The notes beneath the pieces are model-generated. The model was given only the letters and a program-made list of their open reading frames with translations, searched no databases and had not been told where the DNA came from. DNA of 64,000 bases from an uncultured Trueperaceae bacterium (GTDB lineage: Bacteria > Deinococcota > Deinococci > Deinococcales > Trueperaceae), in assembly GCA_937873495.1 (NCBI GenBank), contig CALMXZ010000010.1, forward strand, positions 124,001 to 188,000, in the 5' to 3' direction. How positions within the stretch are numbered: the first letter of the stretch is position 1; each line of letters begins with the position of its first letter. Of this stretch, positions 1 through 64,000 are shown piece after piece. Both the position numbers and the translations under genes were made by a program.

Positions 1-26
1 CGACCCTGGTGCGGAGCGAGCGATGA
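1..26 (+). CDS. 3' end of an upstream gene (partial)
   Basis: Reading back from the TGA at 24-26 gives an open frame ending TLVRSER. Its stop overlaps the ATG of the next gene as ATGA, the junction style used throughout this window. Nothing about function can be said. In comparable gene orders an FMN-binding protein flavinylated by ApbE would be a natural occupant, but that is only a guess. Confidence 0.4.
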
Positions 27-361
27 ACCCCAAGCCTCGCCGCCCGAAGTTCGACAAGACGGCCTCGACGACCTGGCTGCTGGCGGTGTTGATCGGGTTG
101 GGCGCGGGTGCGACGCTGCGCTTCGCGATGGACGACCGCGACGGGGCGGTAGCCGCGCGCTTGACGAGCGGGGAACGTCCCCCGCTCGCGGCTGCCGGGA
201 CGAGCGTGCGCGTCGTGGTCGTGGACCCGAGCGGCCGTGTGATCGGCACCTACGACGGCTCGGACCTCGCCCCTCACGCAACCGTCGCGCCGGCCGCTAC
301 AGGGGCAACGTTGCGCCGCGGTGAGTCGCGTTCCGCCGTAGCCGGCACGCGAGCGTCATGA
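23..361 (+). CDS. Small single-pass membrane protein, unknown
   Basis: The 112-residue product has a basic N-terminus (PKPRRPKFDK), one hydrophobic segment at about residues 17-34 (TWLLAVLIGLGAGATLRF) and an exported-looking tail containing VRVVVVDPSGRVIGTYDG. I recognise no family. The ATG overlaps the preceding stop, and the stop overlaps the apbE start as ATGA, so the gene lies inside the redox operon and is probably translated with it. It may be a membrane partner of the flavin-transfer or reductase proteins; that rests only on position. Confidence 0.7.
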   Translation: MNPKPRRPKFDKTASTTWLLAVLIGLGAGATLRFAMDDRDGAVAARLTSGERPPLAAAGTSVRVVVVDPSGRVIGTYDGSDLAPHATVAPAATGATLRRGESRSAVAGTRAS

Positions 362-1230
362 CAGCGCACTTCCCCTCGCTCGGCCCACGCCCAAGTCACA
401 CCGGCGGCCGCCAGCGCCCCGCCCCCCCGCCGTCTACCGTGCGCGTCGAGTTCAGCGGCATGGGCACGACGATCGCGGTGCAAGCACCCGAAGCGCGGCG
501 CCTGGCGACCGAGCTGCGCCGCCTCGAGGCGCTACTCACGCGTTTCGACCCCGCCGGGGGTGTCGCGGGCCTGAACCGCACCGGGCGGCTGCGCGACCCG
601 GCGCCTGAACTCCTGGCGGCCGTCCGCTGGGCCGTGGAGGCGTGTCACTTGACGGACGGCCTGGTCACGCCGCTGGTGGGGCGCTCCCTCGAGTGGCACG
701 GCTACTCCGGGAGTTGGAGCGAGGGCGTCGACTGGCAGGCTCGGGAGGGCAAGCCACCGCCCGTGCCGCCTATCGAGCAGCTCGTGGTGTCTGCCGACGA
801 GATCGTCCTGCCGCCGGGCGCGGCCCTCGACTTGGGCGGCACCGCCAAGTCGTGGGCCGTGCAGCGCGTGGCCACAGGACTCGACCGGGTCGTGATCGAC
901 GCCGGCGGCGACGTACTCATCCGCTCCGCCGCGCCGAGCCGAGTGAACGTCATGGGCGCCGCCGAGCCTTGGCACCTCGAGCTGCCCCCCGGCGCCTGGG
1001 CGGTAGCCACCTCGAGTGTGGCGCGCCGCGCTTGGCGTGGTGGTCATCACCTCATCGACCCGCGCACCGGCAGGCCCGTGCGTGGACGGTGGACGCAGGC
1101 CACGGTGGTCGGCCGCTCGCTCGCCCTGGCCGAGCTGGCCACGAAACTGCTGCTCCTGGGCGTGCCCGTCCCGGAGACGCTCCAGGTCGAGCAGGCCTGG
1201 GTCGTCGACCGGGACGGCACCCTCCGGTGA
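358..1230 (+). CDS. apbE: FAD:protein FMN transferase (ApbE family)
   Basis: ApbE enzymes attach FMN from FAD to a Thr of FMN-binding redox proteins outside the membrane. The family landmarks are present: GMGTT at residues 34-38, LDLGGTAK near 158 and IDAGGD near 181. The C-terminal metal motif, usually D-A-L-A-T, reads E-L-A-T, so the usual Mg-binding Asp appears replaced by Glu. At 290 residues it is a little shorter than E. coli ApbE and has no obvious lipobox. It overlaps its upstream neighbour by 4 bp and is followed by a ferric-reductase-like membrane gene and a two-component system. Family assignment is secure; the flavinylated substrate is not visible here. Confidence 0.9.
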   Translation: MTAHFPSLGPRPSHTGGRQRPAPPPSTVRVEFSGMGTTIAVQAPEARRLATELRRLEALLTRFDPAGGVAGLNRTGRLRDPAPELLAAVRWAVEACHLTDGLVTPLVGRSLEWHGYSGSWSEGVDWQAREGKPPPVPPIEQLVVSADEIVLPPGAALDLGGTAKSWAVQRVATGLDRVVIDAGGDVLIRSAAPSRVNVMGAAEPWHLELPPGAWAVATSSVARRAWRGGHHLIDPRTGRPVRGRWTQATVVGRSLALAELATKLLLLGVPVPETLQVEQAWVVDRDGTLR

Positions 1231-1252
1231 CGAGCGTGACAGGACCGTTCTC

Positions 1253-1915
1253 GTGACCACTACCACCAGCGCCTCCCGCCTGAACCGTTACCTGGTGTGG
1301 CTGCCGCTCGCGGCCCTGAGCCTCTACTGGCTTCTGGCCTACGCCGGACTGGCACCCGGCGAGTGGACCTGGGGGTTCCTCCGCCTCACGGGCGTGATCG
1401 GCTACGCGCTCCTGGCCCTGAGCGTGGCGAGCGGCGCTCTCCTGGCCGCGCGTTTCGCGCCACCCGCCTGGCTGGCCAAGCCGCTGCAGTACGGGTGGCA
1501 CGGTCTGACGGCCGGGAGCGGTCTGGCACTGGTCGGCATCCACGTGGCGCTGTCGCTCGTGAGCGCGCACTACCCGCAGTCGCTGGACGGTGTGCTCGTG
1601 CCGGGGCTCGCCACGTTCTCGCCCTTCGCCATGGGTCTCGGCACGATCGGCACTTACTTGCTCCTCGCGCCGTACCTGAGCTTCGCCGGGCGCAGGGTCT
1701 TGAGCGGTCGCTGGGTGAAGGTGTTCCACCTGTTCGCCTACCCCGGGTTCGCTGCTGGCACGTTGCATGGGATGCTGGTAGGCAGCGACCGGCTCGCGTG
1801 GCTCTACCTTGCAGGGCTGGCGTTGGTTGCGTTCACCGTCTCGGTGCGGCTCGCGGAGGGGCGGTGCCCGAGGCTGGAGGCCGGAGCGCATGAGGCTGCT
1901 GGTCATCGAGGATGA
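1253..1915 (+). CDS. Ferric-reductase-like transmembrane (haem) protein
   Basis: A polytopic protein of about 220 residues with roughly six hydrophobic helices. His residues lie within or beside helices ([27 protein letters not shown]), as expected for a bis-haem ferric-reductase-like or MsrQ-like cytochrome. No FAD/NADPH domain follows, so electrons probably pass to or from a separate partner, possibly an ApbE-flavinylated protein. I chose the GTG at 1253, 22 nt after the apbE stop; the longer frame from 1016 would overlap apbE heavily. The gene overlaps the response regulator by 26 bp. Electron donor and acceptor cannot be read from the sequence. Confidence 0.8.
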
Positions 1916-2549
1916 CCCGCGTATAGGCGCCCCCCTCGTCGAGGCCTTGGAGGAGGGTGGTCACCGAGTCGCATGGGTCCAAGACGGCCCTGGTGGGCTC
2001 GCGGAGGCCCGCGCGGGGGAGTTCGACGCGTTGATCCTGGACGTGATGCTGCCGGGCCTGGACGGTTTCGACGTGGCGCGGACCTTGCGCAGTGAAGGCG
2101 TCGCCTCCCCGATCCTGTTCTTGAGCGCGCGGGGCGAGCTGACCGACCGGGTTACGGGCCTCGACCTCGGCGGTGACGCTTACCTGGTCAAGCCGTTCGC
2201 CCTGGCCGAGCTGAAGGCGACGCTACGGGCATTGGTGCGGCGCGGCAACGAGCTGGCTCCTGAGCGCATCGGGTTCGGTAGCGGGCGCGGCGAACTCCTC
2301 GCCGGTGAGCGCCGCGTTCTGTGGGACGGTCACGAGGTGGCGCTCACCGGGCGTGAGTACGACGTGCTCGAGGCTCTGCTGCGCGCGCCCGAGCGGTGGT
2401 TCACGCGCCAGGAGCTGCTCGACCGCGTCTGGGGCCCCGACTTCTTCGGGGAGCCCCGGGTGGTGGACGTGTACGTCAGGTACTTGCGGCAGAAGCTGGC
2501 GGACTCGGTGATCGAGAGTATGCGGGGCAGGGGGTACCGAGCCTCATGA
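1890..2549 (+). CDS. OmpR-family response regulator
   Basis: The 219-residue regulator has a receiver domain (about 1-115) with acidic pocket E7-D8-D9, phosphoacceptor D51 in [10 protein letters not shown]79 and K101 in YLVKPF. A C-terminal winged helix (about 125-219) ends in the typical [13 protein letters not shown] and RGRGYR elements. The start ATG at 1890 lies inside the end of the reductase gene, and the stop overlaps the kinase start as ATGA, so the pair is translationally coupled. Position suggests it controls the flavin/haem redox operon it belongs to. The signal is unknown. Confidence 0.93.
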
Positions 2550-3901
2550 GGGTGCGCCTCCTCGCACGGCTTCGGCGTCCGAACCTCCACCGCCGCCTGG
2601 CGGTCGCCCTGCTGGCGCAGACGGTCGTGGTGCTCCTCGTCACGGCCTTGGCCCTGTTCCTCGTGCTGCGCCAGTTCCTCGAGGTGGGTGAGGCACAGCG
2701 CCTCGAGCGCCTCGTTGGTCAGGTGAGTGTCCACGTGGCCAGCGATAAACATGACGTACTCGAGTTCGACCACGACTTTCCGGATGACGTACATGTGCGC
2801 CTGCTGCACCAGGGCGTGGTGCTCGCGGCGACGCCTGGCTTCCCGCCGATCCCCGTCGATTCGAGCCTCGGGCGCTCGAGGTCGGCGCAACACCAGGTGC
2901 TGACGCGCGAGTTGCGCGAGGACGGCGTGCGCTACACGCTGCAGCTGGCGGGCGACCCCACAGGTACCCAGCTGGCGCTCCGCGCTTACGTGATGGCGCT
3001 GGCCGTCATCGTGCCGGTCGCCGCCGTCCTCGTGGCGCTGCTCAGCAACCTACTTGCCGCCAACATGCTGGCTCCCGTTGCCCGCCTCGAGCGCGCCGCA
3101 GCGGCCATCTCCAGCTCCCGTGAGCTGCGCACGCCGATCCAGGGTGTAGACGCTACCGACGAGCTGGGGCGACTCGCCAACACGTTGCAGGCGGCATTCG
3201 GGCGCTTGGCGGACGGGATGGACCGGGAGGTCGCCTTCTTGCGGGCCGCGGCGCACGACCTCCGGTCCCCCCTCACCGCGCTCAAGACGAGGGTAGAAGG
3301 CGTGTTGGCGAACAGGCGCGACGCGAGCGCCTATCGCGCAGCCCTGGTCGAGATCGGGCTCGATGTCGACGGGATGGTGCGACTCGTCAACCACTTGCTC
3401 ATGCTGGCCAACGACGGGGCGCCGAACGACCTCCGGAGGCTGGACCTCGTGAGCGTGGCGGGAGAGGCAGTCGACTCGGCTCGCGCGGCCCGTCCTGGCG
3501 TGTTCCTAACGACCTCGTTCGCCCCGGATACCCCGGAGGTTGCAGGCGACGCGACGCTACTGGCCCAACTACTCGGCAACCTACTTGACAACGCGGCTCA
3601 CCACGGCGGCGGCGCGCCGACCCACGTGAGTACCTGGCGGTCCCCTGAGGGTGGAGCTGTGCTGTGCGTAAGCGACGAGGGTCCTGGCATCGACGAGGCC
3701 AGTCTGCCCAGGGCGGCCGAACCCTTCTTCCGGACCGACTCGGCGCGCACGCGCGCCGGGAGAGGCGGCCCTACGGGAAGCGGCTTGGGGCTCGCGATAG
3801 TGAAGCGCATCGTGGAGTGGCACGACGCGCGGTGGGAGCTGAACAGCGCCCCAGGTTCGGGACTCGTCGTGACGGTGAGATTCCCGGCGCCGCTCGGTTG
3901 A
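2546..3901 (+). CDS. Sensor histidine kinase
   Basis: A membrane kinase of 451 residues. Transmembrane helices lie at about 20-42 and 147-172 and flank a short periplasmic sensor of roughly 100 residues. HAMP follows (about 172-225), then HisKA with phospho-acceptor H237 in [12 protein letters not shown], then HATPase with N box ([11 protein letters not shown], near 344), G1 box DEGPGID and G2 box [12 protein letters not shown]. It is the cognate partner of the response regulator it overlaps by 4 bp. Some CDS callers may start upstream in the same frame; the ATG at 2546 gives a normal membrane-protein N-terminus. Confidence 0.93.
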
Positions 3902-3923
3902 GGAGCGCCCCCCTTGAACTCAC

Positions 3924-3952
3924 TTGACAATCGCCCGTCGCCCCCCTAACCT
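3924..3952 (+). promoter_or_regulatory. Promoter of the glycan operon
   Basis: A consensus -35 TTGACA (3924-3929) is followed by a 17-nt spacer and a -10 TAACCT (3947-3952). It lies 23 nt after the kinase stop and drives rightward transcription into the sugar-binding-protein gene, leaving a leader of about 185 nt. Confidence 0.65.
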
Positions 3953-3963
3953 TGACCCAAGCA

Positions 3964-3986
3964 TAGTAAGTAACCTGGCCTTACTA
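3964..3986. promoter_or_regulatory. Inverted-repeat operator
   Basis: TAGTAAG (3964-3970) and CTTACTA (3980-3986) are perfect inverted arms separated by 9 bp. The site begins about 12 bp downstream of the -10 box, so a bound repressor would block the start region. The AT-rich arms resemble ROK-family operators, and a ROK regulator is encoded at the end of this operon; the link is inferred. Confidence 0.55.
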
Positions 3987-4144
3987 ACCGACCGGTCTCG
4001 TGAGGCCCCGCCTAGGGAGGTGACGAGGAACAGCGACTTGCGACAGTGGCCTGCTCGGAAGGCCGAGCGGCTCAAGGCGACGAACGGGCGTGCCAAGTAA
4101 CGAGCAGGACCCAGGTACGCTGAACGAAGACCGTGGAGGCAAGC

Positions 4145-5380
4145 ATGAAGAAGAAGTTCCTGATGCTGATCGCGTTGGCCGGGCTGCTACTCGGCACCGT
4201 CAACGCGCAGCGCTCGCTCGAGATCTACATCACCGGCCTGACGGACGACACGCTCAACTGGTTCCGCGACACGGCCTTCCCCGAGTTCCAGAAGACCCAC
4301 CCGGACGTAACGCTCGACATCCTGACGGGCGGCTGGGGCGACTTCGACGCGGCCGTGGCCGGCTGGATCACGACTGGCGACGGCCCCGACATCGTCTACC
4401 TCGGCTCCGAGTACGCGGCCACCTTCGGCTCGCTGCTCGCCGACCTCGACCCGTACCTCGCGGACTGGAGCGAGCTGAGCGAGTTCCTGCCCGCCGCCCT
4501 CGACGTCGCCAAGTTCGACGGCCACATGGTCGGCCTCCCGCTCCTCATGAGCCCGCGCCCCATGTTCTTCCGCCCGGACCTCGCGGCTGACGCCGGCGCC
4601 ATCCCGCCTCTCACGTTCGCCGACTCCGTCGCGTTCGTGGCGGCCAACTCCGGCGTCGAGAACAACGCCATGACGAAGATGGGCTTCATGGACATCGGCG
4701 GCGGCCTGTTCGACGCCCAGGAGTTCATCGCCTACATCTGGAGCGCGGGCGGCGAGCTCTACAACGCCGACGGCAGCAGCGCCTTCGACAGCGCCGCGAC
4801 GGCCGAGGCCCTCAAGTTCATGTACGACAGGCGCCGCGCCGTGCTCCCCACCGAGCTGACGGCCGGCCTGCCGCCCATCAGCGGCTACCCCATCGCCTCC
4901 GGCCTCGTGGTCAGCGGCATCTTCCCGATGTGGAACATGCCCCCGACGAGCGACCCGCTCTGGGAGAACATCGCCATCGGCCCGTACCCGGCCGGCGAGA
5001 ACGGCCAGCCGCTCATCCAGGTCTTCACCGACTGGCTCTCCGTCCCCGCCTACGCCAAGGACAAGGAACTCGCCGTCGACTTCCTGAAGTTCATCGGCAG
5101 CCGTGACAACGCCATCGCCCTCAGCAACGTCGCGGGCTTCACGCCCGTGCGCACGGACGCGTGGGAAGCGCTGCGCGCCAACCCCGTCTGGAACAGCATG
5201 CTCGACGCCGCCGTCGACTACGGCCGCGCCTTCTCCGACATCCGCGCCAGCGCGGAGCTCCGCCCGCTCATCGTCGAGCAGGTGAGCATGTACCTGTCCG
5301 ACCAACAGAGCCTCGAGGACACGCAGAACGCCCTCAAGGAGGAGTACGACTCCATCCTCGAGGACAACGGCTACCTCTAG
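4145..5380 (+). CDS. Sugar ABC transporter substrate-binding protein (family 1)
   Basis: A 411-residue extracellular binding protein. It has a signal peptide (MKKKFLMLIALAGLLLGT, cleavage near VNAQR) and family-1 features such as the early GDGPDIVYLGSEY segment and a late TDWLSVPAYAKDKELAVDFLKF segment. The start is fixed by GGAGG at 4135-4139, 5 nt before the ATG at 4145; a GTG at 4133 would overlap that ribosome site. It is the first gene of the glycan operon and is followed by a hairpin and two permeases. The downstream GH3 and GH18 enzymes suggest an amino-sugar oligosaccharide as ligand; this is inferred. Confidence 0.9.
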   Translation: MKKKFLMLIALAGLLLGTVNAQRSLEIYITGLTDDTLNWFRDTAFPEFQKTHPDVTLDILTGGWGDFDAAVAGWITTGDGPDIVYLGSEYAATFGSLLADLDPYLADWSELSEFLPAALDVAKFDGHMVGLPLLMSPRPMFFRPDLAADAGAIPPLTFADSVAFVAANSGVENNAMTKMGFMDIGGGLFDAQEFIAYIWSAGGELYNADGSSAFDSAATAEALKFMYDRRRAVLPTELTAGLPPISGYPIASGLVVSGIFPMWNMPPTSDPLWENIAIGPYPAGENGQPLIQVFTDWLSVPAYAKDKELAVDFLKFIGSRDNAIALSNVAGFTPVRTDAWEALRANPVWNSMLDAAVDYGRAFSDIRASAELRPLIVEQVSMYLSDQQSLEDTQNALKEEYDSILEDNGYL

Positions 5381-5393
5381 GTCCTAGGCCTCA

Positions 5394-5429
5394 CGGGGCC
5401 GCCGTGCACGCAGCTAGCCGGCGGCCCCG
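5394..5429 (+). terminator. Intercistronic hairpin (attenuator-like)
   Basis: Arms of 11 bp (5394-5404 and 5419-5429) pair perfectly around a 14-nt loop, 13 nt after the binding-protein stop. There is no strong U tract. Such hairpins commonly raise binding-protein mRNA relative to downstream permease mRNA. Confidence 0.55.
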
Positions 5430-5459
5430 CCCTATCTTCCTGACGAGGACGAACCGCGC

Positions 5460-7106
5460 GTGGACCCCGCAGTCGTAGCCAGACTCCACAACTTCTACTG
5501 GTCGCTCGGCACGGTGGCGTTCATCGTCGTCGGGAGCTACCTGGTCGGCCGCCTCGCCCAAGGGGTCGCCGGCGCGCGCGGCGCCGGGGTCCTGCAACGG
5601 CGCCGCGTCTTCTGGGGCTACGCGCTCGTCTCGCCGTGGCTGATCGGCTTCGTCATCTTCGTGGTCGGGCCGGCGCTCCTATCTCTCTACTACTCGTTCA
5701 CCGATTACAAGCTCGGGCGCTCGATCGAGTGGATCGGCCTCGAGAACTACAAGACCCTGCTCGGCGGGCTCGGCGCGCAAGGGCGCCGCTTCATGCAGGC
5801 CATGTACAACTCCTTCTATTACGCGCTCGTCGGCGTGCCCCTGCAGATCGGCACCGCGCTCGCCATGGCGGTCATGGTCGCGCAGCCCCTCAGGGGCATG
5901 CCGTTCTTCCGGCTCGTGTTCTATATGCCGGTCATCCTGGCTGGCGGCCCCGCCATCCTGCTTGCGTGGCGCTACATGCTCGCGAGCAACGGCGGCTTCA
6001 TCAACGTGTCGCTGCAGCGCTTCGCCGAGCTCATCCCGCCGTTCGGCTGGCTCTACCGCTCGTTCATCTTCGCCGTCGAGAGCTTCAACGCCTTCTTCAT
6101 CGGCGTCACGCGGTCCGATCCCGTCGGTCCCCTCATGTACGTCCTGCCGGCGTTGCTCGGCGTCCTGGTATGCGCGGCGCTCGCGTTCGGCGGCGCCGAG
6201 GCCACCAGGCGTCAGGTCGCCCGCACGGTCGTGGAGGTCCTCGGCGGCATCCTGGTCGTGGTCCTCGGCGTGCGGGCCATAACGGGCGGGAGCTTCGTGC
6301 CGCACGTGCTCGAGCGGCTCGGCACCTTCGCCGACCTCGTGACGCTGCGCACGAGCGTGCGCGAGGCCGGCAGCCTCGACTACCTGCGCACCGGCTTCGC
6401 CGAGCACGCGGCCTCGCCCCTCTGGCTGCTCGGGCTGCTCGTCGCGGCCTGCGCGCTCGTGGGGTACGCGCGCCTTGGCGACAGGGGCCGCAAGTGGCTC
6501 TTCGGCGGCTTGGGCCTGCTGTTCGGCCTCCTCGCGCTCGGCTCCACCGTCGACGGGGTGAGGTACTTCCAGGCGTTCGACGCCGCGTCGGCCGCTACCG
6601 GCACCGCCAACCACCACTTCTCGCTCTTCCGGCAGGTCGTCGCCCAGTTCCCGGACGCGAACCGCGTGCCGCTCTGGCTCTCCAGCGAGCTCTGGTCGAA
6701 GCCGTCGCTCGTGCTCATCACCATGTGGAGCTCAGGCGCCGGCATGCTCATCTTCCTCGCTGCGCTCAAGGGCGTGCCGAGGAGCATGTACGAGGCGGCC
6801 GGCGTGGACGGCGCCACGGGGTGGCAGAAGTTCTTCCGCATCACGCTGCCCATGATCTCGCCAGCGATGTTCTACAACGTCGTCATCGGGCTCATCGCCG
6901 CGCTGCAGACGTTCGAGTCCGTCTACATCATCCAGAATACGCAGACGGAGCAGAGCCTCGCGTCGGCCGCCTACTTCCTGTTCGTCCGCACCTTCAGGCA
7001 GCTCGAGATCGGCCAGGGTGCGGCGGCGAGCTGGATCCTCGCGGTGCTGATCGTGCTGCTCACGGTCGCGCAGTTCCGCTACAGCAGGTGGGTGCACTAT
7101 GAATAA
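5460..7106 (+). CDS. Sugar ABC permease, MalF-type, with large membrane insert
   Basis: Inner-membrane permease of 548 residues, much longer than the usual ~300. The N-terminal part has family helices (SPWLIGFVIFVVGPALL near 58, SFYYALVGVPLQIGTA near 119, FYMPVILAGGPAILLA near 150). The C-terminal part carries the ATPase-coupling EAA loop (EAAGVDGATGWQKF, about 444) and two final helices. Between them, about 205-400, sits an insert with some four extra hydrophobic segments, for example GPLMYVLPALLGVLV, GGILVVVLGVRAI, LWLLGLLVAACALV and LFGGLGLLFGLLAL. The frame is intact, so this is a real insertion. GTG at 5460 is the start. No ATPase gene is present, so a shared ATPase elsewhere is required. 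Confidence 0.88.
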   Translation: MDPAVVARLHNFYWSLGTVAFIVVGSYLVGRLAQGVAGARGAGVLQRRRVFWGYALVSPWLIGFVIFVVGPALLSLYYSFTDYKLGRSIEWIGLENYKTLLGGLGAQGRRFMQAMYNSFYYALVGVPLQIGTALAMAVMVAQPLRGMPFFRLVFYMPVILAGGPAILLAWRYMLASNGGFINVSLQRFAELIPPFGWLYRSFIFAVESFNAFFIGVTRSDPVGPLMYVLPALLGVLVCAALAFGGAEATRRQVARTVVEVLGGILVVVLGVRAITGGSFVPHVLERLGTFADLVTLRTSVREAGSLDYLRTGFAEHAASPLWLLGLLVAACALVGYARLGDRGRKWLFGGLGLLFGLLALGSTVDGVRYFQAFDAASAATGTANHHFSLFRQVVAQFPDANRVPLWLSSELWSKPSLVLITMWSSGAGMLIFLAALKGVPRSMYEAAGVDGATGWQKFFRITLPMISPAMFYNVVIGLIAALQTFESVYIIQNTQTEQSLASAAYFLFVRTFRQLEIGQGAAASWILAVLIVLLTVAQFRYSRWVHYE

Positions 7107-7956
7107 CGCCTTCTGGCGCCGCGGCTGGAAGGCGACGGCCGTCACGCTCTTCTACGCCGTGCTCATCGCGGCGGGCATCTTCTTCCTCTTCCCGGTCGCC
7201 TGGATGGGCGGCACGTCGCTCAAGACGATCGAGGAGGTCAGCCAGGCGCAGCTCTCGCTCTTCCCCGAGACGCCCCAGTGGAGCAACTACACGAAGCAGT
7301 TGGGCGAGAAGAACTTCTACCGCGCGTACGGCAACAGCATCTACACCGTGCTGGTGGTGCTCCTCGGCACCGTGTCCAGCCTCACGGTGGTGGCGTTCGC
7401 CTTCAGCCGCTTGCAGTGGCCGGGCCGCAACGTCGTGTTCGCGCTCATGCTCGGCACGCTCATGCTCCCGGCGCAGGCGACGCTGGTGCCCCAGTACGTC
7501 CTCTTCTACGAGCTGGGCTGGTTGCGGACGTTCAACCCCATCACGTTGCCGGGCTTCTTCGCGGGGGGCGCGTCGCTCGTGTTCCTCCTGCGCCAGTTCA
7601 TGCTGACGCTTCCGCGCGAGCTGGACGAGTCCGCCGCCATCGACGGCGCCAACCCGCTTCAGATGCTGTGGCTCATCATCCTGCCGCTCTCGCGCCCCGC
7701 CATCGCGACGGTGACGGTCTTCCTCTTCGTCGGTCAGTGGAACAACCTCGTCCAGCCGCTCCTCTACCTGCAGAAGGCCGAGCTCTTCACCATGCCCATC
7801 TACGTGGCGCAGAAGAACAACCTGCAGGAGTCGCCCATCCCGTGGCAAGACATCATGACGGCCAGCGTCCTGTTCGTGATCCCCGTCCTCGTCATCTTCA
7901 TCCTCACGCAGCGTTACTTCACCGAGGGCATCGCCCTGACGGGCTCGAAAGGTTAG
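7099..7956 (+). CDS. Sugar ABC permease, MalG-type
   Basis: The second membrane subunit, 285 residues, with about six helices. The EAA-type coupling loop is DESAAIDGANPLQMLW at about 176-192, followed by LPLSRPAIATV. The start overlaps the first permease by 8 bp, so the two subunits are co-translated. Unlike its partner it has normal family length. With the binding protein at 4145 it makes a CUT1-type importer lacking its own ATPase. Confidence 0.93.
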   Translation: MNNAFWRRGWKATAVTLFYAVLIAAGIFFLFPVAWMGGTSLKTIEEVSQAQLSLFPETPQWSNYTKQLGEKNFYRAYGNSIYTVLVVLLGTVSSLTVVAFAFSRLQWPGRNVVFALMLGTLMLPAQATLVPQYVLFYELGWLRTFNPITLPGFFAGGASLVFLLRQFMLTLPRELDESAAIDGANPLQMLWLIILPLSRPAIATVTVFLFVGQWNNLVQPLLYLQKAELFTMPIYVAQKNNLQESPIPWQDIMTASVLFVIPVLVIFILTQRYFTEGIALTGSKG

Positions 7957-7961
7957 GCTCC

Positions 7962-9533
7962 ATGGCTAGCAGGAGTGCCGCCCCGTGCATGGTCAGCTTC
8001 CGCGGCCACACGGCGCCGGAGTGGGTGCTGGATGCGCTGAGGCGCGGCTCCGTTGGTGCCGTCTGCCTCTTTCGGTACAACTTCGCCTCGCTCGAGCAGT
8101 TGCGGGCGCTGAACGTCTCGCTCATGGCCGCGGCCGCCGAGGGCGGGTTCCCGCCTCCCATCATCGGCATCGACCAGGAGGGCGGCCAGCTCATGGCCGT
8201 GACGGACGGCGCCACGGAGCTGCCAGGCAACATGGCGTTGGGTGCGGTGGCGGCGGGTTGCTCCATACCGACGGGGGAGGAAGCCGCTCGCACCACCGGC
8301 GTGGTGCTCGGGATGGAGCTCCTCGCGCTGGGCTGCAACATGAACTTCGCGCCGGTGCTAGACCTCGCCACCCGCCCGGAGAGCGACGTCATGGGGGTGC
8401 GGGTGTTCGGCTCCGACCCCGACCTGGCGGGCCGGCTCGGGGCTCGGCTCATCGTGGGCATGCAGTCGACGGGCGTTCTGGCCACCGCCAAGCACTTCCC
8501 CGGCCACGGCGATACGCGCCAGGACAGCCACCACGGCGCCCCTGTCATCGACGCGCCGCTCGCCACCCTGGCGCGGCGTGAGCTGGTGCCGTTCCGCGCC
8601 GCCATCGCCGCCGGGGTGGCCGCCATCATGACCTGCCACGCGTACTACCCGGCCATCGACCCCGATGCGGTCGGCACCCACTCGCGCGCGGTGCTCGGCG
8701 ACCTTCTCCGCGGCGAGCTCGACTTCGACGGGCTCGTCATCACCGACGCCCTCGACATGCACGCGTTCGGCGCCATGTCCGGGGTGGAGCGTGCCCGTCG
8801 TGCCGTTGCCGCGGGTGCGGACCTGGCCCTGCTTGGGCACTTGGAGGATCAGGCGGAGATCGTCGCGAGCCTCCTCGGCAGTGCCGACGCCGCGAGCTCG
8901 GCTCGCGTCATGGCCGTCCGCGAGCGCCTGCCGCGCGAGCTGCCGCCGCTCGCGGTCATCGGCTCCGAGCTCCACCGCGAGGTGGCCCGTGCCACGTCGG
9001 AGGCGGCCGTCACGGCCGTGCGCGGCGAGCCGCGCCTCGCGTCCCTCGATGCCGTCCTGGTCGTGAGCGTCGATGCGGGCGACCTCACCCCCGCCGAGAC
9101 CACCTCCGGGCAGGAGTTGGGGTTGGCGGACGCGCTGCGCGCGTACGTCGCGGAGGTCACGGAAGTGCGCTTCCCGCGCGGGGCGAACACGGGCGAGGTC
9201 GACGCGGTCGTGGCCCGCGTGGCCCGTTGGCGTGGCGCTCGCGCCGCCGCCGGCGATGCGGGCGAGGTCGTCGTCGCCACGGTCAACGCCTCCGGCGACG
9301 AGGCGCAGCTCGCGCTCCTGCGGCGCCTGGCCGCGCTCGGGGCCGACCCTGTGCTCGTCGCCATGCGCAGCCCCCTTGACGTCGTGGTCGCCGATCACGT
9401 GGGTCGCGCCATCTGCACCTACGGCCGGCGCACCCCGCAGGCCGAGGCCGCGGCGCGCGTGCTGTGCGGCCAGATCCAGGCCACGGGTGCCCTGCCGGTC
9501 GCGTTGCCGGAGGGCGTGGGAGCGCGGGCGTGA
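7962..9533 (+). CDS. Beta-N-acetylhexosaminidase, glycoside hydrolase family 3 (NagZ-like)
   Basis: The GH3 N-terminal barrel shows IGIDQEGGQ, then KHFPGHGDT at 177-185, the DSH pair D188/H190 that acts as acid/base in NagZ-type enzymes, and a nucleophile Asp at about 262 in ITDALDM. These are signatures of GlcNAc-releasing GH3 enzymes rather than glucosidases. The remaining ~200 residues form a C-terminal alpha/beta domain as in longer Gram-positive NagZ proteins. No signal peptide is seen, so it probably acts on imported oligosaccharides in the cytoplasm. It starts 5 nt after the permease stop and overlaps the GH18 gene by 4 bp. Confidence 0.9.
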   Translation: MASRSAAPCMVSFRGHTAPEWVLDALRRGSVGAVCLFRYNFASLEQLRALNVSLMAAAAEGGFPPPIIGIDQEGGQLMAVTDGATELPGNMALGAVAAGCSIPTGEEAARTTGVVLGMELLALGCNMNFAPVLDLATRPESDVMGVRVFGSDPDLAGRLGARLIVGMQSTGVLATAKHFPGHGDTRQDSHHGAPVIDAPLATLARRELVPFRAAIAAGVAAIMTCHAYYPAIDPDAVGTHSRAVLGDLLRGELDFDGLVITDALDMHAFGAMSGVERARRAVAAGADLALLGHLEDQAEIVASLLGSADAASSARVMAVRERLPRELPPLAVIGSELHREVARATSEAAVTAVRGEPRLASLDAVLVVSVDAGDLTPAETTSGQELGLADALRAYVAEVTEVRFPRGANTGEVDAVVARVARWRGARAAAGDAGEVVVATVNASGDEAQLALLRRLAALGADPVLVAMRSPLDVVVADHVGRAICTYGRRTPQAEAAARVLCGQIQATGALPVALPEGVGARA

Positions 9534-10603
9534 GCCTTGTTCGCCTGGTCCGCAGGCACGTGAAGGCGGCGGCCCTGGCTCTCGCCCTGCTCAGCGGGCC
9601 GTTGACGACGGCGGGAGCGCAAGCCGCGAGCTGGTGCGTCGCCGTCTGGTACCCGTCATCGGATCATCCGGGCGGCTTCGAGACGATCGTCGCCAACGCG
9701 GACGTCGTGGACGTCGTCTTCCCGTTCTGGTACACGCCCGACGCCGACGGCAGGGTCCTGTCGCGCGCGGGCGCCGACTGGCGCGAGCAGGTGGCGGCTT
9801 GGAAGGGCGCCGGGCTGGTCGTGATGCCGAGCGTGTTCGCCACGCACTCGGGCTTCCTGGCCGAGCCGCGCAGGAGCGCCCACGTCGCCGCGCTCCTGGC
9901 CCTCGTCGACGAGAACGGTTACGACGGCCTCGACCTCGACTACGAGGAGTTCCCGTTGAGCACGCGCGAGCCTTTCAGCGAGCTCGTCGAGGCCCTCGGC
10001 GCCGGTCTCCACGCGCGCGGCAAGCTCCTCTCCGTCACGGTGCACGCCAAGACCGAGGCCGAGCCAGGCAGCTACCCCAGCGCCGCGGCGCAGGACTGGC
10101 CGCGCCTGGCCGCGGTCGCGGACGTCTTCAACGTGATGACGTACGACTACACGAACCGCAACGAGCCGCCCGGGCCGGTCGCGCCCCGCTCGTGGGTGGC
10201 GGACGTCGTTACCTACGGCTTGGGTGCGGTGGGTGCCGGGAAGCTCCAGCTCGGCCTCCCGTTCTACGGCTACGTCTGGAAGCGCGGGCGGCCCCCGGCG
10301 GCCGCGACCACGTGGGAGGCGACGCGGCGCCTGATCGACCAGTTCAAGCTCGACGCCGCGCGCGAGCCGGACAGCGGCGAGTTGACGGCCGACCTGAACG
10401 TGACCGGCCTGCCACGCCAGACCGTTTACGTGTCGGACGCCCTCACGTTGGCCGGGCGCCTCGCGGACTTGGCCGGGCGCGGTCTGGCGACGGCCGGGGT
10501 GGCGATCTGGGGGATCGGGGGAGAGGACCCCGCCACCTGGCAGGTCTTGCGCGACGCGCGCCCCGCGGAGTGCCGGCTGCGGGCGAGCGCGCCTACCGGG
10601 TAG
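9530..10603 (+). CDS. Exported glycoside hydrolase family 18 protein
   Basis: A 357-residue GH18 barrel with the signature DGLDLDYEE at 132-140, in which E139 is the expected catalytic acid, plus FNVMTYDYTN and LGLPFYGYVWK barrel strands. The N-terminus (VRRHVKAAALALALLSGPL, cleavage near GAQAAS) looks like a signal peptide, so it acts outside the cytoplasm. GTG at 9530 overlaps the GH3 stop. It resembles YaaH/chitinase-like proteins that cut chitin or peptidoglycan glycans. A plausible division of labour is that it releases oligosaccharides, the transporter imports them and the GH3 enzyme trims them. Confidence 0.88.
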   Translation: MSLVRLVRRHVKAAALALALLSGPLTTAGAQAASWCVAVWYPSSDHPGGFETIVANADVVDVVFPFWYTPDADGRVLSRAGADWREQVAAWKGAGLVVMPSVFATHSGFLAEPRRSAHVAALLALVDENGYDGLDLDYEEFPLSTREPFSELVEALGAGLHARGKLLSVTVHAKTEAEPGSYPSAAAQDWPRLAAVADVFNVMTYDYTNRNEPPGPVAPRSWVADVVTYGLGAVGAGKLQLGLPFYGYVWKRGRPPAAATTWEATRRLIDQFKLDAAREPDSGELTADLNVTGLPRQTVYVSDALTLAGRLADLAGRGLATAGVAIWGIGGEDPATWQVLRDARPAECRLRASAPTG

Positions 10604-10655
10604 GCTGCGGTCTCGACATGGTCTACGAACGGGCCCGCCGGGGCGACGATCCCAG

Positions 10656-11924
10656 ATGACGCCGAGCAAGGCCACGCGCGAACAGCTCAGGGAGCACAAC
10701 CGCCGCTTGGTGCTGCGCATGCTCTACCAGGGCGAGGTGAACACGCGCGCCGCGCTCGCGACCGTCACGGGGCTCACCAAGCCCACGGTCTCGAACCTCG
10801 TCGGGGAGCTCATCGACGAAGGGCTCGTCGTCGAGGAAGGTCTCGGCCGGGCGAGCGGCAGCGGCGGCAAGCGCCCGACGCTCCTCGCGTTCAACCCGCG
10901 GGCCCGTCAGGTCATCGGCGTGGCCCTCGGTAGCGAGCGCGTGAGCGCCGCCCTCGCCGACCTGGCCGGGGAGACGAGCGCCGTGCACGTCCTGGAGCCC
11001 GCCGTGGCGGGACCGACCCCGCTCCGGCCGGGAGCGCTGGGCACGACGGCACCCGGCCCTGACACGGCCGGCCCTGACGCGGCCGGCATGACCAAGGCCG
11101 GCATGACCAAGGCCGGCACGGCCACGACCGGCACGGCCACGACCGGAGCCGCCGCCGTCCTGCGGGCGGTGGAGGACGCGGTGGCCGCGCTCGTGCCGCA
11201 GCTGGACGCGCCGCTCCTCGCCGTGGGCGTCGCCGTGCCGGGGCGGGTGCGGCCTGGCACCGGCGTCGTGAGGCGTTCCGCCGTGCTCGGCATCGGCGAC
11301 GAGCTCCCGCTGGGCGAGCTCCTGACGGACCGCCTCGGCGTGCCCGTCCACGTGGGCAACTTCGCCGAGCTCTGCGCGCTCGGGCAGTTCAGCTACGGCC
11401 TCGGAGAGCGCACTCCGACCGGCACGCTCGTGAGCATGACCCTCGACGACGACCTCGAGCTCGGCGTCGTGCTGCACCCGAGCGGCGCGCACTTCGGGAG
11501 CGAGCTCGCGGGTCCGATGATCGAGGAGTTGCACCTCGGCTGGAGCGCCTTCAAGGCCCGCGCCGCGGAGCTCGTGCGTGAGCGGCCCGATGCGCTCCCC
11601 TGGGGCGAGAGGTACCTGAACGTGCGGCGGGCGGCGGGCGACGGCGACCCGGGCGCCGCGCAGCTCCTGTCCGAGCTGGCGGCCGCGCTCGCCAGGCCCC
11701 TCGCATGGGTCGTCTCCGTGCTGCAACCGGCCAACGTCTCGCTCGTCGGCGGGGTGACGGACCTGGGCGAGGCGTTCCTCGCGCGGCTCGGCGCCGAGGC
11801 TACGGCGCTCCTCGGCGGCGGGGCCTTGGACGACGTCTCGCTCAGCATGGCCTACTCGAACCGCCTCGGCGCGATGGGCGCGGTCGCCCTGGCCAACCGG
11901 GCCGAGCTGGAGCTGATCGCGTGA
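10656..11924 (+). CDS. ROK-family transcriptional regulator with pentapeptide-repeat insert
   Basis: An N-terminal winged helix (about 10-75, with TRAALATVTGLTKPTVSNLV) precedes a ROK sugar-binding domain. The classical ROK zinc motif CxCGxxGC and the GEIGH element are not visible, so it is divergent and probably not a kinase. Residues 134-163 are six five-residue repeats (GPDTA, GPDAA, GMTKA twice, GTATT twice) inserted near the start of the ROK fold. The stop overlaps the LacI-type sensor start by 4 bp. It is the only protein of the operon with a recognisable DNA-binding domain and is therefore the best candidate to bind the inverted repeat at 3964-3986. Confidence 0.87.
   Translation: MTPSKATREQLREHNRRLVLRMLYQGEVNTRAALATVTGLTKPTVSNLVGELIDEGLVVEEGLGRASGSGGKRPTLLAFNPRARQVIGVALGSERVSAALADLAGETSAVHVLEPAVAGPTPLRPGALGTTAPGPDTAGPDAAGMTKAGMTKAGTATTGTATTGAAAVLRAVEDAVAALVPQLDAPLLAVGVAVPGRVRPGTGVVRRSAVLGIGDELPLGELLTDRLGVPVHVGNFAELCALGQFSYGLGERTPTGTLVSMTLDDDLELGVVLHPSGAHFGSELAGPMIEELHLGWSAFKARAAELVRERPDALPWGERYLNVRRAAGDGDPGAAQLLSELAAALARPLAWVVSVLQPANVSLVGGVTDLGEAFLARLGAEATALLGGGALDDVSLSMAYSNRLGAMGAVALANRAELELIA
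11055..11144 (+). repeat. Six tandem 15-bp units inside the ROK gene
   Basis: Units begin at 11055, 11070, 11085, 11100, 11115 and 11130. They form three pairs: the second and third pairs are identical copies and the first differs by one base. Each unit encodes a pentapeptide, so reading frame is always kept. The pattern suggests recent duplication. Confidence 0.9.
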
Positions 11925-12949
11925 CCCGCTCTCGCGTGAACGACTCGCGCCGTCGCGCCGACCCGACGCGCTCCCGTGCCGACGAGGCGCGCTCCGGGGG
12001 CGACGCTGCGCGCGCTCGCGCCGGAACCGCGTGGCGGGCCGGCGCAGGCCGGCCGGGCGCGCTCGTCGCCCTCCTCAACAACCTGGACGGGGTCTTCCAG
12101 CGCAGCGTCCTCCAGGGGGCCGGGGAGGTGGCGGCGGCGCATGGGTTGCCGCTCGAACCGGTGGCGCTTGGCGGCCTGTCCGCTACCGAAGTGGGAACGC
12201 TGCTGGACCGCGCCTTGGGAACCGGCCGCGCCGCGCAGGGCGCAGGGGGCGCCCGCGGTGCGCAGGGCGCTTGGGTTGCCCGCGGCGCGCTCGTGCTCTC
12301 CAGCGCCCTCCGGGACGCGGACCTGGCCAAGCTGGCCGCGGCCGGACTGCCGGTGACGCTCGTCAGCCACCACTCCGCTGCCCCCGGCCAGCCGACGGTG
12401 ATGTTCGACAACCACCAGGGCGTCAAGCAGCTCATGCAGCACGTCGTCTCCGACTGCGGGAGACGCCGACCCGTGTACATAGGCGGCGACGCCTCGCAGC
12501 TCGACGGCAGGGAGCGCGAGCTGGCCTTCCGGGACGAGCTCCTGCGGCACGACCTGCGCGTGCCCGAGGGGCACATGCTCGTCGGCGGCTTCACGCCGGA
12601 CCTGGCGCGGCGGGCGCTCCGGGAGTTCGTGGCGGCCGGGAACGACTTCGATGCCGTGGTCGCCGCGGACTACCTCATGGCCATCGCCGCGGCCGAGACC
12701 CTCGGCCAGGCCGGCGTGCGGGTACCGGAGGACGTCGTGGTCGTCGGTTACGGCGACGGTCCGGAGGCCGAGGCCGCCGGCGTGACGACCGTGGCGGCCG
12801 ACGTCGTCGAGCTCGGCCGGCGCGCCGCCAGGCAGCTGGTGGCGCAGCTCTCGTCGGAGCGCGCCATCGGCGGCCGCACGCTCCTCAGCACGCACCTCGT
12901 CAGGCGCGCGAGCAGCTGCCGAGCGCGAGCGCCTTCTGACCTCGTCTAG
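11921..12949 (+). CDS. LacI/GalR-type sugar-sensor domain lacking the HTH
   Basis: The 342-residue product aligns by eye with the periplasmic-binding-protein-like effector domain of LacI/GalR regulators from about residue 45: PGALVALLNNLDGVFQ, VMFDNHQGVKQLMQH, RRPVYIGGD, DAVVAADYLMA and VPEDVVVVGYGDG. The expected N-terminal helix-turn-helix (about 55 residues with a hinge) is absent. Instead there are ~44 Arg/Ala-rich residues. A further Ala/Gly run lies near 105-125. GTG at 11921 overlaps the ROK stop, so the two are translationally coupled. It may modulate the ROK regulator or bind sugar on its own. Confidence 0.78.
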   Translation: MTRSRVNDSRRRADPTRSRADEARSGGDAARARAGTAWRAGAGRPGALVALLNNLDGVFQRSVLQGAGEVAAAHGLPLEPVALGGLSATEVGTLLDRALGTGRAAQGAGGARGAQGAWVARGALVLSSALRDADLAKLAAAGLPVTLVSHHSAAPGQPTVMFDNHQGVKQLMQHVVSDCGRRRPVYIGGDASQLDGRERELAFRDELLRHDLRVPEGHMLVGGFTPDLARRALREFVAAGNDFDAVVAADYLMAIAAAETLGQAGVRVPEDVVVVGYGDGPEAEAAGVTTVAADVVELGRRAARQLVAQLSSERAIGGRTLLSTHLVRRASSCRARAPSDLV

Positions 12950-12982
12950 GACGCGGGCGGCGGGTCGCCGACGCCTTGGCCC

Positions 12983-14401
12983 TCAGGCGGCCTCCCCGCC
13001 CACGATGATCTCGCTGACGAGCAGGTGCGGCTGGCCCACCTCGACGGGCAACGACCCAGATATGGAGCCGCACATGCCGGGCGCGGTAGAGAGGTCGTCG
13101 GAGACGGCCACGATGCGCTTGATGGACTCGGGGCCCTTGCCGACGAGCATGGCGCCGCGCACGGGCTCCGCCAGCTCGCCGTTCCTGATCATGTACCCCT
13201 CGGTGACGGCGAAGTTGTACTCGCCGGAACCCGGCCGGACCTGGCCGCCGCCCATCGACTTGGCGTAGAGGCCCAGCTCGACGCCCTTGAACAGGTCCGC
13301 CTTGGGCGTGCTGCCGGGGAGGACGAACGTGTTGCGCATGCGCGACGTGGGCGCGAACGTGTAGTCCTGGCGCCGGCCAGAGCCGGTGGCGCGGTAGCCC
13401 GTCATGCGCGAGCCCCAGCGGTCGACCATGTAGCTCTCGAGGACGCCGTCGCGGATGAGCACGGTGCGCTCGGTCGGCAAGCCCTCGTCGTCGAAGCGCG
13501 AGGAGCCCCAGCCGTTGGCAGTCGTGCCGTCATCGACGTAGGTGACGACCTCCGAAGCGACCTGCTCGCCGAGCTTGCCCGTGAGCGCGGAGGCGTTGTG
13601 CGCGACCGAGGTCGTCTCGAGCAGGTGGCCGAGGGCCTCGTGGAAGATGACCCCGCCGAAGGCGTTGCCGATGACGACGGGCATGGATCCGGCCGGCGCC
13701 TTGCGCGCGCGCAGGTTCAGGAGGGCGACCTCGGCCGCGCGCCTGCCTATCTCCGCCGGCGGGTAGGCGTCGAGGAGCTCGAGTCCCAGCGACAGGCCCG
13801 GGCCGTCGTGGGCCGTCTGGGTGTCCTTGCCGTCCGACGCGATGGCCTGGGCGATCAGGCGCGTGCGGACGCGCCTGTCGTCCACCACGGCGCCGTCGGA
13901 GGTGGCGACGCTCACGTCCTGCTCCCATTCGAGGAGCCGCGCTTCTACTTGCTTGATCTCGGGCGCCAGGCGCGCGCCCGCGTCGAGCTCGCGGAGGCGT
14001 TCGAGGCGCCAGGCCTTGTCGCGCGCGTCGAACGGCACGCTGGGCGCGTGGATGTCCGGGCCGGCGTCCAGCCGGCGTAGGTCGAGCCCGCCGCGGCCCT
14101 TCGCGTCGGGCGTCCCAGGCGCGCCAGGGGTGCCTGCGCCGCCGCGCACGGCCACCAGGCTGCCGAGAAGCTCGCCCAGCGCCGCGTCGGTCAGGTCGTT
14201 CGTGTAGCCGTAGACGACGTCCGTGCCGAAGAACAGCCGGATGCCGGCGCCGTGCTCGAGGGCGCTCGTGGCGTCCTCGACCTGGCCGTCGATGGTCCGC
14301 AGGTGACGGCGCCGCCAACGCTCGACGTAGACCTCGACGTAGTCCGCGCCGGCGCGCCGCCCCTGCTGGATGAGGGAAGCGTACGTATCGTGGTTCAGCA
14401 T
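12983..14401 (-). CDS. tldD: TldD-type metalloprotease
   Basis: A 472-residue member of the TldD/PmbA family. The zinc motif HEALGH lies at 254-259 within GGVIFHEALGHLLETTS, and the C-terminal region has the family's SGEYNFAVTEGYMIRNGE stretch. TldD with TldE degrades unfolded peptides and matures some RiPPs; no tldE or RiPP precursor is visible here. A Gly/Pro-rich loop (about 90-105) breaks the N-terminal domain. It converges on the LacI-type gene with a 33-bp gap. A TACCAT hexamer 6 nt before the ATG supports this start as a leaderless transcript. Confidence 0.93.
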   Translation of the reverse strand: MLNHDTYASLIQQGRRAGADYVEVYVERWRRRHLRTIDGQVEDATSALEHGAGIRLFFGTDVVYGYTNDLTDAALGELLGSLVAVRGGAGTPGAPGTPDAKGRGGLDLRRLDAGPDIHAPSVPFDARDKAWRLERLRELDAGARLAPEIKQVEARLLEWEQDVSVATSDGAVVDDRRVRTRLIAQAIASDGKDTQTAHDGPGLSLGLELLDAYPPAEIGRRAAEVALLNLRARKAPAGSMPVVIGNAFGGVIFHEALGHLLETTSVAHNASALTGKLGEQVASEVVTYVDDGTTANGWGSSRFDDEGLPTERTVLIRDGVLESYMVDRWGSRMTGYRATGSGRRQDYTFAPTSRMRNTFVLPGSTPKADLFKGVELGLYAKSMGGGQVRPGSGEYNFAVTEGYMIRNGELAEPVRGAMLVGKGPESIKRIVAVSDDLSTAPGMCGSISGSLPVEVGQPHLLVSEIIVGGEAA

Positions 14402-14407
14402 CTTCAG

Positions 14408-14413
14408 ATGGTA
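14408..14413 (-). promoter_or_regulatory. Leaderless -10 box of tldD
   Basis: On the minus strand TACCAT stands 6 nt before the ATG of tldD, matching the TANNNT leaderless pattern. Confidence 0.5.
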
Positions 14414-14514
14414 CCGCGCCGACCGCGTGACCTACCGCCGCCGGAGGCGCCGGCCGGAGGTTCCAGGGTGGCACCCGTCGCCGGCGCCCGCCATGGGCGT
14501 CCGCCGCAGGCGAC

Positions 14515-15522
14515 TCACTCTTGCCGCCGCGTGCAGTACATGTACGGCTCGCCCGCGTACGCGTCGGTCCAGCACAAAGACTCCCGCCAGACCCCGGAAG
14601 AGTCGCGCACCTCGAAGCGCGTCGCGAAGTGACCGGTAGGCTGCCCGCCAGTCGGGAAGAACGCCAACGTATCGCCCACCGCCGCCCAATCGCCCGTGCC
14701 CGCCCAGCTCGCGTAGCGGTCACGCCACTCGCCGGGCGTCACCTCCACCACGCCGCCCACCGCGGAGGCGTCGATGTAGTGTCCGTTGGCTCCGAACACG
14801 TAAAGGTTGCCGGCGCTGCCGTCGCTCGAGAACCACTCCCCGATCAGACTGGACTCCAGCGCGTGGTCGTAAGCCGGGGAGCCGAGATCGAGCGAGTAGA
14901 GGACGTTGGCGACGTCCACCCCGAACTCGCCGTCGTAGCTGACACAGCGCAAGGTGCTCATCGGCTCGACCGCTATGACAGGCACGGCCTGCGACCCGAA
15001 CCGGACCACCAGGGACAAGACGTCGTAGACGGAGCCGTCCGCCTGGATGAGCCGCATGGTCAGGGCCCGGTAGTCCCAGCCGTTACCGCTGGCCCCGCGC
15101 GAGGCGCGCGACAACGGGTCCGGCCCCTCGAAGTCGTCCGTGAGCCGGTCACCCGGTTCCACGAGGAGGGCGCTGGCCGCTTCCAGGGCCTGCGCGTAGC
15201 GCGCTTCTTCGCCGGTGGCGACAGGCCGCGGGGCCTCGACCGCGATGATGCACGTCGCGCCGAACTTGTCGGGCGGCGACTCCATGACGGCGCCGCCCCC
15301 GTTCGCCCCTTCCTGCCACCCTGCCGGCACCTTGAACGTCAGGCTCCCGACCTGCTCGGTCGCGCCGCTCGGTTCCCACACGGGCGCGGCCGCCGCGAGG
15401 AGGGCGGCCGGTGTCTCGAAGGTGCGGGGCCCGCCGCCACCGCCGCCGGCGGGGCCGGAACCGCCGCACCCTACCGTCCACATCAGGAGACCCAACGCCA
15501 ACAGGAACGATCTGCGGAACAT
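14515..15522 (-). CDS. Probable lipoprotein, unknown function
   Basis: The 335-residue product begins with a basic/hydrophobic leader (MFRRSFLLALGLLMW) and a lipobox-like TVGC, then a glycine-rich linker. The rest is acidic and secreted-like. It contains TFKVPAGWQEG early on, as in small secreted proteins with PsbP-like folds, and ends in a region resembling a lipocalin-like stability domain (LIGEWFSSDGSAGNLYVF, GEWRDRY). I cannot assign a family. ATG at 15522 was chosen; a GTG two codons upstream sits closer to the GGAGG and is an alternative. Confidence 0.7.
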   Translation of the reverse strand: MFRRSFLLALGLLMWTVGCGGSGPAGGGGGGPRTFETPAALLAAAAPVWEPSGATEQVGSLTFKVPAGWQEGANGGGAVMESPPDKFGATCIIAVEAPRPVATGEEARYAQALEAASALLVEPGDRLTDDFEGPDPLSRASRGASGNGWDYRALTMRLIQADGSVYDVLSLVVRFGSQAVPVIAVEPMSTLRCVSYDGEFGVDVANVLYSLDLGSPAYDHALESSLIGEWFSSDGSAGNLYVFGANGHYIDASAVGGVVEVTPGEWRDRYASWAGTGDWAAVGDTLAFFPTGGQPTGHFATRFEVRDSSGVWRESLCWTDAYAGEPYMYCTRRQE

Positions 15523-15730
15523 CAGCACGACACCTCCCGTGTCCGGCCTCCCCCTCGGGCCAGCACCTGCACCACAAGCGTGGGAAGTTGAACGGCGCAG
15601 TGTAGCTCCGGCTCCCGACGCGCGCTGTGCAGGTGCACCGGCACGACGCGACGGCGCTCGCCTACGCTCGTCTGCACGCGCCGAGCGGCTGGCCGGCATG
15701 CATGGCGTCCGAAGCGTGCCAACTGCGTGC

Positions 15731-15764
15731 TCGTATAGCGGCTTCGCTCGTGTAGCGGCTTCGC
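15731..15764. repeat. 17-bp tandem duplication
   Basis: Two adjacent 17-bp copies (15731-15747 and 15748-15764) differ by one base and share the core TAGCGGCTTCGC. Function unknown. Confidence 0.8.
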
Positions 15765-15839
15765 ATGGCGATCCGGACCGATGATCGGACGCGTGCCAGC
15801 AGCGTGCTCATGGAGCGGCTCCGGCCTCCAGCGCCTGGG

Positions 15840-15845
15840 TAGCAT
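15840..15845 (+). promoter_or_regulatory. Leaderless -10 box of the sirtuin gene
   Basis: TAGCAT stands 5 nt before the ATG at 15851, matching the TANNNT leaderless pattern. Confidence 0.5.
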
Positions 15846-15850
15846 CTCCC

Positions 15851-16726
15851 ATGACCGAGGAACAGCCAAGCGCGCGGCCGCCTGCCGTCACGCCGTCCGA
15901 CGTCCACGCGCTCGCCGCCTTCCTTGCCCTCCACCGTAGCCTCGTCTTGACGGGCGCCGGGATCAGCACGGACTCCGGTATCCCCGACTACCGCGGCGTT
16001 AACCGCCGGGCGCCCGCGCCCAAGCCGATGACCTACCAGGAGTTCGTCCGCGGCGAGGAGGCGCGCCGGCGGTACTGGTCGCGCAGCGCGGTCGGCTGGG
16101 CGCACATGGCACAGCGCGCCCCGAACGCGGGCCACGCCGCGGTCGCTAGACTCGAGGACCTCGGCAGGCTCACAGGCGTCGTGACGCAGAACGTCGACGG
16201 CCTACACCGCAAGGCCGGCACCCGGGAACTCGTCGAGCTGCACGGTGACCTCGCGCTCGTCGTCTGCTTGAACTGCGGCGCGCGCGAGGAACGTGAGGGT
16301 TACCAGCAGCGCATGTTGACGGCCAACCCCGGGTTCGTGCCGGACGCGGTGCCGCTGCTGCCGGACGGCGACGCGGCGGTCGACCCCGAGGTCGCGCGCA
16401 CGTTCGCGGTACCCGTCTGCGCGGTCTGCGGCGGCGTGATGAAGCCCGACGTCATCTTCTTCGGCGAGAACGTGCCGAGGCCGCGGCTGGAGCGGGCGTG
16501 GGATCGGCTCGCGGCGGCCGACGGATTGGTGGTCCTCGGCTCGTCGCTGGAGGTCTTCTCGGGCTACCGCTTCGTGCGCGCGGCGCATACGCAGGGCAAG
16601 GCGGTCGCCGTCGTCAACCACGGCCCGACCCGCGCCGACGGCGAGGTGGAGCTGCGCCTGGAGGCGCGCATCGCGGATGTGCTGCCCGCCGCGGTCGCCG
16701 AGCTGGAAAGTGCGTTGCCGACGTGA
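15851..16726 (+). CDS. Sir2-family NAD-dependent protein deacetylase
   Basis: The 291-residue sirtuin has GAGISTDSGIPDYRG for NAD binding, TQNVDGLH, the catalytic His in ELHGDL, and four zinc cysteines as CLNC and CAVC. PDVIFFGENVP and GSSLEVFSGYR follow. It removes acyl groups from lysines using NAD in the cytoplasm. Length and motif order match SIRT4-like/class II bacterial sirtuins, in which about 50 residues separate the two Cys pairs. It is the first gene of a rightward pair with the Gmad2-domain gene 73 bp downstream; no functional link is apparent. Confidence 0.93.
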   Translation: MTEEQPSARPPAVTPSDVHALAAFLALHRSLVLTGAGISTDSGIPDYRGVNRRAPAPKPMTYQEFVRGEEARRRYWSRSAVGWAHMAQRAPNAGHAAVARLEDLGRLTGVVTQNVDGLHRKAGTRELVELHGDLALVVCLNCGAREEREGYQQRMLTANPGFVPDAVPLLPDGDAAVDPEVARTFAVPVCAVCGGVMKPDVIFFGENVPRPRLERAWDRLAAADGLVVLGSSLEVFSGYRFVRAAHTQGKAVAVVNHGPTRADGEVELRLEARIADVLPAAVAELESALPT

Positions 16727-16799
16727 ACGTTGCCGCCACATTAAGCTCAGATGTGTCCGGAGCGGCGAGACCTCATGTTGACTCGGGCAATATCGAGGC

Positions 16800-18275
16800 A
16801 TGAGGCCCATCCAGCGAGTGGCCATGTTCGTCCTCATAGCGGTCGCCATCGTGGCCGTCTTGTACACGCGGCTGAGCGGCGGTGGCGAGCCGGCGTCGGG
16901 GGAGGGCGTGGCCACCGGTGCCGCGTCTCGACAAGGGCCGGCCGACACGCCGTCCGATCGGGTGGCGGAGGATGCCCAGGCCCAAGAGGTACCGTCCTCG
17001 GTCCGCGTCGGCTCGGCTCGCGACCAGCAGGTGGCCACGGTGCCGGACGACGGCTTCGCAGGTCTCCTCGAGGGTTCGAGGCCCGCTGACGCCCAGCCGG
17101 CCGGGACGGCGACGGGCGCTCGGGACGCGGCTCCGGCGGGAGATGCCCAGCAGCCAGGGTCGCCCGTGAACGGACAAGGCGCAGACCACGAGGAGGAGGG
17201 CGGCCAGGGGACCGAGGCGGCTACGGACGCCGCCGCGCCGCCGAACGCTCTGACCGTGGCGGGAGGAGTAGTTACCCTCACGTACCCGGCCGAGTTGGCG
17301 CTCGCCACGACCGGGCAGCCCCTGCCGATCGCCTCGACCATCCCCCCGTGTGACGACGGCTTCGACTACTGCTTCTACATGCCCGAAGGCGCCTTCGCCG
17401 GGACGAACTTCCGCGCCGCGGGCATGAGCGTGACGCTCCGCAAAGGTCTCACGAGCCGGTTGAGCTGCCTGCTCGCTCAGCCGGACGGTTACCAGGACCT
17501 GCAGCCCGGACTGGTCGTGCCTATGCGCGAAAGCGTCGGCCAAGGCGTTGGCGGCTCCGCGGAGAGGGACTCGACCGCGGAGACCGGCGGCGGAGCGCCT
17601 GCCGGTCCCGCCACCTCCCGCTTCGGCGGTCTTGGCGAAGGCGCTGCCGGCACGTACTACAACGGTGAGGAGCGCCGCCTCTTCGTCGCTGGTGCTTGCT
17701 ACGAGTTCACGACCCGCGTCGTGGAGTCGCAGTTCGGCAACTACCCGGAGGGCGCGGTGAAGGAGTACACGGCCGAGCAGCGCGGGGCGACGCTCGCCCG
17801 GTTCGACGAAGTGCTCGCGAACGCCACGGTTACGGTCGGTGACGAGGTCGAGCCCGTCGAGTGGCCGCGCGCGGGCACGTCCGACCTCGCCCCCTTCATC
17901 CGGCTCGACGAGCCGGCCGCGGGCGACCTCATGACGAGCCCGGTACGGCTCAGCGGCGAGGCCGTCGGGCCCTGGTACTTCGAGGGGTCGTTCCCCGTGA
18001 GCGTCGTGGCGCAAGACGGCACCGTGTTGGGCCAGGGCTTCGTTAGCGCCCAGGCGGAGTGGATGGTGGACGGCTTGGTCCCGTTCACGGGCGAGGTGGA
18101 GTTCGAGGCGCCGGTGGGCGGTTCGCGAGACCAAGCGAGCGCCGATGAGCAGGGCCAAGCCGCCTCCGCCTTGCCGGTGACCCTCGTGCTGGCGCGTGAC
18201 AACCCCTCGGATCTGCCGGAGCACGACGCCGCGCTGCACGTGATGGTCGGCGTGGCGGTCGGGGCGGGTGAATGA
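16800..18275 (+). CDS. Membrane-anchored protein with C-terminal Gmad2 domain
   Basis: The 491-residue protein has an N-terminal anchor (VAMFVLIAVAIVAVLY), then about 125 residues of Ala/Gly/Glu-rich linker. A globular region with four Cys follows (about 175-350, CDDGFDYCFYMPEG, LSCLLAQ, GACYEF). The C-terminal Gmad2-type immunoglobulin-like domain (about 362-490) is recognisable from IRLDEPAAGDLMTSPVRLSG and SFPVSVVAQDGTVLGQG. Gmad2 proteins are exported and are often linked to the cell surface or sporulation. The ATG at 16800 follows the sirtuin gene. Substrate or partner is unknown. Confidence 0.78.
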   Translation: MRPIQRVAMFVLIAVAIVAVLYTRLSGGGEPASGEGVATGAASRQGPADTPSDRVAEDAQAQEVPSSVRVGSARDQQVATVPDDGFAGLLEGSRPADAQPAGTATGARDAAPAGDAQQPGSPVNGQGADHEEEGGQGTEAATDAAAPPNALTVAGGVVTLTYPAELALATTGQPLPIASTIPPCDDGFDYCFYMPEGAFAGTNFRAAGMSVTLRKGLTSRLSCLLAQPDGYQDLQPGLVVPMRESVGQGVGGSAERDSTAETGGGAPAGPATSRFGGLGEGAAGTYYNGEERRLFVAGACYEFTTRVVESQFGNYPEGAVKEYTAEQRGATLARFDEVLANATVTVGDEVEPVEWPRAGTSDLAPFIRLDEPAAGDLMTSPVRLSGEAVGPWYFEGSFPVSVVAQDGTVLGQGFVSAQAEWMVDGLVPFTGEVEFEAPVGGSRDQASADEQGQAASALPVTLVLARDNPSDLPEHDAALHVMVGVAVGAGE

Positions 18276-18332
18276 GCGCTTAAGTACATACGCTCGTGGC
18301 GCGGTGTCTACGTGAGGAAGGTCGCTGCCAGG

Positions 18333-18482
18333 CTAGCCGACGACCTCGAGACCCGGGATATCGCTGAAGTCTGCCGTGTTGACCGTCCAGAGCTTGGCGT
18401 CCCTGGCGAGAGCGCAAGCAGCGATCGCCAGATCCGCTTCACGACCCCTTGGCCTCTTCACCGACGTGTATTGCGTAGCGGC
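18333..18482 (-). pseudogene. VapC-type PIN toxin remnant (3' fragment)
   Basis: The minus strand encodes 49 codons ending at the TAG 18335-18333. They match the end of a VapC PIN domain: EADLAIAACALARDAKLWTV, then NTADFSDIPGLEVVG. The Asp in EADLAIAA and the late NTADF acidic site are kept. Upstream, a TAA at 18485-18483 closes the frame, and there is no start codon or N-terminal FLDTN-like motif. The first two thirds of the gene are missing. The fragment follows the vapB relic directly, as in an intact vapBC order, so an internal deletion seems likely. Confidence 0.75.
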
Positions 18483-18517
18483 TTATCTGAGCTTCCGGAC
18501 AAGCCCTTACCTGACAG

Positions 18518-18784
18518 TCTGCCGCCGCCACGTCTACTCTCTCGCACCAGTTCGATCTCTCGGTCGATCTCGACCTGTGGTCGCGCGGCTATCGCCGGAA
18601 CCAACTCGTCGAACACCTGCAGAAGGCGTCTTCTCTACGCTTCGCTCAGCTTGCCGACACGCTCTGCGTAATCCTGGATGGCTTCGCGGACGATCTCGCT
18701 CTTGGGCTTTCTCAAGGCTTCGGAGGTCCGCTGAAGCCGGTCAGCTGTGGCCTCATCCAGGCTGAAGGTCATCTTCACTGCCAT
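18518..18784 (-). pseudogene. Ribbon-helix-helix antitoxin (VapB-like) with in-frame amber stop
   Basis: The 49-residue open part (MAVKMTFSLDEATADRLQ..., ending GKLSEA) is a ribbon-helix-helix DNA-binding domain. A TAG at 18637-18635 interrupts it. The same frame then continues with RRRLLQVFDELVPAIAARPQ and EIDREIELVRESRRGGGR, the usual C-terminal toxin-binding tail of such antitoxins. One base change (GAG to TAG) explains the break. The DNA-binding half could still be made as a short protein; the toxin-binding half would need readthrough. The ATG at 18784 lies 1 bp from a perfect palindrome. Confidence 0.75.
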
Positions 18785-18785
18785 A

Positions 18786-18797
18786 TTATGGCCATAA
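18786..18797. promoter_or_regulatory. Palindromic operator of the antitoxin relic
   Basis: TTATGGCCATAA is a perfect 12-bp palindrome just upstream of the antitoxin ATG and beside a minus-strand -10 candidate TATTGT (18804-18799). This is the expected place for autorepression by a ribbon-helix-helix protein. Confidence 0.5.
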
Positions 18798-18945
18798 GAC
18801 AATAGGCACTGGCATCGCTTCGATCGGAGCCCAGCCGGCTCCATGTTGTCTGTCAGCTATGACAAGGCGGGTATCTTGAGTCCATGTCATAGGCAGGCGA
18901 CGATAGCCAGCGACCGTAGCACCGCGTCCTTGGACCCCTCGCCGT

Positions 18946-19665
18946 TCACAGCGACAGATACGCCGCCCTCACCCCGGGATCCCCGAGCAGCTCCCGCCCG
19001 CTGCCCTCCTTGACGACCTCGCCGTTCTCCAGCACGTAGGCGCGGTCCGCGATGCTCAAGGACTGCTGCACGTTCTGCTCGACGAGCACGACGGTGACGC
19101 CGTCCGCGTTGATCTGCCTCAGGGCGCGGAAGACCGTCAGCGACAGCGCCGGCGAGAGGCCGAGCGACGGTTCGTCGACGAGCAGTAGGCGCGGGTCGCT
19201 CATCAACGCTCTGCCGATGGCGAGCATCTGTCGTTCGCCGCCGGAGAGCGTGCCGGCGAGCTGCGCGCCGCGCTCGGCCAGGCGCGGGAAGAGGTCGAAG
19301 ACGAGCTTGCGGTTGCGCGCCGCGTTCGGCTTGGCGCGGCTCAGGTACTCCGCGCCGCTCTCGAGGTTCTCGCGCACGGTCATGAGGGGGAAGAGCTGAC
19401 GCCCTTCCGGCACGTGCCCGATGCCGGAGCGGACGATGCGCGCCGCGCTCGAGCCGAGGAGCGACGTGGCGCCGAAGGCGCTCATGCTGCCCGCTCGAGC
19501 CTGCACGAGGCCGCTGATAGTGCGCAGCAGCGTCGTCTTGCCCGCGCCGTTGGCGCCGATGATGGTGACGAGCTCGCCCTCGTCCACGTGCAGGTCGACG
19601 TCCCAGAGGACCGTGATCTTGCCGTAACCGGCCCGCAGGCCGCTGATCTCGAGCGCCCGTCCCAT
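18946..19665 (-). CDS. livF: Branched-chain-amino-acid-type ABC ATPase (LivF)
   Basis: A 239-residue ATPase with Walker A GANGAGKTT (about 38-46), HVPEGRQLFPLMTV, signature LSGGERQMLAIGRAL, Walker B LLLVDEPSLGLSP and switch His region VTVVLVEQN. The GRQLFP element is typical of LivF. It is the last gene of the TetR-KAS III-ligase-transporter operon and begins right after livG. It couples ATP hydrolysis to transport through the LivHM permease. The actual substrate need not be an amino acid. Confidence 0.93.
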   Translation of the reverse strand: MGRALEISGLRAGYGKITVLWDVDLHVDEGELVTIIGANGAGKTTLLRTISGLVQARAGSMSAFGATSLLGSSAARIVRSGIGHVPEGRQLFPLMTVRENLESGAEYLSRAKPNAARNRKLVFDLFPRLAERGAQLAGTLSGGERQMLAIGRALMSDPRLLLVDEPSLGLSPALSLTVFRALRQINADGVTVVLVEQNVQQSLSIADRAYVLENGEVVKEGSGRELLGDPGVRAAYLSL

Positions 19666-20544
19666 CTAGGCGTCCTTTCCAGGCGTGTCGCCCGTGTCGC
19701 CGCCGGGCGCGTCGTGGACCGACGGCACCTCGGCCGACGGCACCTCGGCCGACGGCACCTCGGTCGATGACACGTCCGCCGACGTCACGCCGGCTCGCTC
19801 CGCACCGTCCCGGGAGCCGTCGTCCTCGACGCCGAGGTACGCCTCCACGACGCGTGGGTCGCTCGTCACCTCGGCGTACGTGCCGCGCGCCAGCTCGGAG
19901 CCGTGGTCCATGACCAGCACCCTGTCGGCGAGGTCGCGCACGACGGGCATGACGTGCTCGATGAAGACCACCGTTATCCCCTCGTCCCGCACGCCGCGGA
20001 CGAGCTCCACGGCTTGGCGCGCCTCCCCCGGACGCAAGCCGGCCATCACTTCGTCCAGCAGGAGGACCTTCGGCTGGGTGGCGAGCGCCCGCGCTATCTC
20101 GAGGCGCTTCTCCTGGAGGAGGTTGAGGTCCTCGACCGGCTGGTCGCGCAGGCGGTCCAGGCCGGTGCGCTCGAGCGCCCGGTCCGCGCGGCGGCGCGCC
20201 TCTACGCTGCTGACGCCCTCGGAGCCGAACTGTGCGCCGACCAGGACGTTCTCGGCCACCGTCATCTCGGGGAACGGCTGGACGACCTGGAAGGCGCGCC
20301 CCAACCCCAGGCGGCAGCGTCGGTAAGTCGGCATGGCCGTGATGTCCGTGCCGAGGAGCTCGAGTCTCCCGGACGTCGGCGTGAGGAGGCCGGAGACCAG
20401 GTTGAGGAGCGTCGTCTTGCCCGCGCCGTTGGGACCGATGATCGCGAAGATCTCGCCGGGTGCCGCCTCGAACGACACGTCCTTCACCGCGACCAGTCCC
20501 CCGAACGACTTGCTCAAGCCGGTGGCGCGCAACACGGTGCTCAT
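19666..20544 (-). CDS. livG: Branched-chain-amino-acid-type ABC ATPase (LivG)
   Basis: A 292-residue ATPase with Walker A GPNGAGKTT (about 38-46), FQVVQPFPEMTV, Walker B VLLLDEVMAGL and VVFIEHVM. The signature region reads LNLLQEKRLEIARAL rather than canonical LSGGQ, the usual LivG-type divergence (LLEQRRLEIARAL-like). After about residue 250 comes a non-family tail of ~40 residues with repeated SAEVP/STEVP pentapeptides and a GDTGDTPG end. ATG at 20544 overlaps the livM stop as ATGA. Confidence 0.92.
   Translation of the reverse strand: MSTVLRATGLSKSFGGLVAVKDVSFEAAPGEIFAIIGPNGAGKTTLLNLVSGLLTPTSGRLELLGTDITAMPTYRRCRLGLGRAFQVVQPFPEMTVAENVLVGAQFGSEGVSSVEARRRADRALERTGLDRLRDQPVEDLNLLQEKRLEIARALATQPKVLLLDEVMAGLRPGEARQAVELVRGVRDEGITVVFIEHVMPVVRDLADRVLVMDHGSELARGTYAEVTSDPRVVEAYLGVEDDGSRDGAERAGVTSADVSSTEVPSAEVPSAEVPSVHDAPGGDTGDTPGKDA
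19721..19795 (-). repeat. Five 15-bp units in the livG tail
   Basis: Units start at 19721, 19736, 19751, 19766 and 19781. The first two are identical, the third differs by one base, and the last two are diverged. Each codes for a pentapeptide (SAEVP, STEVP and similar), making a disordered C-terminal tail. Confidence 0.85.
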
Positions 20545-21566
20545 GCGCGCTCCCCGGTCGTGCCCGATGCGCTCGCTCCGCCGCGCTTGAACAGCTTGGA
20601 CCCAAGGCCGACGAGCCCGCGCGGCATGAAGAGGATGGACGCTACCAGGACGATGCCGTAGCCGATGAGGTACCCCTCGGAGAAGGTGCGCTTGAGGGTC
20701 TCCTCGATGCCGGCGAGGACGGTGGCCCCGAGGATGGGGCCGAGGGTCGTGTACAGGCCGCCGAAGATGGGCGTCACGAGGGCGAGGACGGTCGTGTGGA
20801 CCGAGAAGGCGCCGTCCGGGCTCACGCTGCCCAAACGGTGCGCCTCGACGGCGCCGAGCAGCCCGGCGACGAAGCTCGAGAGCACGAAGGCGAGGAGCTT
20901 CATGCGCGCCGGGTTCACGCCCATCACGCCGGCCACCTGCTCGTTCGTACGCACGGCCGTGAAGGCCGCCCGCAGGCGCGAGCGTTGGATCACGACGGAG
21001 ATGACGACGGCCACGACCAGCAGGCCGGCGTAGACCCAGAAGTACCCCTGGTTGCGTAAGAACGCGACCTCCCAGCGCTCCATGCTGCCCGCGACGAACG
21101 TGGGCCGGAAGAGGGCGGGCACGTTGATGCCGGCCGCCCCGCCCGCCACGGCCGTCGGCAGGCGCTGCACGGCGGCCTTGAGGACCTCCGTGAACGCGAG
21201 GGTCGCGATGGCGAAGTAGATACCGAAGAGCCGGAGCGTCACCGAGCCGAGGCCGAGCGCAAGCACGGCGGCGGCGAGGCCGCCCAAGGGGATGCCGAGC
21301 CAGAGCGGCGCACCGGTGAGCTTGAAGAGGACCGCCACCGTGTACGCCCCGGCGCCCGTGAAGGCGGCGTGGGCGAGCGAGAGTTGGCCCGTGCGCGCGA
21401 GCATGTCCCACGACAGTGCCAGGACGGCGAGGACGAGCGCGTTCGTGGCGAGCGACAGGTAGCTGACGGAGGCCCGGCCGAAGACCTCGCGAAGCACGGC
21501 GGGCAGGAACACGAGGAGGACGGCGAGGGCCGCCGTGACGACCAGGTCGCGAGTAAGGCCCCTCAC
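20541..21566 (-). CDS. livM: Branched-chain-amino-acid-type ABC permease (LivM)
   Basis: A 341-residue membrane protein with about nine helices and the LivM hallmark segments GQLSLAHAAFTGAGAY, GIYFAIATLAF and GGLYTTLGPILGA. The likely start is GTG at 21566: it overlaps the livH stop as GTGA and has GGAGG 5 nt upstream. A GTG at 21587 in the same frame is an alternative. It pairs with LivH to form the translocation path. Confidence 0.92.
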   Translation of the reverse strand: MRGLTRDLVVTAALAVLLVFLPAVLREVFGRASVSYLSLATNALVLAVLALSWDMLARTGQLSLAHAAFTGAGAYTVAVLFKLTGAPLWLGIPLGGLAAAVLALGLGSVTLRLFGIYFAIATLAFTEVLKAAVQRLPTAVAGGAAGINVPALFRPTFVAGSMERWEVAFLRNQGYFWVYAGLLVVAVVISVVIQRSRLRAAFTAVRTNEQVAGVMGVNPARMKLLAFVLSSFVAGLLGAVEAHRLGSVSPDGAFSVHTTVLALVTPIFGGLYTTLGPILGATVLAGIEETLKRTFSEGYLIGYGIVLVASILFMPRGLVGLGSKLFKRGGASASGTTGERA

Positions 21567-22429
21567 GCGACCCTCCGCGAGCGCCACACGAGCACGACGA
21601 AGATGATCGCGAAGAAGACCATGTTGCGCAGCGCGTCGCCGTTGGGCACGAGCGTCGCGACGAGCGACTCGGCCAGGGCGACGGTGAGCGCCGCCCCCAA
21701 GATGCCCCGGATGTTGCCCAGCCCGGCGAGGACGACGATGGCGAACGCCTTGAGCGTGAACCCGAGCCCGACCGTGGGGGTGGGCGACTGTATGACGCCG
21801 ATCATCACCCCGCCGAGTCCGGCCAGGAGCGCGGAGAGGGCGAAGGCGACGAGGTACACGCGGTCGACCTCGAGCCCCACGAGGCCAGCCCCGATGCGGT
21901 TCTGCGCGACGGCCCGCATGGCGCGTCCCAACGGCGTCGAGGCGAGCATCCAGTAGAGGCCGGCCACGAGCACGAGCGAGATTACGAAGCTCCCGAGCGG
22001 CACGGCGCCGATGCTCACGCCGCCGACCTGGAAGCCCAACGAGCGGTAGGGCACGTTCGCGATGGTGCGGGGGTCGCCGCCCCAGATCAGGAGGGCCAGG
22101 TTCTGCAAGATGATGCCTATGCCGAAGGTCAGGAGCATCTGGTTGAGCTCGGGCGCCCGCAGCACGAAGCGAATGGAAGATAGGTAGATGAGCGCGCCGA
22201 TCACGGCGAGGGCCGGCGCCACGAAGAGAAGCGACAGCAGCGGGTCGAACCCGAAGCCGACGAACAGCTGATAGGCGAGGAACGCGCCCACCATGAAGAA
22301 CTCGCCGTGCGCGAAGTTGACGATCCCGATGACGCCGATGGCGAGCGCCAGCCCTACGGACACGAGCGCGTAGAGCCCGGAGGCGAGCACGCCGGACACG
22401 ATGGCTTGGGGCAGGAGAGACAGGTCCAT
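21563..22429 (-). CDS. livH: Branched-chain-amino-acid-type ABC permease (LivH)
   Basis: A 288-residue permease with about eight helices. The family signatures NFAHGEFFMVGAFLAYQLF and GLGNIRGILGAALTVALAES are both present. It follows the binding-protein gene after a strong 18-bp hairpin and overlaps livM by 4 bp. With LivM, LivG, LivF and the binding protein it completes a HAAT-type importer. Confidence 0.93.
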   Translation of the reverse strand: MDLSLLPQAIVSGVLASGLYALVSVGLALAIGVIGIVNFAHGEFFMVGAFLAYQLFVGFGFDPLLSLLFVAPALAVIGALIYLSSIRFVLRAPELNQMLLTFGIGIILQNLALLIWGGDPRTIANVPYRSLGFQVGGVSIGAVPLGSFVISLVLVAGLYWMLASTPLGRAMRAVAQNRIGAGLVGLEVDRVYLVAFALSALLAGLGGVMIGVIQSPTPTVGLGFTLKAFAIVVLAGLGNIRGILGAALTVALAESLVATLVPNGDALRNMVFFAIIFVVLVWRSRRVA

Positions 22430-22443
22430 GGTGGTCTCGGGGC

Positions 22444-22488
22444 CTTCGGTCGGGGAGGGCGTGAGGAGAGCGCCCTCCCCGACCGAAG
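22444..22488 (-). terminator. Strong intercistronic hairpin (attenuator-like)
   Basis: Two perfect 18-bp arms (22444-22461 and 22471-22488) enclose a 9-nt loop, filling most of the gap between the binding-protein gene and livH. No U tract follows. It most likely protects upstream mRNA or partially terminates, giving excess binding protein. Confidence 0.65.
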
Positions 22489-22497
22489 CGGTCGGCC

Positions 22498-23688
22498 TTA
22501 CCGGCAGCTAGCCAGCGGCGCCGTGGCGCGCGCGAGCGGCCAGACGATCTCGCGGACGCCGTCCTGGAACTGGAAGACGTTCCACATCTCGGAGCCGAAG
22601 CCTTGGTGCAGGGCGATGACGGACGGCTTGAAGCTCCACTCGCCCATCGGCGACCGGAAGGTGCCGTTCTGCAGGGCCGCGATCACCGCGTCCTGGTCGG
22701 TGGTGCCGGCGGCGTTGATGGCGTCGGCGTAGCTCCAGAGCTGGGCGTACGCGAGCGCGGCCATGTAGTTGTCGGGCGCCTTGCCGTGCATGGCGACGTA
22801 GGCGTCGAGGAAGGTCTTCGCCTCGGCGTTCGGGAGGTTGGGCAGGTAGCCGATCAGGCCGGTCACGCACTGCGCCTCGGGGGCCGCGTCGAACTCGCTC
22901 GGCCATCCCGGAGGGGCGCCGAAGATGTACTGCGGGTCGTACTTGAGCTCGCGGATCTGGCTCGTGAGGGGCACGACGTCGGAGTCGTAGCCGATCCAGA
23001 AGAGGGCGTCGGCGCCGGACGCGGCCGCCTTGGCGATGGTCGCGCGGAAGTCGCCGGTGCCGCCCGTGAGGGTCGACTTGAAGGCCTCTACGAGCGGGAC
23101 GCTCATGCCGGCGTCCTGGAGCAGGCCGGCCGCGGCGATGGCGCCAGGACCACCGAACGCGGAGTCCTCATGCAGCAGGGCGACGCTCTTCACGCCCGTG
23201 CTGGCCATGAAGGCCGTGCTCGCCTCGGTGTTCTGGTAGTCCCACGGGTGCACGTGGAAGAACCAGGGCTCCGCGCCCAGGAGCTCCTCGATGCCGTCGA
23301 AGCCGTCGATGCCGACGCCCGAGACGGCGCCACCGATCCACGACACGACGGGCTGGAAGGTGCGGAACGACTCGACGAGGGCGAGGGTCACGCCGGACGA
23401 GTAGCCGCCCGCGATGAACTCGACGCCGTCCTCGGTCATGAGCTTCTCGAAGGCGGCGACGCCGGTGGCGGCGTCGGCCTTCGTGTCCTCGATGACGATC
23501 TCGAGGGGCTGGCCGAGCACGCCGCCGGCGGCGTTGATCTCGGCGAGGGCGAGCTCGAAGCCGGCCTTCTGCGCCTGGCCGGTGCCGGCCGCGCCGCCCG
23601 TGAGTGGCGAGAGCACGCCGATGGTCACGCCTTGCGCCATGGCGACGGCGAAGAGCGCGACTACGAGGGTTGCGATGATGCGCTTCAT
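22498..23688 (-). CDS. Branched-chain-amino-acid-type ABC substrate-binding protein
   Basis: A 396-residue type I periplasmic binding protein with signal peptide (MKRIIATLVVALFAVAM, cleavage near AQG), then VTIGVLSPLTGGAAGTGQ, EINAAGGVLGQPLEIVIEDT and GGYSSGVTLALVESF. Two late cysteines (APEAQCVTG and the C-terminal SCR) might form a disulfide. GGAGG 5 nt before the ATG fixes the start. Neighbouring acyl-CoA ligase and KAS III genes suggest a carboxylic acid as ligand rather than Leu/Ile/Val; this is inferred from position. Confidence 0.9.
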   Translation of the reverse strand: MKRIIATLVVALFAVAMAQGVTIGVLSPLTGGAAGTGQAQKAGFELALAEINAAGGVLGQPLEIVIEDTKADAATGVAAFEKLMTEDGVEFIAGGYSSGVTLALVESFRTFQPVVSWIGGAVSGVGIDGFDGIEELLGAEPWFFHVHPWDYQNTEASTAFMASTGVKSVALLHEDSAFGGPGAIAAAGLLQDAGMSVPLVEAFKSTLTGGTGDFRATIAKAAASGADALFWIGYDSDVVPLTSQIRELKYDPQYIFGAPPGWPSEFDAAPEAQCVTGLIGYLPNLPNAEAKTFLDAYVAMHGKAPDNYMAALAYAQLWSYADAINAAGTTDQDAVIAALQNGTFRSPMGEWSFKPSVIALHQGFGSEMWNVFQFQDGVREIVWPLARATAPLASCR

Positions 23689-23825
23689 TCTTCCTCCTTC
23701 GTTGCTCCGGGTCTTTCCCGGTGTCGAACGGGTCTGGGTTGCGGCTGGGTACGCCGGTGGTGGTCGGCTCGGGTCTTCCGAGCGGTCTCGGGTTCGGTCT
23801 CGGGTCGGGCGCCCTCGGGGCTCAT
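23685..23825 (-). CDS. Possible 46-aa ORF coupled at both ends
   Basis: The frame starts with an ATG overlapping the ligase-hydrolase stop (ATGA) and stops on a TGA overlapping the binding-protein start (ATGA). The product is highly charged (RKTRADHHRRT, ending TKEEE) with no recognisable fold, and the DNA is a run of imperfect GGTCTCGGGT-like repeats. Its end also contains the ribosome site of the next gene. It could be a leader peptide that couples translation or simply an accidental open frame. Confidence 0.25.
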   Translation of the reverse strand: MSPEGARPETEPETARKTRADHHRRTQPQPRPVRHRERPGATKEEE

Positions 23826-26317
23826 GTCATGCGTTCCCCCTTCGAGAAGGTCTTGGCGAGCAGTTCGCGGAAGGCGGCCGCGGCCTCGAGCGGCGGCGAG
23901 TGGCCGACCCCCTGCCAGGTGACGAGGGAAGCGTTCGGGTAGGCGGCGGCCGTGGCCGCGGCGGCCGCGGCGCCTATCAGCAGGTCGAGGCTGCCGTGCA
24001 GGACGGTGACGGGCACTTGCACGGCCGCCGTACGGCCCGACAGGTCGTAGGCGGCGAGGGCGCGGGCGTTGCCTTCGTAATGCTGCTCGCCCATGGCGAG
24101 CGCGTCGTCCACCAGGTCGCTCATGTTCTCCGGCACCCGCGTGGGCATGATGGCCGCGAGGGCGGCGGCGAGGAAGGCCCGGTCGAGCCGGTAGGCCCTG
24201 AGGGCCGGGTAGTGCTCGTCCGGGGTGACGTAGCCGGCGGGCGGCGCAGAGTCGACGAGGAGCAGCCGCGCGACGAGCCCCGGGTGGCGCGTGGCGAGCG
24301 TCTGCGCGACCGCGCCGCCGAGGCTGTGCCCCACTACGCCGGCGCGCACCACGCCCAGCCCGCGCAAGAACGCGGCCAGCGAGTCCGCCCAGGCGTCCAC
24401 CCACTCCGCGACGGGCCACTCCTCGGGGAAGTCGTCGGAGTGCGCGAAGCCGGGGAGGTCGGGCGCGATGAGGTCGAGGCCCGGCGGGGGGTCGGCGAGG
24501 AGCTCCCGCCACCACCTGTGGCTGGCGAAGTTCCCGTGGATCAGGAGGACGGGGGTGCCGGCGCCGGCCCTGGCGAAGCCGATCGTCAGGTCGGCGACCT
24601 CGCCGCGGCGCGTCGGCCGTGCCACCGCTACCATGAGCGAACGGGGCGCCTGCTGCCTGGCGGCCGCGCCGCTCTCCCCGCGCGCCGCGCGCTCGAAGCG
24701 TTGCCCCAGCTCCCGCTTGAGGATCTTGCCGGCGCCGCTCTTGGGCAGGTCGGTGGCGATCTCGATGTGCTTCGGCACCTTGTAGCGCGCCATGCGCGTA
24801 CGCAGGTGCTCGCGCAGCTCGTCGCCCGTGGCGGCGGCACCGGGCTTGAGGACGACGACGGCCAGGCCGACCTCGCCCCAGCGCTCGTCTGGCACACCGA
24901 GGACGGCGCACTCAGCGACGGCCGCGTGATCGTAGAGGGCTCTCTCCACCTCGACGGGGAACACGTTCTCGCCGCCCGAGATGAACATCTCCTTGCGCCT
25001 GCCCGCTATGGAGAAGAAGCCGTCTTCGTCGGTGGTGGCGAGGTCGCCCGTCCATAGCCAGCCGTCCTTCAGGACCTCGGCGGTGGCCGCCGGCCGCTCG
25101 AAGTAGCCGGAGAACACGTGCGGGCCGCGCAGCGTCAGCTCGCCGACCTCGCCCGGCGCGCACGGGCTCCCGTCGGCGCGACGGACGACGGCCTCCGCAT
25201 GCAGGAGCGGCTTGCCGACGGACTCCGGCCGCTTGGCCGCCTCGGACGGCTCGATGGCGAAGCAGTTCACGCCCGCCTCCGTCAGCCCGTACCCCTGCCT
25301 GAAGCTGATGCCCCGCGCCGCGAACGCGTGGCGCACGGGCTCCGGGCACGCGGCCCCGCCCGAGATAGCCCAGCGGACCCGGCTCAGGTCGCGCGCGCCG
25401 AAGCTCGGGTCGGCGGCGAGCATGCCGTACATGGTCGGGACGAGGAAGAGGATGGTGGCGCCGAGCTCCTCGACGAGCCGCAGGTACTCGGCCGGTTCGA
25501 ACCGGCTCTGCATGATGGTGCGGCCGCCCAGGTGGAAGAGGGGCGTGAGGAAGACGTTGACGGCGGCGTGGTAGCAGGGCGTGGCCTGCACGACGCAGTC
25601 CCCGTCGGTCAGGCCCCACGAGAACACGGTGTTGACGGCGTTGTAGCAGACCTGGCGGTACGGCAGCATGGCCCCCTTGGGCAGGCCCGTCGTGCCGCCG
25701 GTGAGGAGGATCATCTGCGGGTCCTCGGGGCCGAGGTCTGGCGCCGGCGCGGCGTGGAGAGCGGCGGCGTCGAGCGCGTCGGCCCCCTGGGCCCCTGCTC
25801 CGCCTGCCGATGCGTTCCCGGCCGACACCGCGCGCTCGAAGGCGGCGAGGTCGAGGAGGGCCGCCGCTGCCACGTCGCGCGTGGTCGTGGACGCCGCCTC
25901 CACCGCGTGGTTCGCGCGCGCCGTCCCGGCGGCCGCGGCTCTTCCCGTATCGGACGCCGCCGCGGCCCCTTCGGCCGTCGCGCCGGCCAAGCCCGCATGC
26001 TCCGCGTCGTGCAGCACGACGCTCGGGCGCAGGTACTCTCCGAGGCCGCGCAGCTCCGCCTCGGAGAGGCGCACGTTGAGGGGGGTGTACACGAAGCCGA
26101 GCTTGGCGGTCGCCAGGATCAGGTCGACGTGCGCGATGTGGTTATGCGCCGCGATCGTCACCCGGTCGCCCTTGCCGACGCCCATGCTCGCCAGGAGGGC
26201 CGCCGCGCGCTGCGCGCGCTCGTTCAGCTCGGCGTAGGTGTGCCAACGGCCCTCCCACCAGAGGGCGTCGCGCTCCGGCGTGAGGTCGGCGCGGCGGGCG
26301 GCGACGTCGAGGATCAC
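23822..26317 (-). CDS. Acyl-CoA ligase fused to alpha/beta hydrolase
   Basis: An unbroken 831-residue frame. Residues 1-540 are an AMP-forming acyl-CoA synthetase: TGGTTGLPKG near 206, QGYGLTEAG, WTGDLATTDEDG, GRRKEMFISGGENVFP and the catalytic Lys motif KSGAGKILK near 526. An Ala-rich insert (about 112-195) splits the N-terminal domain. After a short linker, residues ~565-831 are an alpha/beta hydrolase with LIHGNFASH, nucleophile S665 in GHSLGG, an Asp in LHGSLDLLIG and a His in GVGHSPP. GTG at 26317 overlaps the KAS III stop as GTGA. The pairing suggests activation of an acid and hydrolysis of a related ester, lactone or thioester. Confidence 0.88.
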   Translation of the reverse strand: MILDVAARRADLTPERDALWWEGRWHTYAELNERAQRAAALLASMGVGKGDRVTIAAHNHIAHVDLILATAKLGFVYTPLNVRLSEAELRGLGEYLRPSVVLHDAEHAGLAGATAEGAAAASDTGRAAAAGTARANHAVEAASTTTRDVAAAALLDLAAFERAVSAGNASAGGAGAQGADALDAAALHAAPAPDLGPEDPQMILLTGGTTGLPKGAMLPYRQVCYNAVNTVFSWGLTDGDCVVQATPCYHAAVNVFLTPLFHLGGRTIMQSRFEPAEYLRLVEELGATILFLVPTMYGMLAADPSFGARDLSRVRWAISGGAACPEPVRHAFAARGISFRQGYGLTEAGVNCFAIEPSEAAKRPESVGKPLLHAEAVVRRADGSPCAPGEVGELTLRGPHVFSGYFERPAATAEVLKDGWLWTGDLATTDEDGFFSIAGRRKEMFISGGENVFPVEVERALYDHAAVAECAVLGVPDERWGEVGLAVVVLKPGAAATGDELREHLRTRMARYKVPKHIEIATDLPKSGAGKILKRELGQRFERAARGESGAAARQQAPRSLMVAVARPTRRGEVADLTIGFARAGAGTPVLLIHGNFASHRWWRELLADPPPGLDLIAPDLPGFAHSDDFPEEWPVAEWVDAWADSLAAFLRGLGVVRAGVVGHSLGGAVAQTLATRHPGLVARLLLVDSAPPAGYVTPDEHYPALRAYRLDRAFLAAALAAIMPTRVPENMSDLVDDALAMGEQHYEGNARALAAYDLSGRTAAVQVPVTVLHGSLDLLIGAAAAAATAAAYPNASLVTWQGVGHSPPLEAAAAFRELLAKTFSKGERMT

Positions 26318-27318
26318 GGCTCCCCCCAGCGGAGCGCGATGGCGTTCCACACGTAGCCGACGCCGGCGGCGACCGCGACGGCGAGGTCGCCCGGGCGCAG
26401 CCGGCCCTGGTCGCGCGCGAGCTCGAGGGAGAGGAGCTGGTCCACCTGCCCGAGATGGCCGTAGTCGCTCAGGTAGACGCTCTGCTCGTCGCTCAACCCC
26501 AAGCGCTGGAGGAGGTAGTCATGTGCGCTGCGCTTGACGTGCAGCATGGCGAGGTACGCGATGTCCGAGGCGGTCGCGCCGCTGCGCGCCACGGCCTCCT
26601 CGACTACGCGCACGAAGTTCTCCAGGCTGACGGGCTCGAGGCGCGTCTTCATGCCGGCCGGGTCGGTGACGCGCAGGCGGTAGTCGGCGAGGTTCTCGCG
26701 CGTCAGGGGCGCCTTCGTGCCGCCGACCGGCACGAGGACGTCGAGCGAGAAGCTGCCGTCCGTCACGATGCTCGAGCCGAGCAGCTCGTGGCCGGCGTCC
26801 CGTTGCACCACCGCGGCCCCGGCCCCGGCGCCCAGGTTGTACATGAAGCGCACGTCGGGGTCCTCGAGGTCGATGAGGTCGGAGTTCCGGTAGCCCCCGG
26901 CCACCAGCACGACGTTCACGCTCTCGTCGGCCTTGAGGAGGTCGCGCGCCTGCTTGAGGCCGAGGACGGCCGTGCCGCACTTCTGCCCGATGTCGTAGGC
27001 GTAGGCGTTGCGCGCCCCGACGTCGTAGGCGAGCTTGATGCCGGCCGTCCAGACCGGGTACTCCTTGTGCTCCTCCGTGATCGAGACGACGACGTCCACG
27101 TCCTCCGGCTGCACGTTCGCGTCGGCCAGCGCACGCTCGGCCGCCCATACCCCCATCGCCGTCGGGTGGTCGTCGGGGCCGGGCAGGACGCGCTGAGCGA
27201 TGCCGAGCTTGTCCCTCACCACCCATTCGGGGAGCCCGCTGGCGGCGGCGAGCTCGGCCGCCGAGAGCCTGCCGACTGGAACGTACGTTCCGAGGCCGGT
27301 GACCCCTGGGCGGCTCAT
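26314..27318 (-). CDS. KAS III-like thiolase-fold enzyme, atypical active site
   Basis: The 334-residue thiolase-fold protein follows FabH layout, with active-site Cys C114 in GQKCGTAVLG and closing segment VAVAAGVGYVWNAI. The second and third triad regions differ from FabH: the HQAN-like segment reads LHVKRSAHDYLL and the GNTSAAS-like segment reads YGHLGQVDQ, with His where Asn is usual. It probably does not start fatty-acid synthesis. It may condense or transfer acyl groups on CoA in the pathway served by the adjacent ligase, but its substrate is unknown. It sits 57 bp after tetR and overlaps the ligase by 4 bp. Confidence 0.82.
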   Translation of the reverse strand: MSRPGVTGLGTYVPVGRLSAAELAAASGLPEWVVRDKLGIAQRVLPGPDDHPTAMGVWAAERALADANVQPEDVDVVVSITEEHKEYPVWTAGIKLAYDVGARNAYAYDIGQKCGTAVLGLKQARDLLKADESVNVVLVAGGYRNSDLIDLEDPDVRFMYNLGAGAGAAVVQRDAGHELLGSSIVTDGSFSLDVLVPVGGTKAPLTRENLADYRLRVTDPAGMKTRLEPVSLENFVRVVEEAVARSGATASDIAYLAMLHVKRSAHDYLLQRLGLSDEQSVYLSDYGHLGQVDQLLSLELARDQGRLRPGDLAVAVAAGVGYVWNAIALRWGEP

Positions 27319-27375
27319 GCCGCGCCCCTGCCTGTGAACGGCGGGCGGCTCACGTCGGCCCCGCTGGCGGCCGGC

Positions 27376-27984
27376 TCATGCTCCGCGCTCCCCGCCGGGC
27401 GCGATCCCATGCGCGAGCAGGTCGAAGGTGGCGTCCAGCACGTTCCGAGGCGGCCTGCTGCGCTCCCAGATGGCGTAGCGCAAGCCCAGGAAGTGCGCCA
27501 CGCCCATCAGCGCCCAGGCCTGGGCGCTGGCGTCGACGGTACGCAGCTCGCCGCGCGCCTGCGCGCGCTGCAGGTTGACCGTGTAGGAGTCGGCGAGCGT
27601 CTGGTAGTACTCGCGGTAGATGGAGTCGTCGACGAACTGCGACTCCATGACGACCTTGTACAGGTTCTGGTGCTCGAGGGCGAAGTCGATGAACGCCTCG
27701 AGGCCGAGCCTCTCGACCTCGAGGCGGTCTCTCGCCCCGGCGGTCCCCTCCGTGAGGGCGTGCCTGAGCTGGCGCCCCATGTCCTGCACGAGCTGGCGCA
27801 GGGCATCGGCCTTGGTGGGGAAGTAGAGGTAGAAGGTGCCCTGGGCCACCCCGGCCCGCCGCGTGATGTCGGAGACGGCCGTGGAGGCGAAGCCGTTCTC
27901 GCCGAACTCGGCCTCGGCCGCGGCGAGCAGCTTGCCGCGGGTCGCTTCGCCGCGTGCGGTGGTCGGGCGTGGGAGCGCGCTCAA
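27376..27984 (-). CDS. TetR-family transcriptional regulator
   Basis: The 202-residue regulator has an N-terminal TetR helix-turn-helix (about 15-60; VSDITRRAGVAQGTFYLYFP) and a C-terminal ligand domain. It starts at a TTG (27984) behind a GAAGGGAAGAG ribosome site. It is the first gene of the minus-strand operon and lies just downstream of a promoter overlapped by a perfect palindrome, so autoregulation and control of the whole operon are likely. TetR proteins beside acyl-CoA ligases commonly sense acyl-CoAs; that ligand class is inferred. Confidence 0.92.
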   Translation of the reverse strand: MSALPRPTTARGEATRGKLLAAAEAEFGENGFASTAVSDITRRAGVAQGTFYLYFPTKADALRQLVQDMGRQLRHALTEGTAGARDRLEVERLGLEAFIDFALEHQNLYKVVMESQFVDDSIYREYYQTLADSYTVNLQRAQARGELRTVDASAQAWALMGVAHFLGLRYAIWERSRPPRNVLDATFDLLAHGIAPGGERGA

Positions 27985-28042
27985 CTCTTCCCTTCCGTGG
28001 TCGGTGGCGCTAAGCCCGAGCCTGCGGCCGGGGTAAGCGTCC

Positions 28043-28073
28043 CAATATGACTACTGACTCAGTAGTCATATTG
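28043..28073. promoter_or_regulatory. 31-bp perfect palindrome, TetR operator
   Basis: Arms of 15 bp (28043-28057 and 28059-28073) are perfectly complementary around one central base. The core reads TGACTACTGA then its complement. The outer bases CAATAT form the -10 box of the tetR promoter, so occupancy would exclude RNA polymerase. It lies 59 bp before the tetR start. Confidence 0.8.
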
Positions 28074-28097
28074 CGGTGGTAACCGACCGGCTGTCAA
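28068..28097 (-). promoter_or_regulatory. Promoter of the tetR-KAS III-ligase-liv operon
   Basis: On the minus strand TTGACA (28097-28092) is followed by an 18-nt spacer and CAATAT (28073-28068). The -10 hexamer is the first six bases of the palindrome. Confidence 0.65.
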
Positions 28098-28181
28098 GCG
28101 GGGGGCTGCCGATAGCCCGCGGCGTCACGCGCCGAAACGAACGGCGCAGACGCACCGGATCGTCGGTGGTCGCTCGCGACC

Positions 28182-31061
28182 TCAGCTCGTAGCGGGCAGC
28201 TTGAGGTGCACCGCGCGCCTGCCGGCCAACCCGAGGAGCAGCCGGGCCGTCTCCGGGTGACATGTCAGGTAGAGGAGCTGATGCCGCTCGGCCAGTTTGG
28301 CGAGGACGCCCGCCAAGCGCTCCGCGCGCTCGGGGTCGGCGTTGACCAGGACCTCGTCGAGGACCAGAGGCAGCGCTACGTTGCCGGCCGAGAACGACTC
28401 GACGAGACCGAACCGGATGGCGAGGTAGAGCTGCTCCTGCGTGCCGCGGCTCAGCAGGCCGACGTCGAACGGTTCGTCGGCGCTGGTGAACGCGCGCAGC
28501 GCGCTGTCCTCGGCGAGGTGGACGCGCACGTAGCGTCCACCCGTCACGTCGGCGAGGTGGTGACCCGTCCTGCGCAGCACCTCGGGCACCTTCTCCCGTT
28601 CGTAGGCGGCCTTCGTGGAGGCGATGAGGTCCTTGGCGAGTCGAGCGACGAGCCACCGGCGGGCCTCGGAGCGCGCCTCGTTGGCCAGAGCGTCCATGGT
28701 GGCCAGGTAGCCGGCCAGGTCCGCCGAGCGCCCGAGGTCGCTCAAGGTCTGCTTCAGCGCGCCGGTCCTGCGCGTGAGGTCGTCGACCTGCCCGCCCAGG
28801 TGGCCGGAGCTAGCCCGGCTCTGGGCCAGGGCATGCTCCCAAGCCCGCGGGTCGCGTTCATCGAGCACCGCCGCCGCCTCGGCCGCCCGGACGCCGAAGA
28901 GGGCCTCGAGCTTCTGCTGCCCGGTTCGGATCACGTCCACCAGGCGCTCGCGCCGCTCGGCCAAGCCCCGCTCCAGCGCCTCGGCCCTCTCCACGGACTG
29001 CAGCCACTCGCTCACCGCCACGGTGGGGCCGAGGCCGTCGAAGGGGCGCTCCAGCTCGCGCGCCAGCGCGTTCGTGCGGTCCTCGAACGTCCTGGCGGAC
29101 GCGCGGGCCTCCTTGAGCCTCACGGTCACGGCCGTGAGCCTCGCCACCCTGACCTGCAGGTCGGCGATCCTCGCGAGCAGCTCCGGCATGGTCTCGGGCG
29201 TAGCCCCGCTGGGCGCGCCGACGGACCGGCACCAGGCGTCCCACTCGGCCGCGCCGGCGCTCCTGGCCGCGGCCAGGGCCGCGAGCCGCGCCTCCCCCTG
29301 GGTAACGGCCCTGCGCCGGTGGGCGAGCTCGGCGCCGGCGCCGGCCTGCGCTTCCAGGACGGCCGCGCCCTCCTCCAGGAAGGTGAGCCGGTCCTCCACT
29401 TCCCTGGCGGCGGCGCGGGCTTCCGGCGCGCCGGCGCCCTCGGCGAGCCCGAGGCGGGCGCGTGCCTCGCCGAGGGCGGCCTCGGAGCGCCCGAGGTCGA
29501 GGCTCGCCTCTGCGGCGTTCGCGCGCAGCTCCGCCAGAGCGGAGTCGGCCGCCGTCCTGCCGCGCAGGGGCCAGAGCAGGAACCCGAGCGCGACGCCTAT
29601 GGCCGCCGCGGCGCCGGCGACGGTCCTGCGCGTCTGCCATTCGACGAACGCCATGCCCGCGGCGCCGAGGACGGCCAGCGTCCACGCCGACCAGCGGACG
29701 GCGAGCGCGCCCCGATCGCGTTCGCCCGCCGCCTGCAGCTTCGCGAGCAGGTCCGCGTGGCGCGAGCGCGCGGCGCTCAGCTCGTCGAAGCGGTCGAGCA
29801 GCGTCGCCACGCCGAGCCGGCGCTCGCGCGCCCTTGCTAGGAGGGTCTCCAACGCTCTGCGGGGGTCGACGCTCGGACCTTGGGTGGGCCGGCCCGCCTT
29901 GGTCGCCCACGTCTCCACGCGCGCGGACGCGAACGCTAGGTCGCGCTCGGCGGCGCTCAGCTCGTGCCTCGCCGTATCCAGCGCGCCTTCGGACTGGTTG
30001 AGCGCGGTCGTGGCCGCGGCGGCGGCGGCCCTGGCAGCCTCGGCGTGCGCCTTCCAGGCTCCGGCCTCCGTGAAGGCCGCCAGGCGCGGTGGTCCCCATT
30101 GGGGCCCCAAACTGCGCAGTCCGTTCAGGCTCGTCTCGACGAGGCCGCGCTGTTCGGCTTCCAGCTCCATGACGTCCACTTTGGCGCGGCGGTAGGCGCC
30201 CAGGTCCGCGTGCAAGGACCGGATCGCGCCCGCGCTGCGCAGCCAGACGCTGGGGGGCGTGCCCCCCGCCCCGGGCGCGTTCAGGGCGCCCTCCTCGAGC
30301 TCCAACTGCCCAAGGTCGTCGAGCGCGCCGGCGCGCCCGCTCCAGTCCGGCCAGAGCTGCAGCAGCTTCTCGTGCCAGGCCGCGCTGTCGGCGGCCTCCC
30401 GCTGGTCCGAGCGTAGGGCTTCTGCCTCCGCGGCGATCGCGGCCAGCTCGGCGGTAAGTTGCTCGTAGCGCCTCGCTTCCGAGGCCGCCTGCGCCGCGCC
30501 CCTGCGCGCCTCGGCGAGGTCGCGCGCGAGGTCGCCGAGGACCGACTGGGCGCGCGGTTTGAGAAGCTTGTCTGTCACCGCCTCCAGCTTGGTCGTCGCC
30601 GCGCTCGCGCTGCGGCCCGCGCCCGCCACCGCGGCGGAGTAGAGCCGCTCCCTGACGGCGTCGTCTGTCAGCGCGTCGAACGCCTGCAACTCCGTCAACC
30701 CGAACGCGAAGACGTTGCGGTAGACGTTGCCGTCGAGGTTGCCCACGATGGCCGCCAGCCGCGCGCCGTCCAGCTGCGCGCCCGTCCGGGCGTCCACGAG
30801 CTTCGTGGTCGAGCGGCCGCCGTTGCGCTCCAGCCGGTACCTGTTCTCGCCATCGTGAAGCGTGATGCTCCCCTTGAGGTGCTCGCCCTGGCCGCGCGAC
30901 TCCGGGAAGACGAGCGCCCTGACGAACGCCAGGAGCGTGCTCTTGCCCGCCTCGTTCGGACCCTCCAGGACGACGAGCCCAGGGGTGGCGGTCGGGGCGA
31001 GGTCGAACTCGACCCCACTCAGACCGCGGAACTCGTGCACCTCCACCCTGCCGAGGTGCAT
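28182..31061 (-). CDS. YhaN-like SMC/Rad50-type ATPase with membrane segments
   Basis: The 959-residue protein has an N-terminal ATPase half with Walker A GPNEAGKST (about 36-44) and a long coiled coil. The C-terminal half has signature LSRGTQEQLYLAIR and Walker B LPLVLDEVLVNAD. In the middle of the coiled coil, about 452-500, are two hydrophobic helices (WSAWTLAVLGAAGMAF and AGAAAAIGVALGFLLW), so the protein is probably membrane-tethered, as in YhaN relatives. ATG at 31061 lies 3 bp after the nuclease-like gene, giving an SbcCD/Rad50-Mre11-like pair. A DNA end-processing or repair role is inferred. Confidence 0.87.
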   Translation of the reverse strand: MHLGRVEVHEFRGLSGVEFDLAPTATPGLVVLEGPNEAGKSTLLAFVRALVFPESRGQGEHLKGSITLHDGENRYRLERNGGRSTTKLVDARTGAQLDGARLAAIVGNLDGNVYRNVFAFGLTELQAFDALTDDAVRERLYSAAVAGAGRSASAATTKLEAVTDKLLKPRAQSVLGDLARDLAEARRGAAQAASEARRYEQLTAELAAIAAEAEALRSDQREAADSAAWHEKLLQLWPDWSGRAGALDDLGQLELEEGALNAPGAGGTPPSVWLRSAGAIRSLHADLGAYRRAKVDVMELEAEQRGLVETSLNGLRSLGPQWGPPRLAAFTEAGAWKAHAEAARAAAAAATTALNQSEGALDTARHELSAAERDLAFASARVETWATKAGRPTQGPSVDPRRALETLLARARERRLGVATLLDRFDELSAARSRHADLLAKLQAAGERDRGALAVRWSAWTLAVLGAAGMAFVEWQTRRTVAGAAAAIGVALGFLLWPLRGRTAADSALAELRANAAEASLDLGRSEAALGEARARLGLAEGAGAPEARAAAREVEDRLTFLEEGAAVLEAQAGAGAELAHRRRAVTQGEARLAALAAARSAGAAEWDAWCRSVGAPSGATPETMPELLARIADLQVRVARLTAVTVRLKEARASARTFEDRTNALARELERPFDGLGPTVAVSEWLQSVERAEALERGLAERRERLVDVIRTGQQKLEALFGVRAAEAAAVLDERDPRAWEHALAQSRASSGHLGGQVDDLTRRTGALKQTLSDLGRSADLAGYLATMDALANEARSEARRWLVARLAKDLIASTKAAYEREKVPEVLRRTGHHLADVTGGRYVRVHLAEDSALRAFTSADEPFDVGLLSRGTQEQLYLAIRFGLVESFSAGNVALPLVLDEVLVNADPERAERLAGVLAKLAERHQLLYLTCHPETARLLLGLAGRRAVHLKLPATS

Positions 31062-31064
31062 GCC

Positions 31065-32381
31065 CTAGACCCCGCTTTCCGGTGGGGCGTCGAGCAGGTC
31101 GTAAGCGAGGGTCTCCGCTTCCGCCCAGATGTCGGCCGCCTCGGTCGATAGCCGCTCCAGGTCGAGCTCCTGCCTGACGGCCTGGAGGCTCCTGTTCCCG
31201 AGGAGCTCCTCCACCAGCCGGGCGACCGCCTCCGGCGCGTCGTGAGCGCGCTCGGCGCTCGAGCGCAGGACGTCCGCCACGAAGTCGCCTGCCCGCATGC
31301 GCGCTTCCCGATCTAGCGGCGGGCGCGTCGTTATCCTGACCTCGTCCCACCACACGCCCGCCGGGGCCACGTCCTGCAGGTACGCCAGGAGGCCGGCCTC
31401 GCCGGCGTTGCGCAGGCCGGCGTGGGCAGGGCCGACGCCATGCACCCGCACCCTGAGGACGACTTGCTGCGCGCCTTGGCTCGCCGCGGCGCTCCCATGG
31501 TCGGTGCCGCCGGCCGACCCGCCGCCGCGTGCCCGGAGCGCTGCCTGGACGAGGTGCGAGCGGACGGCCTCGAGATCAGCGAGACCCGTGCCTATGTCGA
31601 CCGTCAGCGTCTCGAAGCTAACGATGCCGACGGAGACGAAACGCGCCGTCGGTTCGCGGTCCTCGACCTCGACGAGGTAGAGGCCTTTCGCCCCCGCCTC
31701 GCCTGGGTCGCGCGCCTGCAAGTTGCCCGGGTAGATGGCCAGCGGCCGCTCCGGGCTCACGACCGTGCGAGCGTGCACGTGACCGAGGGCCCAGTAGTCG
31801 AGGCCGGAGTCGCGCAAGTCGGCGAGCGTGGCGGGGGCGTAGTTGCCGTGCCCGCCCAGGCCGCCGACGTTGGCATGCAACAGGCCGATCTGGAAGCCCG
31901 GGAAGTCGGGGTCGCGCGCGTAGCGGGCAGCCAGGTTCTCCGTGACGCTCGAGCCAGCATGGGAGATGCCGTGCACGAGGGCGACCGGCTCGCCGCCGCG
32001 CAGCGCGCGCACCCTGGCGACGTCGTCGTGCCCGAACACGGTCACGCGTTCCGGCCAGTCGGCGACCGCGGTCCACCGGCCTCCGCGTGGGTCGTGGTTC
32101 CCGTGCACGACGAAGCTGGCCACGCCCGCCTCCGAGAGGCGCAGCAGTCCGTCGCGGAAACGCAGCTGCGCCCTCACTCCCACCGAGTCGCCGTCGTAGA
32201 CGTCGCCCGCCAGCAGGACGAAGTCGACGCCGGCGTCCAGGCAGAGCTCGACTGCGCGGTCCCAGGCGTCGAGCGACGCGTCGCGCAAGGCCCTCGCCAG
32301 CTCCGGCGCACGCGAACGCACTCCCGAGAAGGGGGTGTCAAGGTGCAGGTCGGCCAGGTGGGCGAAGCTGAAGGTCGTCAC
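31065..32381 (-). CDS. YhaO/SbcD-like metallophosphoesterase nuclease
   Basis: The calcineurin-like phosphoesterase motifs appear in order: HLADLHLD near residue 7, AGDVYDGD, VHGNHDPRG, LLHANVGG and LGHVHART, followed by YPGNLQARD. These supply the two-metal site of Mre11/SbcD nucleases. The C-terminal half (about 270-438) is less conserved and carries an Ala/Gly run. Start is GTG at 32381. It is encoded just before the YhaN-like ATPase, and the two very likely form a complex acting on DNA ends. Confidence 0.9.
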   Translation of the reverse strand: MTTFSFAHLADLHLDTPFSGVRSRAPELARALRDASLDAWDRAVELCLDAGVDFVLLAGDVYDGDSVGVRAQLRFRDGLLRLSEAGVASFVVHGNHDPRGGRWTAVADWPERVTVFGHDDVARVRALRGGEPVALVHGISHAGSSVTENLAARYARDPDFPGFQIGLLHANVGGLGGHGNYAPATLADLRDSGLDYWALGHVHARTVVSPERPLAIYPGNLQARDPGEAGAKGLYLVEVEDREPTARFVSVGIVSFETLTVDIGTGLADLEAVRSHLVQAALRARGGGSAGGTDHGSAAASQGAQQVVLRVRVHGVGPAHAGLRNAGEAGLLAYLQDVAPAGVWWDEVRITTRPPLDREARMRAGDFVADVLRSSAERAHDAPEAVARLVEELLGNRSLQAVRQELDLERLSTEAADIWAEAETLAYDLLDAPPESGV

Positions 32382-32480
32382 GCTACACCGGCATGGTCAT
32401 GTGAGGCTTCGTACGGCACGGTCGCCAATGAGGATAGCGCGCCGAACTAGCGGGGCGCGCCCGCGAGCCGGCGCACCCGG

Positions 32481-32509
32481 GTGGCGCTCGCGCGAACAGC
32501 GAGCGCCAC
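32481..32509 (-). terminator. Hairpin upstream of the nuclease gene
   Basis: 11-bp perfect arms (32481-32491 and 32499-32509) surround a 7-nt loop in the gap between the EAL gene and the nuclease gene. No U tract is present; it may be a second terminator or a regulatory leader structure. Confidence 0.4.
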
Positions 32510-32627
32510 GGAACCTACCCCTGTGCCGCGCCGCGTCCTGGGCCCGGCACGTGCTCTCTTCGACCCCTGGGTCGCGCCCTAAGGAGGCGCGGCCCATACA
32601 CGACATCTCACCGTTGGGCGGCGAGTT

Positions 32628-32662
32628 GAGGCGTCGGCGTTGGAGGAAGGCGCCGACGCCTC
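32628..32662 (-). terminator. Hairpin at the end of the EAL gene
   Basis: 12-bp perfect arms (32628-32639 and 32651-32662) with an 11-nt loop overlap the EAL stop codon. This is the likely transcription end of the EAL unit, although no U tract follows. Confidence 0.55.
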
Positions 32663-33485
32663 AGCGGATCGGCCTGGTGCGCAAGTCTAGGCCAGCGGCA
32701 GAGCCGTTCCTGACCGACGAGGCAGCACAGGCGCCGGCGGAGGCCCCCGCGCCCGCCGGATCGACGCCAAGGTCCGCAACCAAGGCATCGCCGACCGTCC
32801 GCAGCTCGGCCGCGGGTCTGGCTATCCCGAAGCCCTGCACATGGCTGACGCCAAGTGCCTGCAAGTCCACACTTACGGACGGCTCTTCAACACCCTCGGC
32901 GACGACTATCGGATAGCGATCGCAGAGGGACCGTACGAACCGACGGGCGCTCTCGCGCGCCTCGCCCGTCTGGTGAAGCGCGGCGTCGATGACGCTGCGG
33001 TCGATCTTGACCCCGTCGACCTTGGCGTCGAAACGCAGCCGCTCACGAAGATCGCCGGGCGCGACGTCGTCCAGGACGACCACCCCGCAGCGCTCACGCA
33101 GCAAGACCATCTGGCGCGCGAGGGCTCCCTGGTCGGCATGGCACTCCTCGGTCAACTCGACGTGCAACCGCGCCGTGATGCTCCTGAGCATGCCCTCGAG
33201 CACGAGGATGGTGCTCGGCAGCATGACCTGTTTGGGGCTCAGGTTGACCGACAGACGCGCTTCGGCGTTGGCGGCCAACACCTGCGCACCGCGTAGGAGG
33301 GTGAACTGCGTGAACTCCTCGATGCGCGCCTGAGACAACCAGTAAGGCAAGACCTCGAGCGGACCGCGCACGGTTCCGTCCGGGTGTTGCCACCGGACCA
33401 GCGCTTCGCACCACGGGCTTGCGCCCAGCGTTACGGGGGCGACCGGTTGGTAGAGGAAACGTAGATCTTCTAGACGTTGTCGCAT
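32661..33485 (-). CDS. EAL-domain protein (c-di-GMP phosphodiesterase or sensor)
   Basis: A stand-alone EAL domain of 274 residues. EAL is intact at 27-29 (WCEALVRW). The metal/catalytic positions SVNLSPKQV, HVELTEE, VLDDV, VDGVKIDRSV, AEGVEE and QGFG are recognisable. The loop normally reading DDFGTG is DDVAPG, a change that can weaken metal binding or dimer-linked activity. About 45 C-terminal residues are Ala/Gly-rich and not part of the fold. It sits between the small exported peptide gene (108 bp upstream, same strand) and the nuclease pair. Whether it degrades or only binds c-di-GMP is open. Confidence 0.85.
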   Translation of the reverse strand: MRQRLEDLRFLYQPVAPVTLGASPWCEALVRWQHPDGTVRGPLEVLPYWLSQARIEEFTQFTLLRGAQVLAANAEARLSVNLSPKQVMLPSTILVLEGMLRSITARLHVELTEECHADQGALARQMVLLRERCGVVVLDDVAPGDLRERLRFDAKVDGVKIDRSVIDAALHQTGEARESARRFVRSLCDRYPIVVAEGVEEPSVSVDLQALGVSHVQGFGIARPAAELRTVGDALVADLGVDPAGAGASAGACAASSVRNGSAAGLDLRTRPIR

Positions 33486-33593
33486 GCTCAGGCTGACACT
33501 CGTTGCTCGACCCCGGGGCTTCAGGAACGTGGCTCTTCTGGACTGCTGTGTGCGTGTGACTACCGCTTGGGATGCGCCGCCAGGTGCGCTGGA

Positions 33594-33740
33594 CTAGCCG
33601 ACGTCGTACTCGCCGGGCTGGTTGCTCGTCTGGGCGATGACGCTGTTGGTCGGGTGGTAGGCGGCGAAGCTGCCGATGGCGATGCCGGCCAGCGTGACGG
33701 TGAGGACGAGGGCAGTGGCGATGCTCTTGAGGTTGCGCAT
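33594..33740 (-). CDS. 48-aa exported or membrane peptide
   Basis: ATG at 33740 follows AGGAGG at a 9-nt spacing. The 48 residues are a positively charged start (MRNLK), a hydrophobic stretch (SIATALVLTVTLAGIAIG) and a short polar tail with AYHPTNSVIAQTSNQPGEYD. It looks like a signal-peptide-bearing propeptide or a single-span microprotein. A plus-strand open frame over the same bases has poor features. It is transcribed away from the 65-aa/SARP-like pair. I know no family; a secreted signal is one idea. Confidence 0.6.
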   Translation of the reverse strand: MRNLKSIATALVLTVTLAGIAIGSFAAYHPTNSVIAQTSNQPGEYDVG

Positions 33741-33784
33741 GATAGGTAGCCTCCTATGGCCTTGAGGGGAAAGTTACTTCCAGG

Positions 33785-33804
33785 GGCGCTTCAAAGGCGC
33801 TTCA
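33785..33804. promoter_or_regulatory. 11-bp-period direct repeat between divergent genes
   Basis: GGCGCTTCA occurs at 33785-33793 and again at 33796-33804, an 11-bp period, with an inverted partial copy TGAAGCG at 33844-33850. SARP-type regulators recognise short direct repeats on one face of DNA at 11-bp steps, and a SARP-like regulator is encoded 470 bp away. Confidence 0.45.
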
Positions 33805-33902
33805 CCCGGCGGAGCCCCCGCGGCCGCCCGCGCGAAGCGGGTGTGAAGCGGCGGACCCTTAGCCTGGGTCCAGTCGTCGAAGGACGAGAGGGAGATGGAT
33901 CC

Positions 33903-34100
33903 ATGGAAAGACAAGAAGCCCTGCGTCTTCTGAATGCCAGCACAGCGTTCGAGTTCCTCGAAGACAAGGTCGTCCTTCGCGACGAGCGCTTGTTGGCGGC
34001 CGTCGCCGAGCTGAGGAGCCGTGAGGGGTACGCCCGGAACGCCGATCCCGCTTTCCTCCCGTACTCACCGGAACGGCGCGCATCACCCCGGCTCCTCTGA
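33903..34100 (+). CDS. 65-aa hypothetical protein
   Basis: The predicted product (MERQEALRLLNASTAFEFLE...) is largely helical with charged residues and ends in a basic tail. The ATG at 33903 has a GGGAG ribosome site at 33890-33894; frames starting further upstream run through the repeat region. It precedes the SARP-like regulator by 177 bp on the same strand. No homologous family is recognised. Confidence 0.5.
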   Translation: MERQEALRLLNASTAFEFLEDKVVLRDERLLAAVAELRSREGYARNADPAFLPYSPERRASPRLL

Positions 34101-34266
34101 CCGGATCCGGCCGCCACGAACCGGCCACCATGGGCTGACGGCGGCGCGGTGGCAAGGCGGACGCGCCATACGCGCCGGACGCGTACAGTCCGGCCTTGCC
34201 TCGGCTCGTGCCCAAGAGTTTTAGGCGAGGGTCCGCCTAGCTGACCCACGTCCGTTCGCGCGTGGC

Positions 34267-34272
34267 TATCCT
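34267..34272 (+). promoter_or_regulatory. Leaderless -10 box of the SARP-like gene
   Basis: TATCCT stands 5 nt before the GTG at 34278, matching the TANNNT leaderless pattern and explaining the lack of a spaced ribosome site. Confidence 0.5.
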
Positions 34273-34277
34273 TAGAG

Positions 34278-36767
34278 GTGTGGCTACCTAGGCTGCTGAC
34301 CGCCCTTGAGGCGGCGGACCGGCCCGTGCTCGCCACGGGCGGCGAGGAGTACGGTGTACCGTTCCTCGTCGCTGCCCTGCGAGAACGCTCCTCCGTGGCG
34401 TGGCTAGAGCTGGACCGCGGCACCCGTGGCGACGCGGTCGCGCAAGGCAACGCGCTCGCCAAGGCCGTCAACGCCACGCTCGGCACGTCGCTCCTGGCCG
34501 CCGCGCTCCCTTACTCCGCGCACCTCGCGGCCCTCAAGCATCACCGGGACGAGTTACTGCCGCTCTGGCTCGTGCTGACCACGGAGTCGGCCGCGGAGCC
34601 CGTCGTCGGCGCGCTGCTCGGGCTCGTCGAGGACGGCTACCGCGTACTGCTCGACCTGCGTGGTGAGGCCGCCGTGCCTCCGGAGCTCGCCGACCGCTGC
34701 GCCGTGCTCGGCCCCGACGAACTGCGGGTTCCGTTGGCCGAGGCGGAGCTGCTCGTTCCGCGCGCAGTTGCCCCCGCCGAGCTCGCCGGGTTGTGGCGCT
34801 CGGCCGACGGTCGCTTCACGCCGCTCATCCAGCGGGCGCACCGGCTGGCCGGCCTGCCGGCGATCTCCGTGCCCGCCCCGACGGGCAGTCTCGTGCCGAA
34901 GGAGCAGGCGCAGCTCGTCGATGCCCCCCTCGCCGTCCAGGCGCTCAGGCGCGAGGGGGAGCTCATCGCGGCCCTCGAGCTCGCCACCCTCAAGGCGCCT
35001 GAGCTGGTCGACGACCTCCTGCGGCAGTCGGGCCCGCGCTTCCAGGAGGAGGGGCTGCTGCCAAGGCTGCACCTCCTCCTCTCGGCGCTACCCGAGGCGT
35101 ACTCACGCAGCGAGCGTGTGCTCGAGTGGCGGCTGGTCGCCGCCCTGGCCGCCTCCGACCTCGCCGGGGTACTGCCGGACGTAGACGCACACTTGGCGGT
35201 GCACATCGCGCCCGATCTCAGGGCCAGGCGCGCCGGGGCCATGCCGCGAGAGGACGGCTTCGCGCTGGCCAAGCAGGCCGTGGAGGCGCGCCGCACGCCG
35301 CTGACCTTGTGGCAGTACGGCAGGTTGCATCCGGACGACGACGTCGCCCTGCAGGTCCTGCGCGAGTCCGTGCAACTGGCCGACGACGCCGGCACGCCTT
35401 TCGACCTGGTGCGCAACGGCGGCATGCTCGTGGCGCGCCTCGCGCAGCAGGGCGACTACGGCCAGGCGGCGCGTTGGGCCAGGTGGGTGCTCGACGTGTT
35501 CGACAGGGGAGACGTCCGCGACGGCGCCAGGCGGCTGCAGGTCGTCAACGACTTGGCGATGGCCAGCATCATGACGGGCGACCTGGTCGGCGTGCGCAAG
35601 CTCCTCGAGAACGCGACGGTGTTGGCGGAGGGCGGTCTGCCGCAGCTCGCCGCGCTGCTCAAGGGGACGCTCGCCGCCCTCGAGCTCGTGGAGGGTCGCC
35701 GGCTCGCCGCGCTCGCGCACGCGGAGGAGAACTACCGGACCAGCTCGCGCCGGACGCGCGCCCTGCACGGTTACGTGCTCGTGCGCGTGCTGCTCGAGCT
35801 CGAGGACTTCGAGGCCGCGCGGCGGGTCGCCGTCGACATAGGAGAGCTGGTCGACCCGACGCGGGCGCACGAGTGGGCCGTCTCCCGGCTCGTGCAGGGC
35901 ATGGTGACCGCGGTGATGGTGGCCGCCGGCGCCGCGGAGGACGCCGCCGACAGTGGTGGCGGTAGGCAGGCTGCGGCCGCCGACGACCTGCTGAGCGCGA
36001 TCCTCGAGCCGTCCCTCACCGCGGAGCAGCGCCTGAGCGCCGTCCTCCACTACCTGTTGCTCGTGCCGGGGGCGGTCGCGAACCTGCCGGCCGCCGCCGC
36101 CGAGCTGGCGGTGGCGTCCTCGGCCGCCGCCCTGCGGGTCGCCAGCGGCCCGGAGAAGCACTTCGCGTCCGTCTGGAACACCATCTCCAGGCCGCGCCCC
36201 GCGCTACACGTCACCCTGCTCGGCGAGCCGGAGGCCCGCTACCGGGGGAGCGCGCACGCGTTGCCGTTGCGCCTCGCGGAGGTCGTCTCGGCCCTGGTCC
36301 TCAACCGTGATGGCATCGACCTGGAGGCGCTCAACGCCTATCTGGTGCCGGAAGGCAAGGAGCCGTTCACCAAGAGCGGGGTCCGCGGCATGATGACGAG
36401 GCTGAGGAAGTTCCTCCCCATATCGGACGCCCCCTACGGCTTCGCGGAACCGTTCTCAGCGGACGTGCTCGCGCTGCGGGGCCACCTCGCGAAGAACGAG
36501 GTGCGCCAGGCCGTCGCCCTCTACCGTTCCGGGCTCCTCCCGCGGAGCTCGGCGCCGGGCGTCGAGGAGGAGCGCCTGGCCTTGGAGGAGGAGCTGAGAC
36601 AGGCCGTGCTCGAATCGGCCGATGCCGACGCCCTCTGTGAGCTGGCGGAGCGGCTGGGCGACGACCTGGAGTGCTGGGAGGCGGCCGAGAGGACGCTGCT
36701 GCGCGGCGACCCGCGCCTGACCGTGGCCCGGGCGCGCGTCAGGCGGTTGCGGCAGGCTTACCTCTGA
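34278..36767 (+). CDS. SARP/MalT-like regulator without a P-loop
   Basis: An 829-residue regulator. The N-terminal ~200 residues look like a STAND-type NTPase that has lost its nucleotide site: where GxxGxGK(S/T) is expected the sequence is TGGEEYGVPF. The middle (about 230-620) is helical-repeat (TPR-like). The C-terminus carries a SARP-like winged helix (about 640-715; LHVTLLGEPEARYRG, GMMTRLRKFLP) and a BTAD-like helical end. It differs from its P-loop-bearing relative at 47139-49979. Target genes are unknown; the divergent promoter region upstream with 11-bp repeats is a candidate. Confidence 0.75.
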   Translation: MWLPRLLTALEAADRPVLATGGEEYGVPFLVAALRERSSVAWLELDRGTRGDAVAQGNALAKAVNATLGTSLLAAALPYSAHLAALKHHRDELLPLWLVLTTESAAEPVVGALLGLVEDGYRVLLDLRGEAAVPPELADRCAVLGPDELRVPLAEAELLVPRAVAPAELAGLWRSADGRFTPLIQRAHRLAGLPAISVPAPTGSLVPKEQAQLVDAPLAVQALRREGELIAALELATLKAPELVDDLLRQSGPRFQEEGLLPRLHLLLSALPEAYSRSERVLEWRLVAALAASDLAGVLPDVDAHLAVHIAPDLRARRAGAMPREDGFALAKQAVEARRTPLTLWQYGRLHPDDDVALQVLRESVQLADDAGTPFDLVRNGGMLVARLAQQGDYGQAARWARWVLDVFDRGDVRDGARRLQVVNDLAMASIMTGDLVGVRKLLENATVLAEGGLPQLAALLKGTLAALELVEGRRLAALAHAEENYRTSSRRTRALHGYVLVRVLLELEDFEAARRVAVDIGELVDPTRAHEWAVSRLVQGMVTAVMVAAGAAEDAADSGGGRQAAAADDLLSAILEPSLTAEQRLSAVLHYLLLVPGAVANLPAAAAELAVASSAAALRVASGPEKHFASVWNTISRPRPALHVTLLGEPEARYRGSAHALPLRLAEVVSALVLNRDGIDLEALNAYLVPEGKEPFTKSGVRGMMTRLRKFLPISDAPYGFAEPFSADVLALRGHLAKNEVRQAVALYRSGLLPRSSAPGVEEERLALEEELRQAVLESADADALCELAERLGDDLECWEAAERTLLRGDPRLTVARARVRRLRQAYL

Positions 36768-36821
36768 ACATGGGCGCTTGAACATGGCCGCTTCCACGGC
36801 GGCGCCGGCCGGTGGACCGGC

Positions 36822-38534
36822 TCACACGCTCTGCGCCCTATGCAGCACGCTGTACAGCCCGCCTTGGGCGAGGAGCTCGCCATGCGTGCCCTGCTCGGCC
36901 ACGCCGGTCTCGTCGACCACCACGATGCGATCGGCGTCCTTGATCGTGGCGAGGCGGTGGGCGATGACGAGGGTGGTGCGCCCGACGGCCAGCTCCATGA
37001 GCGACTGCTGGATGGCGCGCTCCGTCTGCGTGTCGAGCGCGGACGTCGCCTCGTCGAGGATGAGGATGGGCGGGTTCTTAAGGAAGATGCGGGCGATGGC
37101 GAGGCGCTGCTTCTGGCCGCCCGAGAGCTTCACACCGCGTTCGCCGATGACGGTGTCGAGCCCGTTGGGCAGCTCGGCGATCAGCTCGTCGAGGCGCGCT
37201 CGCCGCGCCGCCGCCATGATCTCGGCCTCAGAGGCGCCGAGCTTGCCGTAGGCGATGTTCTCGCGGATGGTGCCCGCGAAGAGGAACACGTCCTGCTGCA
37301 CTATCCCGATCTGGCGCCTGAGGCTGGCGAGCGTCATGTCGCGCACGTCGATGCCGTCGACGGTGATGCGCCCGGCGGTCGGCTCGTAGAAGCGCGGCAG
37401 CAGCGAGCAGAGCGTCGTCTTGCCCGCGCCGGAAGGCCCGACGAACGCGACGGTCTGGCCGGCGGCGATGCTCAGGTCGATGTTCTCGAGCACCGCCTTG
37501 CCGCGCGCGTACCCGAATGACACGCCCTCGTAACGGATGTCGCCGCGCAAGCCGGTCACGTCGACGGCCCCGGGGCGGTCGACGATGTCGGGGCGCGTGT
37601 CGATCAGCTCCGTGTAGCGCCTGAAGCCGGCGATGCCCTTCGGGTAGGTCTCGATCACGGCGTTGATCTTCTCGAGCGGCCTGAAGAACACGCCGACGAG
37701 GAGGATGAAGGCCACGAACCCGCCGTTGGAGAGCGTGCCGTTCACGACGAAGTAGCTCCCGGCCACCATCACGATCAGCTGCGTGAAGCGCATGCTCAGG
37801 TACGAGAACGCGTTGGTGGCGGCCATGATGCGGTACGCCTCGAGCTTCGTCGTGCGGTAGGCGTGGTTGTCGTGGGAGAAGAGCTCCCGCTCATGGTCCT
37901 CGTTGGCGAACGCCTGCACGACGCGGATGCCGCCGACGTTCTCCTCGATGCGTCCGTTGAACGCCCCTACCCGGTCGTAGATGGCGCGCCAGTTCTGCGT
38001 CATGCGGCCGCCGTAGCGCACGGTGAACCAGCCCGTGAACGGCACGACGGCCAGCGTGATGAAGGCGAGGGGCACGCTCACGGTGAACATGAGGATGAAC
38101 GCGCCGATGAGGGTCATGATCGCGATGAAGAGGTCCTCGGGACCGTGGTGCGCGACCTCGCCGATCTCCTCGAGGTCCTTCGTGAGCCGCGCGACCAGGT
38201 GCCCCGTCTTCTGCTCGTCGTAGTAGCCGAACGAGAGCTTCTGCAGGTGATCGAACGCGTTGCGGCGCATGTCGGTCTCGATGTTGATGCCGAGCATGTG
38301 CCCCCAGTACGTGACCGTCGCCATGAGGCCGGTGTTCAACAGGTACACGAGGGCGAGCGCCCCGGCCGCGAACGCGATGGACACCCAGTGCCCCGTCGGC
38401 AGGAGCCGGTCGATGAAGACCTGCACCGCGAGGGGGAAAGCGAGCTCCAGCACGCCGGAGACGACGGCGCTCGTGAAATCGAGTGCGAACAGGCCCCTAT
38501 ACGGGGCGTAGTACGAGAAGAAACGCCGCAGCAC
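36822..38534 (-). CDS. ABC exporter (fused permease-ATPase), MsbA-like
   Basis: A half-transporter of 570 residues. Six N-terminal helices (about 1-320) precede a nucleotide-binding domain with Walker A GPSGAGKTT (about 368), signature LSGGQKQRLAIAR, Walker B ILILDEATSALD and the H-loop IAHRLAT. It should homodimerise and export a lipid, peptide or drug. The coupling segment QAFANEDHERELF is typical of lipid/multidrug exporters. GTG at 38534 has TAGCAT 6 nt upstream, consistent with a leaderless start. It converges on the SARP-like gene. Confidence 0.92.
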   Translation of the reverse strand: MLRRFFSYYAPYRGLFALDFTSAVVSGVLELAFPLAVQVFIDRLLPTGHWVSIAFAAGALALVYLLNTGLMATVTYWGHMLGINIETDMRRNAFDHLQKLSFGYYDEQKTGHLVARLTKDLEEIGEVAHHGPEDLFIAIMTLIGAFILMFTVSVPLAFITLAVVPFTGWFTVRYGGRMTQNWRAIYDRVGAFNGRIEENVGGIRVVQAFANEDHERELFSHDNHAYRTTKLEAYRIMAATNAFSYLSMRFTQLIVMVAGSYFVVNGTLSNGGFVAFILLVGVFFRPLEKINAVIETYPKGIAGFRRYTELIDTRPDIVDRPGAVDVTGLRGDIRYEGVSFGYARGKAVLENIDLSIAAGQTVAFVGPSGAGKTTLCSLLPRFYEPTAGRITVDGIDVRDMTLASLRRQIGIVQQDVFLFAGTIRENIAYGKLGASEAEIMAAARRARLDELIAELPNGLDTVIGERGVKLSGGQKQRLAIARIFLKNPPILILDEATSALDTQTERAIQQSLMELAVGRTTLVIAHRLATIKDADRIVVVDETGVAEQGTHGELLAQGGLYSVLHRAQSV

Positions 38535-38540
38535 CCGAAG

Positions 38541-38546
38541 ATGCTA
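38541..38546 (-). promoter_or_regulatory. Leaderless -10 box of the ABC exporter
   Basis: On the minus strand TAGCAT lies 6 nt before the GTG start. Confidence 0.5.
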
Positions 38547-38563
38547 CAGGAGCCGGGGCCCTC

Positions 38564-39031
38564 TCAACGTTCGTAGAAGGCCGGGGGCTCGACGCCGAGG
38601 GCGCGTAGGTAGACGTAGCCCTGGCCGCGATGGTGGATCTCGTTGTCGATGATGTAGTGAAGAAGCCAGTTCACCTTCCCGGGGAACATGCCGAAGGCGA
38701 CGTCTTCCTCCTCGAAGCGTTCTGGCGGGATCTGCGGCCACAACTCGGCGATGCGCCGCGAGTCGTCGTCCCACTTCTCGAGCATCTCGGCTTTCGACTT
38801 GGGCAGCTCAGTCTTGTAGGTCGGCCACTCGCGCGTGACCGCGCCCTCGACCGTCGGCACCGCCATGGTGATCATCTCGCCGGCCAGGTCGGCGAACGTG
38901 CGCATGCCGCCCAGCGAGTAGGTGTAGAGCTGGTCCTCCGGGAAGGCCTCGATGACTCGGCGCGTCAGCCTGCGGTGGCCGAGCCAGTGCTCCAGCATCG
39001 CGCTCGCGGTCAGGAAAACGGGTTCGTCCAT
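38564..39031 (-). CDS. DinB-family protein
   Basis: A 155-residue four-helix protein of the DinB/YfiT superfamily. It keeps the late metal-binding helix HYIIDNEIHHRGQGYVYLR and an early His-bearing helix (AMLEHWLGHRRLTRR). Such proteins are metal-dependent transferases or hydrolases acting on thiols; the specific reaction cannot be told. The ATG (39031) is preceded at 6 nt by TAGAGT, the leaderless pattern. It is divergent from azlC. Confidence 0.87.
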   Translation of the reverse strand: MDEPVFLTASAMLEHWLGHRRLTRRVIEAFPEDQLYTYSLGGMRTFADLAGEMITMAVPTVEGAVTREWPTYKTELPKSKAEMLEKWDDDSRRIAELWPQIPPERFEEEDVAFGMFPGKVNWLLHYIIDNEIHHRGQGYVYLRALGVEPPAFYER

Positions 39032-39037
39032 GGCAGC

Positions 39038-39043
39038 ACTCTA
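39038..39043 (-). promoter_or_regulatory. Leaderless -10 box of the dinB-like gene
   Basis: On the minus strand TAGAGT lies 6 nt before the ATG. Confidence 0.5.
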
Positions 39044-39054
39044 TACGCTCGCGC

Positions 39055-39060
39055 TACGCT
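39055..39060 (+). promoter_or_regulatory. Leaderless -10 box of azlC
   Basis: TACGCT lies 8 nt before the GTG at 39069, a slightly long gap for the TANNNT pattern. Confidence 0.35.
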
Positions 39061-39068
39061 TGGCGCTC

Positions 39069-39836
39069 GTGAGCTCACCGGCCCAGCGACCGCGGTTCGG
39101 CGGCGGCCTCGCCGCCAGCCTCCCCATCGCACTGGCGTACTTCCCGGTCGCCGTCTCGTTCGGGGTGGCGGGCGCCAAGGCAGGGTTCACGTTCGCCGAG
39201 ACGACCTTCATGTCCGTCGTCATCTACGCGGGCGCGAGCCAGTTCCTGGCGCTCGCCCTGCTCGCCGGCGGCGCCGCGCCGCTCCTCGCCGTCGTGTCGC
39301 TGCTGGCCATGAACGCGCGTCACTTGCTCTACGCGCCCGCCTTGCTCAACCGGGTACGCGCCGTGGCGGGCGCGGGCGAGCACGGCGTGGCGCCAGGCCG
39401 CGACGGTGGTGGGGCGCGGCGGCGGCTGCGCTGGTCGTGGCTCTGGGCGCACGGCCTGACGGACGAGGTGTTCGCCTCCGCCTTGGGGCGGTTGGCGGCC
39501 AACAGGGGCGGCGGCTGGAGCGAGGCGTGGCAGGTCGGGATCGGGATGGGGGCCTACCTGGCCTGGGTATCGGGGACCGTCGTCGGCGCCGTGCTTGGCG
39601 GCGGGGCGTTCGAGCGCTGGCCGGCCGTGGACGCGGCGCTCGCCTTCCTGATGCCCGCCCTGTTCCTCTCGCTCCTCCTCGCGATGGTCCAGAGGCGCCA
39701 TTGGCCCGTCGTGGCCGCCGCGGTGGGCGCGTTCGCGCTCGGCAGCGCCCTCCTCTCGCCGAGCAGCGGCATCCTCCTTGGCATGGTTGCGGGCGGGTTG
39801 GCGGGCGCCTTCGGCGCGCGCGGGGGCGACGGATGA
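39069..39836 (+). CDS. azlC: AzlC-type branched-chain amino acid exporter, large subunit
   Basis: A 255-residue polytopic protein with the AzlC hallmarks ALAYFPVAVSFGVAG, VIYAGASQFLALALL and AMNARHLLYAPALL. AzlCD exports branched-chain amino acids and analogues. I prefer the GTG at 39069, which gives the normal family N-terminus and leaves room for promoters between the divergent genes. An ATG at 39030 in the same frame overlaps the dinB-like start codon. The stop overlaps azlD as ATGA. A Gly/Arg run around residues 105-120 lengthens one loop. Confidence 0.87.
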   Translation: MSSPAQRPRFGGGLAASLPIALAYFPVAVSFGVAGAKAGFTFAETTFMSVVIYAGASQFLALALLAGGAAPLLAVVSLLAMNARHLLYAPALLNRVRAVAGAGEHGVAPGRDGGGARRRLRWSWLWAHGLTDEVFASALGRLAANRGGGWSEAWQVGIGMGAYLAWVSGTVVGAVLGGGAFERWPAVDAALAFLMPALFLSLLLAMVQRRHWPVVAAAVGAFALGSALLSPSSGILLGMVAGGLAGAFGARGGDG

Positions 39837-40189
39837 CGCTCGGTTACGTCCTGGTATGCGTCGCCGTGGGGGTTGGCACGTACCTCTTCCGGTACCTTCC
39901 CACCCGACTCGGCGCCAAGGCTGCCGGCGGCCGGTACCTGCGCGGCCCACTGGGCGCGTTCCTCGCCAACGTCGGCGTAGCCGCCGTGGCCGCCCTCCTC
40001 GCCGCGGCGCTCGAGCCGTTCTCGACGGCCGCGTGGCGCTCCGGCGACATGCGCTCGGCCGTCGCCGCGGCGGTCGGCCTGGCCGTGACGTTCGGCGCGT
40101 TCCGCTGGCGTAAGGACGTGGCCGTGGCCACCCTGCTCGGGGCCTTGGCCTACGGGGTCGTGTGGCGGGTGCTCGGGTCAGTCGGGTAG
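39833..40189 (+). CDS. azlD: AzlD-type small subunit
   Basis: A 118-residue membrane protein with about four helices and the AzlD-type start GTYLFRYLPTRLGAK, followed by FLANVGVAAVAALLAA. Its ATG overlaps the azlC stop, and the two products form the amino-acid exporter. It ends 2 bp before the convergent PIN gene. Confidence 0.9.
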   Translation: MTLGYVLVCVAVGVGTYLFRYLPTRLGAKAAGGRYLRGPLGAFLANVGVAAVAALLAAALEPFSTAAWRSGDMRSAVAAAVGLAVTFGAFRWRKDVAVATLLGALAYGVVWRVLGSVG

Positions 40190-40191
40190 GG

Positions 40192-40488
40192 CTAGATCGC
40201 CATGAACGGGTTGACGATGTGCAGGCCGTCCACGTTCTGGCCGTGCTGTAACTCTTCCGACCACAGCTCACGGCAGCCCGAGAGCTTCGCGGTCGCTACG
40301 ATCGCGGCGTCCCAGTAAGACCGCTTGAAGCGTTGTCGCAGGGCCAAGGCCGCTCGGACGAGGTCGAGGTCGACAGCGTGAACGGGGAAGCGGGTCCACG
40401 ACTCGATGGCGACGTCACGCTTCGGCCGTTCCGCCGGCGCGGTACCGATGGAGTACAGCAGGACGTTCGCGTCGAGGAAGCGGCTCAC
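40192..40488 (-). CDS. Truncated PIN-domain protein (VapC-like)
   Basis: The 98-residue product starts like a VapC toxin (SRFLDANVLLYSIG, first acidic Asp present) and ends like one (SYWDAAIVATAKLSGCRELW, SEELQHGQNVDGL, VVNPF-like end). The central ~35 residues, including the helix that carries the conserved Glu (usually in an NEF-like motif), are missing between VAIE and SWTRF. The frame is open, so this is an in-frame deletion. No antitoxin gene fits in the 89 bp upstream. It is probably inactive, though a folded relic is possible. Confidence 0.75.
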   Translation of the reverse strand: MSRFLDANVLLYSIGTAPAERPKRDVAIESWTRFPVHAVDLDLVRAALALRQRFKRSYWDAAIVATAKLSGCRELWSEELQHGQNVDGLHIVNPFMAI

Positions 40489-40564
40489 CCGTCTCTCGCG
40501 CTCGACGACCGCCCCGAACCGCCGACCACGGGACAGCCCAAACCGAACCTACATACACCCCAAG

Positions 40565-40570
40565 TACCAT
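40565..40570 (+). promoter_or_regulatory. Leaderless -10 box of the yceI-like gene
   Basis: TACCAT lies 7 nt before the ATG at 40578. Confidence 0.5.
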
Positions 40571-40577
40571 CCGGACC

Positions 40578-41207
40578 ATGACCCCACTCAAGCGCCTCAC
40601 CAGACTGCTCCTGACCGTGCTCGCGACCGCCGCCTTCGCCGTGCCCGCCGCCCTCGCGGCGCCCGTCGAGTACGTCCTCGACGCCACCGCCAGCCAGGCC
40701 AGCTTCCTCATCGGCGAGAACCTCCTCGGCCGCGAGAACACGGCCGTCGGCACCACCAACGTCGTGACGGGCGGAGTGAGCATCGATGGCGACGACCCCA
40801 CCGCCCTGTCGTTCCAGGTCTTCACGGTCGACGTCAGCACGGTGACGACCGACGACCGCATGCGAGACGGTCAGATCCGCAACAACATCCTGCAGACGAA
40901 CCGCGCCGGCAACGCCACCGTCACCTTCGCCCCGGCCTCCGTCGAGGGCCTGGAGCTGCCGCTCGTGGCGGGGACGACGCAGACCGTCCGGCTGACGGGC
41001 GACCTGACCATCAAGGGCGTGACGAGGACAGTGGTGTTCGACCTCGACCTCGAGGTCGTCTCGGACGGCGAGCTGCGCGGCACCGCCTCGACCGTGGTGA
41101 AGCTGACGGACTTCGACATCTCCGTGCCGCGGGTGCCCCTGGTCGCCAGGGTCGACGAGGACGTCCAGCTCGTGCTCGACTTCAGGCTGGTGGCGGGGCA
41201 GGAGTGA
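40578..41207 (+). CDS. YceI-family periplasmic protein
   Basis: The 209-residue protein has a signal peptide (LTRLLLTVLATAAFAVP, cleavage near ALAAP) followed by a YceI lipocalin-like barrel: YVLDATASQASFLI, LTGDLTIKGVTRTVVFDLD and KLTDFDISVP. YceI proteins bind isoprenoid or amphiphilic lipids outside the cytoplasm. Its length matches the family. It is monocistronic and divergent from the PIN relic. Confidence 0.92.
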   Translation: MTPLKRLTRLLLTVLATAAFAVPAALAAPVEYVLDATASQASFLIGENLLGRENTAVGTTNVVTGGVSIDGDDPTALSFQVFTVDVSTVTTDDRMRDGQIRNNILQTNRAGNATVTFAPASVEGLELPLVAGTTQTVRLTGDLTIKGVTRTVVFDLDLEVVSDGELRGTASTVVKLTDFDISVPRVPLVARVDEDVQLVLDFRLVAGQE

Positions 41208-41247
41208 GGGAGCGCCAGGCCCGGGTGCGCCCGCGGCGGCGGCCGTT

Positions 41248-41925
41248 CTACCCCAACCGGCCCGGCTCGCCCTTCTGACCGTCCGGTGCGCTCGGCTCTT
41301 CCGCGCTCGGCTCCCCGGGCGCGGACCGCGGCACGGGCAGCCGCAGCTTGAGCACCCGGCTGCCGACGCGTACCAGGATCGTCACGACCACCGCCACGAC
41401 GAGCGCGAGGCGGTGGTCGAGCCCGTTGGCGAGGTAGAAGGCGAGCGCGCCGAGGGCGGCGGCCGAGGCGTAGAAGTCGCCGTTCCGGTAGAAGATGCCG
41501 GGGATCTTGCCGACGAGCACGTCCCGCAACACCCCGCCGCCCACGCCGGAGACGGCGCCGGCGAAGACCGTGCCCCAGAGGCCCATGCCGTAGGTCATGC
41601 CGCGCTCGGCTCCGAGCGCCGCGAAGAGGGCGAGGCCGAACGTGTCGAGCGAGTAGAGAAGGCGGCTCTCCTCCCGGATGCGGTGCGGCACGAACAGCAC
41701 GAGCAGGGCGGTGGCCCCGACGGCCCAGAGGAGGGGCTCGTTGGAGAGGGAGGCCGGCGGCAGCGCCCCCACCATCACGTCGCGGATGGAGCCGCCGCCG
41801 ATGGCGGTCACCGAGGCGAGCACGATCACGCCGATGAGGTCGAAGCGCCTGCGCACGGCGACGAGCGCTCCGGAAGCCGCGAACGTGACGGTGCCGACCC
41901 AGACGAGGACGTCGACCAAGCTCAT
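41248..41925 (-). CDS. TRIC-type/UPF0126 membrane channel protein
   Basis: The 225-residue protein has seven hydrophobic segments arranged as a tandem repeat, with the family motifs AIGGGSIRDVMVG and GVGGGVLRDVLVGKIP, one in each half. These are prokaryotic TRIC-like channels (YicG family) thought to conduct K+ or transport glycine. The C-terminal ~30 residues are a Pro/Glu-rich tail (GEPSAEEPSAPDG). TATGCT 6 nt before the ATG at 41925 supports that start. Confidence 0.9.
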   Translation of the reverse strand: MSLVDVLVWVGTVTFAASGALVAVRRRFDLIGVIVLASVTAIGGGSIRDVMVGALPPASLSNEPLLWAVGATALLVLFVPHRIREESRLLYSLDTFGLALFAALGAERGMTYGMGLWGTVFAGAVSGVGGGVLRDVLVGKIPGIFYRNGDFYASAAALGALAFYLANGLDHRLALVVAVVVTILVRVGSRVLKLRLPVPRSAPGEPSAEEPSAPDGQKGEPGRLG

Positions 41926-41931
41926 GGCGGC

Positions 41932-41937
41932 AGCATA
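41932..41937 (-). promoter_or_regulatory. Leaderless -10 box of the TRIC-type gene
   Basis: On the minus strand TATGCT lies 6 nt before the ATG. Confidence 0.5.
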
Positions 41938-42139
41938 CAGGCGGCCTTCACACGCGGCGAGGGGCGCGCTGCGCGTGGCACGCGGGCGGCGCCCGCGAAC
42001 GACCATGACCCGGGACGCTAGGCGCGGCGGGCACAGCGCGCCCCTCGCAGACCGGTCAGGTCGCACGAGCCGGGGAGCCGAGCGGCCGCGCGTGGCATCA
42101 TCGGCCCATGACGGGTGCCTCGTTCACGGGCGGCCCCGC

Positions 42140-42580
42140 ATGAGCGCCGCCGCCGCGGAAGGGCGCCTCGCGGAGCTGGCGCGGTTGCGCAAGGTGCGGG
42201 ACCGCATGGACCGCGAGTACATGCTGCCCCTGAACGTGGAGGCGCTCGCCGGCGAGGCCGGCATGTCCGCCGGGCACCTAAGCAGGCAGTTCCGCCTCGC
42301 CTACGGCGAGTCGCCGTACAGCTACCTCATGACGCGCCGCATCGAGCGCGCCATGGCTCTGTTGCGTCAAGGGCAGCTCAACGTCACGGAAGTCTGCTTC
42401 GAGGTCGGCTGCTCGAGTCTGGGGACCTTCAGCACGCGCTTCACGGAGCTCGTGGGTATGCCGCCGAGCGTCTACCGGCGCGAGGCGGCGGGTGTGATGG
42501 ACGGCGTGGCCCCCTGCGTCGCCAAGCAGGTCACGAGGCCGATCAGGAATCGAGAAGCGCTCGTCCGGGATGACCCCTAA
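42140..42580 (+). CDS. AraC-family regulator, DNA-binding domain only
   Basis: The 146-residue protein consists mainly of the two helix-turn-helix motifs of AraC regulators: LNVEALAGEAGMSAGHLSRQ and LNVTEVCFEVGCSSLGTF, followed by FTELVGMPPSVYR. There is no ligand domain. Its stop codon lies within the -10 region of the VOC gene, 10 nt before that gene's start, so the two are closely linked. This AraC/VOC pairing recurs in other bacteria, suggesting that it controls the VOC gene. Confidence 0.88.
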   Translation: MSAAAAEGRLAELARLRKVRDRMDREYMLPLNVEALAGEAGMSAGHLSRQFRLAYGESPYSYLMTRRIERAMALLRQGQLNVTEVCFEVGCSSLGTFSTRFTELVGMPPSVYRREAAGVMDGVAPCVAKQVTRPIRNREALVRDDP

Positions 42581-42583
42581 CAT
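42578..42583 (+). promoter_or_regulatory. Leaderless -10 box of the VOC gene
   Basis: TAACAT lies 7 nt before the ATG at 42591. Its first three bases are the stop codon of the AraC-family gene. Confidence 0.5.
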
Positions 42584-42590
42584 GGGTCGC

Positions 42591-43007
42591 ATGAACATCA
42601 CCATTCACCAAGCCATGCTTCCGCAAGAAGACCCTTCCGCCTCCCTCGCCTTCTACCGCGACGCCCTGGGCTTCGAGGTCCGCAACGACGTCGAGTACGG
42701 CGGCATGCACTGGACCACCGTCGGCTCGCCCGACCAGCCCGACATGGCGATCGTGCTCTACCCGCCCGCCGCGGCGCCCGGCCTCACGGACGACGAGCGG
42801 CGCATGATCGCCGAGATGATGGCGAAGGGCACTTATGCCAGCATCAACCTGGCCACCCGCGACCTTGACGCCGCGTTCGAGCGCTTGACGGCGAGCGGCG
42901 CGGACGTCGTTCAGGAGCCGACGGACCAGCCCTACGGCATCCGCGACTGCGCCGTGCGCGACCCCGCCGGCAACCTCGTCCGCATCCAGGAACTGCCTGG
43001 CGCCTAG
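42591..43007 (+). CDS. VOC/glyoxalase-family protein
   Basis: The 138-residue protein shows the paired beta-alpha-beta halves of the vicinal oxygen chelate fold: SLAFYRDALGFEVRND, GMHWTTVG and GNLVRIQEL. The usual metal ligands are only partly recognisable, so it may be an enzyme or a binding protein. ATGs at 42570 and 42582 are alternatives, but family alignment and the TAACAT box favour 42591. Confidence 0.88.
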   Translation: MNITIHQAMLPQEDPSASLAFYRDALGFEVRNDVEYGGMHWTTVGSPDQPDMAIVLYPPAAAPGLTDDERRMIAEMMAKGTYASINLATRDLDAAFERLTASGADVVQEPTDQPYGIRDCAVRDPAGNLVRIQELPGA

Positions 43008-43077
43008 GCGCTTAGGGCGATCCCGGCGGCGGCGTGGGGCGGGCGTCGCTACAGCGGTCGAGCCTCCAGCTGCCGTA

Positions 43078-43122
43078 AACTCGGCCTTCGCGCCAGCCGA
43101 CTGGTGGCGCGAAGGCCGAGTT
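43078..43122. terminator. Strong hairpin between the VOC and UvrA2 genes
   Basis: Perfect 18-bp arms (43078-43095 and 43105-43122) surround a 9-nt loop, 70 bp after the VOC stop and 30 bp before the UvrA2 start. There is no U tract. It may terminate the AraC/VOC transcript or regulate the UvrA2 leader. Confidence 0.55.
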
Positions 43123-43152
43123 GGCGCTCGCCAGCGAGAACGGAGACCGTGT

Positions 43153-45546
43153 GTGAGCAAGGACGACAGGACGACCACGGGTGCGCGCGAGCGGCATCCG
43201 GCAGACGGCCACGACCTGATACGTGTGCAGGGCGCGCGCGAGAACAACCTCAAGGACGTGAGCGTCGAGATCCCGAAGCGCCGGTTGACGGTGTTCACGG
43301 GTGTCTCCGGCTCCGGCAAGAGCTCGCTCGTGTTCGGCACCATCGCAGCCGAGTCGCAGAGGATGATCAACGAGACCTACAGCGCGTTCGTGCAGGGCTT
43401 CATGCCCACTCTGGCGCGCCCTGACGCGGACGTCCTCGACGGCCTCACGACCGCCATCATCGTCGACCAGGAGCGCATGGGGGCTAACGCCCGCTCGACC
43501 GTCGGCACGGTCACGGACGCCAACGCCATGCTGCGCATCCTCTTCAGCCGCCTCGGCAAGCCGCACATCGGGTCTTCCCAGGCCTTCTCCTTCAACGTCC
43601 CCACCGTGCGTGGCGGCGGCTCCATCACCGTCGAGCGCGGGCCGGGCAAGGCTAAGGCGGAGAGTAAGACGTACACGGTCCTCGGGGGCATGTGCCCGCG
43701 CTGCGAGGGCATGGGCACGGTGAGCGACTTCGACCTCACGGAGCTGTACGACGCGAGCAAGTCGCTCAACGAGGGCGCCCTCAAGGTCCCCGGTTACAGC
43801 ATGGACGGCTGGTTCGGCCGCATCTTCCGCGGCTGCGGCTACTTCGACCCCGACAAGCCCATCGGCAAGTACTCGAAGCAGGAGCTGGACGACCTGCTCT
43901 ACCGCGAACCAACGAAGATCAAGGTCGAGGGCATCAACCTGACCTACCAGGGCGTCATCCCGCACATCCAGAAGTCGTACCTGTCGAAGGACGTAGAGGC
44001 GATGCAGCCCCACGTCAGGGCGTTCGTCGAGCGTGTCGTGACCTTCACGGCCTGCCCGGACTGCGGCGGCACGCGCCTGAACGAGACGGCCCGCTCCTCG
44101 AAGATCGCGGGGATCAACATCGCCGACGCCTGCGCCATGCAGATCAGCGACCTGGCCGAGTGGGTGCGCGGCCTGGACGAGCCGTCGGTCGGGCCGCTGC
44201 TGACGGCGTTGCGGGAGACCCTGGACTCCTTCGTCGAGATCGGTCTCGGCTACCTGTCGCTCGAGCGCACGTCCGGCACGCTCTCGGGCGGTGAGGCGCA
44301 GCGCACCAAGATGATCAGGCACCTCGGCTCCTCCCTGACGGACGTCACGTACGTCTTCGACGAGCCGACCGCCGGCCTGCACCCGCACGACGTGCAGCGC
44401 ATGAACGACCTGCTGAAGCGGCTGCGCGACAAGGGCAACACGGTGCTGGTGGTGGAGCACAAGCCGGAGGTCATCGAGGTCGCCGACCACGTGGTCGACC
44501 TCGGGCCCGGCGCCGGCTCGGGAGGCGGCCGGGTCGTGTTCGAGGGCAGCGTCGCGGGTCTGCGGGCGAGCGACACGCTCACGGGGCGCCACTTGGGCGA
44601 CCGCGCCGCCATCAAGCCCTCCGTCCGCAAGCCCAAGGGCGTGCTCGAAGTTCGTGGCGCCAAGGCCAACAACCTCAAGGACGTCAGCGTCGACATCCCG
44701 CTCGGGGTGCTCGTCGTGGTGACTGGCGTGGCCGGGTCGGGCAAGAGCTCGCTCATCCACGGCTCCGTGTCCGGGAGGGACGGGGTCGTCGCGATCGACC
44801 AGACCGCCATCAAGGGCTCGCGGCGCAGCAACCCCGCCACCTACACGGGGCTGCTCGACTCCGTCCGCACCGCGTTCGCGAAGGCGAACGGCGTCAAGCC
44901 CGCGCTCTTCAGCGCGAACTCGGAGGGCGCCTGTCCTGTCTGCAACGGCGCTGGCGTCATCTACACCGACCTCGGCATGATGGCGGGCGTCACGACCGTC
45001 TGCGAGGAGTGCGGCGGCCGGCGCTACCAGGCGGCCGTGCTCGACTACCGGCTCGGCGGGCTGAACATCGCCGAGGTGCTCGACCTCCCCGCGTCTGACG
45101 CCGTCGGCTTCTTCGGCGCCGGCGACGCGAAGATCAAGGCGGCCCACGACATCGCCGACCGCATGGTCGACGTGGGCCTCGGCTACCTCCGGCTCGGCCA
45201 GCCCCTCACCACGCTTTCGGGCGGCGAGCGCCAGCGCCTCAAGCTGGCCACGCACATGGGCGAGAAGGGCGGCGTCTACGTCCTAGACGAGCCGACCAGC
45301 GGCCTGCACCTAGCCGACGTGGAGCAGCTCCTCGGCATGCTCGACCGGCTCGTGGACTCCGGCAAGTCCGTCATCGTCATCGAGCACCACCAGGCCGTCA
45401 TGGCGCACGCCGACTGGCTCATCGACCTCGGGCCGGGCGCCGGCCACGAGGGCGGCACGGTCGTCTTCGAGGGCACGCCGGCCGCGCTCGTGAAGGCCAA
45501 GTCGACGATCACGGGGGAGCACTTGGCGGCTTACGTCTGCGGGTAG
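43153..45546 (+). CDS. UvrA2-type excinuclease ABC ATPase
   Basis: The 797-residue tandem ABC ATPase has P-loops GVSGSGKSSL and GVAGSGKSSL, two signatures (LSGGEAQR and LSGGERQR), Walker B segments VFDEPTAGLHPHD and VLDEPTSGLH, and Cys pairs of the UvrA zinc modules (CPRC, CPDC, CPVC, CEEC). It is about 150 residues shorter than standard UvrA and lacks room for the UvrB-binding domain, typical of UvrA2/DrrC-like proteins. These bind DNA adducts or intercalators and give drug tolerance without full excision. Start is GTG at 43153. Confidence 0.9.
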   Translation: MSKDDRTTTGARERHPADGHDLIRVQGARENNLKDVSVEIPKRRLTVFTGVSGSGKSSLVFGTIAAESQRMINETYSAFVQGFMPTLARPDADVLDGLTTAIIVDQERMGANARSTVGTVTDANAMLRILFSRLGKPHIGSSQAFSFNVPTVRGGGSITVERGPGKAKAESKTYTVLGGMCPRCEGMGTVSDFDLTELYDASKSLNEGALKVPGYSMDGWFGRIFRGCGYFDPDKPIGKYSKQELDDLLYREPTKIKVEGINLTYQGVIPHIQKSYLSKDVEAMQPHVRAFVERVVTFTACPDCGGTRLNETARSSKIAGINIADACAMQISDLAEWVRGLDEPSVGPLLTALRETLDSFVEIGLGYLSLERTSGTLSGGEAQRTKMIRHLGSSLTDVTYVFDEPTAGLHPHDVQRMNDLLKRLRDKGNTVLVVEHKPEVIEVADHVVDLGPGAGSGGGRVVFEGSVAGLRASDTLTGRHLGDRAAIKPSVRKPKGVLEVRGAKANNLKDVSVDIPLGVLVVVTGVAGSGKSSLIHGSVSGRDGVVAIDQTAIKGSRRSNPATYTGLLDSVRTAFAKANGVKPALFSANSEGACPVCNGAGVIYTDLGMMAGVTTVCEECGGRRYQAAVLDYRLGGLNIAEVLDLPASDAVGFFGAGDAKIKAAHDIADRMVDVGLGYLRLGQPLTTLSGGERQRLKLATHMGEKGGVYVLDEPTSGLHLADVEQLLGMLDRLVDSGKSVIVIEHHQAVMAHADWLIDLGPGAGHEGGTVVFEGTPAALVKAKSTITGEHLAAYVCG

Positions 45547-45670
45547 AGCCCGCTGACCTGCGCGCGACGCGCGAGCGTCGGGCCGCGATACCGTCCCCTG
45601 GTAGGTGATGGACCGGCGCCCCGCGCTCGCGCGTCGTGCCGGAAGCGCCAGGGTCCGCACCCGCCTGAGC

Positions 45671-45676
45671 TAGGCT
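45671..45676 (+). promoter_or_regulatory. Leaderless -10 box of the PLD gene
   Basis: TAGGCT lies 6 nt before the ATG at 45683. Confidence 0.5.
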
Positions 45677-45682
45677 TCGAGC

Positions 45683-47080
45683 ATGCCGCGTGAGGAGCCG
45701 ACCACCGCCCACCCGTTCGTTGACTCCGGTACCTACCGCGTCCGGGAGGGTAACTCGGCGAGGCTCCTAGTGGACGGCGAGCCGGCGTTCCGCCGTGTCT
45801 ACGAGGCCATCGAGGCGGCGCGGGCGAGCGTCTGGGTGTCGATCACGTTCATGTGGCCGAGCTTCGTCATGCCTGACGGCAGGGGCACCGCGCTGGACGT
45901 CCTGGCGCGGGCCGCCGCCCGCGGGCTCGACGTGCGCTTGATCTTCTGGCGCCCGGACGACGAGACGGCGAGCCTCAGGACCAACGCCTTCTGGGGCGCG
46001 CCGGAGCACCTGGAGCAGCTCGACGCCGCCGGGACGGGCGTGAGCGTCAGGTGGGACCGCGCCCAAGCCGGGCATTGCCAGCACCAGAAGGTGTGGATGC
46101 TGGACGCCGGCCTGCCCTCGCAGGTCGCGTTCATGGGCGGCATCAACCTGAACCCCCACTCCCTCGCGGCCCCCGGGCATGCCGGCGAGGGCCAGAACCA
46201 CGACGTCTACGTCGAGCTGGCCGGTCCGTGCCTCGCCGACGTGCAGCACGACTTCGTGCAGCGCTGGAACGAGGCGAGCGAGCGGGGCGTGCCTGGCGGC
46301 ACACGGGGCGAGCGGGGAGGTGAGGACCTCCCGTACCCGACCGCGCTGCCTGCTTGCGCCGGCACGGCGGCCGTGCAGGTGCAGCGCACGGTGGCCGCCG
46401 GCAAGTACACGGTCGGCCGGGCGCCCGTCGGCTGGCGGGGGTTCGACGCCGGCGCGGGGGAGCGGACGATCCTCCGCCAGTACGTGGTGGCGCTCGGCGC
46501 GGCGCGGAGCGCCGTCTACCTCGAGAACCAGTACGTGGAGGTGCCGGAGATCGTTGCGGCTCTGCGCGGTGCCTTGGAGCGCGGCGTCGAGGTCGTGCTG
46601 CTCCTGCCCGCCAACCCGGCCCTGTCGAGCGCGGCCTACGCCACGCCGGAACGCCGGGCGTTCTTCGCTGCCCGCGCCGCCCTGGACGACTTCCCGAACT
46701 TCACCCTCACCGGTCTGGCCGGGCTCGGCGGCGACGGCAAGCGCAAGCCCGTTTACGTCCACTCCAAGCTCATGCTCGTCGACGACGCCTTCGCCCTTAT
46801 CGGCTCGGCGAACCTGCACCGGTTCTCGCTGTTCGGCAACGGCGAGTCGAGCGCGGCGATCCGCTCCCCCGAGCACGTCGGGGCTTTCCGCCGCGAGCTC
46901 TTCGAGGAGCACATCGGCCTAGGCACGGCGGACCTTGACGCCGCCGCCGCGCTGCGGGAGTTCGGTCGCGTGGCGCGCGAGAACGCCGCGAGGCTCGCCG
47001 CCGGCGACGCCGCATGGCAGGGTCTGGCCTTCCGGATGCGTTTCGCCACGTACGGTCTGTCGACGACTGGCCTGATCTGA
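45683..47080 (+). CDS. Phospholipase-D-family protein, cardiolipin-synthase-like
   Basis: The 465-residue protein has two HKD motifs: HQKVWMLD (about 133-140, followed by GGINL) and HSKLMLVD (about 359-366, followed by IGSANLHRFS). These are the paired catalytic sites of the PLD superfamily. It lacks the N-terminal helices of Cls enzymes, so it may be a cytoplasmic or peripheral phospholipid transferase. A basic loop (RGVPGGTRGERGGE) separates the halves. The downstream SARP/MalT gene is convergent. Confidence 0.85.
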   Translation: MPREEPTTAHPFVDSGTYRVREGNSARLLVDGEPAFRRVYEAIEAARASVWVSITFMWPSFVMPDGRGTALDVLARAAARGLDVRLIFWRPDDETASLRTNAFWGAPEHLEQLDAAGTGVSVRWDRAQAGHCQHQKVWMLDAGLPSQVAFMGGINLNPHSLAAPGHAGEGQNHDVYVELAGPCLADVQHDFVQRWNEASERGVPGGTRGERGGEDLPYPTALPACAGTAAVQVQRTVAAGKYTVGRAPVGWRGFDAGAGERTILRQYVVALGAARSAVYLENQYVEVPEIVAALRGALERGVEVVLLLPANPALSSAAYATPERRAFFAARAALDDFPNFTLTGLAGLGGDGKRKPVYVHSKLMLVDDAFALIGSANLHRFSLFGNGESSAAIRSPEHVGAFRRELFEEHIGLGTADLDAAAALREFGRVARENAARLAAGDAAWQGLAFRMRFATYGLSTTGLI

Positions 47081-47138
47081 GCCCCGATCCGGCGGCTTCG
47101 GGAGCGGAGGCTTGCGGCCCGGCGCGCTGGTGAGGGCG

Positions 47139-49979
47139 TCAGAGCCCCAACGCCGCGCCGGTCGCCCGCTGGGGGGCCAGGCCCAACTGGTCGTGCAGGC
47201 GCTCGGCGAACAGCCGGTACCGCTTGTGAGCCTCGCGCTTCCTGCCGACGCTCACGAGTGCCGTCACCTGGGCTGCCAAGGCGTCCTCATCGAGCGGGTC
47301 GAGGCGCAGGACGTGGTCGAGCAGACCGACGGCGGTGGCGAAGTCGGAAGTCGCCACCGCCGTTCCCGCCGCCGCCTTGAGCGCGGCGAGCACGTCCTCG
47401 CGGAGCTGGTCCCTCTCCTCGTCCAGGACGGGCAGGTCGAGGCCCGCCGCCAACGGCTCGCGGTAGAGGCGGGCGGCCTCGTCGGCCCGGCCCGCCGCCA
47501 GGGCCGCGCGCAGGGCGGCTAGGTCGCAGACGGTCCGCTCGAGCCCGACGTCGCTCAGGTACGTCCTCACGCCCCACGGCTCCAGCTCGCGCCTGAGCAT
47601 GGTCAGTTGCACCTGGAGGTTGTTCTGCACCTTGCGCTTGTCGGCGTCCGGCCACAGCGCCAACCCCACGGCGGCCCTGTCGTAGCCGAGGGCCAGCAAC
47701 GCCACGATCTCCTTGTGCCGCGGGCTGAGCGTCAGACGGCGCCCGAGCAGGGTCACCTCGAAGCGCCCGAGCAGGTCGACGCGCAGCGGCGGCACCTCGG
47801 CGAGCCGGGCCTCTATGGCCTCTTGCCACCCGGCCGCGAGCACCTCGCTCAAGGCGTACGGCGCCGCCAGCTCGGGCCAGTGGCGCGGCAGCGCCGCCAG
47901 CGGCAGCAAGTGCGGCAGCACGCGCGCGCCGGCGTTTGTGCCCGCGATGAGCGCGTCGAGATCGGCGGTGTCGACCGGGGCGGCGTCAAGGCCTGCGCTC
48001 GCCTCACCGGCGGCTCGGTCGGCCGCGGCGCGCCCGTCGGTGCCGACAGCGGCGGCATCACGCCTGCCAGCGGAGCGCTCGGCGGCGCCGACGAGGTGCC
48101 GGGCGGCCAGGACCTCGAGCAGCGTCAACCGCGACTTGGCGGAGGCCGGGTCGGGCAGCGCAGCCCGGGCCTCGGCCGTGCGGCCGAGCTCCGCCAACGC
48201 GAGCGCCCTCTCGGCCGCGGCGCCGATGCCCCGGCACCCGCTCAAGACCTCCAACGCCCTGTCGGCGGCGTCGGCGCGCCGCAGGGTGCGGGCCCATAGC
48301 TCGCGGATCCGCTCGTCCATCTCGGGGAAGGAGCGCCGCCAGGGCGCGAAGCGCTCGACGATGGCCGGGAACGCCTCGTGATCGCGGCCGAGCGCGGCGC
48401 GCTCCGCCGCCGCCATGCAGGCGGTCAACCCGTTGTGGCGCCACCCGGCGCGCGCCGCCTCCAAGTGCTCGGCGGCTTGGCCGTCGCTGAGGAGCGCCTT
48501 GAGGGTCCCGAGCACGGATTGGGCGACGAGCGCGTTGTACTGGTTCACCGGTGCCTGCATGCGGTACTGCCGCTCGGACGCCTCGACGTACCCGAGCAGG
48601 TCGCCGCGCGTCTCCCAGCGCACCTCCGCCAGCCGGTGCAGCAGGACGGCCCGGTGGTCGTCGTTGCCCTCGACCCCCTCGAGTAGCGCTATGGCCCGCT
48701 CCTGCATGGCGCCGACCCGCTCCCAGTCCTGGCGCTTGTAGAAGAACACGCTGGCGTTCGCGAGGAACGACGCGGCCGCGCGCGGCTCGGCCGCCGCGAG
48801 GGCCGCGGCCGCCCGCTCCAAGACCGCCTCGGCCTCGGGCAGCTCGTCCGGCTCGAGCTCGAACACGCGCCAACCAAGGGCGGTGAGGCGGTGCCCTGCC
48901 GTGGCCTCAGGGTGCTCGGCGACGGCGTCGAGAGCCGCCATGGCGTCCGCGCGCCTGCCCGTGACGGACAGGGCCCAGGCTCGTGACAACAGCCTCGTCG
49001 GCCCGGCCCCGCCTCCGCACAGCTCGTCCCAGCGGAGCATGCCTTCCGGGTCCAGGCTGCCGAGGCGGCCGGGCACCTCGTCGTGTTCGAGCAAGTCGGT
49101 CAACTCCGCCAGCAGTCCGGCTCGGGCGAACGCCTCGGCGCGTAGGGCCAACGGCAGGCGACCGGCGTGCTTGCGGACCGCGGCGCCGACCTCCCAGGCG
49201 TTGGCGCGGCGCACGGACAGGGCCATCAACTCGTGGAGCCGGTAGCCGGCGGCGATCTCCTGGCTGAAGCCGGCGCCCGCCAGCCCGACGGACGCCGGCG
49301 TGGCCGCGCCCGTCGGCAAGTACGGTACGGCTGACTGGAACAGCAGCTCCTCCCACAGCTCGGGAGGCAGGCTGTGACGCACCCCCACCATCAGCGGCTC
49401 TGGTGCGGCCGCGCGGCCCGTGAGCGCGGCGACGTGCAGGGGCAGCGGCCAGCCGCCCGACTCGTTCCACGCCGTCTCGGCCGCGCCCCTCGAGCCGAAC
49501 AGCTGGGCGGCCTCGTCCAGCGTGAACGCGAGGTCGGAGGCGGTGAGGTGCAAGGCGGTGCCGGCCGTCAGGCCGCGCAGCAGCGCAGGCGAGGCCAGGC
49601 CGCCGCGGCTGGCCAGCAGCAGCAGCCCGCGCGGGTCCTGCAGCAGCTCGTCGACGTCCGCGCCATCGCCCAAGTCCTCGAGGACGAGCAGGGTCTCGAC
49701 CGACCAGAGTGCCGCCCTGATGGTCGCCGGCGTAGGCTCCCCCGGCAGCTCCAGCAGCTCGGCCAGGGCGCCCTGCACGGGGCGGTCCTGGGCGGACAGC
49801 CACAGCACCCGCCAGCCGGCGGCCTCGAGCCCTTCGGCCCACTGTGCCGCCAGGACGCTCTTGCCGTACCCGAAGGGCGCCTCGAGCCAGACGGTCCACC
49901 CGGGGCTGTCCGGCAGCCGCTCGAGGAGCCGCGGTCGCGACCTGAGCAGTGGGCCGATCTTCGGACGCTGGGCGAGCAT
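47139..49979 (-). CDS. MalT/SARP-like ATP-dependent regulator
   Basis: The 946-residue regulator combines an N-terminal STAND ATPase (P-loop APFGYGKSVLAAQ at about 34-46; Walker B region LLVLEDL), a long central TPR-like region, and a C-terminal SARP-type winged helix (about 732-800; LRVDLLGRFEVTLLGRR, LALWPDADKRKVQNNLQ) with a BTAD-like helical end. STAND regulators oligomerise on binding an inducer and ATP. A diverged Ala-rich linker lies near 640-680. The lipoprotein gene is 139 bp upstream on the same strand. Confidence 0.85.
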   Translation of the reverse strand: MLAQRPKIGPLLRSRPRLLERLPDSPGWTVWLEAPFGYGKSVLAAQWAEGLEAAGWRVLWLSAQDRPVQGALAELLELPGEPTPATIRAALWSVETLLVLEDLGDGADVDELLQDPRGLLLLASRGGLASPALLRGLTAGTALHLTASDLAFTLDEAAQLFGSRGAAETAWNESGGWPLPLHVAALTGRAAAPEPLMVGVRHSLPPELWEELLFQSAVPYLPTGAATPASVGLAGAGFSQEIAAGYRLHELMALSVRRANAWEVGAAVRKHAGRLPLALRAEAFARAGLLAELTDLLEHDEVPGRLGSLDPEGMLRWDELCGGGAGPTRLLSRAWALSVTGRRADAMAALDAVAEHPEATAGHRLTALGWRVFELEPDELPEAEAVLERAAAALAAAEPRAAASFLANASVFFYKRQDWERVGAMQERAIALLEGVEGNDDHRAVLLHRLAEVRWETRGDLLGYVEASERQYRMQAPVNQYNALVAQSVLGTLKALLSDGQAAEHLEAARAGWRHNGLTACMAAAERAALGRDHEAFPAIVERFAPWRRSFPEMDERIRELWARTLRRADAADRALEVLSGCRGIGAAAERALALAELGRTAEARAALPDPASAKSRLTLLEVLAARHLVGAAERSAGRRDAAAVGTDGRAAADRAAGEASAGLDAAPVDTADLDALIAGTNAGARVLPHLLPLAALPRHWPELAAPYALSEVLAAGWQEAIEARLAEVPPLRVDLLGRFEVTLLGRRLTLSPRHKEIVALLALGYDRAAVGLALWPDADKRKVQNNLQVQLTMLRRELEPWGVRTYLSDVGLERTVCDLAALRAALAAGRADEAARLYREPLAAGLDLPVLDEERDQLREDVLAALKAAAGTAVATSDFATAVGLLDHVLRLDPLDEDALAAQVTALVSVGRKREAHKRYRLFAERLHDQLGLAPQRATGAALGL

Positions 49980-50118
49980 GGCGGTGGCGCCAGTCTAGCC
50001 GTACCGCCCCCGCCGCGCAGTGCCGTCGCCGCGGCGGCCTGCTCCCTACTGCGCTTCGAGACCGTCCCCGTCCCGGCGCGGTCGTCGCGCCGAGCCACCG
50101 CCGCACAGGGCCCTCACG

Positions 50119-52479
50119 TCACTTCGAGTAGGTGACCGTCACCGTGCCTTGCGAGGCCCAGTCGTACCAGAGCATCACCTTCTCCGGCAGGTCTCGCGCG
50201 CCGGGAGGGGGGCCGTCCAAGAAGGCCATGCTGGTGTAGACCGCTACCAAGTACTCGTTGCCTGCCTCCCTGGTGGCGAAGCCGGCCACGGCGTAGAAGG
50301 TGGGATCGTCGTCGTGCCGCCAGTCGCATACCCCCTTGTACGACCAGATCCTGGCGTTCGGGTCGGTCAGGTCGATCTCCCACGTGTAGGAGGTGTTGGC
50401 GTAGAGGTAGGCGTTCGGGTTGTCCGGGTGACCCACGCCGCCGAAGCCCGCGAAGTTCACGCTGTACTTCTTGGCCCCGGTCTCTTTGGGTATGTGCAGG
50501 AACATGGTGGCGCAGCTCGCACTCATCCCGTCCTTGAACTCCCCGGCCGGAGTGGAGCCGTAACGCACCTCGAGCCGGGCGTCGATCTCGCGGTCGAAGC
50601 CCTTGAGTTCAGCGGCCAACCTGGCGATGGGCGGTTGATCGGCCGGGATGGTCGTGGTGCCGGGCTCCACCGCGTACACCGCTACCGACACGCCGTCCTT
50701 CTGGTCGTCCGTGATGGTGTGGGGAGCCCTGACCGTGTACCAGACGCTGGAGTAGCTCGTGTCGATGGTCGTGCCCTTCTTCGGGCCGTCCGTGAGTTCG
50801 CCGTAAGCGCCGGAGGTCGACCAGCGGTACATGAAGTTGCCGGTCACCGGCCCGCGGGTCGAGACGCTCAGCTCGACTTGCGGGTGGGCCTTCGTGAAGT
50901 AGGCGAGCTCCGGGTTCAGGGCGAACAGGGTCGGCGACGCCGTGGCCGTCCACGACACGGCGGGAAGGGCGTCGTTAAGGTCCTTGATGATCGCCCCGAC
51001 GTCGCCGGCGCCGAGGGCTAACTGCACGGCGGCGGCGATGCCGCAGGCGGAGGCTCGCGACTTCATGCGTGCTTCCATGGCCTCGAAGCTCGCCTTGTTC
51101 TTCTCGCTCTCGATCATGGCCTCGACCATGGTCTCGAAGAAGTCCAGCCGGTAACGGTTGTTGGTCGCCAACTCGGTGAGGACGATCTTGACGGCTTCGG
51201 CGTAGCCGCCTCCCGCCCCGAGAAAGACGCCGAGGCCGGCAAGGTGCGTGTCGTTGATGGCCTTGAACCGTTGCCGCAGCTTGCCGAGCTTGCTCGCGTC
51301 GATGTGGCCGACGCCGCCGAAGGCGAAGTTCTCCATGACGGGTAGGGCGATGTCGTACATGAACAGCTCCAGTGCCTTGTCGCCGATCATCTCGTTCCAC
51401 TTGCCCCGCTCGGAGGCGAACCTGGGGTCGTCGTAGAGGGGCGGGCGGGTCACGGCGTCGAGGGACGGACCGAGCAGCACGAGCTCGTAGTACGTGCGTA
51501 GACCGTCGTGGAGCGTGAGCTGCAGGCCGTCGCTCACCACGGGAGACCACGGCGACTCGCCCTTGACTATGTCGGTGAGCGCCTGGAAAACGCCGAGCGA
51601 GCCGGTGGACGGCACGTCGATGGAGGCCGTCAGCACCGGGGGAGACAGGACCTGGTCGTTGCCGCCGTCGTCTTGGTAACCGACCTGGTAGGCCAGCAGC
51701 GCCGCGGGTCGGCGGAAGTTGTTCTGCGCGGCCACCCCGGTGCCCAAGGGGTTGTGGATGACGGAGACGCCGGACTGGACCGTTCCGGCGCCGGGTTCGA
51801 TCACGATGTTGCTCGCCCCGGACGCCTGGGGCGTGAGCAGGGCCGCGGGCGAGAAGGTGGCGGCGTTCGCCAGGTCCGGCAGATCGTTGGGGGAGAGCGC
51901 CATCGGTCTCGGCCCCATCACGCTCTGCCAGGCGAGGTCGAGGGCCTCGGCCACCGTCGCATCGTCGTCGGTCAGCGGCAGGCCGCCCGCGGCGAACGCA
52001 ACCGAGAGCGTGGCCTCGATGTCGCCGATCGCCTCGTCGCTCTGGACGAGGTCCCACAACTTGGCTTGCGCGTCCGTGGGCAGGACGAAGCCGCCCAACG
52101 TGTAGTAGAGGAGGACCGCGGCGCTCGAGCGGCTGCTGACTTCCAGGGTGGTAGCCGCCGCCCCGCTCGCCACGGCGGAGAGCACCAAGGCGCCCGCCCC
52201 GTCCAGGACGTCTATCTCGGTCGGTGCGTCCCCGATCACCTGCGCCGTGAAGGTGCCGTCGGCTGCGACCGCGAACGAGCCGAGGCCCGTCACGGCCTTG
52301 AGGGAGCCGAGCGAGACGGTGGTCCCGGTGGGCAGGACGACCTTGCCGCTCACTTCCTTGGCGCCTCCAGGCGTGGGCGGTGTGACCTTCCCGCCGCAAC
52401 CGACGAGCACGCTAAGGAGGAGGATCGACGACGCCAGCGAGCGGGCCAGGGAGGGCGACGCGCTACGAGTTCGGTTCAT
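50119..52479 (-). CDS. Large lipoprotein, unknown function
   Basis: The 786-residue protein has a signal peptide with lipobox (SSILLLSVLVGCGG), so it should be lipid-anchored at the cell surface. An early domain (about 40-110; VSGKVVLPTGTTVSLGSLK) resembles carboxypeptidase-regulatory-like beta domains. The middle is mostly helical (AMIESEKNKASFEAMEARM) and the last third is beta-rich with repeated aromatic motifs (YTWEIDLTD, WSYKGVCDWRHDDDP). I recognise no catalytic motif. TAACCT 7 nt before the ATG supports the start. Confidence 0.75.
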   Translation of the reverse strand: MNRTRSASPSLARSLASSILLLSVLVGCGGKVTPPTPGGAKEVSGKVVLPTGTTVSLGSLKAVTGLGSFAVAADGTFTAQVIGDAPTEIDVLDGAGALVLSAVASGAAATTLEVSSRSSAAVLLYYTLGGFVLPTDAQAKLWDLVQSDEAIGDIEATLSVAFAAGGLPLTDDDATVAEALDLAWQSVMGPRPMALSPNDLPDLANAATFSPAALLTPQASGASNIVIEPGAGTVQSGVSVIHNPLGTGVAAQNNFRRPAALLAYQVGYQDDGGNDQVLSPPVLTASIDVPSTGSLGVFQALTDIVKGESPWSPVVSDGLQLTLHDGLRTYYELVLLGPSLDAVTRPPLYDDPRFASERGKWNEMIGDKALELFMYDIALPVMENFAFGGVGHIDASKLGKLRQRFKAINDTHLAGLGVFLGAGGGYAEAVKIVLTELATNNRYRLDFFETMVEAMIESEKNKASFEAMEARMKSRASACGIAAAVQLALGAGDVGAIIKDLNDALPAVSWTATASPTLFALNPELAYFTKAHPQVELSVSTRGPVTGNFMYRWSTSGAYGELTDGPKKGTTIDTSYSSVWYTVRAPHTITDDQKDGVSVAVYAVEPGTTTIPADQPPIARLAAELKGFDREIDARLEVRYGSTPAGEFKDGMSASCATMFLHIPKETGAKKYSVNFAGFGGVGHPDNPNAYLYANTSYTWEIDLTDPNARIWSYKGVCDWRHDDDPTFYAVAGFATREAGNEYLVAVYTSMAFLDGPPPGARDLPEKVMLWYDWASQGTVTVTYSK

Positions 52480-52486
52480 GCCCGGA

Positions 52487-52492
52487 AGGTTA
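52487..52492 (-). promoter_or_regulatory. Leaderless -10 box of the large lipoprotein
   Basis: On the minus strand TAACCT lies 7 nt before the ATG at 52479. Confidence 0.5.
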
Positions 52493-52546
52493 GAACCGCC
52501 CCTATTAGAGATCGCTTAACGGCCGGACCCGGCGCCCGGGGCGATG

Positions 52547-53062
52547 TCAGCCGACCTCGGCGAGCCGCTCCTCGAGCCGGTCCCAGGTCTCGGCGATGCC
52601 CTGCAGCATCCCCATGTCCATGACGGTACCGAGGGCCTCCGCCGACGCGTAGGTCGAGCGGCTGACGAGCTTGGTCTTGCCACCGAGGTCAAGGAACTCC
52701 ATGACGACCTCCGTTACGGGCAGGTCGGGGTTGACGGTGCCGTCGGCGTCGCAGAAGTAGTCCGTGTAGGCGAGGCGGGTCGGCTCGTCGATCTCGCGGT
52801 AGACGGCCTTGCCCCACGCTTCCATGCCGTAGTAGTCGCCCATCTTCTCGTCCACGCACTTCATGCAGTAGTGCCACGTGCCGCCGGGCGTGAAGTCGAC
52901 CGTGCACACGGGCACGTCCCAGCCGCGCGGACCCCAGAACCGCTTGATGTGCTCCGGGTACTTGAACATCTCGAACACCAACGCGCGGGGCGCGTCGAAG
53001 ACTCGCTCCAGCACCAGCACGGTGTCGCCCTCGACTCGGTGGGTCGTCTTGCCTTCTGCCAT
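52547..53062 (-). CDS. SRPBCC/AHSA1-domain protein
   Basis: The 171-residue protein has the Aha1/SRPBCC fold start TVLVLERVFDAPRALVFEMF, then KRFWGPRGW and a C-terminal GMLQGIAETWDRLEERL helix. Such proteins bind small hydrophobic ligands in a helix-grip pocket. AGGAGG lies 7 nt before the ATG at 53062; a TTG two codons upstream would crowd that site. It is 19 bp after the ArsR-type gene and forms the common ArsR/SRPBCC pair. Confidence 0.9.
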   Translation of the reverse strand: MAEGKTTHRVEGDTVLVLERVFDAPRALVFEMFKYPEHIKRFWGPRGWDVPVCTVDFTPGGTWHYCMKCVDEKMGDYYGMEAWGKAVYREIDEPTRLAYTDYFCDADGTVNPDLPVTEVVMEFLDLGGKTKLVSRSTYASAEALGTVMDMGMLQGIAETWDRLEERLAEVG

Positions 53063-53081
53063 GCGCAATCCTCCTTGGCGG

Positions 53082-53405
53082 TCAGCCGCCCGGCTGCTTG
53101 TCCTGGAGCTTCTCGAGGTAGGCGGCCAGGTTGTCCAACCTCGTCTCCATCGTCCTTCGGAAGGTGCTCAGCCACTCGTCCAGCTCCTCGAACGGCTCGC
53201 GCTTGAGACCGTAGATCCGACGGTTGGCCTCCGGCTTCGCCTCGAGGAGGCCGGAGTTGGCCAACACCTTGAGGTGCTTCGAGGTCTGGGGCTGCCGGAG
53301 CTCGAGCCGGTCGGCTATCTCCCCGACCGCCAGCGGACCCTCCCGCAGGAGCTCGACGATGCGCATGCGGTTCGGTTCGGCCAGGGCGTTGAAGGTAGTG
53401 TGCAT
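53082..53405 (-). CDS. ArsR-family transcriptional regulator
   Basis: The 107-residue winged-helix protein has NALAEPNRMRIVELLREGPL, recognition helix RQPQTSKHLKVLANSGLLEA and wing NRRIYGLK, the usual ArsR layout. No Cys metal site is visible, so it belongs to the group coupled to SRPBCC proteins rather than metal sensors. It is probably autoregulated through the inverted repeat upstream. Confidence 0.92.
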   Translation of the reverse strand: MHTTFNALAEPNRMRIVELLREGPLAVGEIADRLELRQPQTSKHLKVLANSGLLEAKPEANRRIYGLKREPFEELDEWLSTFRRTMETRLDNLAAYLEKLQDKQPGG

Positions 53406-53460
53406 GGCGGTCTCGCGCTTCGTCCTGCTCGTGCCGGTGGGTGCCGGCCCTTCCCGCCCG

Positions 53461-53490
53461 ACGATAACGCCATGAGTATATTCCTGTCAA
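53461..53490 (-). promoter_or_regulatory. Promoter of the arsR-SRPBCC pair
   Basis: On the minus strand TTGACA (53490-53485) is followed by an 18-nt spacer and TATCGT (53466-53461). Confidence 0.5.
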
Positions 53491-53499
53491 GGCATATAC
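53476..53499. promoter_or_regulatory. Inverted repeat at the arsR promoter
   Basis: GTATAT (53476-53481) and ATATAC (53494-53499) are inverted with a 12-bp spacer and bracket the -35 box, a fitting site for ArsR autorepression. Confidence 0.5.
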
Positions 53500-53585
53500 G
53501 GGATGCCCGACGGCCGACCTGCCTTCGACCGCGTTCGTACCTGAGTCATGGTCCCGCGGCCGGCGAGGATGGCATCCTGGTCGGC

Positions 53586-53915
53586 GTGCCCATAGACCGC
53601 TTCGACCTCGCCGCCTGCTTCGCACCCGACCCCTCCGGTCCGAGCCGACGGTTGCTCGTCAAGGAACCCGGCCTGACCATGCTCCACCTCACCATGGCGC
53701 CCGGCCAGGCCATGCCCGTCCACAACCACCCCGGCTGCAACGTCGCCATCCAAGGCCTGGAGGGCGAAGCCACCGTGTGGCTCGACGGCGAGGAGCACGC
53801 GCTCCGAGCGCAGGAGCTCGTCCGCTTCTCGGGGGAGCGCATGGTGAGCCCGCGCAACACGTCGGGCGCGCCGGCCGCCGTGCTCATCACGTTGGCGACG
53901 TTGCCGGGGGCCTGA
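53586..53915 (+). CDS. Small cupin-domain protein
   Basis: A single cupin barrel of 109 residues with first-motif His pair PVHNHPGCN, then GEATVWLDGEEHAL and a late GERMVSPRNTSG strand where the second-motif His is not conserved. Function unknown. The GTG at 53586 gives a normal cupin N-terminus. A longer frame from 53472 would begin inside the arsR regulatory repeat and is less likely. Confidence 0.75.
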   Translation: MPIDRFDLAACFAPDPSGPSRRLLVKEPGLTMLHLTMAPGQAMPVHNHPGCNVAIQGLEGEATVWLDGEEHALRAQELVRFSGERMVSPRNTSGAPAAVLITLATLPGA

Positions 53916-54091
53916 GGCCGCCGGCGGTAGCGGTACCAGGCTCGTCCACTCCACGACCCCGCCGGCTCGGGGGAGACCGGCTGGTGGGCGGCCCGGTGAA
54001 AGACCACCCCCAACGGCTACGTGCACCTCATCCGAACGTAGGATGCGAGCCCGACCCTGCCCGGCCTAACCTCGGGGCAAGGAGGCGAAAG

Positions 54092-54532
54092 ATGACCTAC
54101 ACGGATGATCCCCATGACCGGCCGACCAACGCTGGCGCACCCCTGCCCGACCCCGCCAAGGCGCTGGACGACGCGGTGGGGCGGAGCGCCGCTGCCGCCG
54201 ATGCGGCCGCTGCGGCGGGAGCCGCGGCTGCTGCGAACGCCGCCGCTGCGAGCGCGGCTCAGGGCGCCGCCAACCGGGCCGACAAGCACGGCCGCACCTT
54301 CACCGAGGAGTTCCGCCTGTCGGGCGAGGCCGTGGTGGCCAAGGTGAAGGAGCTCGTGCGCGAGGGCAACGTCAGGCGCATAGCCATCAAGAACGACGAC
54401 GGCAAGGTCCTCATCGAGATCCCACTCACCATCGGCGTCATCGGCACCGTGCTGCTGCCCGTCTGGGCGGCCGTCGGCGCCATCGCGGCGATGGTCGCGA
54501 ACCTCACCATCACCGTCGAGCGCAGCGCCTGA
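54092..54532 (+). CDS. DUF4342-domain protein
   Basis: The 146-residue protein has an Ala-rich N-terminal half (residues ~34-62 nearly all Ala/Gly/Ser/Asn), then a DUF4342-like domain: FTEEFRLSGEAVVAKVKEL, RRIAIKNDDGKVLIEIPLT and a hydrophobic end GVIGTVLLPVWAAVGAIAAM. The C-terminus probably associates with the membrane. AGGAGG 7 nt before the ATG fixes the start. Function of the family is unknown. Confidence 0.85.
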   Translation: MTYTDDPHDRPTNAGAPLPDPAKALDDAVGRSAAAADAAAAAGAAAAANAAAASAAQGAANRADKHGRTFTEEFRLSGEAVVAKVKELVREGNVRRIAIKNDDGKVLIEIPLTIGVIGTVLLPVWAAVGAIAAMVANLTITVERSA

Positions 54533-54569
54533 ACCGGCCAGTCGACCCAGGCGGTCGACGCGTGCGCGA

Positions 54570-54605
54570 GGCTGGGCCGCGCCGAAGCAACGGCGCGGCC
54601 CAGCC
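54570..54605. terminator. Strong hairpin after the DUF4342 gene
   Basis: Perfect 15-bp arms (54570-54584 and 54591-54605) enclose a 6-nt loop, 37 bp after the stop. The stem is very GC-rich and lacks a U tract; it is the likely transcription end. Confidence 0.65.
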
Positions 54606-54743
54606 GCATGGAGGCGGCTTGCCTGTCGGCAGGCGCGCGGCACCCCAGAATGCGAGATCGTCCAAGGTGAGGCGGCGGCTCCCCGTCCGGTCGGTCGGCG
54701 GGTCCCGCCCCCGACTGTGACGGAAGCGTAAGAACCGCCCGCC

Positions 54744-54749
54744 TACACT
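54744..54749 (+). promoter_or_regulatory. Leaderless -10 box of the GGDEF-STAND gene
   Basis: TACACT lies 7 nt before the ATG at 54757. Confidence 0.5.
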
Positions 54750-54756
54750 GGTAGGC

Positions 54757-57700
54757 ATGACGCCGGAGTACCAGCGCGACGACCTGACCGGCGCCTTGGC
54801 CCGTGCCCATCTGGCCGGCGCCCTCGAACGCCTTGCCGCCGAACACGCCGCCACTGGCGCGCATCACGCGCTCGCGGTCCTCGACCTCGACCATCTGAAA
54901 GCCCTCAACGACGTCTACGGCCACGCGACGGGCGACGCCGCGTTGCGGGCGGTGGCGGAACGGACCCTGCGCGTCCTGCGCGGTGGCGACCTGCTGTTCC
55001 GTTACGGTGGCGACGAGTTCGTCGTGCTCCTGCCCAACACGAACCGCGCGGAAGCGGAGACGGTCCTGCGCCGGGTCAACGAACAGGTCACCGGCGACCC
55101 CGTCGCCGGCGCGGCGTGGGTGACGATCGGCATCAGTATCGGAGCCGCCGCGAGCGACGAGACCGGAGGTCCTGACGGCCTCTTCGAACGCGCCGACGAG
55201 CGCGTGCGAAGCGCGAAGCGCGCCGGCCGCAACCGCGTCGTCATCGACGACTCGCAGCGCGCGACCGCCCGGTTCGAGCTCGCCGAGGCCCGCATCCTCG
55301 GTCGCGACGCGCAGCTCGCGACCCTCGACGCCTTCCTGACGGGCACCGACGGCGGGCAGCGCGTCTTGCGCGTCGCTGCGCAGCGGGGGGCAGGCGTGAC
55401 GCGCTTCCTCGCCGAAGCGGGGGTGCGGGCTCGCCACGCCGGTCTCGTCGTGAGAGTCCTCGCGGGCGACCCGGCGGACACCAGCGTCCACCTCCGGGCG
55501 CTTGCGAGCGCCTACGCCAGCGGGAGCCGGCCTGGCGACGCCCTCGAGGACGACATCCGTGAGCGCCTCCGCAACGACGCCGAGGCGCATGGGCTCCTGC
55601 TCGTGGCAACGGGCGCGCGGTGGCTCGATCCGGCCAGCGCCGGCCTGGTGGCGGAGAGCCTGCGGCGCGGCGGCACCAAGCTCGTCGAGGTCGTGTTCGA
55701 CGGCGAGGCCTCGGCGTTCGGCGCCGACGGCCGCCTAGAGCTCGGGCCGCTCTCAGAAGCGGACGTGGCGAACTGGCTCGGCGCTGCCCTTGGCGCGAGG
55801 ATCGCGGACCGGACGGCTTCCGAGCTGGCACGTGCCGGGGGCGGCTTGCCGGGCCGCATCGCTCCCCTGGTCCTCGATCTCCTGAGCGCCGGGGTCTTGC
55901 GTCGCGGCGACACGGACTGGCATGCCGACCCTGCCAGGCTCCGCGAGCGCCTCGCTGGGCTTCGGGAAGCACAGACACCCAAGGAGGCGCGTGGCCGGGC
56001 CCAGCTGGAGCTGCCACGCTGGGAGGCGCCGCTCGTCGGTCGAGCGCGGTGGCTCGCCGCGACGGCGCCGCTGGTGCGCGACCAGCCGCTGGTCACCCTC
56101 GTGGGGCACGGCGGCTCCGGCAAGACGAGGCTGGCTGCCCAGCTGGCGCTCGACCTCGCCGCCGAACGGGAGCCGGACGCGCCGGACGGCACCTACTGGG
56201 TGGACCTGCGGGCGGTCGACTCGGCCGCGCGGCTGCCGGCCGCCATCGCCGAGACGCTCGACCTCCTGCGCGTCGACGACGTGGAGGCGCTCGCCGAACG
56301 CCTGGGCGGGGCGCGCATGCGGCTCGTGCTCGACAACGCCGACGCGCTGGCCGACGAAGCCGGCGTGCTCTCGCGCCTGCTGCGGCGCTCACCCGGCCTG
56401 CGGCTCCTCGTGACCGCGCGCAGGCCGCTGCGCATCGTGGGTGAGCGCGCCATCGAGGTGCCGGAGCTGGCGGACACGGCGGCGCAGGAGCTCTTCAGGC
56501 AGGGCATGCGGCGTGTCGGGGCGGACGACCCGACCGACGACCAGCTCGCCGAGCTGGCCGCGGCCGTCGGGCGCGACCCCCTCGCCATCGAGCTTGCCGC
56601 GGCCTGGACGCGCCTACTGTCGCCCGCCGAGCTGCTCGACGCGCTCGAGCAGCGCCCGGGCTTCCTGGCGAACACCCCCGATGGGAAGCCGCAGCCGCTC
56701 ACCGAGCGGTTCATAGACGCCACCCGCGGGCTCATGAGCAGCGCCGAGCGGCAGGCCCTCGGGACGCTGGCCCTCGTCCCGGGCGGCTTCCTGGCGGAGG
56801 ACGGCCGGGCGGCCTCCGGTGCCTCCTCCTTCTTCCTGCTCGCCCTGCTCGAGCGCTCGCTCGTGCGCCGCGAGGGCGAACGCTACACGGTCCACGCCGT
56901 CATCGCCGAGCGCTTCAGGGCCGGGCTCGAGGACGAGGCGACCGCGCGCGACGCGGTGGCACGCGCGTACTCGGAGGTCGCGCGGCGACTCAACCGCCTC
57001 CCGAGCGCCGAGCGCACGGCCCGCGGCTTCAAGCGCGTGGATTCCGAGAGGGCGAACCTGGAGTGGTCCTTCGCGTGGCTGGCTTCCCGCGCGGACGCGC
57101 AGGCCGCGTGGCCCCTCGCGGAGCTCCTGCGCGGCTACTTCGACGTGCGCGGCTACTACCGGCAGGGGGCCGAGCTGTTCCAGCGCCTCGTGCCGACGTT
57201 GGCGGGCTGCGACGACGCGGAGCTCCTCGGCTGGGCGCTCGAGTCCGTCGCCCTCTACCTCATGCGGCAGGAGGAGTTGGCGAAGGCCACGGACAAGATC
57301 CGTGAGGCCATAACGCTGCTCGAGGCCGGCGGTCGCACGCGCACGCTGAGCATGGCCCTGAACACCGCCGGCATCGTGGCGAGCCACGAGGATCGCGTGG
57401 ACGACGCGCTCGGCTACCTACTGGCCGCTGCCGAGATGCGCGCCGCCATGGGCGACGGGTTCGGCGAGGCGCAGTCGCGCGGCAACGTCGCCTTCCTGCT
57501 GGCGGGAACGGAGCGCTACGAGGAGGCGTTCCACGCCCTCGAAGCGGCGGCCGAGCGTTACCGCGAGGTCGGTCACGAGAGCGGTCTGGCGCTGGCGCTG
57601 GCGGGGATGGGGAGGCTGGCCAGCGAGCACGGGTTGCGACCGCACGCCGAGGCCCTTGCCCTCGTCAAGGAGGCGCAAGCCAAGGCCGAGCGGCTCGGCT

Positions 57701-57909
57701 TCGCCCACGGGGCGCGGATCGGTGCCACGGACGCGGCGAACATCCTCCTGCGGCTCCGGCGCCACGAGGAAGCCGTCGCGGCGCTCGAGCGCGCCTGCCA
57801 TTGGGCGCGCATCGAGGAGAACGAGGCGGCCGGGCGGAGCCTGCGCGAGCAGTTGGAGCGGGCGCGTGCCGAGGCCGGGCTCGCCGAGCGAGAGGGGCTG
57901 CTGCTCTAG
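54757..57909 (+). CDS. GGDEF-STAND ATPase-TPR fusion protein
   Basis: A 1050-residue protein. Residues ~5-168 form a diguanylate cyclase domain with intact GGDEF (about 83-87) and an I-site RGGD five residues before it. Residues ~180-420 look like a degenerate ATPase (GRDAQLATLDAFL start, no clear P-loop). Residues ~430-660 are an NB-ARC/STAND-like ATPase with P-loop GHGGSGKTR near 450, LVLDNADAL Walker B and LLVTARRP sensor. A winged-helix-like stretch and TPR-like helices (about 770-1040) complete it. No transmembrane helix is seen, so it acts in the cytoplasm. The order suggests that TPR/STAND sensing controls c-di-GMP synthesis. It overlaps the convergent PLP-enzyme gene by 4 bp. Confidence 0.87.
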   Translation: MTPEYQRDDLTGALARAHLAGALERLAAEHAATGAHHALAVLDLDHLKALNDVYGHATGDAALRAVAERTLRVLRGGDLLFRYGGDEFVVLLPNTNRAEAETVLRRVNEQVTGDPVAGAAWVTIGISIGAAASDETGGPDGLFERADERVRSAKRAGRNRVVIDDSQRATARFELAEARILGRDAQLATLDAFLTGTDGGQRVLRVAAQRGAGVTRFLAEAGVRARHAGLVVRVLAGDPADTSVHLRALASAYASGSRPGDALEDDIRERLRNDAEAHGLLLVATGARWLDPASAGLVAESLRRGGTKLVEVVFDGEASAFGADGRLELGPLSEADVANWLGAALGARIADRTASELARAGGGLPGRIAPLVLDLLSAGVLRRGDTDWHADPARLRERLAGLREAQTPKEARGRAQLELPRWEAPLVGRARWLAATAPLVRDQPLVTLVGHGGSGKTRLAAQLALDLAAEREPDAPDGTYWVDLRAVDSAARLPAAIAETLDLLRVDDVEALAERLGGARMRLVLDNADALADEAGVLSRLLRRSPGLRLLVTARRPLRIVGERAIEVPELADTAAQELFRQGMRRVGADDPTDDQLAELAAAVGRDPLAIELAAAWTRLLSPAELLDALEQRPGFLANTPDGKPQPLTERFIDATRGLMSSAERQALGTLALVPGGFLAEDGRAASGASSFFLLALLERSLVRREGERYTVHAVIAERFRAGLEDEATARDAVARAYSEVARRLNRLPSAERTARGFKRVDSERANLEWSFAWLASRADAQAAWPLAELLRGYFDVRGYYRQGAELFQRLVPTLAGCDDAELLGWALESVALYLMRQEELAKATDKIREAITLLEAGGRTRTLSMALNTAGIVASHEDRVDDALGYLLAAAEMRAAMGDGFGEAQSRGNVAFLLAGTERYEEAFHALEAAAERYREVGHESGLALALAGMGRLASEHGLRPHAEALALVKEAQAKAERLGFAHGARIGATDAANILLRLRRHEEAVAALERACHWARIEENEAAGRSLREQLERARAEAGLAEREGLLL

Positions 57910-59108
57910 GCGCCGCCCGCCACGCGCGTGGCGGGCGCCAGCGCCTCCAGGACGTCGGCTACGAGGTCAGCGGCCGCCTCGACCCCGATGGACAGGCGCA
58001 CCAGGCCCTCCGTGACGCCTTCCGCCTCGAGCATCTCCTTGGGCAGGTGCCCGTGGGTCGTCGACGCCGGATGGCAGGCGAGCGAGGCGACGTCGCCAAG
58101 CGACACGGCGTTCTCGAACAGCTTCAGCGAGTCGAGGAACGCCGCCGCGGCCCGCCGCCCGCCCTCGAGCTCGACCGACACCATGCCCCCGAAGTCGCTC
58201 ATCTGCCGCGCGGCCACCGCGAAGCCCGGGTGGTCGGCGAAGCCGGGGTAGTGGACGGCCAGGACGCCGGGTCGGTCGCGCAGGGCCTCGGCGACGGCGC
58301 GCGCGTTGCGGCAGTGCGCCTCCATGCGCAGGTGCAGCGTGCGCATGCCGCGTAGCAGCATGTACGCCGCGTGCGGGTCGAGGGTGGCGCCGAGCTGCCT
58401 CAGGCCCAGACCGCGCACTTCCAGCATGTGCTCGGCGCTCCCGATGACGACGCCGCCGAGCAGGTCGCCGTGGCCGCCAAGGTACTTGGTGGCCGAGTGG
58501 ACGACGATGTCGATGCCGTGCTCGATGGGCCGCGTCAGGTAGGGCGTGGCGAACGTGTTGTCCGCGACGCTGACGAGCCCGGCCTCCCGCGCCACCCTGG
58601 CGATGAGGTCGAGGTCGTGGACGCGCAGGTTCGGGTTGGTGGGCGTCTCGACGTAGAGCATGCGCGTCCTCGGCCCTACCGCTCCTGCCAGCTCCTCGTC
58701 GGCCACCGCCCGCGTCGCGACGCCGAAGCGGCTGAGCAGGTCCTCCAACAGGCTGCGGGTGCCGCCGTACAAGGGTCCGAGGATGACGACCTCGTCGCCC
58801 GCACGCAGGAGGCTCATGAGCACGGCGGAGATGGCCCCCATGCCTGAGGCGAAGGCCACGGCCGCCTCCCCGCCCTCGAGAGCCGCCGCCTTCGCCTCGA
58901 CGGCGCCGACCGTCGGGTTGCCGACGCGCGAGTAGGCGTTGCCCGCCACCTCGCCCGAGAAGATGGCGGCGCCCCGCTCCGTGCTCCCCAGCACGAACGT
59001 GCTCGTCTGGTAGATGGGCGTCGTATGCGCCATGGTCGTCTCGTCGTGCCCCTGCCCGGCGCGCACGGCGCGCGTGGCGAAGGCCTCGCCTGCGGTCGTC
59101 CTTGTCAT
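57906..59108 (-). CDS. Cys/Met-metabolism PLP enzyme (gamma-lyase/synthase type)
   Basis: The 400-residue enzyme has PLP-binding Lys in HSATKYLGGHGD, with IYQTSTFVLGS, YSRVGNPTVGAVEAK, ASGMGAISAVL and YVETPTNPNL. These belong to the cystathionine gamma-synthase/methionine gamma-lyase class. Which activity it has cannot be decided without the substrate-site residues; no thiol-pathway gene is adjacent. TAGACT 5 nt before the ATG supports the start. Confidence 0.9.
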   Translation of the reverse strand: MTRTTAGEAFATRAVRAGQGHDETTMAHTTPIYQTSTFVLGSTERGAAIFSGEVAGNAYSRVGNPTVGAVEAKAAALEGGEAAVAFASGMGAISAVLMSLLRAGDEVVILGPLYGGTRSLLEDLLSRFGVATRAVADEELAGAVGPRTRMLYVETPTNPNLRVHDLDLIARVAREAGLVSVADNTFATPYLTRPIEHGIDIVVHSATKYLGGHGDLLGGVVIGSAEHMLEVRGLGLRQLGATLDPHAAYMLLRGMRTLHLRMEAHCRNARAVAEALRDRPGVLAVHYPGFADHPGFAVAARQMSDFGGMVSVELEGGRRAAAAFLDSLKLFENAVSLGDVASLACHPASTTHGHLPKEMLEAEGVTEGLVRLSIGVEAAADLVADVLEALAPATRVAGGA

Positions 59109-59113
59109 GGCCT

Positions 59114-59119
59114 AGTCTA
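59114..59119 (-). promoter_or_regulatory. Leaderless -10 box of the PLP-enzyme gene
   Basis: On the minus strand TAGACT lies 5 nt before the ATG at 59108. Confidence 0.5.
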
Positions 59120-59201
59120 GCGGCGCCCACCCCCGCCGGGCGCTCGCGTACGGGCGAACCGGGAGCCAAGTCGCGCGAAGTGCGTGTGACAGCGGCTCGC
59201 C

Positions 59202-59230
59202 TGGTCACGGCCGCGGCGGAGGCGTACAAT
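59202..59230 (+). promoter_or_regulatory. Promoter of the pyrimidine catabolism operon
   Basis: TGGTCA (59202-59207), a 17-nt spacer and TACAAT (59225-59230) precede the mmsA-like gene, leaving a leader of about 68 nt. The -35 is a 4/6 match. Confidence 0.5.
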
Positions 59231-59304
59231 GCCGCATCTAGAACCGGTTGCGGGCTTGCACCCGCGGACCTCTATACCAACTCCTAAGGGATGGTGGATC
59301 GACG

Positions 59305-60786
59305 ATGATCGAAACCGCGCAAGAGCTCCTCAACTACGTCGGCGGGAAGTGGCAGCCCTCCCGCTCCGGCACGCACCAGGACGTCCGCAACCCGGCCACG
59401 GCCGCCACCATCGCCCGCGTCCCGTTGAGCGCGAGGGCGGAGGTCGACGAGGCCGTCAGGGCCGGCGTGGCAGGCTTCAGGCAGTGGCGCGAGACGCCCG
59501 TCATCGACCGCATCAAGCCCCTCTTCAAGCTCCGTGACCTCCTCATCGCCAACCTCGACGAGCTCGGCCGCACCATCACCAACGAGGCCGGCAAGACCTA
59601 CGGCGAGAGCGTCGCCGAGATGCAGCGCGGCGTCGAGAACGTCGAGGTGGCGTGCGGCGCGCCGTACATGATGCAGGGGAGCAACAACGAGGACATCGCC
59701 CACGGCATCGACGAGCACATGATCCGGCAGCCCCTCGGGGTCGTTGCCGCCATCACGCCCTTCAACTTCCCGGGCATGATCCCCTTGTGGTTCCTGCCGT
59801 ACGCGGTGGCCACCGGCAACTCCTTCCTCCTCAAGCCGAGCGAGAAGGTGCCCATGACCACGCAGCTCCTCTTCCGCCTCCTCGAGGAGGCCGGCTTCCC
59901 GGCCGGGGTCGTCGGGCTCGTCAACGGCGGCAAGGAGACGGTCGACGCCATCCTCGACCACCCCGACGTCAAGGCCGTGTCGTTCGTCGGCTCGACCTCG
60001 GTCGCCAAGTACATCTACGCGCGCGCCACGCAGAACGGCAAGCGCGCCCAGTGCCAGGGCGGCGCCAAGAACCCGGCCGTGATCATGCCCGATGCCGACA
60101 TGGACATGTCCACCCGCATCATGGCCGACTCCGCCTTCGGCTGCGCCGGTCAGCGCTGCCTGGCGACGTCGGTCGCCATCACGGTGGGCGACGCCAGGCA
60201 GGAGTTCACGGACCGCATGGTGGCGGCCGCCGAGTCGCGCACGGTTGGCTACGGCCTCGACAAGTCGACCCAGATGGGCCCCGTCATCTCGGCCGAATCG
60301 AAGAGCCGCATCGCCGGCCTCATCGAGAAGGGCGTCAGCCAGGGCGCTCGCGTGCTCACCGGCGGCGCCGACGTGAACGTCGACGGCTTCGCCGACGGCT
60401 ACTTCGTGCACGCCACGTTGCTCGACGACGTTACCCCTGGCTCCGACATCGCCAAGACCGAGGTCTTCGGGCCCGTCCTCTCCATGATGCACGCGAGCTC
60501 CCTCGACGAGGCCATCCAGATGGTCAACGACCGCGCCTACGGCAACCAGGCCTCCATCTTCACGACCTCCGGCAGCGCCGCCCGCCAGTTCCGCCATCAG
60601 GCGGTAGCCGGGAACATCGGCATAAACCTCGGCGTCGCCGCGCCCATGGCGTTCTTCCCCTTCAGCGGCTGGAGCGAGAGCTTCTTCGGCGACCTGCACG
60701 CGCAGGGCGCGCACGGGATCGAGTTCTTCACGCAGACGAAGGTCGTGGTGGAGCGCTGGCCCGAGCACTGGAGCCGCACGTTCTGA
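59305..60786 (+). CDS. mmsA: CoA-acylating (methyl)malonate-semialdehyde dehydrogenase
   Basis: The 493-residue aldehyde dehydrogenase has ITPFNFPGMIPLWFLPYA, FVGSTSVAKYIY and the MMSDH-type active site FGCAGQRC, with catalytic Cys at about 285. These features mark the CoA-dependent MmsA/IolA group, which oxidises and decarboxylates malonate or methylmalonate semialdehyde to acetyl- or propionyl-CoA. Its place before preT, preA and hydA suggests the last step of uracil/thymine breakdown. ATG at 59305 is chosen over upstream in-frame codons because it gives the family N-terminus. Confidence 0.92.
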   Translation: MIETAQELLNYVGGKWQPSRSGTHQDVRNPATAATIARVPLSARAEVDEAVRAGVAGFRQWRETPVIDRIKPLFKLRDLLIANLDELGRTITNEAGKTYGESVAEMQRGVENVEVACGAPYMMQGSNNEDIAHGIDEHMIRQPLGVVAAITPFNFPGMIPLWFLPYAVATGNSFLLKPSEKVPMTTQLLFRLLEEAGFPAGVVGLVNGGKETVDAILDHPDVKAVSFVGSTSVAKYIYARATQNGKRAQCQGGAKNPAVIMPDADMDMSTRIMADSAFGCAGQRCLATSVAITVGDARQEFTDRMVAAAESRTVGYGLDKSTQMGPVISAESKSRIAGLIEKGVSQGARVLTGGADVNVDGFADGYFVHATLLDDVTPGSDIAKTEVFGPVLSMMHASSLDEAIQMVNDRAYGNQASIFTTSGSAARQFRHQAVAGNIGINLGVAAPMAFFPFSGWSESFFGDLHAQGAHGIEFFTQTKVVVERWPEHWSRTF

Positions 60787-60795
60787 GTCGAGGAC

Positions 60796-60829
60796 CGTGC
60801 CTGCGGCCGGCATGCCGACCGCAGGCACG
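60796..60829 (+). terminator. Hairpin between mmsA and preT
   Basis: 11-bp perfect arms (60796-60806 and 60819-60829) around a 12-nt loop, just after the mmsA stop. Probably an intercistronic stabiliser or partial terminator. Confidence 0.5.
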
Positions 60830-60939
60830 CGACTAGATCCGAAGACGGCCCCGCAAGCCTCGCCTGCGAGTTCCCCCGGTCAGGAGGCCCCCGACGGTCC
60901 TCGCGAGACCGAGGGCGCCCAGGGACCCACTGGAGGAGC

Positions 60940-62373
60940 ATGGAGCACCACAAGCTGTCACTCGACCAGTTGCAGGACTCGTTCTCGGAGATACACCCGC
61001 GCTACACGCAGAACGAGGCCACCGTCGAAGCCGAACGCTGCCTCTACTGCTTCGACGCGCCGTGCATCAAGGCCTGCCCGACGAGCATCGACATCCCGAC
61101 CTTCATCAGGCAGATCGCCAACGACAACCTGACCGGCGCCGGCACGACCATCCTCGAATCGAACATGATGGGCCATACCTGCGGCCGCGTCTGCCCCGTG
61201 GAAGAGCTCTGCGTCGGCGCCTGCGTGCTCGGCAGCGAGCATAGGCCCATCGCCATCGGCCGGCTCCAGCGCTACGCCACCGACCATATCTTCGAGAACG
61301 ACATCCAGCCGTTCGAGCTCGTGCCGGACACGGGCAAGCGCGTGGCCGTCATCGGTGCGGGCCCGGCGGGCCTCAGCACGGCGGGCGAGCTAGCCAGGCG
61401 CGGCATCCGCGCCACGGTCTTCGAGAAGAAGGAGCTGGCAGGCGGCCTCTCGACCTACGGCATCGTCGTGTTCCGCGAGCCGACGAACGTGGCCCTCGAG
61501 GAGGTCGGGTTCATCGAGAAGCTGGGCGTCCAGGTGCGCACTGGCGTCGAGGTCGGGCGCGACGTGCTGCCCGAGGACCTCCTGCGCGAGTACGACGCCG
61601 TCGTGCTCGCCGCCGGCACGGGCCGCGTGCCGCCGCTCGGCGTCCCGGGCGAGGAGTTGGAAGGGGTCGTCGAGGCGCTGCCCATGATCGCCGCGACGAA
61701 GCTGGCCGACAAGGACGGCAAAGAGGCGCTCACGCGCATCCGGGTCGGGAACGAGGTCATCGTCGTCGGCGCGGGCAACACGGCCATCGATGCCGCTACC
61801 GTCGCCAAGCGCCTCGGCGCCGAGCGCGTGACGATGCTCTACCGCCGTGGCCGCGAGGAGATGAGCGCCTACGACCACGAGGTGGCGTTCGTCAGGGCGG
61901 AGGGCGTCGACATCCGCCTCCTCACCCAGCCCGTCGAGGTGCTCGGCGAGGGTGGGAAGGTGACCGGGGTGCGCTGCGTGCGCATGCGCTTGGGCGACCC
62001 GGACGCGAGCGGCAGGCGCCGCCCCGAGCCCATTCCCGGCAGCGAGTTCGTCATCCCGGCCGACCAGGTCATCAAGGCCATCGGCCAGGAGAAGCTCGTC
62101 GCCCTCTACGACGCGGTGGGCGTCGAGCACGCCGCGGGCTACGTGCGCACGGACGACGAGCTGCGTACGAGCAACCCCAAGGTCTTCGCCGCCGGCGACT
62201 GCGTGCGCGCCACCGGTCAGGCCCTCACCGTCACCGCCTCGGAGGACGGCAAGATCGCCGCGCGCGCCATCGCCAGGCAGCTCGGCGTGGCCGAGCCGAC
62301 GCCCGCGAGGGACGGCACACGCGGGCGCTTCCTGCACGCCACGGTCAACGAGTTCGGGAGGATCCATGGCTGA
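60940..62373 (+). CDS. preT: NAD-dependent dihydropyrimidine dehydrogenase subunit PreT
   Basis: The 477-residue FAD protein resembles the small subunit of glutamate synthase. N-terminal Fe-S cysteines (CLYCFDAPCIKACP and HTCGRVCPVEELCVGAC) precede an FAD site VIGAGPAGLSTA, an NAD(P)H site VVGAGNTAIDAA and a final AAGDC segment. PreT passes electrons between NAD(H) and PreA, which reduces uracil and thymine to dihydro forms. Its stop overlaps the preA start by 8 bp. Length and motif order match PreT. Confidence 0.93.
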   Translation: MEHHKLSLDQLQDSFSEIHPRYTQNEATVEAERCLYCFDAPCIKACPTSIDIPTFIRQIANDNLTGAGTTILESNMMGHTCGRVCPVEELCVGACVLGSEHRPIAIGRLQRYATDHIFENDIQPFELVPDTGKRVAVIGAGPAGLSTAGELARRGIRATVFEKKELAGGLSTYGIVVFREPTNVALEEVGFIEKLGVQVRTGVEVGRDVLPEDLLREYDAVVLAAGTGRVPPLGVPGEELEGVVEALPMIAATKLADKDGKEALTRIRVGNEVIVVGAGNTAIDAATVAKRLGAERVTMLYRRGREEMSAYDHEVAFVRAEGVDIRLLTQPVEVLGEGGKVTGVRCVRMRLGDPDASGRRRPEPIPGSEFVIPADQVIKAIGQEKLVALYDAVGVEHAAGYVRTDDELRTSNPKVFAAGDCVRATGQALTVTASEDGKIAARAIARQLGVAEPTPARDGTRGRFLHATVNEFGRIHG

Positions 62374-63721
62374 CCTGACCACCAACTTCGCCGGCGTCGT
62401 TAGCCCGAACCCGTTCTGGCTCGCGTCCGCGCCACCCACGAACTCCGCCTATCAGATCAACAAGGCGTTCGAGTACGGTTGGGGCGGCGCCGTCTGGAAG
62501 ACGATCGGCGACCCCGTGCTGAACGTGTGCAACCGCTACGGCCAGTTCGAGTACGGTCACCGCCGCCTCATCGCCATCAACAACGTCGAGCTCATCTCGG
62601 ATCGGCCGATCGAGATCAACCTCAAGGAGATCCGCGAGGTCAAGAAGCTCTGGCCCGACCGGGCCGTGGTCGTGTCGGCGATGGTCTCGTCAAACGAGGC
62701 GGCCTGGCGCAAGGTCGTGCAGCAGATCGAGGACACCGGCGCCGACGCCATCGAGCTCAACTACGGCTGCCCGCACGGGATGAGCGAGCGCGGCATGGGC
62801 GCGGCGGTCGGGCAGGTGCCCGAGTACTGCGAGATGATCACGGGCTGGGTCACGGCCGCCGCCAGCATCCCGGTCATCGTGAAGCTGACGCCCAACGTCA
62901 CCAACATCGTGCCGCCGGCCCACGCGGCCGTCAACGCCGGCGCGGACGGCATCTCGCTCATCAACACCATCAACTCCATCACCGGCGTCGACCTCGACAG
63001 CCTGGAGATCTTCCCGAACGTCGGCGGCAAGGGCAGCCACGGCGGCTACGCCGGCCCGGCCGCGCGGCCCATCGCGCTGCACATGCTCTCCCAGGTGGCC
63101 TCGGATCCGAAGGTCAAGGCGTCCGGCATCCCGATCTCCGGCATGGGCGGCATCGAGACCTGGCGCGACGCGGCGGAGTTCCTCGTCCTCGGCTCGACCA
63201 GCATGCAGGTCTGCACGGCGGTCATGCACTACGGCTTCCGCATCATCCACGAGCTGTGCGACGGCCTCTCCAACTGGCTCGACGAGAAGGGCGCGAGCTC
63301 GATCTCCGAGTTCGTAGGCAAGTCCGTCCCTCGCATCGGCCACTTCGGCGACTTCGACCTCTCGTTCAAGACGGTCGCGGTCATCGACGAGGAGAAGTGC
63401 ATCCAGTGCAACCTCTGCTACGTCGCCTGCGACGAGGGGGCGCACCAGTGCATCGACCTCACCAAGGACGGCGCGCGGGTCGACCCTGAGCACTACTCCG
63501 GCGCGGAGCTGCTGCAGCCGAAGGTGCGTGAGGAGGACTGCGTCGGCTGCGACCTCTGCAGCCTCGTGTGCCCGGTGGACGACTGCATCACCATGCAGGA
63601 GCGGCCCCGCGAGCGCGAGAGCTTCACCTGGAACGAGCTCGTGAGGACGCGGCCGGAAGTCACGACCGACTGGGACGCCATGGTGGCGTTCCGGCGGGAA
63701 GTGGGCATAGAGATCCACTGA
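62366..63721 (+). CDS. preA: NAD-dependent dihydropyrimidine dehydrogenase subunit PreA
   Basis: The 451-residue subunit has a DHOD-like FMN barrel (ELNYGCPHG, VIVKLTPNVT, GISGMGGIE-type phosphate loop) and a C-terminal ferredoxin domain with two 4Fe-4S motifs, CIQCNLCYVAC and CVGCDLCSLVC. The barrel carries the catalytic loop around CPHGMSERGMG. It reduces pyrimidines using electrons from PreT. ATG at 62366 lies inside the preT end. It matches full-length bacterial PreA. Confidence 0.94.
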   Translation: MADLTTNFAGVVSPNPFWLASAPPTNSAYQINKAFEYGWGGAVWKTIGDPVLNVCNRYGQFEYGHRRLIAINNVELISDRPIEINLKEIREVKKLWPDRAVVVSAMVSSNEAAWRKVVQQIEDTGADAIELNYGCPHGMSERGMGAAVGQVPEYCEMITGWVTAAASIPVIVKLTPNVTNIVPPAHAAVNAGADGISLINTINSITGVDLDSLEIFPNVGGKGSHGGYAGPAARPIALHMLSQVASDPKVKASGIPISGMGGIETWRDAAEFLVLGSTSMQVCTAVMHYGFRIIHELCDGLSNWLDEKGASSISEFVGKSVPRIGHFGDFDLSFKTVAVIDEEKCIQCNLCYVACDEGAHQCIDLTKDGARVDPEHYSGAELLQPKVREEDCVGCDLCSLVCPVDDCITMQERPRERESFTWNELVRTRPEVTTDWDAMVAFRREVGIEIH

Positions 63722-63742
63722 GCGGCGTGGCTCGAGCGCCTC

Positions 63743-63760
63743 GGCGCGCCGGAGCGCGCC
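63743..63760 (+). terminator. Short hairpin between preA and hydA
   Basis: GGCGCGC (63743-63749) and GCGCGCC (63754-63760) pair around a CGGA loop, 21 bp after the preA stop. Likely an intercistronic processing or stabilising element. Confidence 0.4.
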
Positions 63761-63799
63761 TGTTCACCGGCGCCATGCGAACGCCGAGAAAGGACGAAC

Positions 63800-64000
63800 G
63801 TGAGCCTGCTCATCAAGAACGGCGAGATAGTGACGGCGGCCGAGCGCATGCACGCCGACATCTACTGCGAGGGCGAGACCATCACGCGCATCGGCAAGGG
63901 GCTGGACGCGCCGGAGGGCACGACGGTCGTCGACGCGGCCGGCAAGTACGTGTTCCCCGGCTTCATAGACCCGCACGTGCATATCCATCTGCCGTTCATG
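63800..64000 (+). CDS. hydA: Dihydropyrimidinase/hydantoinase (5' part, cut by window)
   Basis: The first 67 residues (MSLLIKNGEIVTAAERMHAD...) end in the metal-binding motif GFIDPHVHIHLPF of cyclic amidohydrolases. The N-terminal beta-sandwich and the preA/preT context identify dihydropyrimidinase, which opens dihydrouracil to N-carbamoyl-beta-alanine. GTG at 63800 has AAGGA upstream. The rest lies beyond the window. Confidence 0.85.
   Translation, partial: MSLLIKNGEIVTAAERMHADIYCEGETITRIGKGLDAPEGTTVVDAAGKYVFPGFIDPHVHIHLPFM

Follow-up and report, generated by a model that had tools for sequence, protein, structure and literature searches.

The window analysed here, i.e., 64,000 nucleotides of contig C10 of an uncultured Trueperaceae genome (G000), carries a genuine fusion of an AMP-forming acyl-CoA ligase and an alpha/beta hydrolase, which is recent and functional-looking. 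The conserved operon around it (TetR regulator, KAS III-like enzyme, ligase, hydrolase(s), and LIV-type ABC importer) is the more novel part; fusion of neighbouring pathway genes is a known kind of event. As a whole, the explanation given here, to which we assign about even chances, is that the fusion derives from overlapping genes inside a small operon for acid uptake and activation, with hydrolysis preceding activation. The features of the locus are as follows.

18946..19665, minus strand: LIV-type ABC ATPase 2 (PF00005)
19666..20544, minus strand: LIV-type ABC ATPase 1, recognised from its translation; start inferred from MSTVLRATGLSK, position kept in relatives
20541..21587, minus strand: LIV-type permease 2 (PF02653)
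21563..22429, minus strand: LIV-type permease 1 (PF02653)
22498..23688, minus strand: LIV/HAAT-type periplasmic substrate-binding protein (PF13458, 212 bits)
23822..26317, minus strand: fusion frame, AMP-forming acyl-CoA ligase, linker, and alpha/beta hydrolase, 831 aa; frame present in G000, G004, and G003
23825..24578, minus strand: hydrolase part, residues 580–831, with Ser665, Asp778, and His806 (triad invariant, AlphaFold model)
24579..24674, minus strand: linker/junction, residues 548–579, where the GTGA overlap of stop and start used to lie
24675..26317, minus strand: ligase part, residues 1–547 (PF00501, PF13193)
25739..25969, minus strand: Ala-rich insert within the ligase, residues 117–193, of variable length (shorter in G003)
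26314..27318, minus strand: KAS III-like enzyme of family PRK06840 (NF005308), with Cys114, His260, and His288
27376..27984, minus strand: TetR-family regulator (PF00440, E = 3.3e-14)
28048..28068, unstranded: candidate operator, a 21-bp near-perfect palindrome TGACTACTGA(G/C)TCAGTAGTCA, 64 bp upstream of the TetR gene
28092..28097, minus strand: TTGACA, tentatively a possible -35 hexamer, lying 23 bp ahead of the palindrome

The fusion frame comprises 831 uninterrupted codons on the minus strand, with a GTG start at 26317 that overlaps the stop of the KAS gene and a stop ending at 23822; an alternative start upstream at 26350 is less likely, and the starts of relatives match position 26317. 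The first-pass annotation had claimed that this one frame encodes both a ligase and a Ser hydrolase, which was borne out by exact coordinates, Pfam domains, and catalytic residues. Pfam matches were AMP-binding at residues 8–406 (258 bits) and AMP-binding_C at 456–531 (82 bits), followed in the C-terminal part by Abhydrolase_1 (589–719) / Abhydrolase_6 (590–818); the same search found no carrier-protein domain in the fusion. The ligase half has the makeup of the ANL superfamily, i.e., PF00501 and PF13193 over their cut-offs, a P-loop (TGGTTGLPKG at 206–215), and the catalytic Lys531 within PKSGAGKILK, which is invariant in 14 aligned sequences. Its closest solved relatives are the fatty-acyl/feruloyl-CoA synthetase entries 8weu/8wev (E = 3e-103), and it reached none of the curated cut-offs shown (best 407 versus 476). 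The hydrolase half is of the Ser-type alpha/beta class, with the triad in the right order, a complete fold, the nucleophile in a GHSLGG motif, and Ser665, Asp778, and His806 invariant in 15 homologues. In the model of the full-length fusion, pLDDT fell below 50 at residues 119–149 and 168–182 of the Ala-rich insert and from residue 547 into the linker, which is among the least conserved stretches of the protein. The hydrolase half of this model was poor (mean pLDDT 69.7), because only two alignment rows covered it, and the relative placement of the domains is unreadable; an AlphaFold model of the hydrolase by itself reached a mean pLDDT of 90.5 and gave 1830 PDB matches at E <= 0.001.

The fusion frame was also present, single and intact, in two further genomes of the genus, namely G004 (98% identical; L021/L002) and G003 (91% identical; L022/L003/L040), the latter being the public MAG KLAP159 (L040). 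Positions 24550–24720, which had been flagged for a missed frameshift, are in frame and stop-free in both of these genomes as well. Indels among the three fused genomes were confined to the Ala-rich insert and were multiples of three, so that the frame is kept. In comparison with G003, dN/dS was 0.13–0.14 for the ligase core, 0.32–0.39 for the hydrolase, and 0.30–0.46 for the junction (based on small numbers), i.e., below 1 in both halves, with the hydrolase less constrained than the ligase. Long spurious frames are common in the high-GC DNA of this region, and an open frame alone is little evidence; it is the homology on both sides, the frame common to three species, and the dN/dS below 1 that make the fusion more than chance. 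The fusion is real and not a sequencing error. An assembly or sequencing artefact that joined two genes, as the two separate genes of most relatives might invite one to suppose, is extremely improbable given that three assemblies agree, with an identical frame in three separate genomes and dN/dS below 1.

Among 111 Deinococcota genomes, the fusion was detected in three, which represent three species of one genus of Trueperaceae, and only these matches run unbroken across the junction. It was not found beyond them in the 111 Deinococcota genomes, 80 KAS loci, and 72,556 plasmids searched, and no place in the plasmids covered 80% of the query. In G005, which represents a fourth species of this genus, the ligase ends with ...GAC GCG TGA and the hydrolase starts at an overlapping GTG, so that the two genes share a 4-base GTGA overlap in different frames. 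Separate ligase and hydrolase neighbours overlap by 4–20 nt in 29/31 locus rows (including G005, and with a few rows being repeats of one genome) and are in the same frame in 0/31. Alignment of the junction DNA yielded a net difference of one base between fused and unfused loci, with a divergence too great to name the base. The fusion was likely made by a net one-base frame change at the ligase/hydrolase overlap, judging from these alignments. This region is labile within the genus, as no hydrolase adjoins the ligase in G001 and another one, H1, does so in G002. Separation of the two halves in relatives, which the first-pass annotation had set against its own reading, was nearly universal: apart from the three species of one genus with the fusion, almost every relative encodes them as two overlapping genes. 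The fusion is therefore a local variant of the operon and does not define a route.

The operon itself is far more widespread than the fusion. In Trueperaceae, the order is TetR – KAS III-like – ligase – (H1) – HYD2 – substrate-binding protein – two permeases – two ATPases, HYD2 being the hydrolase that is fused in the window; in Thermaceae, it is KAS – ligase – H1 – (HYD2) – MaoC – importer, often with an SDR after it. Bacillaceae carry importer – KAS – hydrolase – FabG-like SDR – ligase, in some cases with TetR – ligase – MaoC – second KAS ahead of it, and Alkaliphilus carries two hydrolases (PhaZ-like and H1-like) before the KAS, with a CoA transferase where the ligase would stand. In the Gammaproteobacteria Salinisphaera and Ectothiorhodospiraceae, the core TetR – KAS – ligase was found, with importer and hydrolase not nearby. 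The association of the KAS III-like partner, TetR, and transporter with the fusion was thus rightly noticed in the first-pass annotation, being conserved in Trueperaceae and Thermaceae and rearranged in Bacillota; the transporter, described there as carboxylate-type, proves to be a LIV/HAAT-type ABC importer (PF13458, PF02653, PF00005), whose substrate-binding protein has distant solved relatives only. Among the 71 KAS loci that span 12 kb or more, 68 contain an activating enzyme (ligase or CoA transferase), 52 an SDR, 59 the ABC genes, and 63 an alpha/beta hydrolase on the same strand, counts that carry no background rate and come mostly from Bacillaceae, i.e., from loci that are not independent. 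A stronger argument than these counts is that the module recurs, with its genes in differing orders, in phyla that are apart. The KAS, TetR, and transporter genes form one unit on the evidence of their neighbourhoods.

The members of the operon are not all equally fixed. A hydrolase is not strictly required, since some relatives (G001, G009, and G022) have a ligase without one adjoining it. In G009 (Trueperaceae), two operon copies were observed on contigs C6 and C108 (L025, L026), neither with a hydrolase by the ligase, which could reflect either a duplicated operon or two mixed strains. The place of the ligase is taken by a CoA transferase of the acetyl-CoA hydrolase/transferase family in Alkaliphilus and Halobacteroidaceae, which suggests, indirectly, that the ligase has an acyl-CoA-forming role that is exchanged in these Clostridia. 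Such stand-ins adjoin the KAS gene at L115:10962–12344, L114:2125–3456, and L097:11013–12305. Upstream of the operon, positions 28182–32381 of the window (minus strand) hold an AAA/coiled-coil ATPase and a metallophosphoesterase, a pair whose translations resemble the YhaN/YhaO or SbcC/SbcD type. A literature search, conducted largely without subscription papers, found no description of the ligase-hydrolase fusion or of the operon.

The best NCBIfam match of the TetR regulator was of the ScbR type (60 bits, under the cut-off of 150). The palindrome at 28048–28068 has 0 mismatches, with 0 expected in the window according to shuffles; it precedes the operon in 6/6 genomes of the genus and is essentially single-copy, as one weaker site with 1 mismatch (in G005) was the only other one in the six genomes and a reversed control pattern gave 0. 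Its core TGACnnnTGAnTCAnnnGTCA is kept upstream of TetR at 13–14/14 positions across Trueperaceae, and at 12–13/14 in three other loci, including two from Gammaproteobacteria (Salinisphaera and an Ectothiorhodospiraceae MAG). A scan for sigma-70 promoters gave no full consensus match. The regulator is predicted to be a dedicated local repressor that would act via this candidate operator.

The KAS III-like partner passed the NF005308 cut-off (465 versus 315 bits), and Cys114, His260, and His288 are invariant in 81/81 primary family members. Cys114 aligns with the FabH Cys and His288 falls in the FabH Asn column, while the FabH His column is offset by one and its assignment is tentative; the canonical Cys-His-Asn triad of FabH was accordingly not found, His288 standing instead of Asn. 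Because of this replacement by an invariant His, the PRK06840 family is, at the level of its predicted active site, not a plain FabH. In profile comparison, FabH (1.7e-34) was far nearer than the entries at about 1e-7, which we take to be OleA. In 10/12 second KAS copies (e.g., L060:4158–5153), Ser replaces the active-site Cys, a hint that these may be a partner subunit whose activity is changed or lost. The literature search, again largely without subscription papers, found nothing on the PRK06840/NF005308 family.

For the hydrolase, the top PDB folds were the Thermogutta esterase 4uhd and the Bacillus thuringiensis PhaZ 8ynw (TMq 0.83); the closest solved sequences and folds also take in aryl esterases and meta-cleavage product hydrolases such as CumD and DxnB2, which its fold resembles. 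The fused hydrolase scored 93 bits with i_nPHAscl (NF050089), under the cut-off of 300, and was not counted as a member; PcaD-type and PRK14875 models scored it about as high, and with 79 bits it stayed under the cut-off of 255.85 of the PcaD 3-oxoadipate enol-lactonase model TIGR02427. The companion hydrolase H1 is nearest to PcaD enol-lactonase (140 bits, under 255.85). The Bacillota counterparts score 445 and 360 bits with i_nPHAscl and pass its cut-off of 300, the depolymerase-type gene of the KAS operon having been scored directly for L053 and L115; in other Bacillota, the same assignment of the operon gene is likely from neighbours 44–90% identical to the hydrolase of L053. KAS-operon hydrolases passing the PHB depolymerase model were seen at the Bacillaceae loci L053 (11009–11917), L055, L060, and others. 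Of 18 searched Bacillota genomes that carry the module, 16 have one protein over the i_nPHAscl cut-off, and a PHA synthase match (E <1e-50) was present in just five of these 16 and missing in 11. Among 61 Deinococcota relatives, no PHA synthase was found (PF07167 in 0/61; TIGR01836 over its cut-off in 0/61), and PHB mobilisation in the host was rejected on this ground. With PHA synthase missing in the 61 Deinococcota and in 11/16 Bacillota, stored PHB is ruled out as the general substrate, and the depolymerase name would mark an esterase fold, perhaps 3-hydroxyacid chemistry, and not necessarily PHB storage. The PHB depolymerase annotation of the Bacillota hydrolases may thus hide another role.

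Taken together, the operon would be a small pathway that imports and activates a carboxylic acid, the likeliest substrate being a short 3-hydroxy acid or oxo acid, or an ester or oligomer of one. The LIV-type importer would take the substrate in, the Ser-Asp-His hydrolase would cleave an ester, oligomer, or lactone to set the acid free, and the attached ligase would use ATP to convert the acid to an acyl-CoA, on whose thioester the KAS III-like enzyme would make or break a C-C bond, presumably assisted in other lineages by the FabG-like reductase and the MaoC hydratase. Tethering would supply ligase and hydrolase activities in equal dose and may help to hand over the acid. That release comes before activation is suggested by the hydrolases in the Bacillota slot being PHB-depolymerase-type esterases. 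Of the distinct uptake–activation–cleavage route proposed in the first-pass annotation, the gene association has stood, and the order of activation and then cleavage is less well supported.

The reverse order, in which the ligase first makes a CoA ester and the hydrolase then acts as a thioesterase or a C-C/ring hydrolase, is unlikely, but it draws on the Deinococcota gene order (ligase, then hydrolase), on the fold being near CumD and DxnB2, and on H1 being nearest to an enol-lactonase; it conflicts with Bacillaceae and Alkaliphilus, where the hydrolase precedes the ligase or transferase, and with the fact that the model passed by the best-scoring members of the slot is that of an esterase. 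Type II thioesterases remove wrongly activated acyl groups for synthetases, and NRPS-like enzymes have A...TE layouts, which a ligase and an alpha/beta hydrolase in one chain bring to mind. A proofreading thioesterase that clears misactivated acyl groups is nevertheless improbable here, as the Pfam search found no carrier-protein domain in the fusion and the nearest hydrolase families are esterases and lactonases, not thioesterases.

A reading with somewhat less than even chances, and compatible with either reaction order, is that the fusion is functionally neutral, i.e., an accident of overlapping frames after which both halves work as before and without channelling. Its limitation to three close species, the poorly ordered linker, and the weaker constraint on the hydrolase than on the ligase are in its favour, whereas neutrality sits less well with a frame and catalytic residues kept across species that differ by about 9% in protein sequence.

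The fusion suggests that the steps of ligase and hydrolase follow directly on one another in the operon, and it is a clear case of overlapping genes becoming one protein, with the unfused state persisting in the genus. The wider module offers a testable role for an uncharacterised KAS III family, and it raises doubt whether the intracellular "PHB depolymerase" of Bacillota serves PHB, since most carriers tested are without PHA synthase. In its broadest form, which we put forward tentatively and regard as rather doubtful, this would be an undescribed catabolic module of Deinococcota and Bacillota, with its core in Gammaproteobacteria, in which a Cys-His-His KAS III-type enzyme works on acyl-CoAs from imported acids, the Bacillus "PHB depolymerase" is the ester hydrolase, and the Trueperaceae fusion couples hydrolysis and activation.

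Of the known systems, the Ole proteins are the most obvious comparison. The nucleophile of OleB is an Asp, and that of the fused hydrolase is Ser665 within GHSLGG. The order is likewise reversed, with the ligase at residues 1–547 and the hydrolase at 580–831 in place of OleB before OleC, and both differences had been recognised correctly in the first-pass annotation. OleBC fusion proteins, with a haloalkane-dehalogenase-like OleB, occur in Micrococcales and Granulosicoccus (PMC7064751); they share with the present fusion an alpha/beta hydrolase-fold and an AMP-forming enzyme in one chain and a thiolase-superfamily enzyme encoded alongside (PMC7064751). The OleA motif is DxxNACL (PMC7158056), whereas the KAS of the window has DIGQKCG at 109–115 (QKCG). 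The operon further differs from that of OleBC in its importer and TetR and in a FabH-like KAS. OleBC membership was rejected on order, nucleophile, OleA motif, and profile distance. A variant Ole pathway with the KAS as OleA, the ligase as OleC, and the hydrolase as OleB, giving beta-lactones or olefins, would account for the clustering of the same three superfamilies and has a precedent in the known oleBC gene fusion (PMC7064751), and is still very improbable in view of the Ser nucleophile, the reversed order, QKCG for DxxNACL, the KAS profile (FabH 1.7e-34 versus presumed OleA about 1e-7), and an importer and TetR that suggest uptake.

Closer likenesses exist for the individual parts. The KAS is a member of the PRK06840 family (NF005308) by cut-off, with the FabH Asn changed to His. 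PhaZ of Bacillus thuringiensis (8ynv, 8ynw) and NF050089 resemble the fused hydrolase in fold (TMq 0.83), HGN motif, and Ser-Asp-His triad, and Bacillota members of NF050089 adjoin the same KAS family as the fused hydrolase does; the latter differs in an identity of about 20–28%, in being fused to a ligase, and in a host phylum sample without PHA synthase. With PRK06187 / PRK06839-type acyl-CoA ligases and 8weu/8wev, the ligase half shares complete AMP-binding and C-terminal domains and the motif residues, to which the fusion adds the Ala-rich insert and the C-terminal hydrolase.

Follow-up and report, generated by a model that had tools for sequence, protein, structure and literature searches.

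Organization of the locus

The analysed window comprises 64,000 nucleotides from an uncultured member of the Trueperaceae, a little-known relative of Deinococcus. It contains a divergent locus, in which the three open reading frames reported by an earlier sequence-only reading are all present: a 48 amino acid long product is encoded on the reverse strand (33740-33594), and a 65 amino acid long product starting with the ATG at 33903 (33903-34100) and an 829 amino acid long regulator (34278-36767) are encoded on the forward strand. The gene downstream of the peptide gene on the reverse strand (32661-33485) had been called an EAL gene, and it indeed matches PF00563 with an E value of 5.2e-30. Searches of Pfam and NCBIfam revealed no match at E<=1 for the 48, 65 or 829 amino acid long products.

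The domain encoded at 32661-33485 contains the metal-binding and catalytic residues of EAL proteins. E27, N81, E110, D139, D140, K160, E197 and Q217, which we take to fulfil these roles, are conserved wherever an aligned ortholog extends over the position, and the loop after the DD pair reads DDVAPG, the usual form being DDFGTG. The gene encodes an EAL-domain c-di-GMP phosphodiesterase, which is the likely output of the circuit proposed below. It adjoins the peptide gene in 14 loci of Trueperaceae genomes with the same regulator clade (type A), with two further genomes (G034 and G109) lying outside the assessable set. The 65 amino acid long product has a conserved N-terminal core of about 44 residues, modelled as helix-strand-strand-helix (AF2 pLDDT 67); its gene was detected in type-A loci by tblastn and in G010 by reading the sequence.

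The peptide precursor

The 48 amino acid frame is found beside the 829 amino acid regulator in 17 out of 17 type-A genomes, including G034, in which the frame runs off the contig end. The sequence-only reading had asked whether peptide and regulator stay paired in relatives, and had named a frame or position that is not conserved as evidence against its proposal; the relatives' loci exclude both. A D-x-G terminus is present in all 16 closed peptide frames, the stop position and the Shine-Dalgarno site are kept in other genomes, and a Shine-Dalgarno site precedes the gene in each of the 15 loci examined. The conservation of the frame is more than chance. An exported propeptide of 10-100 aa, the size used for RRNPP(A) systems in PMC10075063, is thus encoded next to the regulator in 17/17 type-A genomes. 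A fixed filter for small open reading frames (ATG start, intergenic position, signal-like sequence, Shine-Dalgarno site) retained two distinct candidates in the whole window, the peptide gene and 53359-53475.

The precursor consists of a signal sequence (residues 1 to about 26) with a single hydrophobic segment, followed by a short tail of 22 residues, AYHPTNSVIAQTSNQPGEYDVG. In two genomes, a binding protein of the periplasmic type has a signal sequence that matches residues 1-30, and the weak matches of the peptide HMM at G035:C3 and G109:C383 were rejected as peptides, being such binding-protein signal sequences. The signal region also gave a single weak PHROGs match (E 0.00098) to a family of unknown function. 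No strong peptide match was found away from the locus in the 111 genomes searched.

In two genomes the tail occurs in several copies. It is duplicated in G027, and the G034 precursor contains at least five tandem units of 11 residues (DSGGLVVPDVG), of which units 1 and 2 show codon differences at 6 of their 11 positions, every one synonymous and among them Ser AGC/TCC. Tandem units with such purely synonymous differences are, at the level of sequence, the hallmark of a pheromone precursor with several copies. There was no convincing second copy of the G034 repeat precursor, the other matches having E values of at least 0.002. The mature signal is predicted to be QTSNQPGEYDVG, the C-terminal 10-12 residues of the precursor (residues 37-48; 33597..33632, reverse strand). 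This prediction follows the limits of the repeated units in G034 and G027, an Ala that precedes the unit in most orthologs, and the invariant D-x-G terminus. The earlier suggestion that the C-terminal tail could act as a signal fits the invariant end, the duplicated tail and the tandem units.

Several observations on the precursor count against a pheromone circuit. Whole-frame dN/dS is low in two pairs only, at 0.125 in the closest one and 0.29 in G001/G005, but lies at 0.65-1.0 in the other four within-genus pairs. The 16 matches of the peptide HMM consist of 14 of its own training rows and two near copies. In G020, ACG occupies the start position of the peptide and only a fragment of the EAL gene is present. 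Neither the peptide nor the 65 amino acid gene is found at the divergent position in G017, a genome just outside the clade.

The regulator

The AF2 model of the regulator (pLDDT 89.3, pTM 0.76) divides the protein into a dead NTPase-like domain (residues 1-165), a TPR superhelix (216-636), an OmpR-type winged helix (643-728) and a helical BTAD-like end (729-828). Model quality is good for this arrangement, in which the TPR superhelix resembles those of Rap, NprR and MalT and lies between the dead NTPase domain and the OmpR-type winged helix on the C-terminal side, and the protein is modelled as soluble. Loss of the P-loop, claimed for this protein, extends to the family: the Walker A motif of STAND ATPases (GxxxxGK[ST]) is found in the first 120 residues of 0/32 regulators. 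The description "TPR/SARP-like" holds for the fold model and for weak matches of profile positions 633-702 to OmpR/PhoB/ToxR chains among PDB sequences; it rests on these two lines because Pfam and NCBIfam contain no match. Within the full-length model, the secondary structure fits a winged helix followed by a BTAD.

In structural alignments with VIA-align, Rap with its pheromone reached a Z-score of 23.2 (317 residues, rmsd 4.3), followed by MalT domain III (22.9), NprR (20.9) and AimR (19.7). Scores almost as high were obtained for TPR proteins without a pheromone-receptor role (APPBP2, 21.9; LGN, 20.6), which counts against a pheromone circuit. Foldseek ranks 6mfv first, a TPR-containing STAND protein. 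No RRNPP chain was among the profile matches to PDB sequences at E<=1, and any relation may be one of fold only.

A putative two-sided operator

The sequence-only reading had noted an 11-bp repeat between the divergent genes, which is present as CGCTTCA at 33787 and 33798, but it had missed a second, inverted pair, CGAAGCG/TGAAGCG at 33833/33844. On the peptide side, the repeat belongs to TGAAGCG-N4-TGAAGCG-N10-TAACTT (33771..33804, reverse strand), which has no mismatch in 14/15 loci. Its conserved inverted counterpart on the regulator side, CGAAGCG-N4-TGAAGCG-N9-TAGCCT (33833..33865, forward strand), is found in 14/15 loci when as many as 3 mismatches to the N10 pattern are allowed. Both divergent promoters therefore share the layout heptamer, 4 nt, heptamer, about 10 nt and TAnnnT, and in 14/15 loci the direct repeats have an 11-bp spacing and keep a constant distance to the putative -10 element, as expected of SARP sites.

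According to PMC5930380, SARP boxes consist of two heptamers with 4-nt spacers, and PMC10936776 places SARP 11-bp repeats just upstream of the -10 element; the geometry at this locus agrees with both. The peptide-side operator is the sole match in the source genome at up to 2 mismatches, and a regulon search with the full pattern revealed no site beyond the locus except one match with 2 mismatches in G002. The operator is thus essentially unique in each genome. A shorter 12-base pattern had two further sites in the source genome, no clear excess over the reversed control. The repeat first noted is one half of a conserved, two-sided, putative SARP-type operator, and its earlier interpretation as a SARP site is consistent with this geometry and near-uniqueness.

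A terminator or attenuator between the peptide and EAL genes was also considered. Hairpins are strong in L010 (z -2.5) and L020 (z -3.6), but the window has none (z +2.4), and therefore no such element is claimed.

Paralogous pairs

A second, unrelated exported peptide is encoded divergently from a different TPR winged-helix regulator in 9/10 loci, and in three of them an HD-GYP gene follows this peptide. Further small exported peptides, unrelated to these, are encoded next to paralogous TPR regulators, including on two Deinococcus megaplasmids. Outside the A clade, 6/10 small open reading frames lay near regulators, a weak enrichment (binomial p 0.02) obtained with a fixed filter that missed both Deinococcus peptides and several A-clade peptides. 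The Thermus/Thermaceae homologs (L155-L162) had no convincing small exported open reading frame by the regulator, save one of 46 aa in L161. CsrA was rejected as a binder of type-B leader hairpins, since PF02599 is absent in 10/10 genomes, and Rfam gave no match in 8 type-B loci.

Proposed circuit and alternative explanations

We propose an RRNPP-like but probably non-homologous, auto-activating peptide-pheromone circuit with c-di-GMP hydrolysis as likely output, and consider this reading rather probable. The 48 amino acid product would be a precursor exported by Sec, from which the C-terminal 10-12 residues (QTSNQPGEYDVG here) would be freed as a peptide signal, used between cells rather than for self-sensing. 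The signal would re-enter via oligopeptide importers; 66 SBP_bac_5 matches in the source genome speak for import capacity only. Once inside, it would bind the TPR superhelix of the cytosolic regulator, and the liganded regulator would occupy the heptamer pairs, with their 4-nt spacing, directly before the -10 element of either divergent promoter and recruit RNA polymerase in a SARP-like manner. Recruitment at both promoters would therefore raise the regulator's own operon and a co-transcribed peptide-EAL unit, giving positive feedback, and the EAL enzyme would lower c-di-GMP. Comparison between genomes backs the proposal with the conserved exported precursor, its multi-copy tails, the pairing with the regulator, the near-unique two-sided operator and the TPR fold. 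The first interpretation of peptide and regulator as a signalling locus is likewise supported at the sequence level.

An unlikely explanation holds that the cell secretes the peptide as an effector (with an antimicrobial, metal-binding or surface role) controlled by the regulator but not sensed by it, with the D-x-D-x-G-like tail and tandem units serving an extracellular function. Tandem short units and acidic, Gly-rich tails are also found in structural or calcium-binding secreted proteins, and the regulator homologs on two Deinococcus plasmids have a radical SAM protein, another oxidoreductase and small peptides as neighbours, an arrangement reminiscent of RiPP loci. However, the operator is present at both divergent promoters, the regulator's own included, and the pairing of paralogous TPR regulators with unrelated exported peptides is a receptor-ligand pattern.

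The single hydrophobic segment with its short tail would also suit a small membrane-anchored protein that reports the envelope state to the regulator or the EAL enzyme, but we regard this as quite improbable, as the N-terminus looks like a cleaved signal sequence, tails are duplicated or in tandem in two genomes and the regulator is soluble by model. Still less credence is given to an export-import timer, in which the same parts operate with a peptide that re-enters its own cell and no signal passes between cells. A chance open reading frame with an artefactual pairing, which dN/dS near 1 in some pairs might suggest, is hardly conceivable given that frame, stop position, Shine-Dalgarno site and neighbours are kept across genomes and that repeat units differ synonymously.

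Relation to known systems

Peptide quorum sensing via TPR receptors has been described for Bacillota. As in their RRNPP(A) systems (Rap-Phr, NprR-NprX, PlcR-PapR, AimR-AimP), a small gene for a Sec-type precursor adjoins the gene of a cytosolic TPR protein, the active peptide would lie at the precursor C-terminus, and the modelled TPR superhelix gives high alignment scores with Rap, NprR and AimR, as it does with MalT, APPBP2 and LGN. The tails PDVG and DVG resemble those of NprX from Bacillus (SKPDIVG) and pneumococcal PhrA of TprA-PhrA (with LDVG inside), which is likely coincidence or convergence. Some RRNPP precursors also hold several peptide copies (PMC11343458). In contrast to RRNPP(A) receptors, the regulator carries a C-terminal OmpR/SARP-like DNA-binding domain and a dead NTPase-like domain in front, occurs in the phylum Deinococcota and retrieves no RRNPP chain by sequence profile. 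With 829 aa, it also exceeds the 250-500 aa expected of such receptors and the 285-473 aa of validated ones (PMC10075063).

Large SARP activators such as AfsR and PimR likewise have operators in which paired heptamers, spaced by 4 nt, precede the -10 element, and they share with the model of the regulator an OmpR-type winged helix beside a helical domain as well as NTPase-like and TPR parts. They differ from the present regulator, in which the domain order is reversed (SARP end last), the P-loop is lost, no Pfam match exists and an exported peptide is the partner. MalT/STAND regulators have the same order of NTPase-like, TPR and DNA-binding parts, but here the P-loop is missing, the DNA-binding end is OmpR-type rather than LuxR-type, and the predicted ligand is a peptide.

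Implications

A literature search covering mainly open-access papers brought up none that deals with quorum sensing by peptides in Trueperaceae or with peptide receptors of the SARP-TPR type. The RRNPP detector of PMC10075063 was built for Firmicutes and receptors of 250-500 aa, and a system of the present kind therefore falls outside its scope. We see about an even chance that P-loop-less STAND-like TPR activators with a SARP-type end read their own exported peptides as a circuit family of Deinococcota, whose paralogs came to use several peptide codes unrelated to each other; two of these codes adjoin different c-di-GMP phosphodiesterases (EAL and HD-GYP). Such a family would be an RRNPP-like solution that arose separately from that of Bacillota and is coupled to c-di-GMP.

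If true, the locus would represent a second, independently built peptide-TPR signalling family with a direct link from peptide to c-di-GMP, and would supply, genome by genome, a candidate peptide open to testing; the homologs on Deinococcus plasmids reside in culturable hosts. The ligands of other TPR-bearing STAND/SARP regulators might likewise be sought in small unannotated open reading frames alongside. Thus, as far as its sequences indicate, this appears to be a peptide communication system in bacteria for which the literature found has so far described none.

Conservation of the peptide and its regulator

In the window (G000:C10:124001-188000), the gene for a 48-aa peptide precursor (MRNLKSIATALVLTVTLAGIAIGSFAAYHPTNSVIAQTSNQPGEYDVG; 33740-33594, minus strand) is divergent from a 65-aa gene (33903-34100, start ATG at 33903) and from the gene of an 829-aa TPR/SARP-like regulator (34278-36767), and an EAL gene for a c-di-GMP phosphodiesterase (32661-33485, minus strand) lies downstream of it. 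Checked on the sequence, the three reading frames, the EAL gene and the intergenic repeats were all present as the sequence-only reading had described. The host genome of 3.4 Mb has Deinococcota MAGs as its closest named relatives, and the family members are mostly Trueperaceae or Truepera. The filter for signal-like products with a Shine-Dalgarno sequence passed just one other small intergenic ORF in the window (53359-53475).

With the regulator as query, matches were found in 41 of 61 relatives. Loci like the window's (type A) were defined as a clade by the tree and the neighbouring genes. The tree places its 15 type-A regulators in a single group (support 99/97), and G017, in which the peptide and the 65-aa gene are absent at that place, branches just outside it. 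Counting G004 and G033, which come from the regulator search and lie outside the tree, type A comprises 17 genomes; all 17 carry a small exported-type ORF oriented divergently to the 65-aa and regulator genes, so that the pairing noticed in the window is conserved in related genomes. The product of the 65-aa gene, which sits between operator and regulator in type-A loci, is a small protein that combines a conserved helix-strand-strand-helix core with a variable tail. D-x-G-stop terminates all 16 closed peptide frames, and a GGAGG-like Shine-Dalgarno sequence is present in each of the 15 printed peptide loci. The EAL gene adjoins the peptide gene in 14 type-A loci and is a fragment in G020, while the loci of G034 and G109 are cut off by contig ends. 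The dN/dS values near 1 for some pairs of peptide frames, and the ACG start and broken EAL gene of G020, speak against a peptide-sensing circuit.

An HMM built from 14 type-A peptides yielded 16 strong matches in 111 genomes of the order (the same set as for the phylum). Because these were the 14 training rows and two near copies, the informative outcome is the absence of strong matches away from type-A peptides among the 111 genomes. Two weak extra matches (G035, G109) hit a binding protein of the periplasmic type in its signal sequence, which supports a predicted Sec signal at precursor residues 1 to about 26.

In G027 the tail is present twice (AGSSGQPGDIDVG; 39 nt identical), and in the G034 precursor a signal-like segment precedes five or more DSGGLVVPDVG units, with the frame running past the contig end. 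Six of the 11 codons are different between units 1 and 2 of G034, always synonymously (Ser AGC versus TCC among them), which points to selection acting on the peptide. For the first G034 unit and for both G027 copies, the unit border follows an Ala, and this residue occupies the position in most orthologs (VIA/QTSN in the window, TIA/DSGG in G009). From these borders and the Ala before them, the mature peptide is predicted to be the final 10-12 residues of the precursor.

A predicted two-sided operator

The 11-bp repeats had been read as a possible SARP-type site, and the intergenic DNA of 15 loci has one common layout. The pattern YGRAGCG-N4-YGRAGCG-N10-TAnnnT, a consensus derived from the same 15 loci in which matches were then counted, which makes their shuffle values descriptive, occurs without mismatch on the peptide side in 14 of them and with 0-3 mismatches on the side of the 65-aa gene, likewise in 14 (N9 in the window). 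The exception, G010, whose regulator is 36% identical, has a different direct repeat, CGTTGAA with an 11-bp period. Excerpts of two papers describe SARP operators as heptamer pairs with 4-nt spacers (PMC5930380) and as 11-bp repeats with the 3' repeat 8 bp from the -10 element (PMC10936776); the 10-nt distance here is measured from the heptamer end and varies with how the repeat is delimited. Since the site is two-sided and includes the regulator's own promoter, it would imply autoregulation. Independently of that derivation, in six genomes of the genus the full pattern (up to 2 mismatches) occurs only at this locus, bar a single 2-mismatch site in G002, where the regulator was found only as a fragment. 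This near-uniqueness suggests a very narrow regulon.

Structure of the regulator

The AF2 model of the regulator (18 rows, pLDDT 89.3, pTM 0.76) comprises an alpha/beta domain without P-loop (residues 1-165), a helical superhelix (216-636), a winged helix (643-728) and a helical end (729-828). Foldseek gave a STAND protein with TPRs (6mfv) as top match. In a second-look structural alignment, Rap with pheromone ranked first (Z 23.2, 317 residues, rmsd 4.3); further scores were 22.9 for MalT domain III, 21.2 for RapF, 20.9 for NprR and 19.7 for AimR. However, the non-pheromone TPR proteins APPBP2 (Z 21.9) and LGN (Z 20.6) score close to Rap, NprR and AimR, which speaks against a peptide-sensing role, and the fold by itself is thus not decisive. 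TPR-part residues kept in 14/14 type-A regulators include R263, R280, W284, R285, R315, R317, Q346, R349, R379, W400, R418 and R419, and N424 is kept in 13/14. Many conserved residues of this part are basic, and the peptide tail is acidic.

Paralogous loci

In a paralogous set, type B, the peptide is a different one of 33 aa (MKNTGKR...SQR), for which an HMM trained on five found five additional matches. The peptide is divergent from a ~560-aa TPR winged-helix protein in 9 of 10 loci, and an 830-aa TPR regulator adjoins it or lies beyond it in six. An HD-GYP gene follows it in three (L044, L049, L051), and in L047 its 3' side is occupied by genes of an oligopeptide importer (SBP_bac_5, two permeases). 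With one fixed filter, small-ORF counts for type-A loci were 10 near (32 kb) and 0 far (120 kb), and for non-A loci 6 near (47 kb) and 4 far (134 kb), three of these four lying within loci that hold type-B peptides.

The type-B peptide leaders (L047 3600-3930, L048, L049, L051, L132-L136, L044) are ~300 nt long with 2-5 TGGGAG copies each, 34 in 3.2 kb versus 0.1-0.9 per kb in the rest of these loci; GGGA tetraloop hairpins are predicted for 16 of the 34. The leaders had no Rfam match, no CsrA gene was found in the 10 genomes, and the leader is possibly an undescribed structured RNA.

Further paralogs with small exported ORFs, often convergent, occur in G012, G010, G017 and G013. The last, a Truepera MAG, has three paralogous TPR regulators (L036, L039, L043), each convergent with a different exported peptide. 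Full-length homologs with 35% identity are encoded on two Deinococcus megaplasmids (L209 7486-9927; L210 7438-9889), each with a convergent exported peptide, one of them lacking annotation. Both peptides share AESGGAGxPGGGxHLD and adjoin a radical SAM protein and a second oxidoreductase. Small peptides lie near these loci, with lantibiotic dehydratase genes too in KNUC1210, and a RiPP locus under such a TPR regulator is possible.

A putative peptide-sensing circuit

The proposed system would work like an RRNPP system but differs from that group in receptor size and domain order, and is therefore not filed under it. Searches of the open literature gave no account of such a system from Deinococcota. 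The genome holding the window has 66 matches to SBP_bac_5 (oligopeptide/dipeptide binding protein), 65 of them above the curated cut-off.

The support for such a circuit is comparative. The peptide tail would be processed from its precursor, re-imported and bound by the TPR regulator, whose response to the peptide would create positive feedback. Co-transcription of the EAL gene with the peptide gene would provide the c-di-GMP output; the gap from peptide stop to EAL start is 64-197 bp, with hairpins there in some orthologs. The most economical reading of these loci is that the TPR protein senses the peptide, that the circuit feeds back positively on itself and that c-di-GMP is its output.
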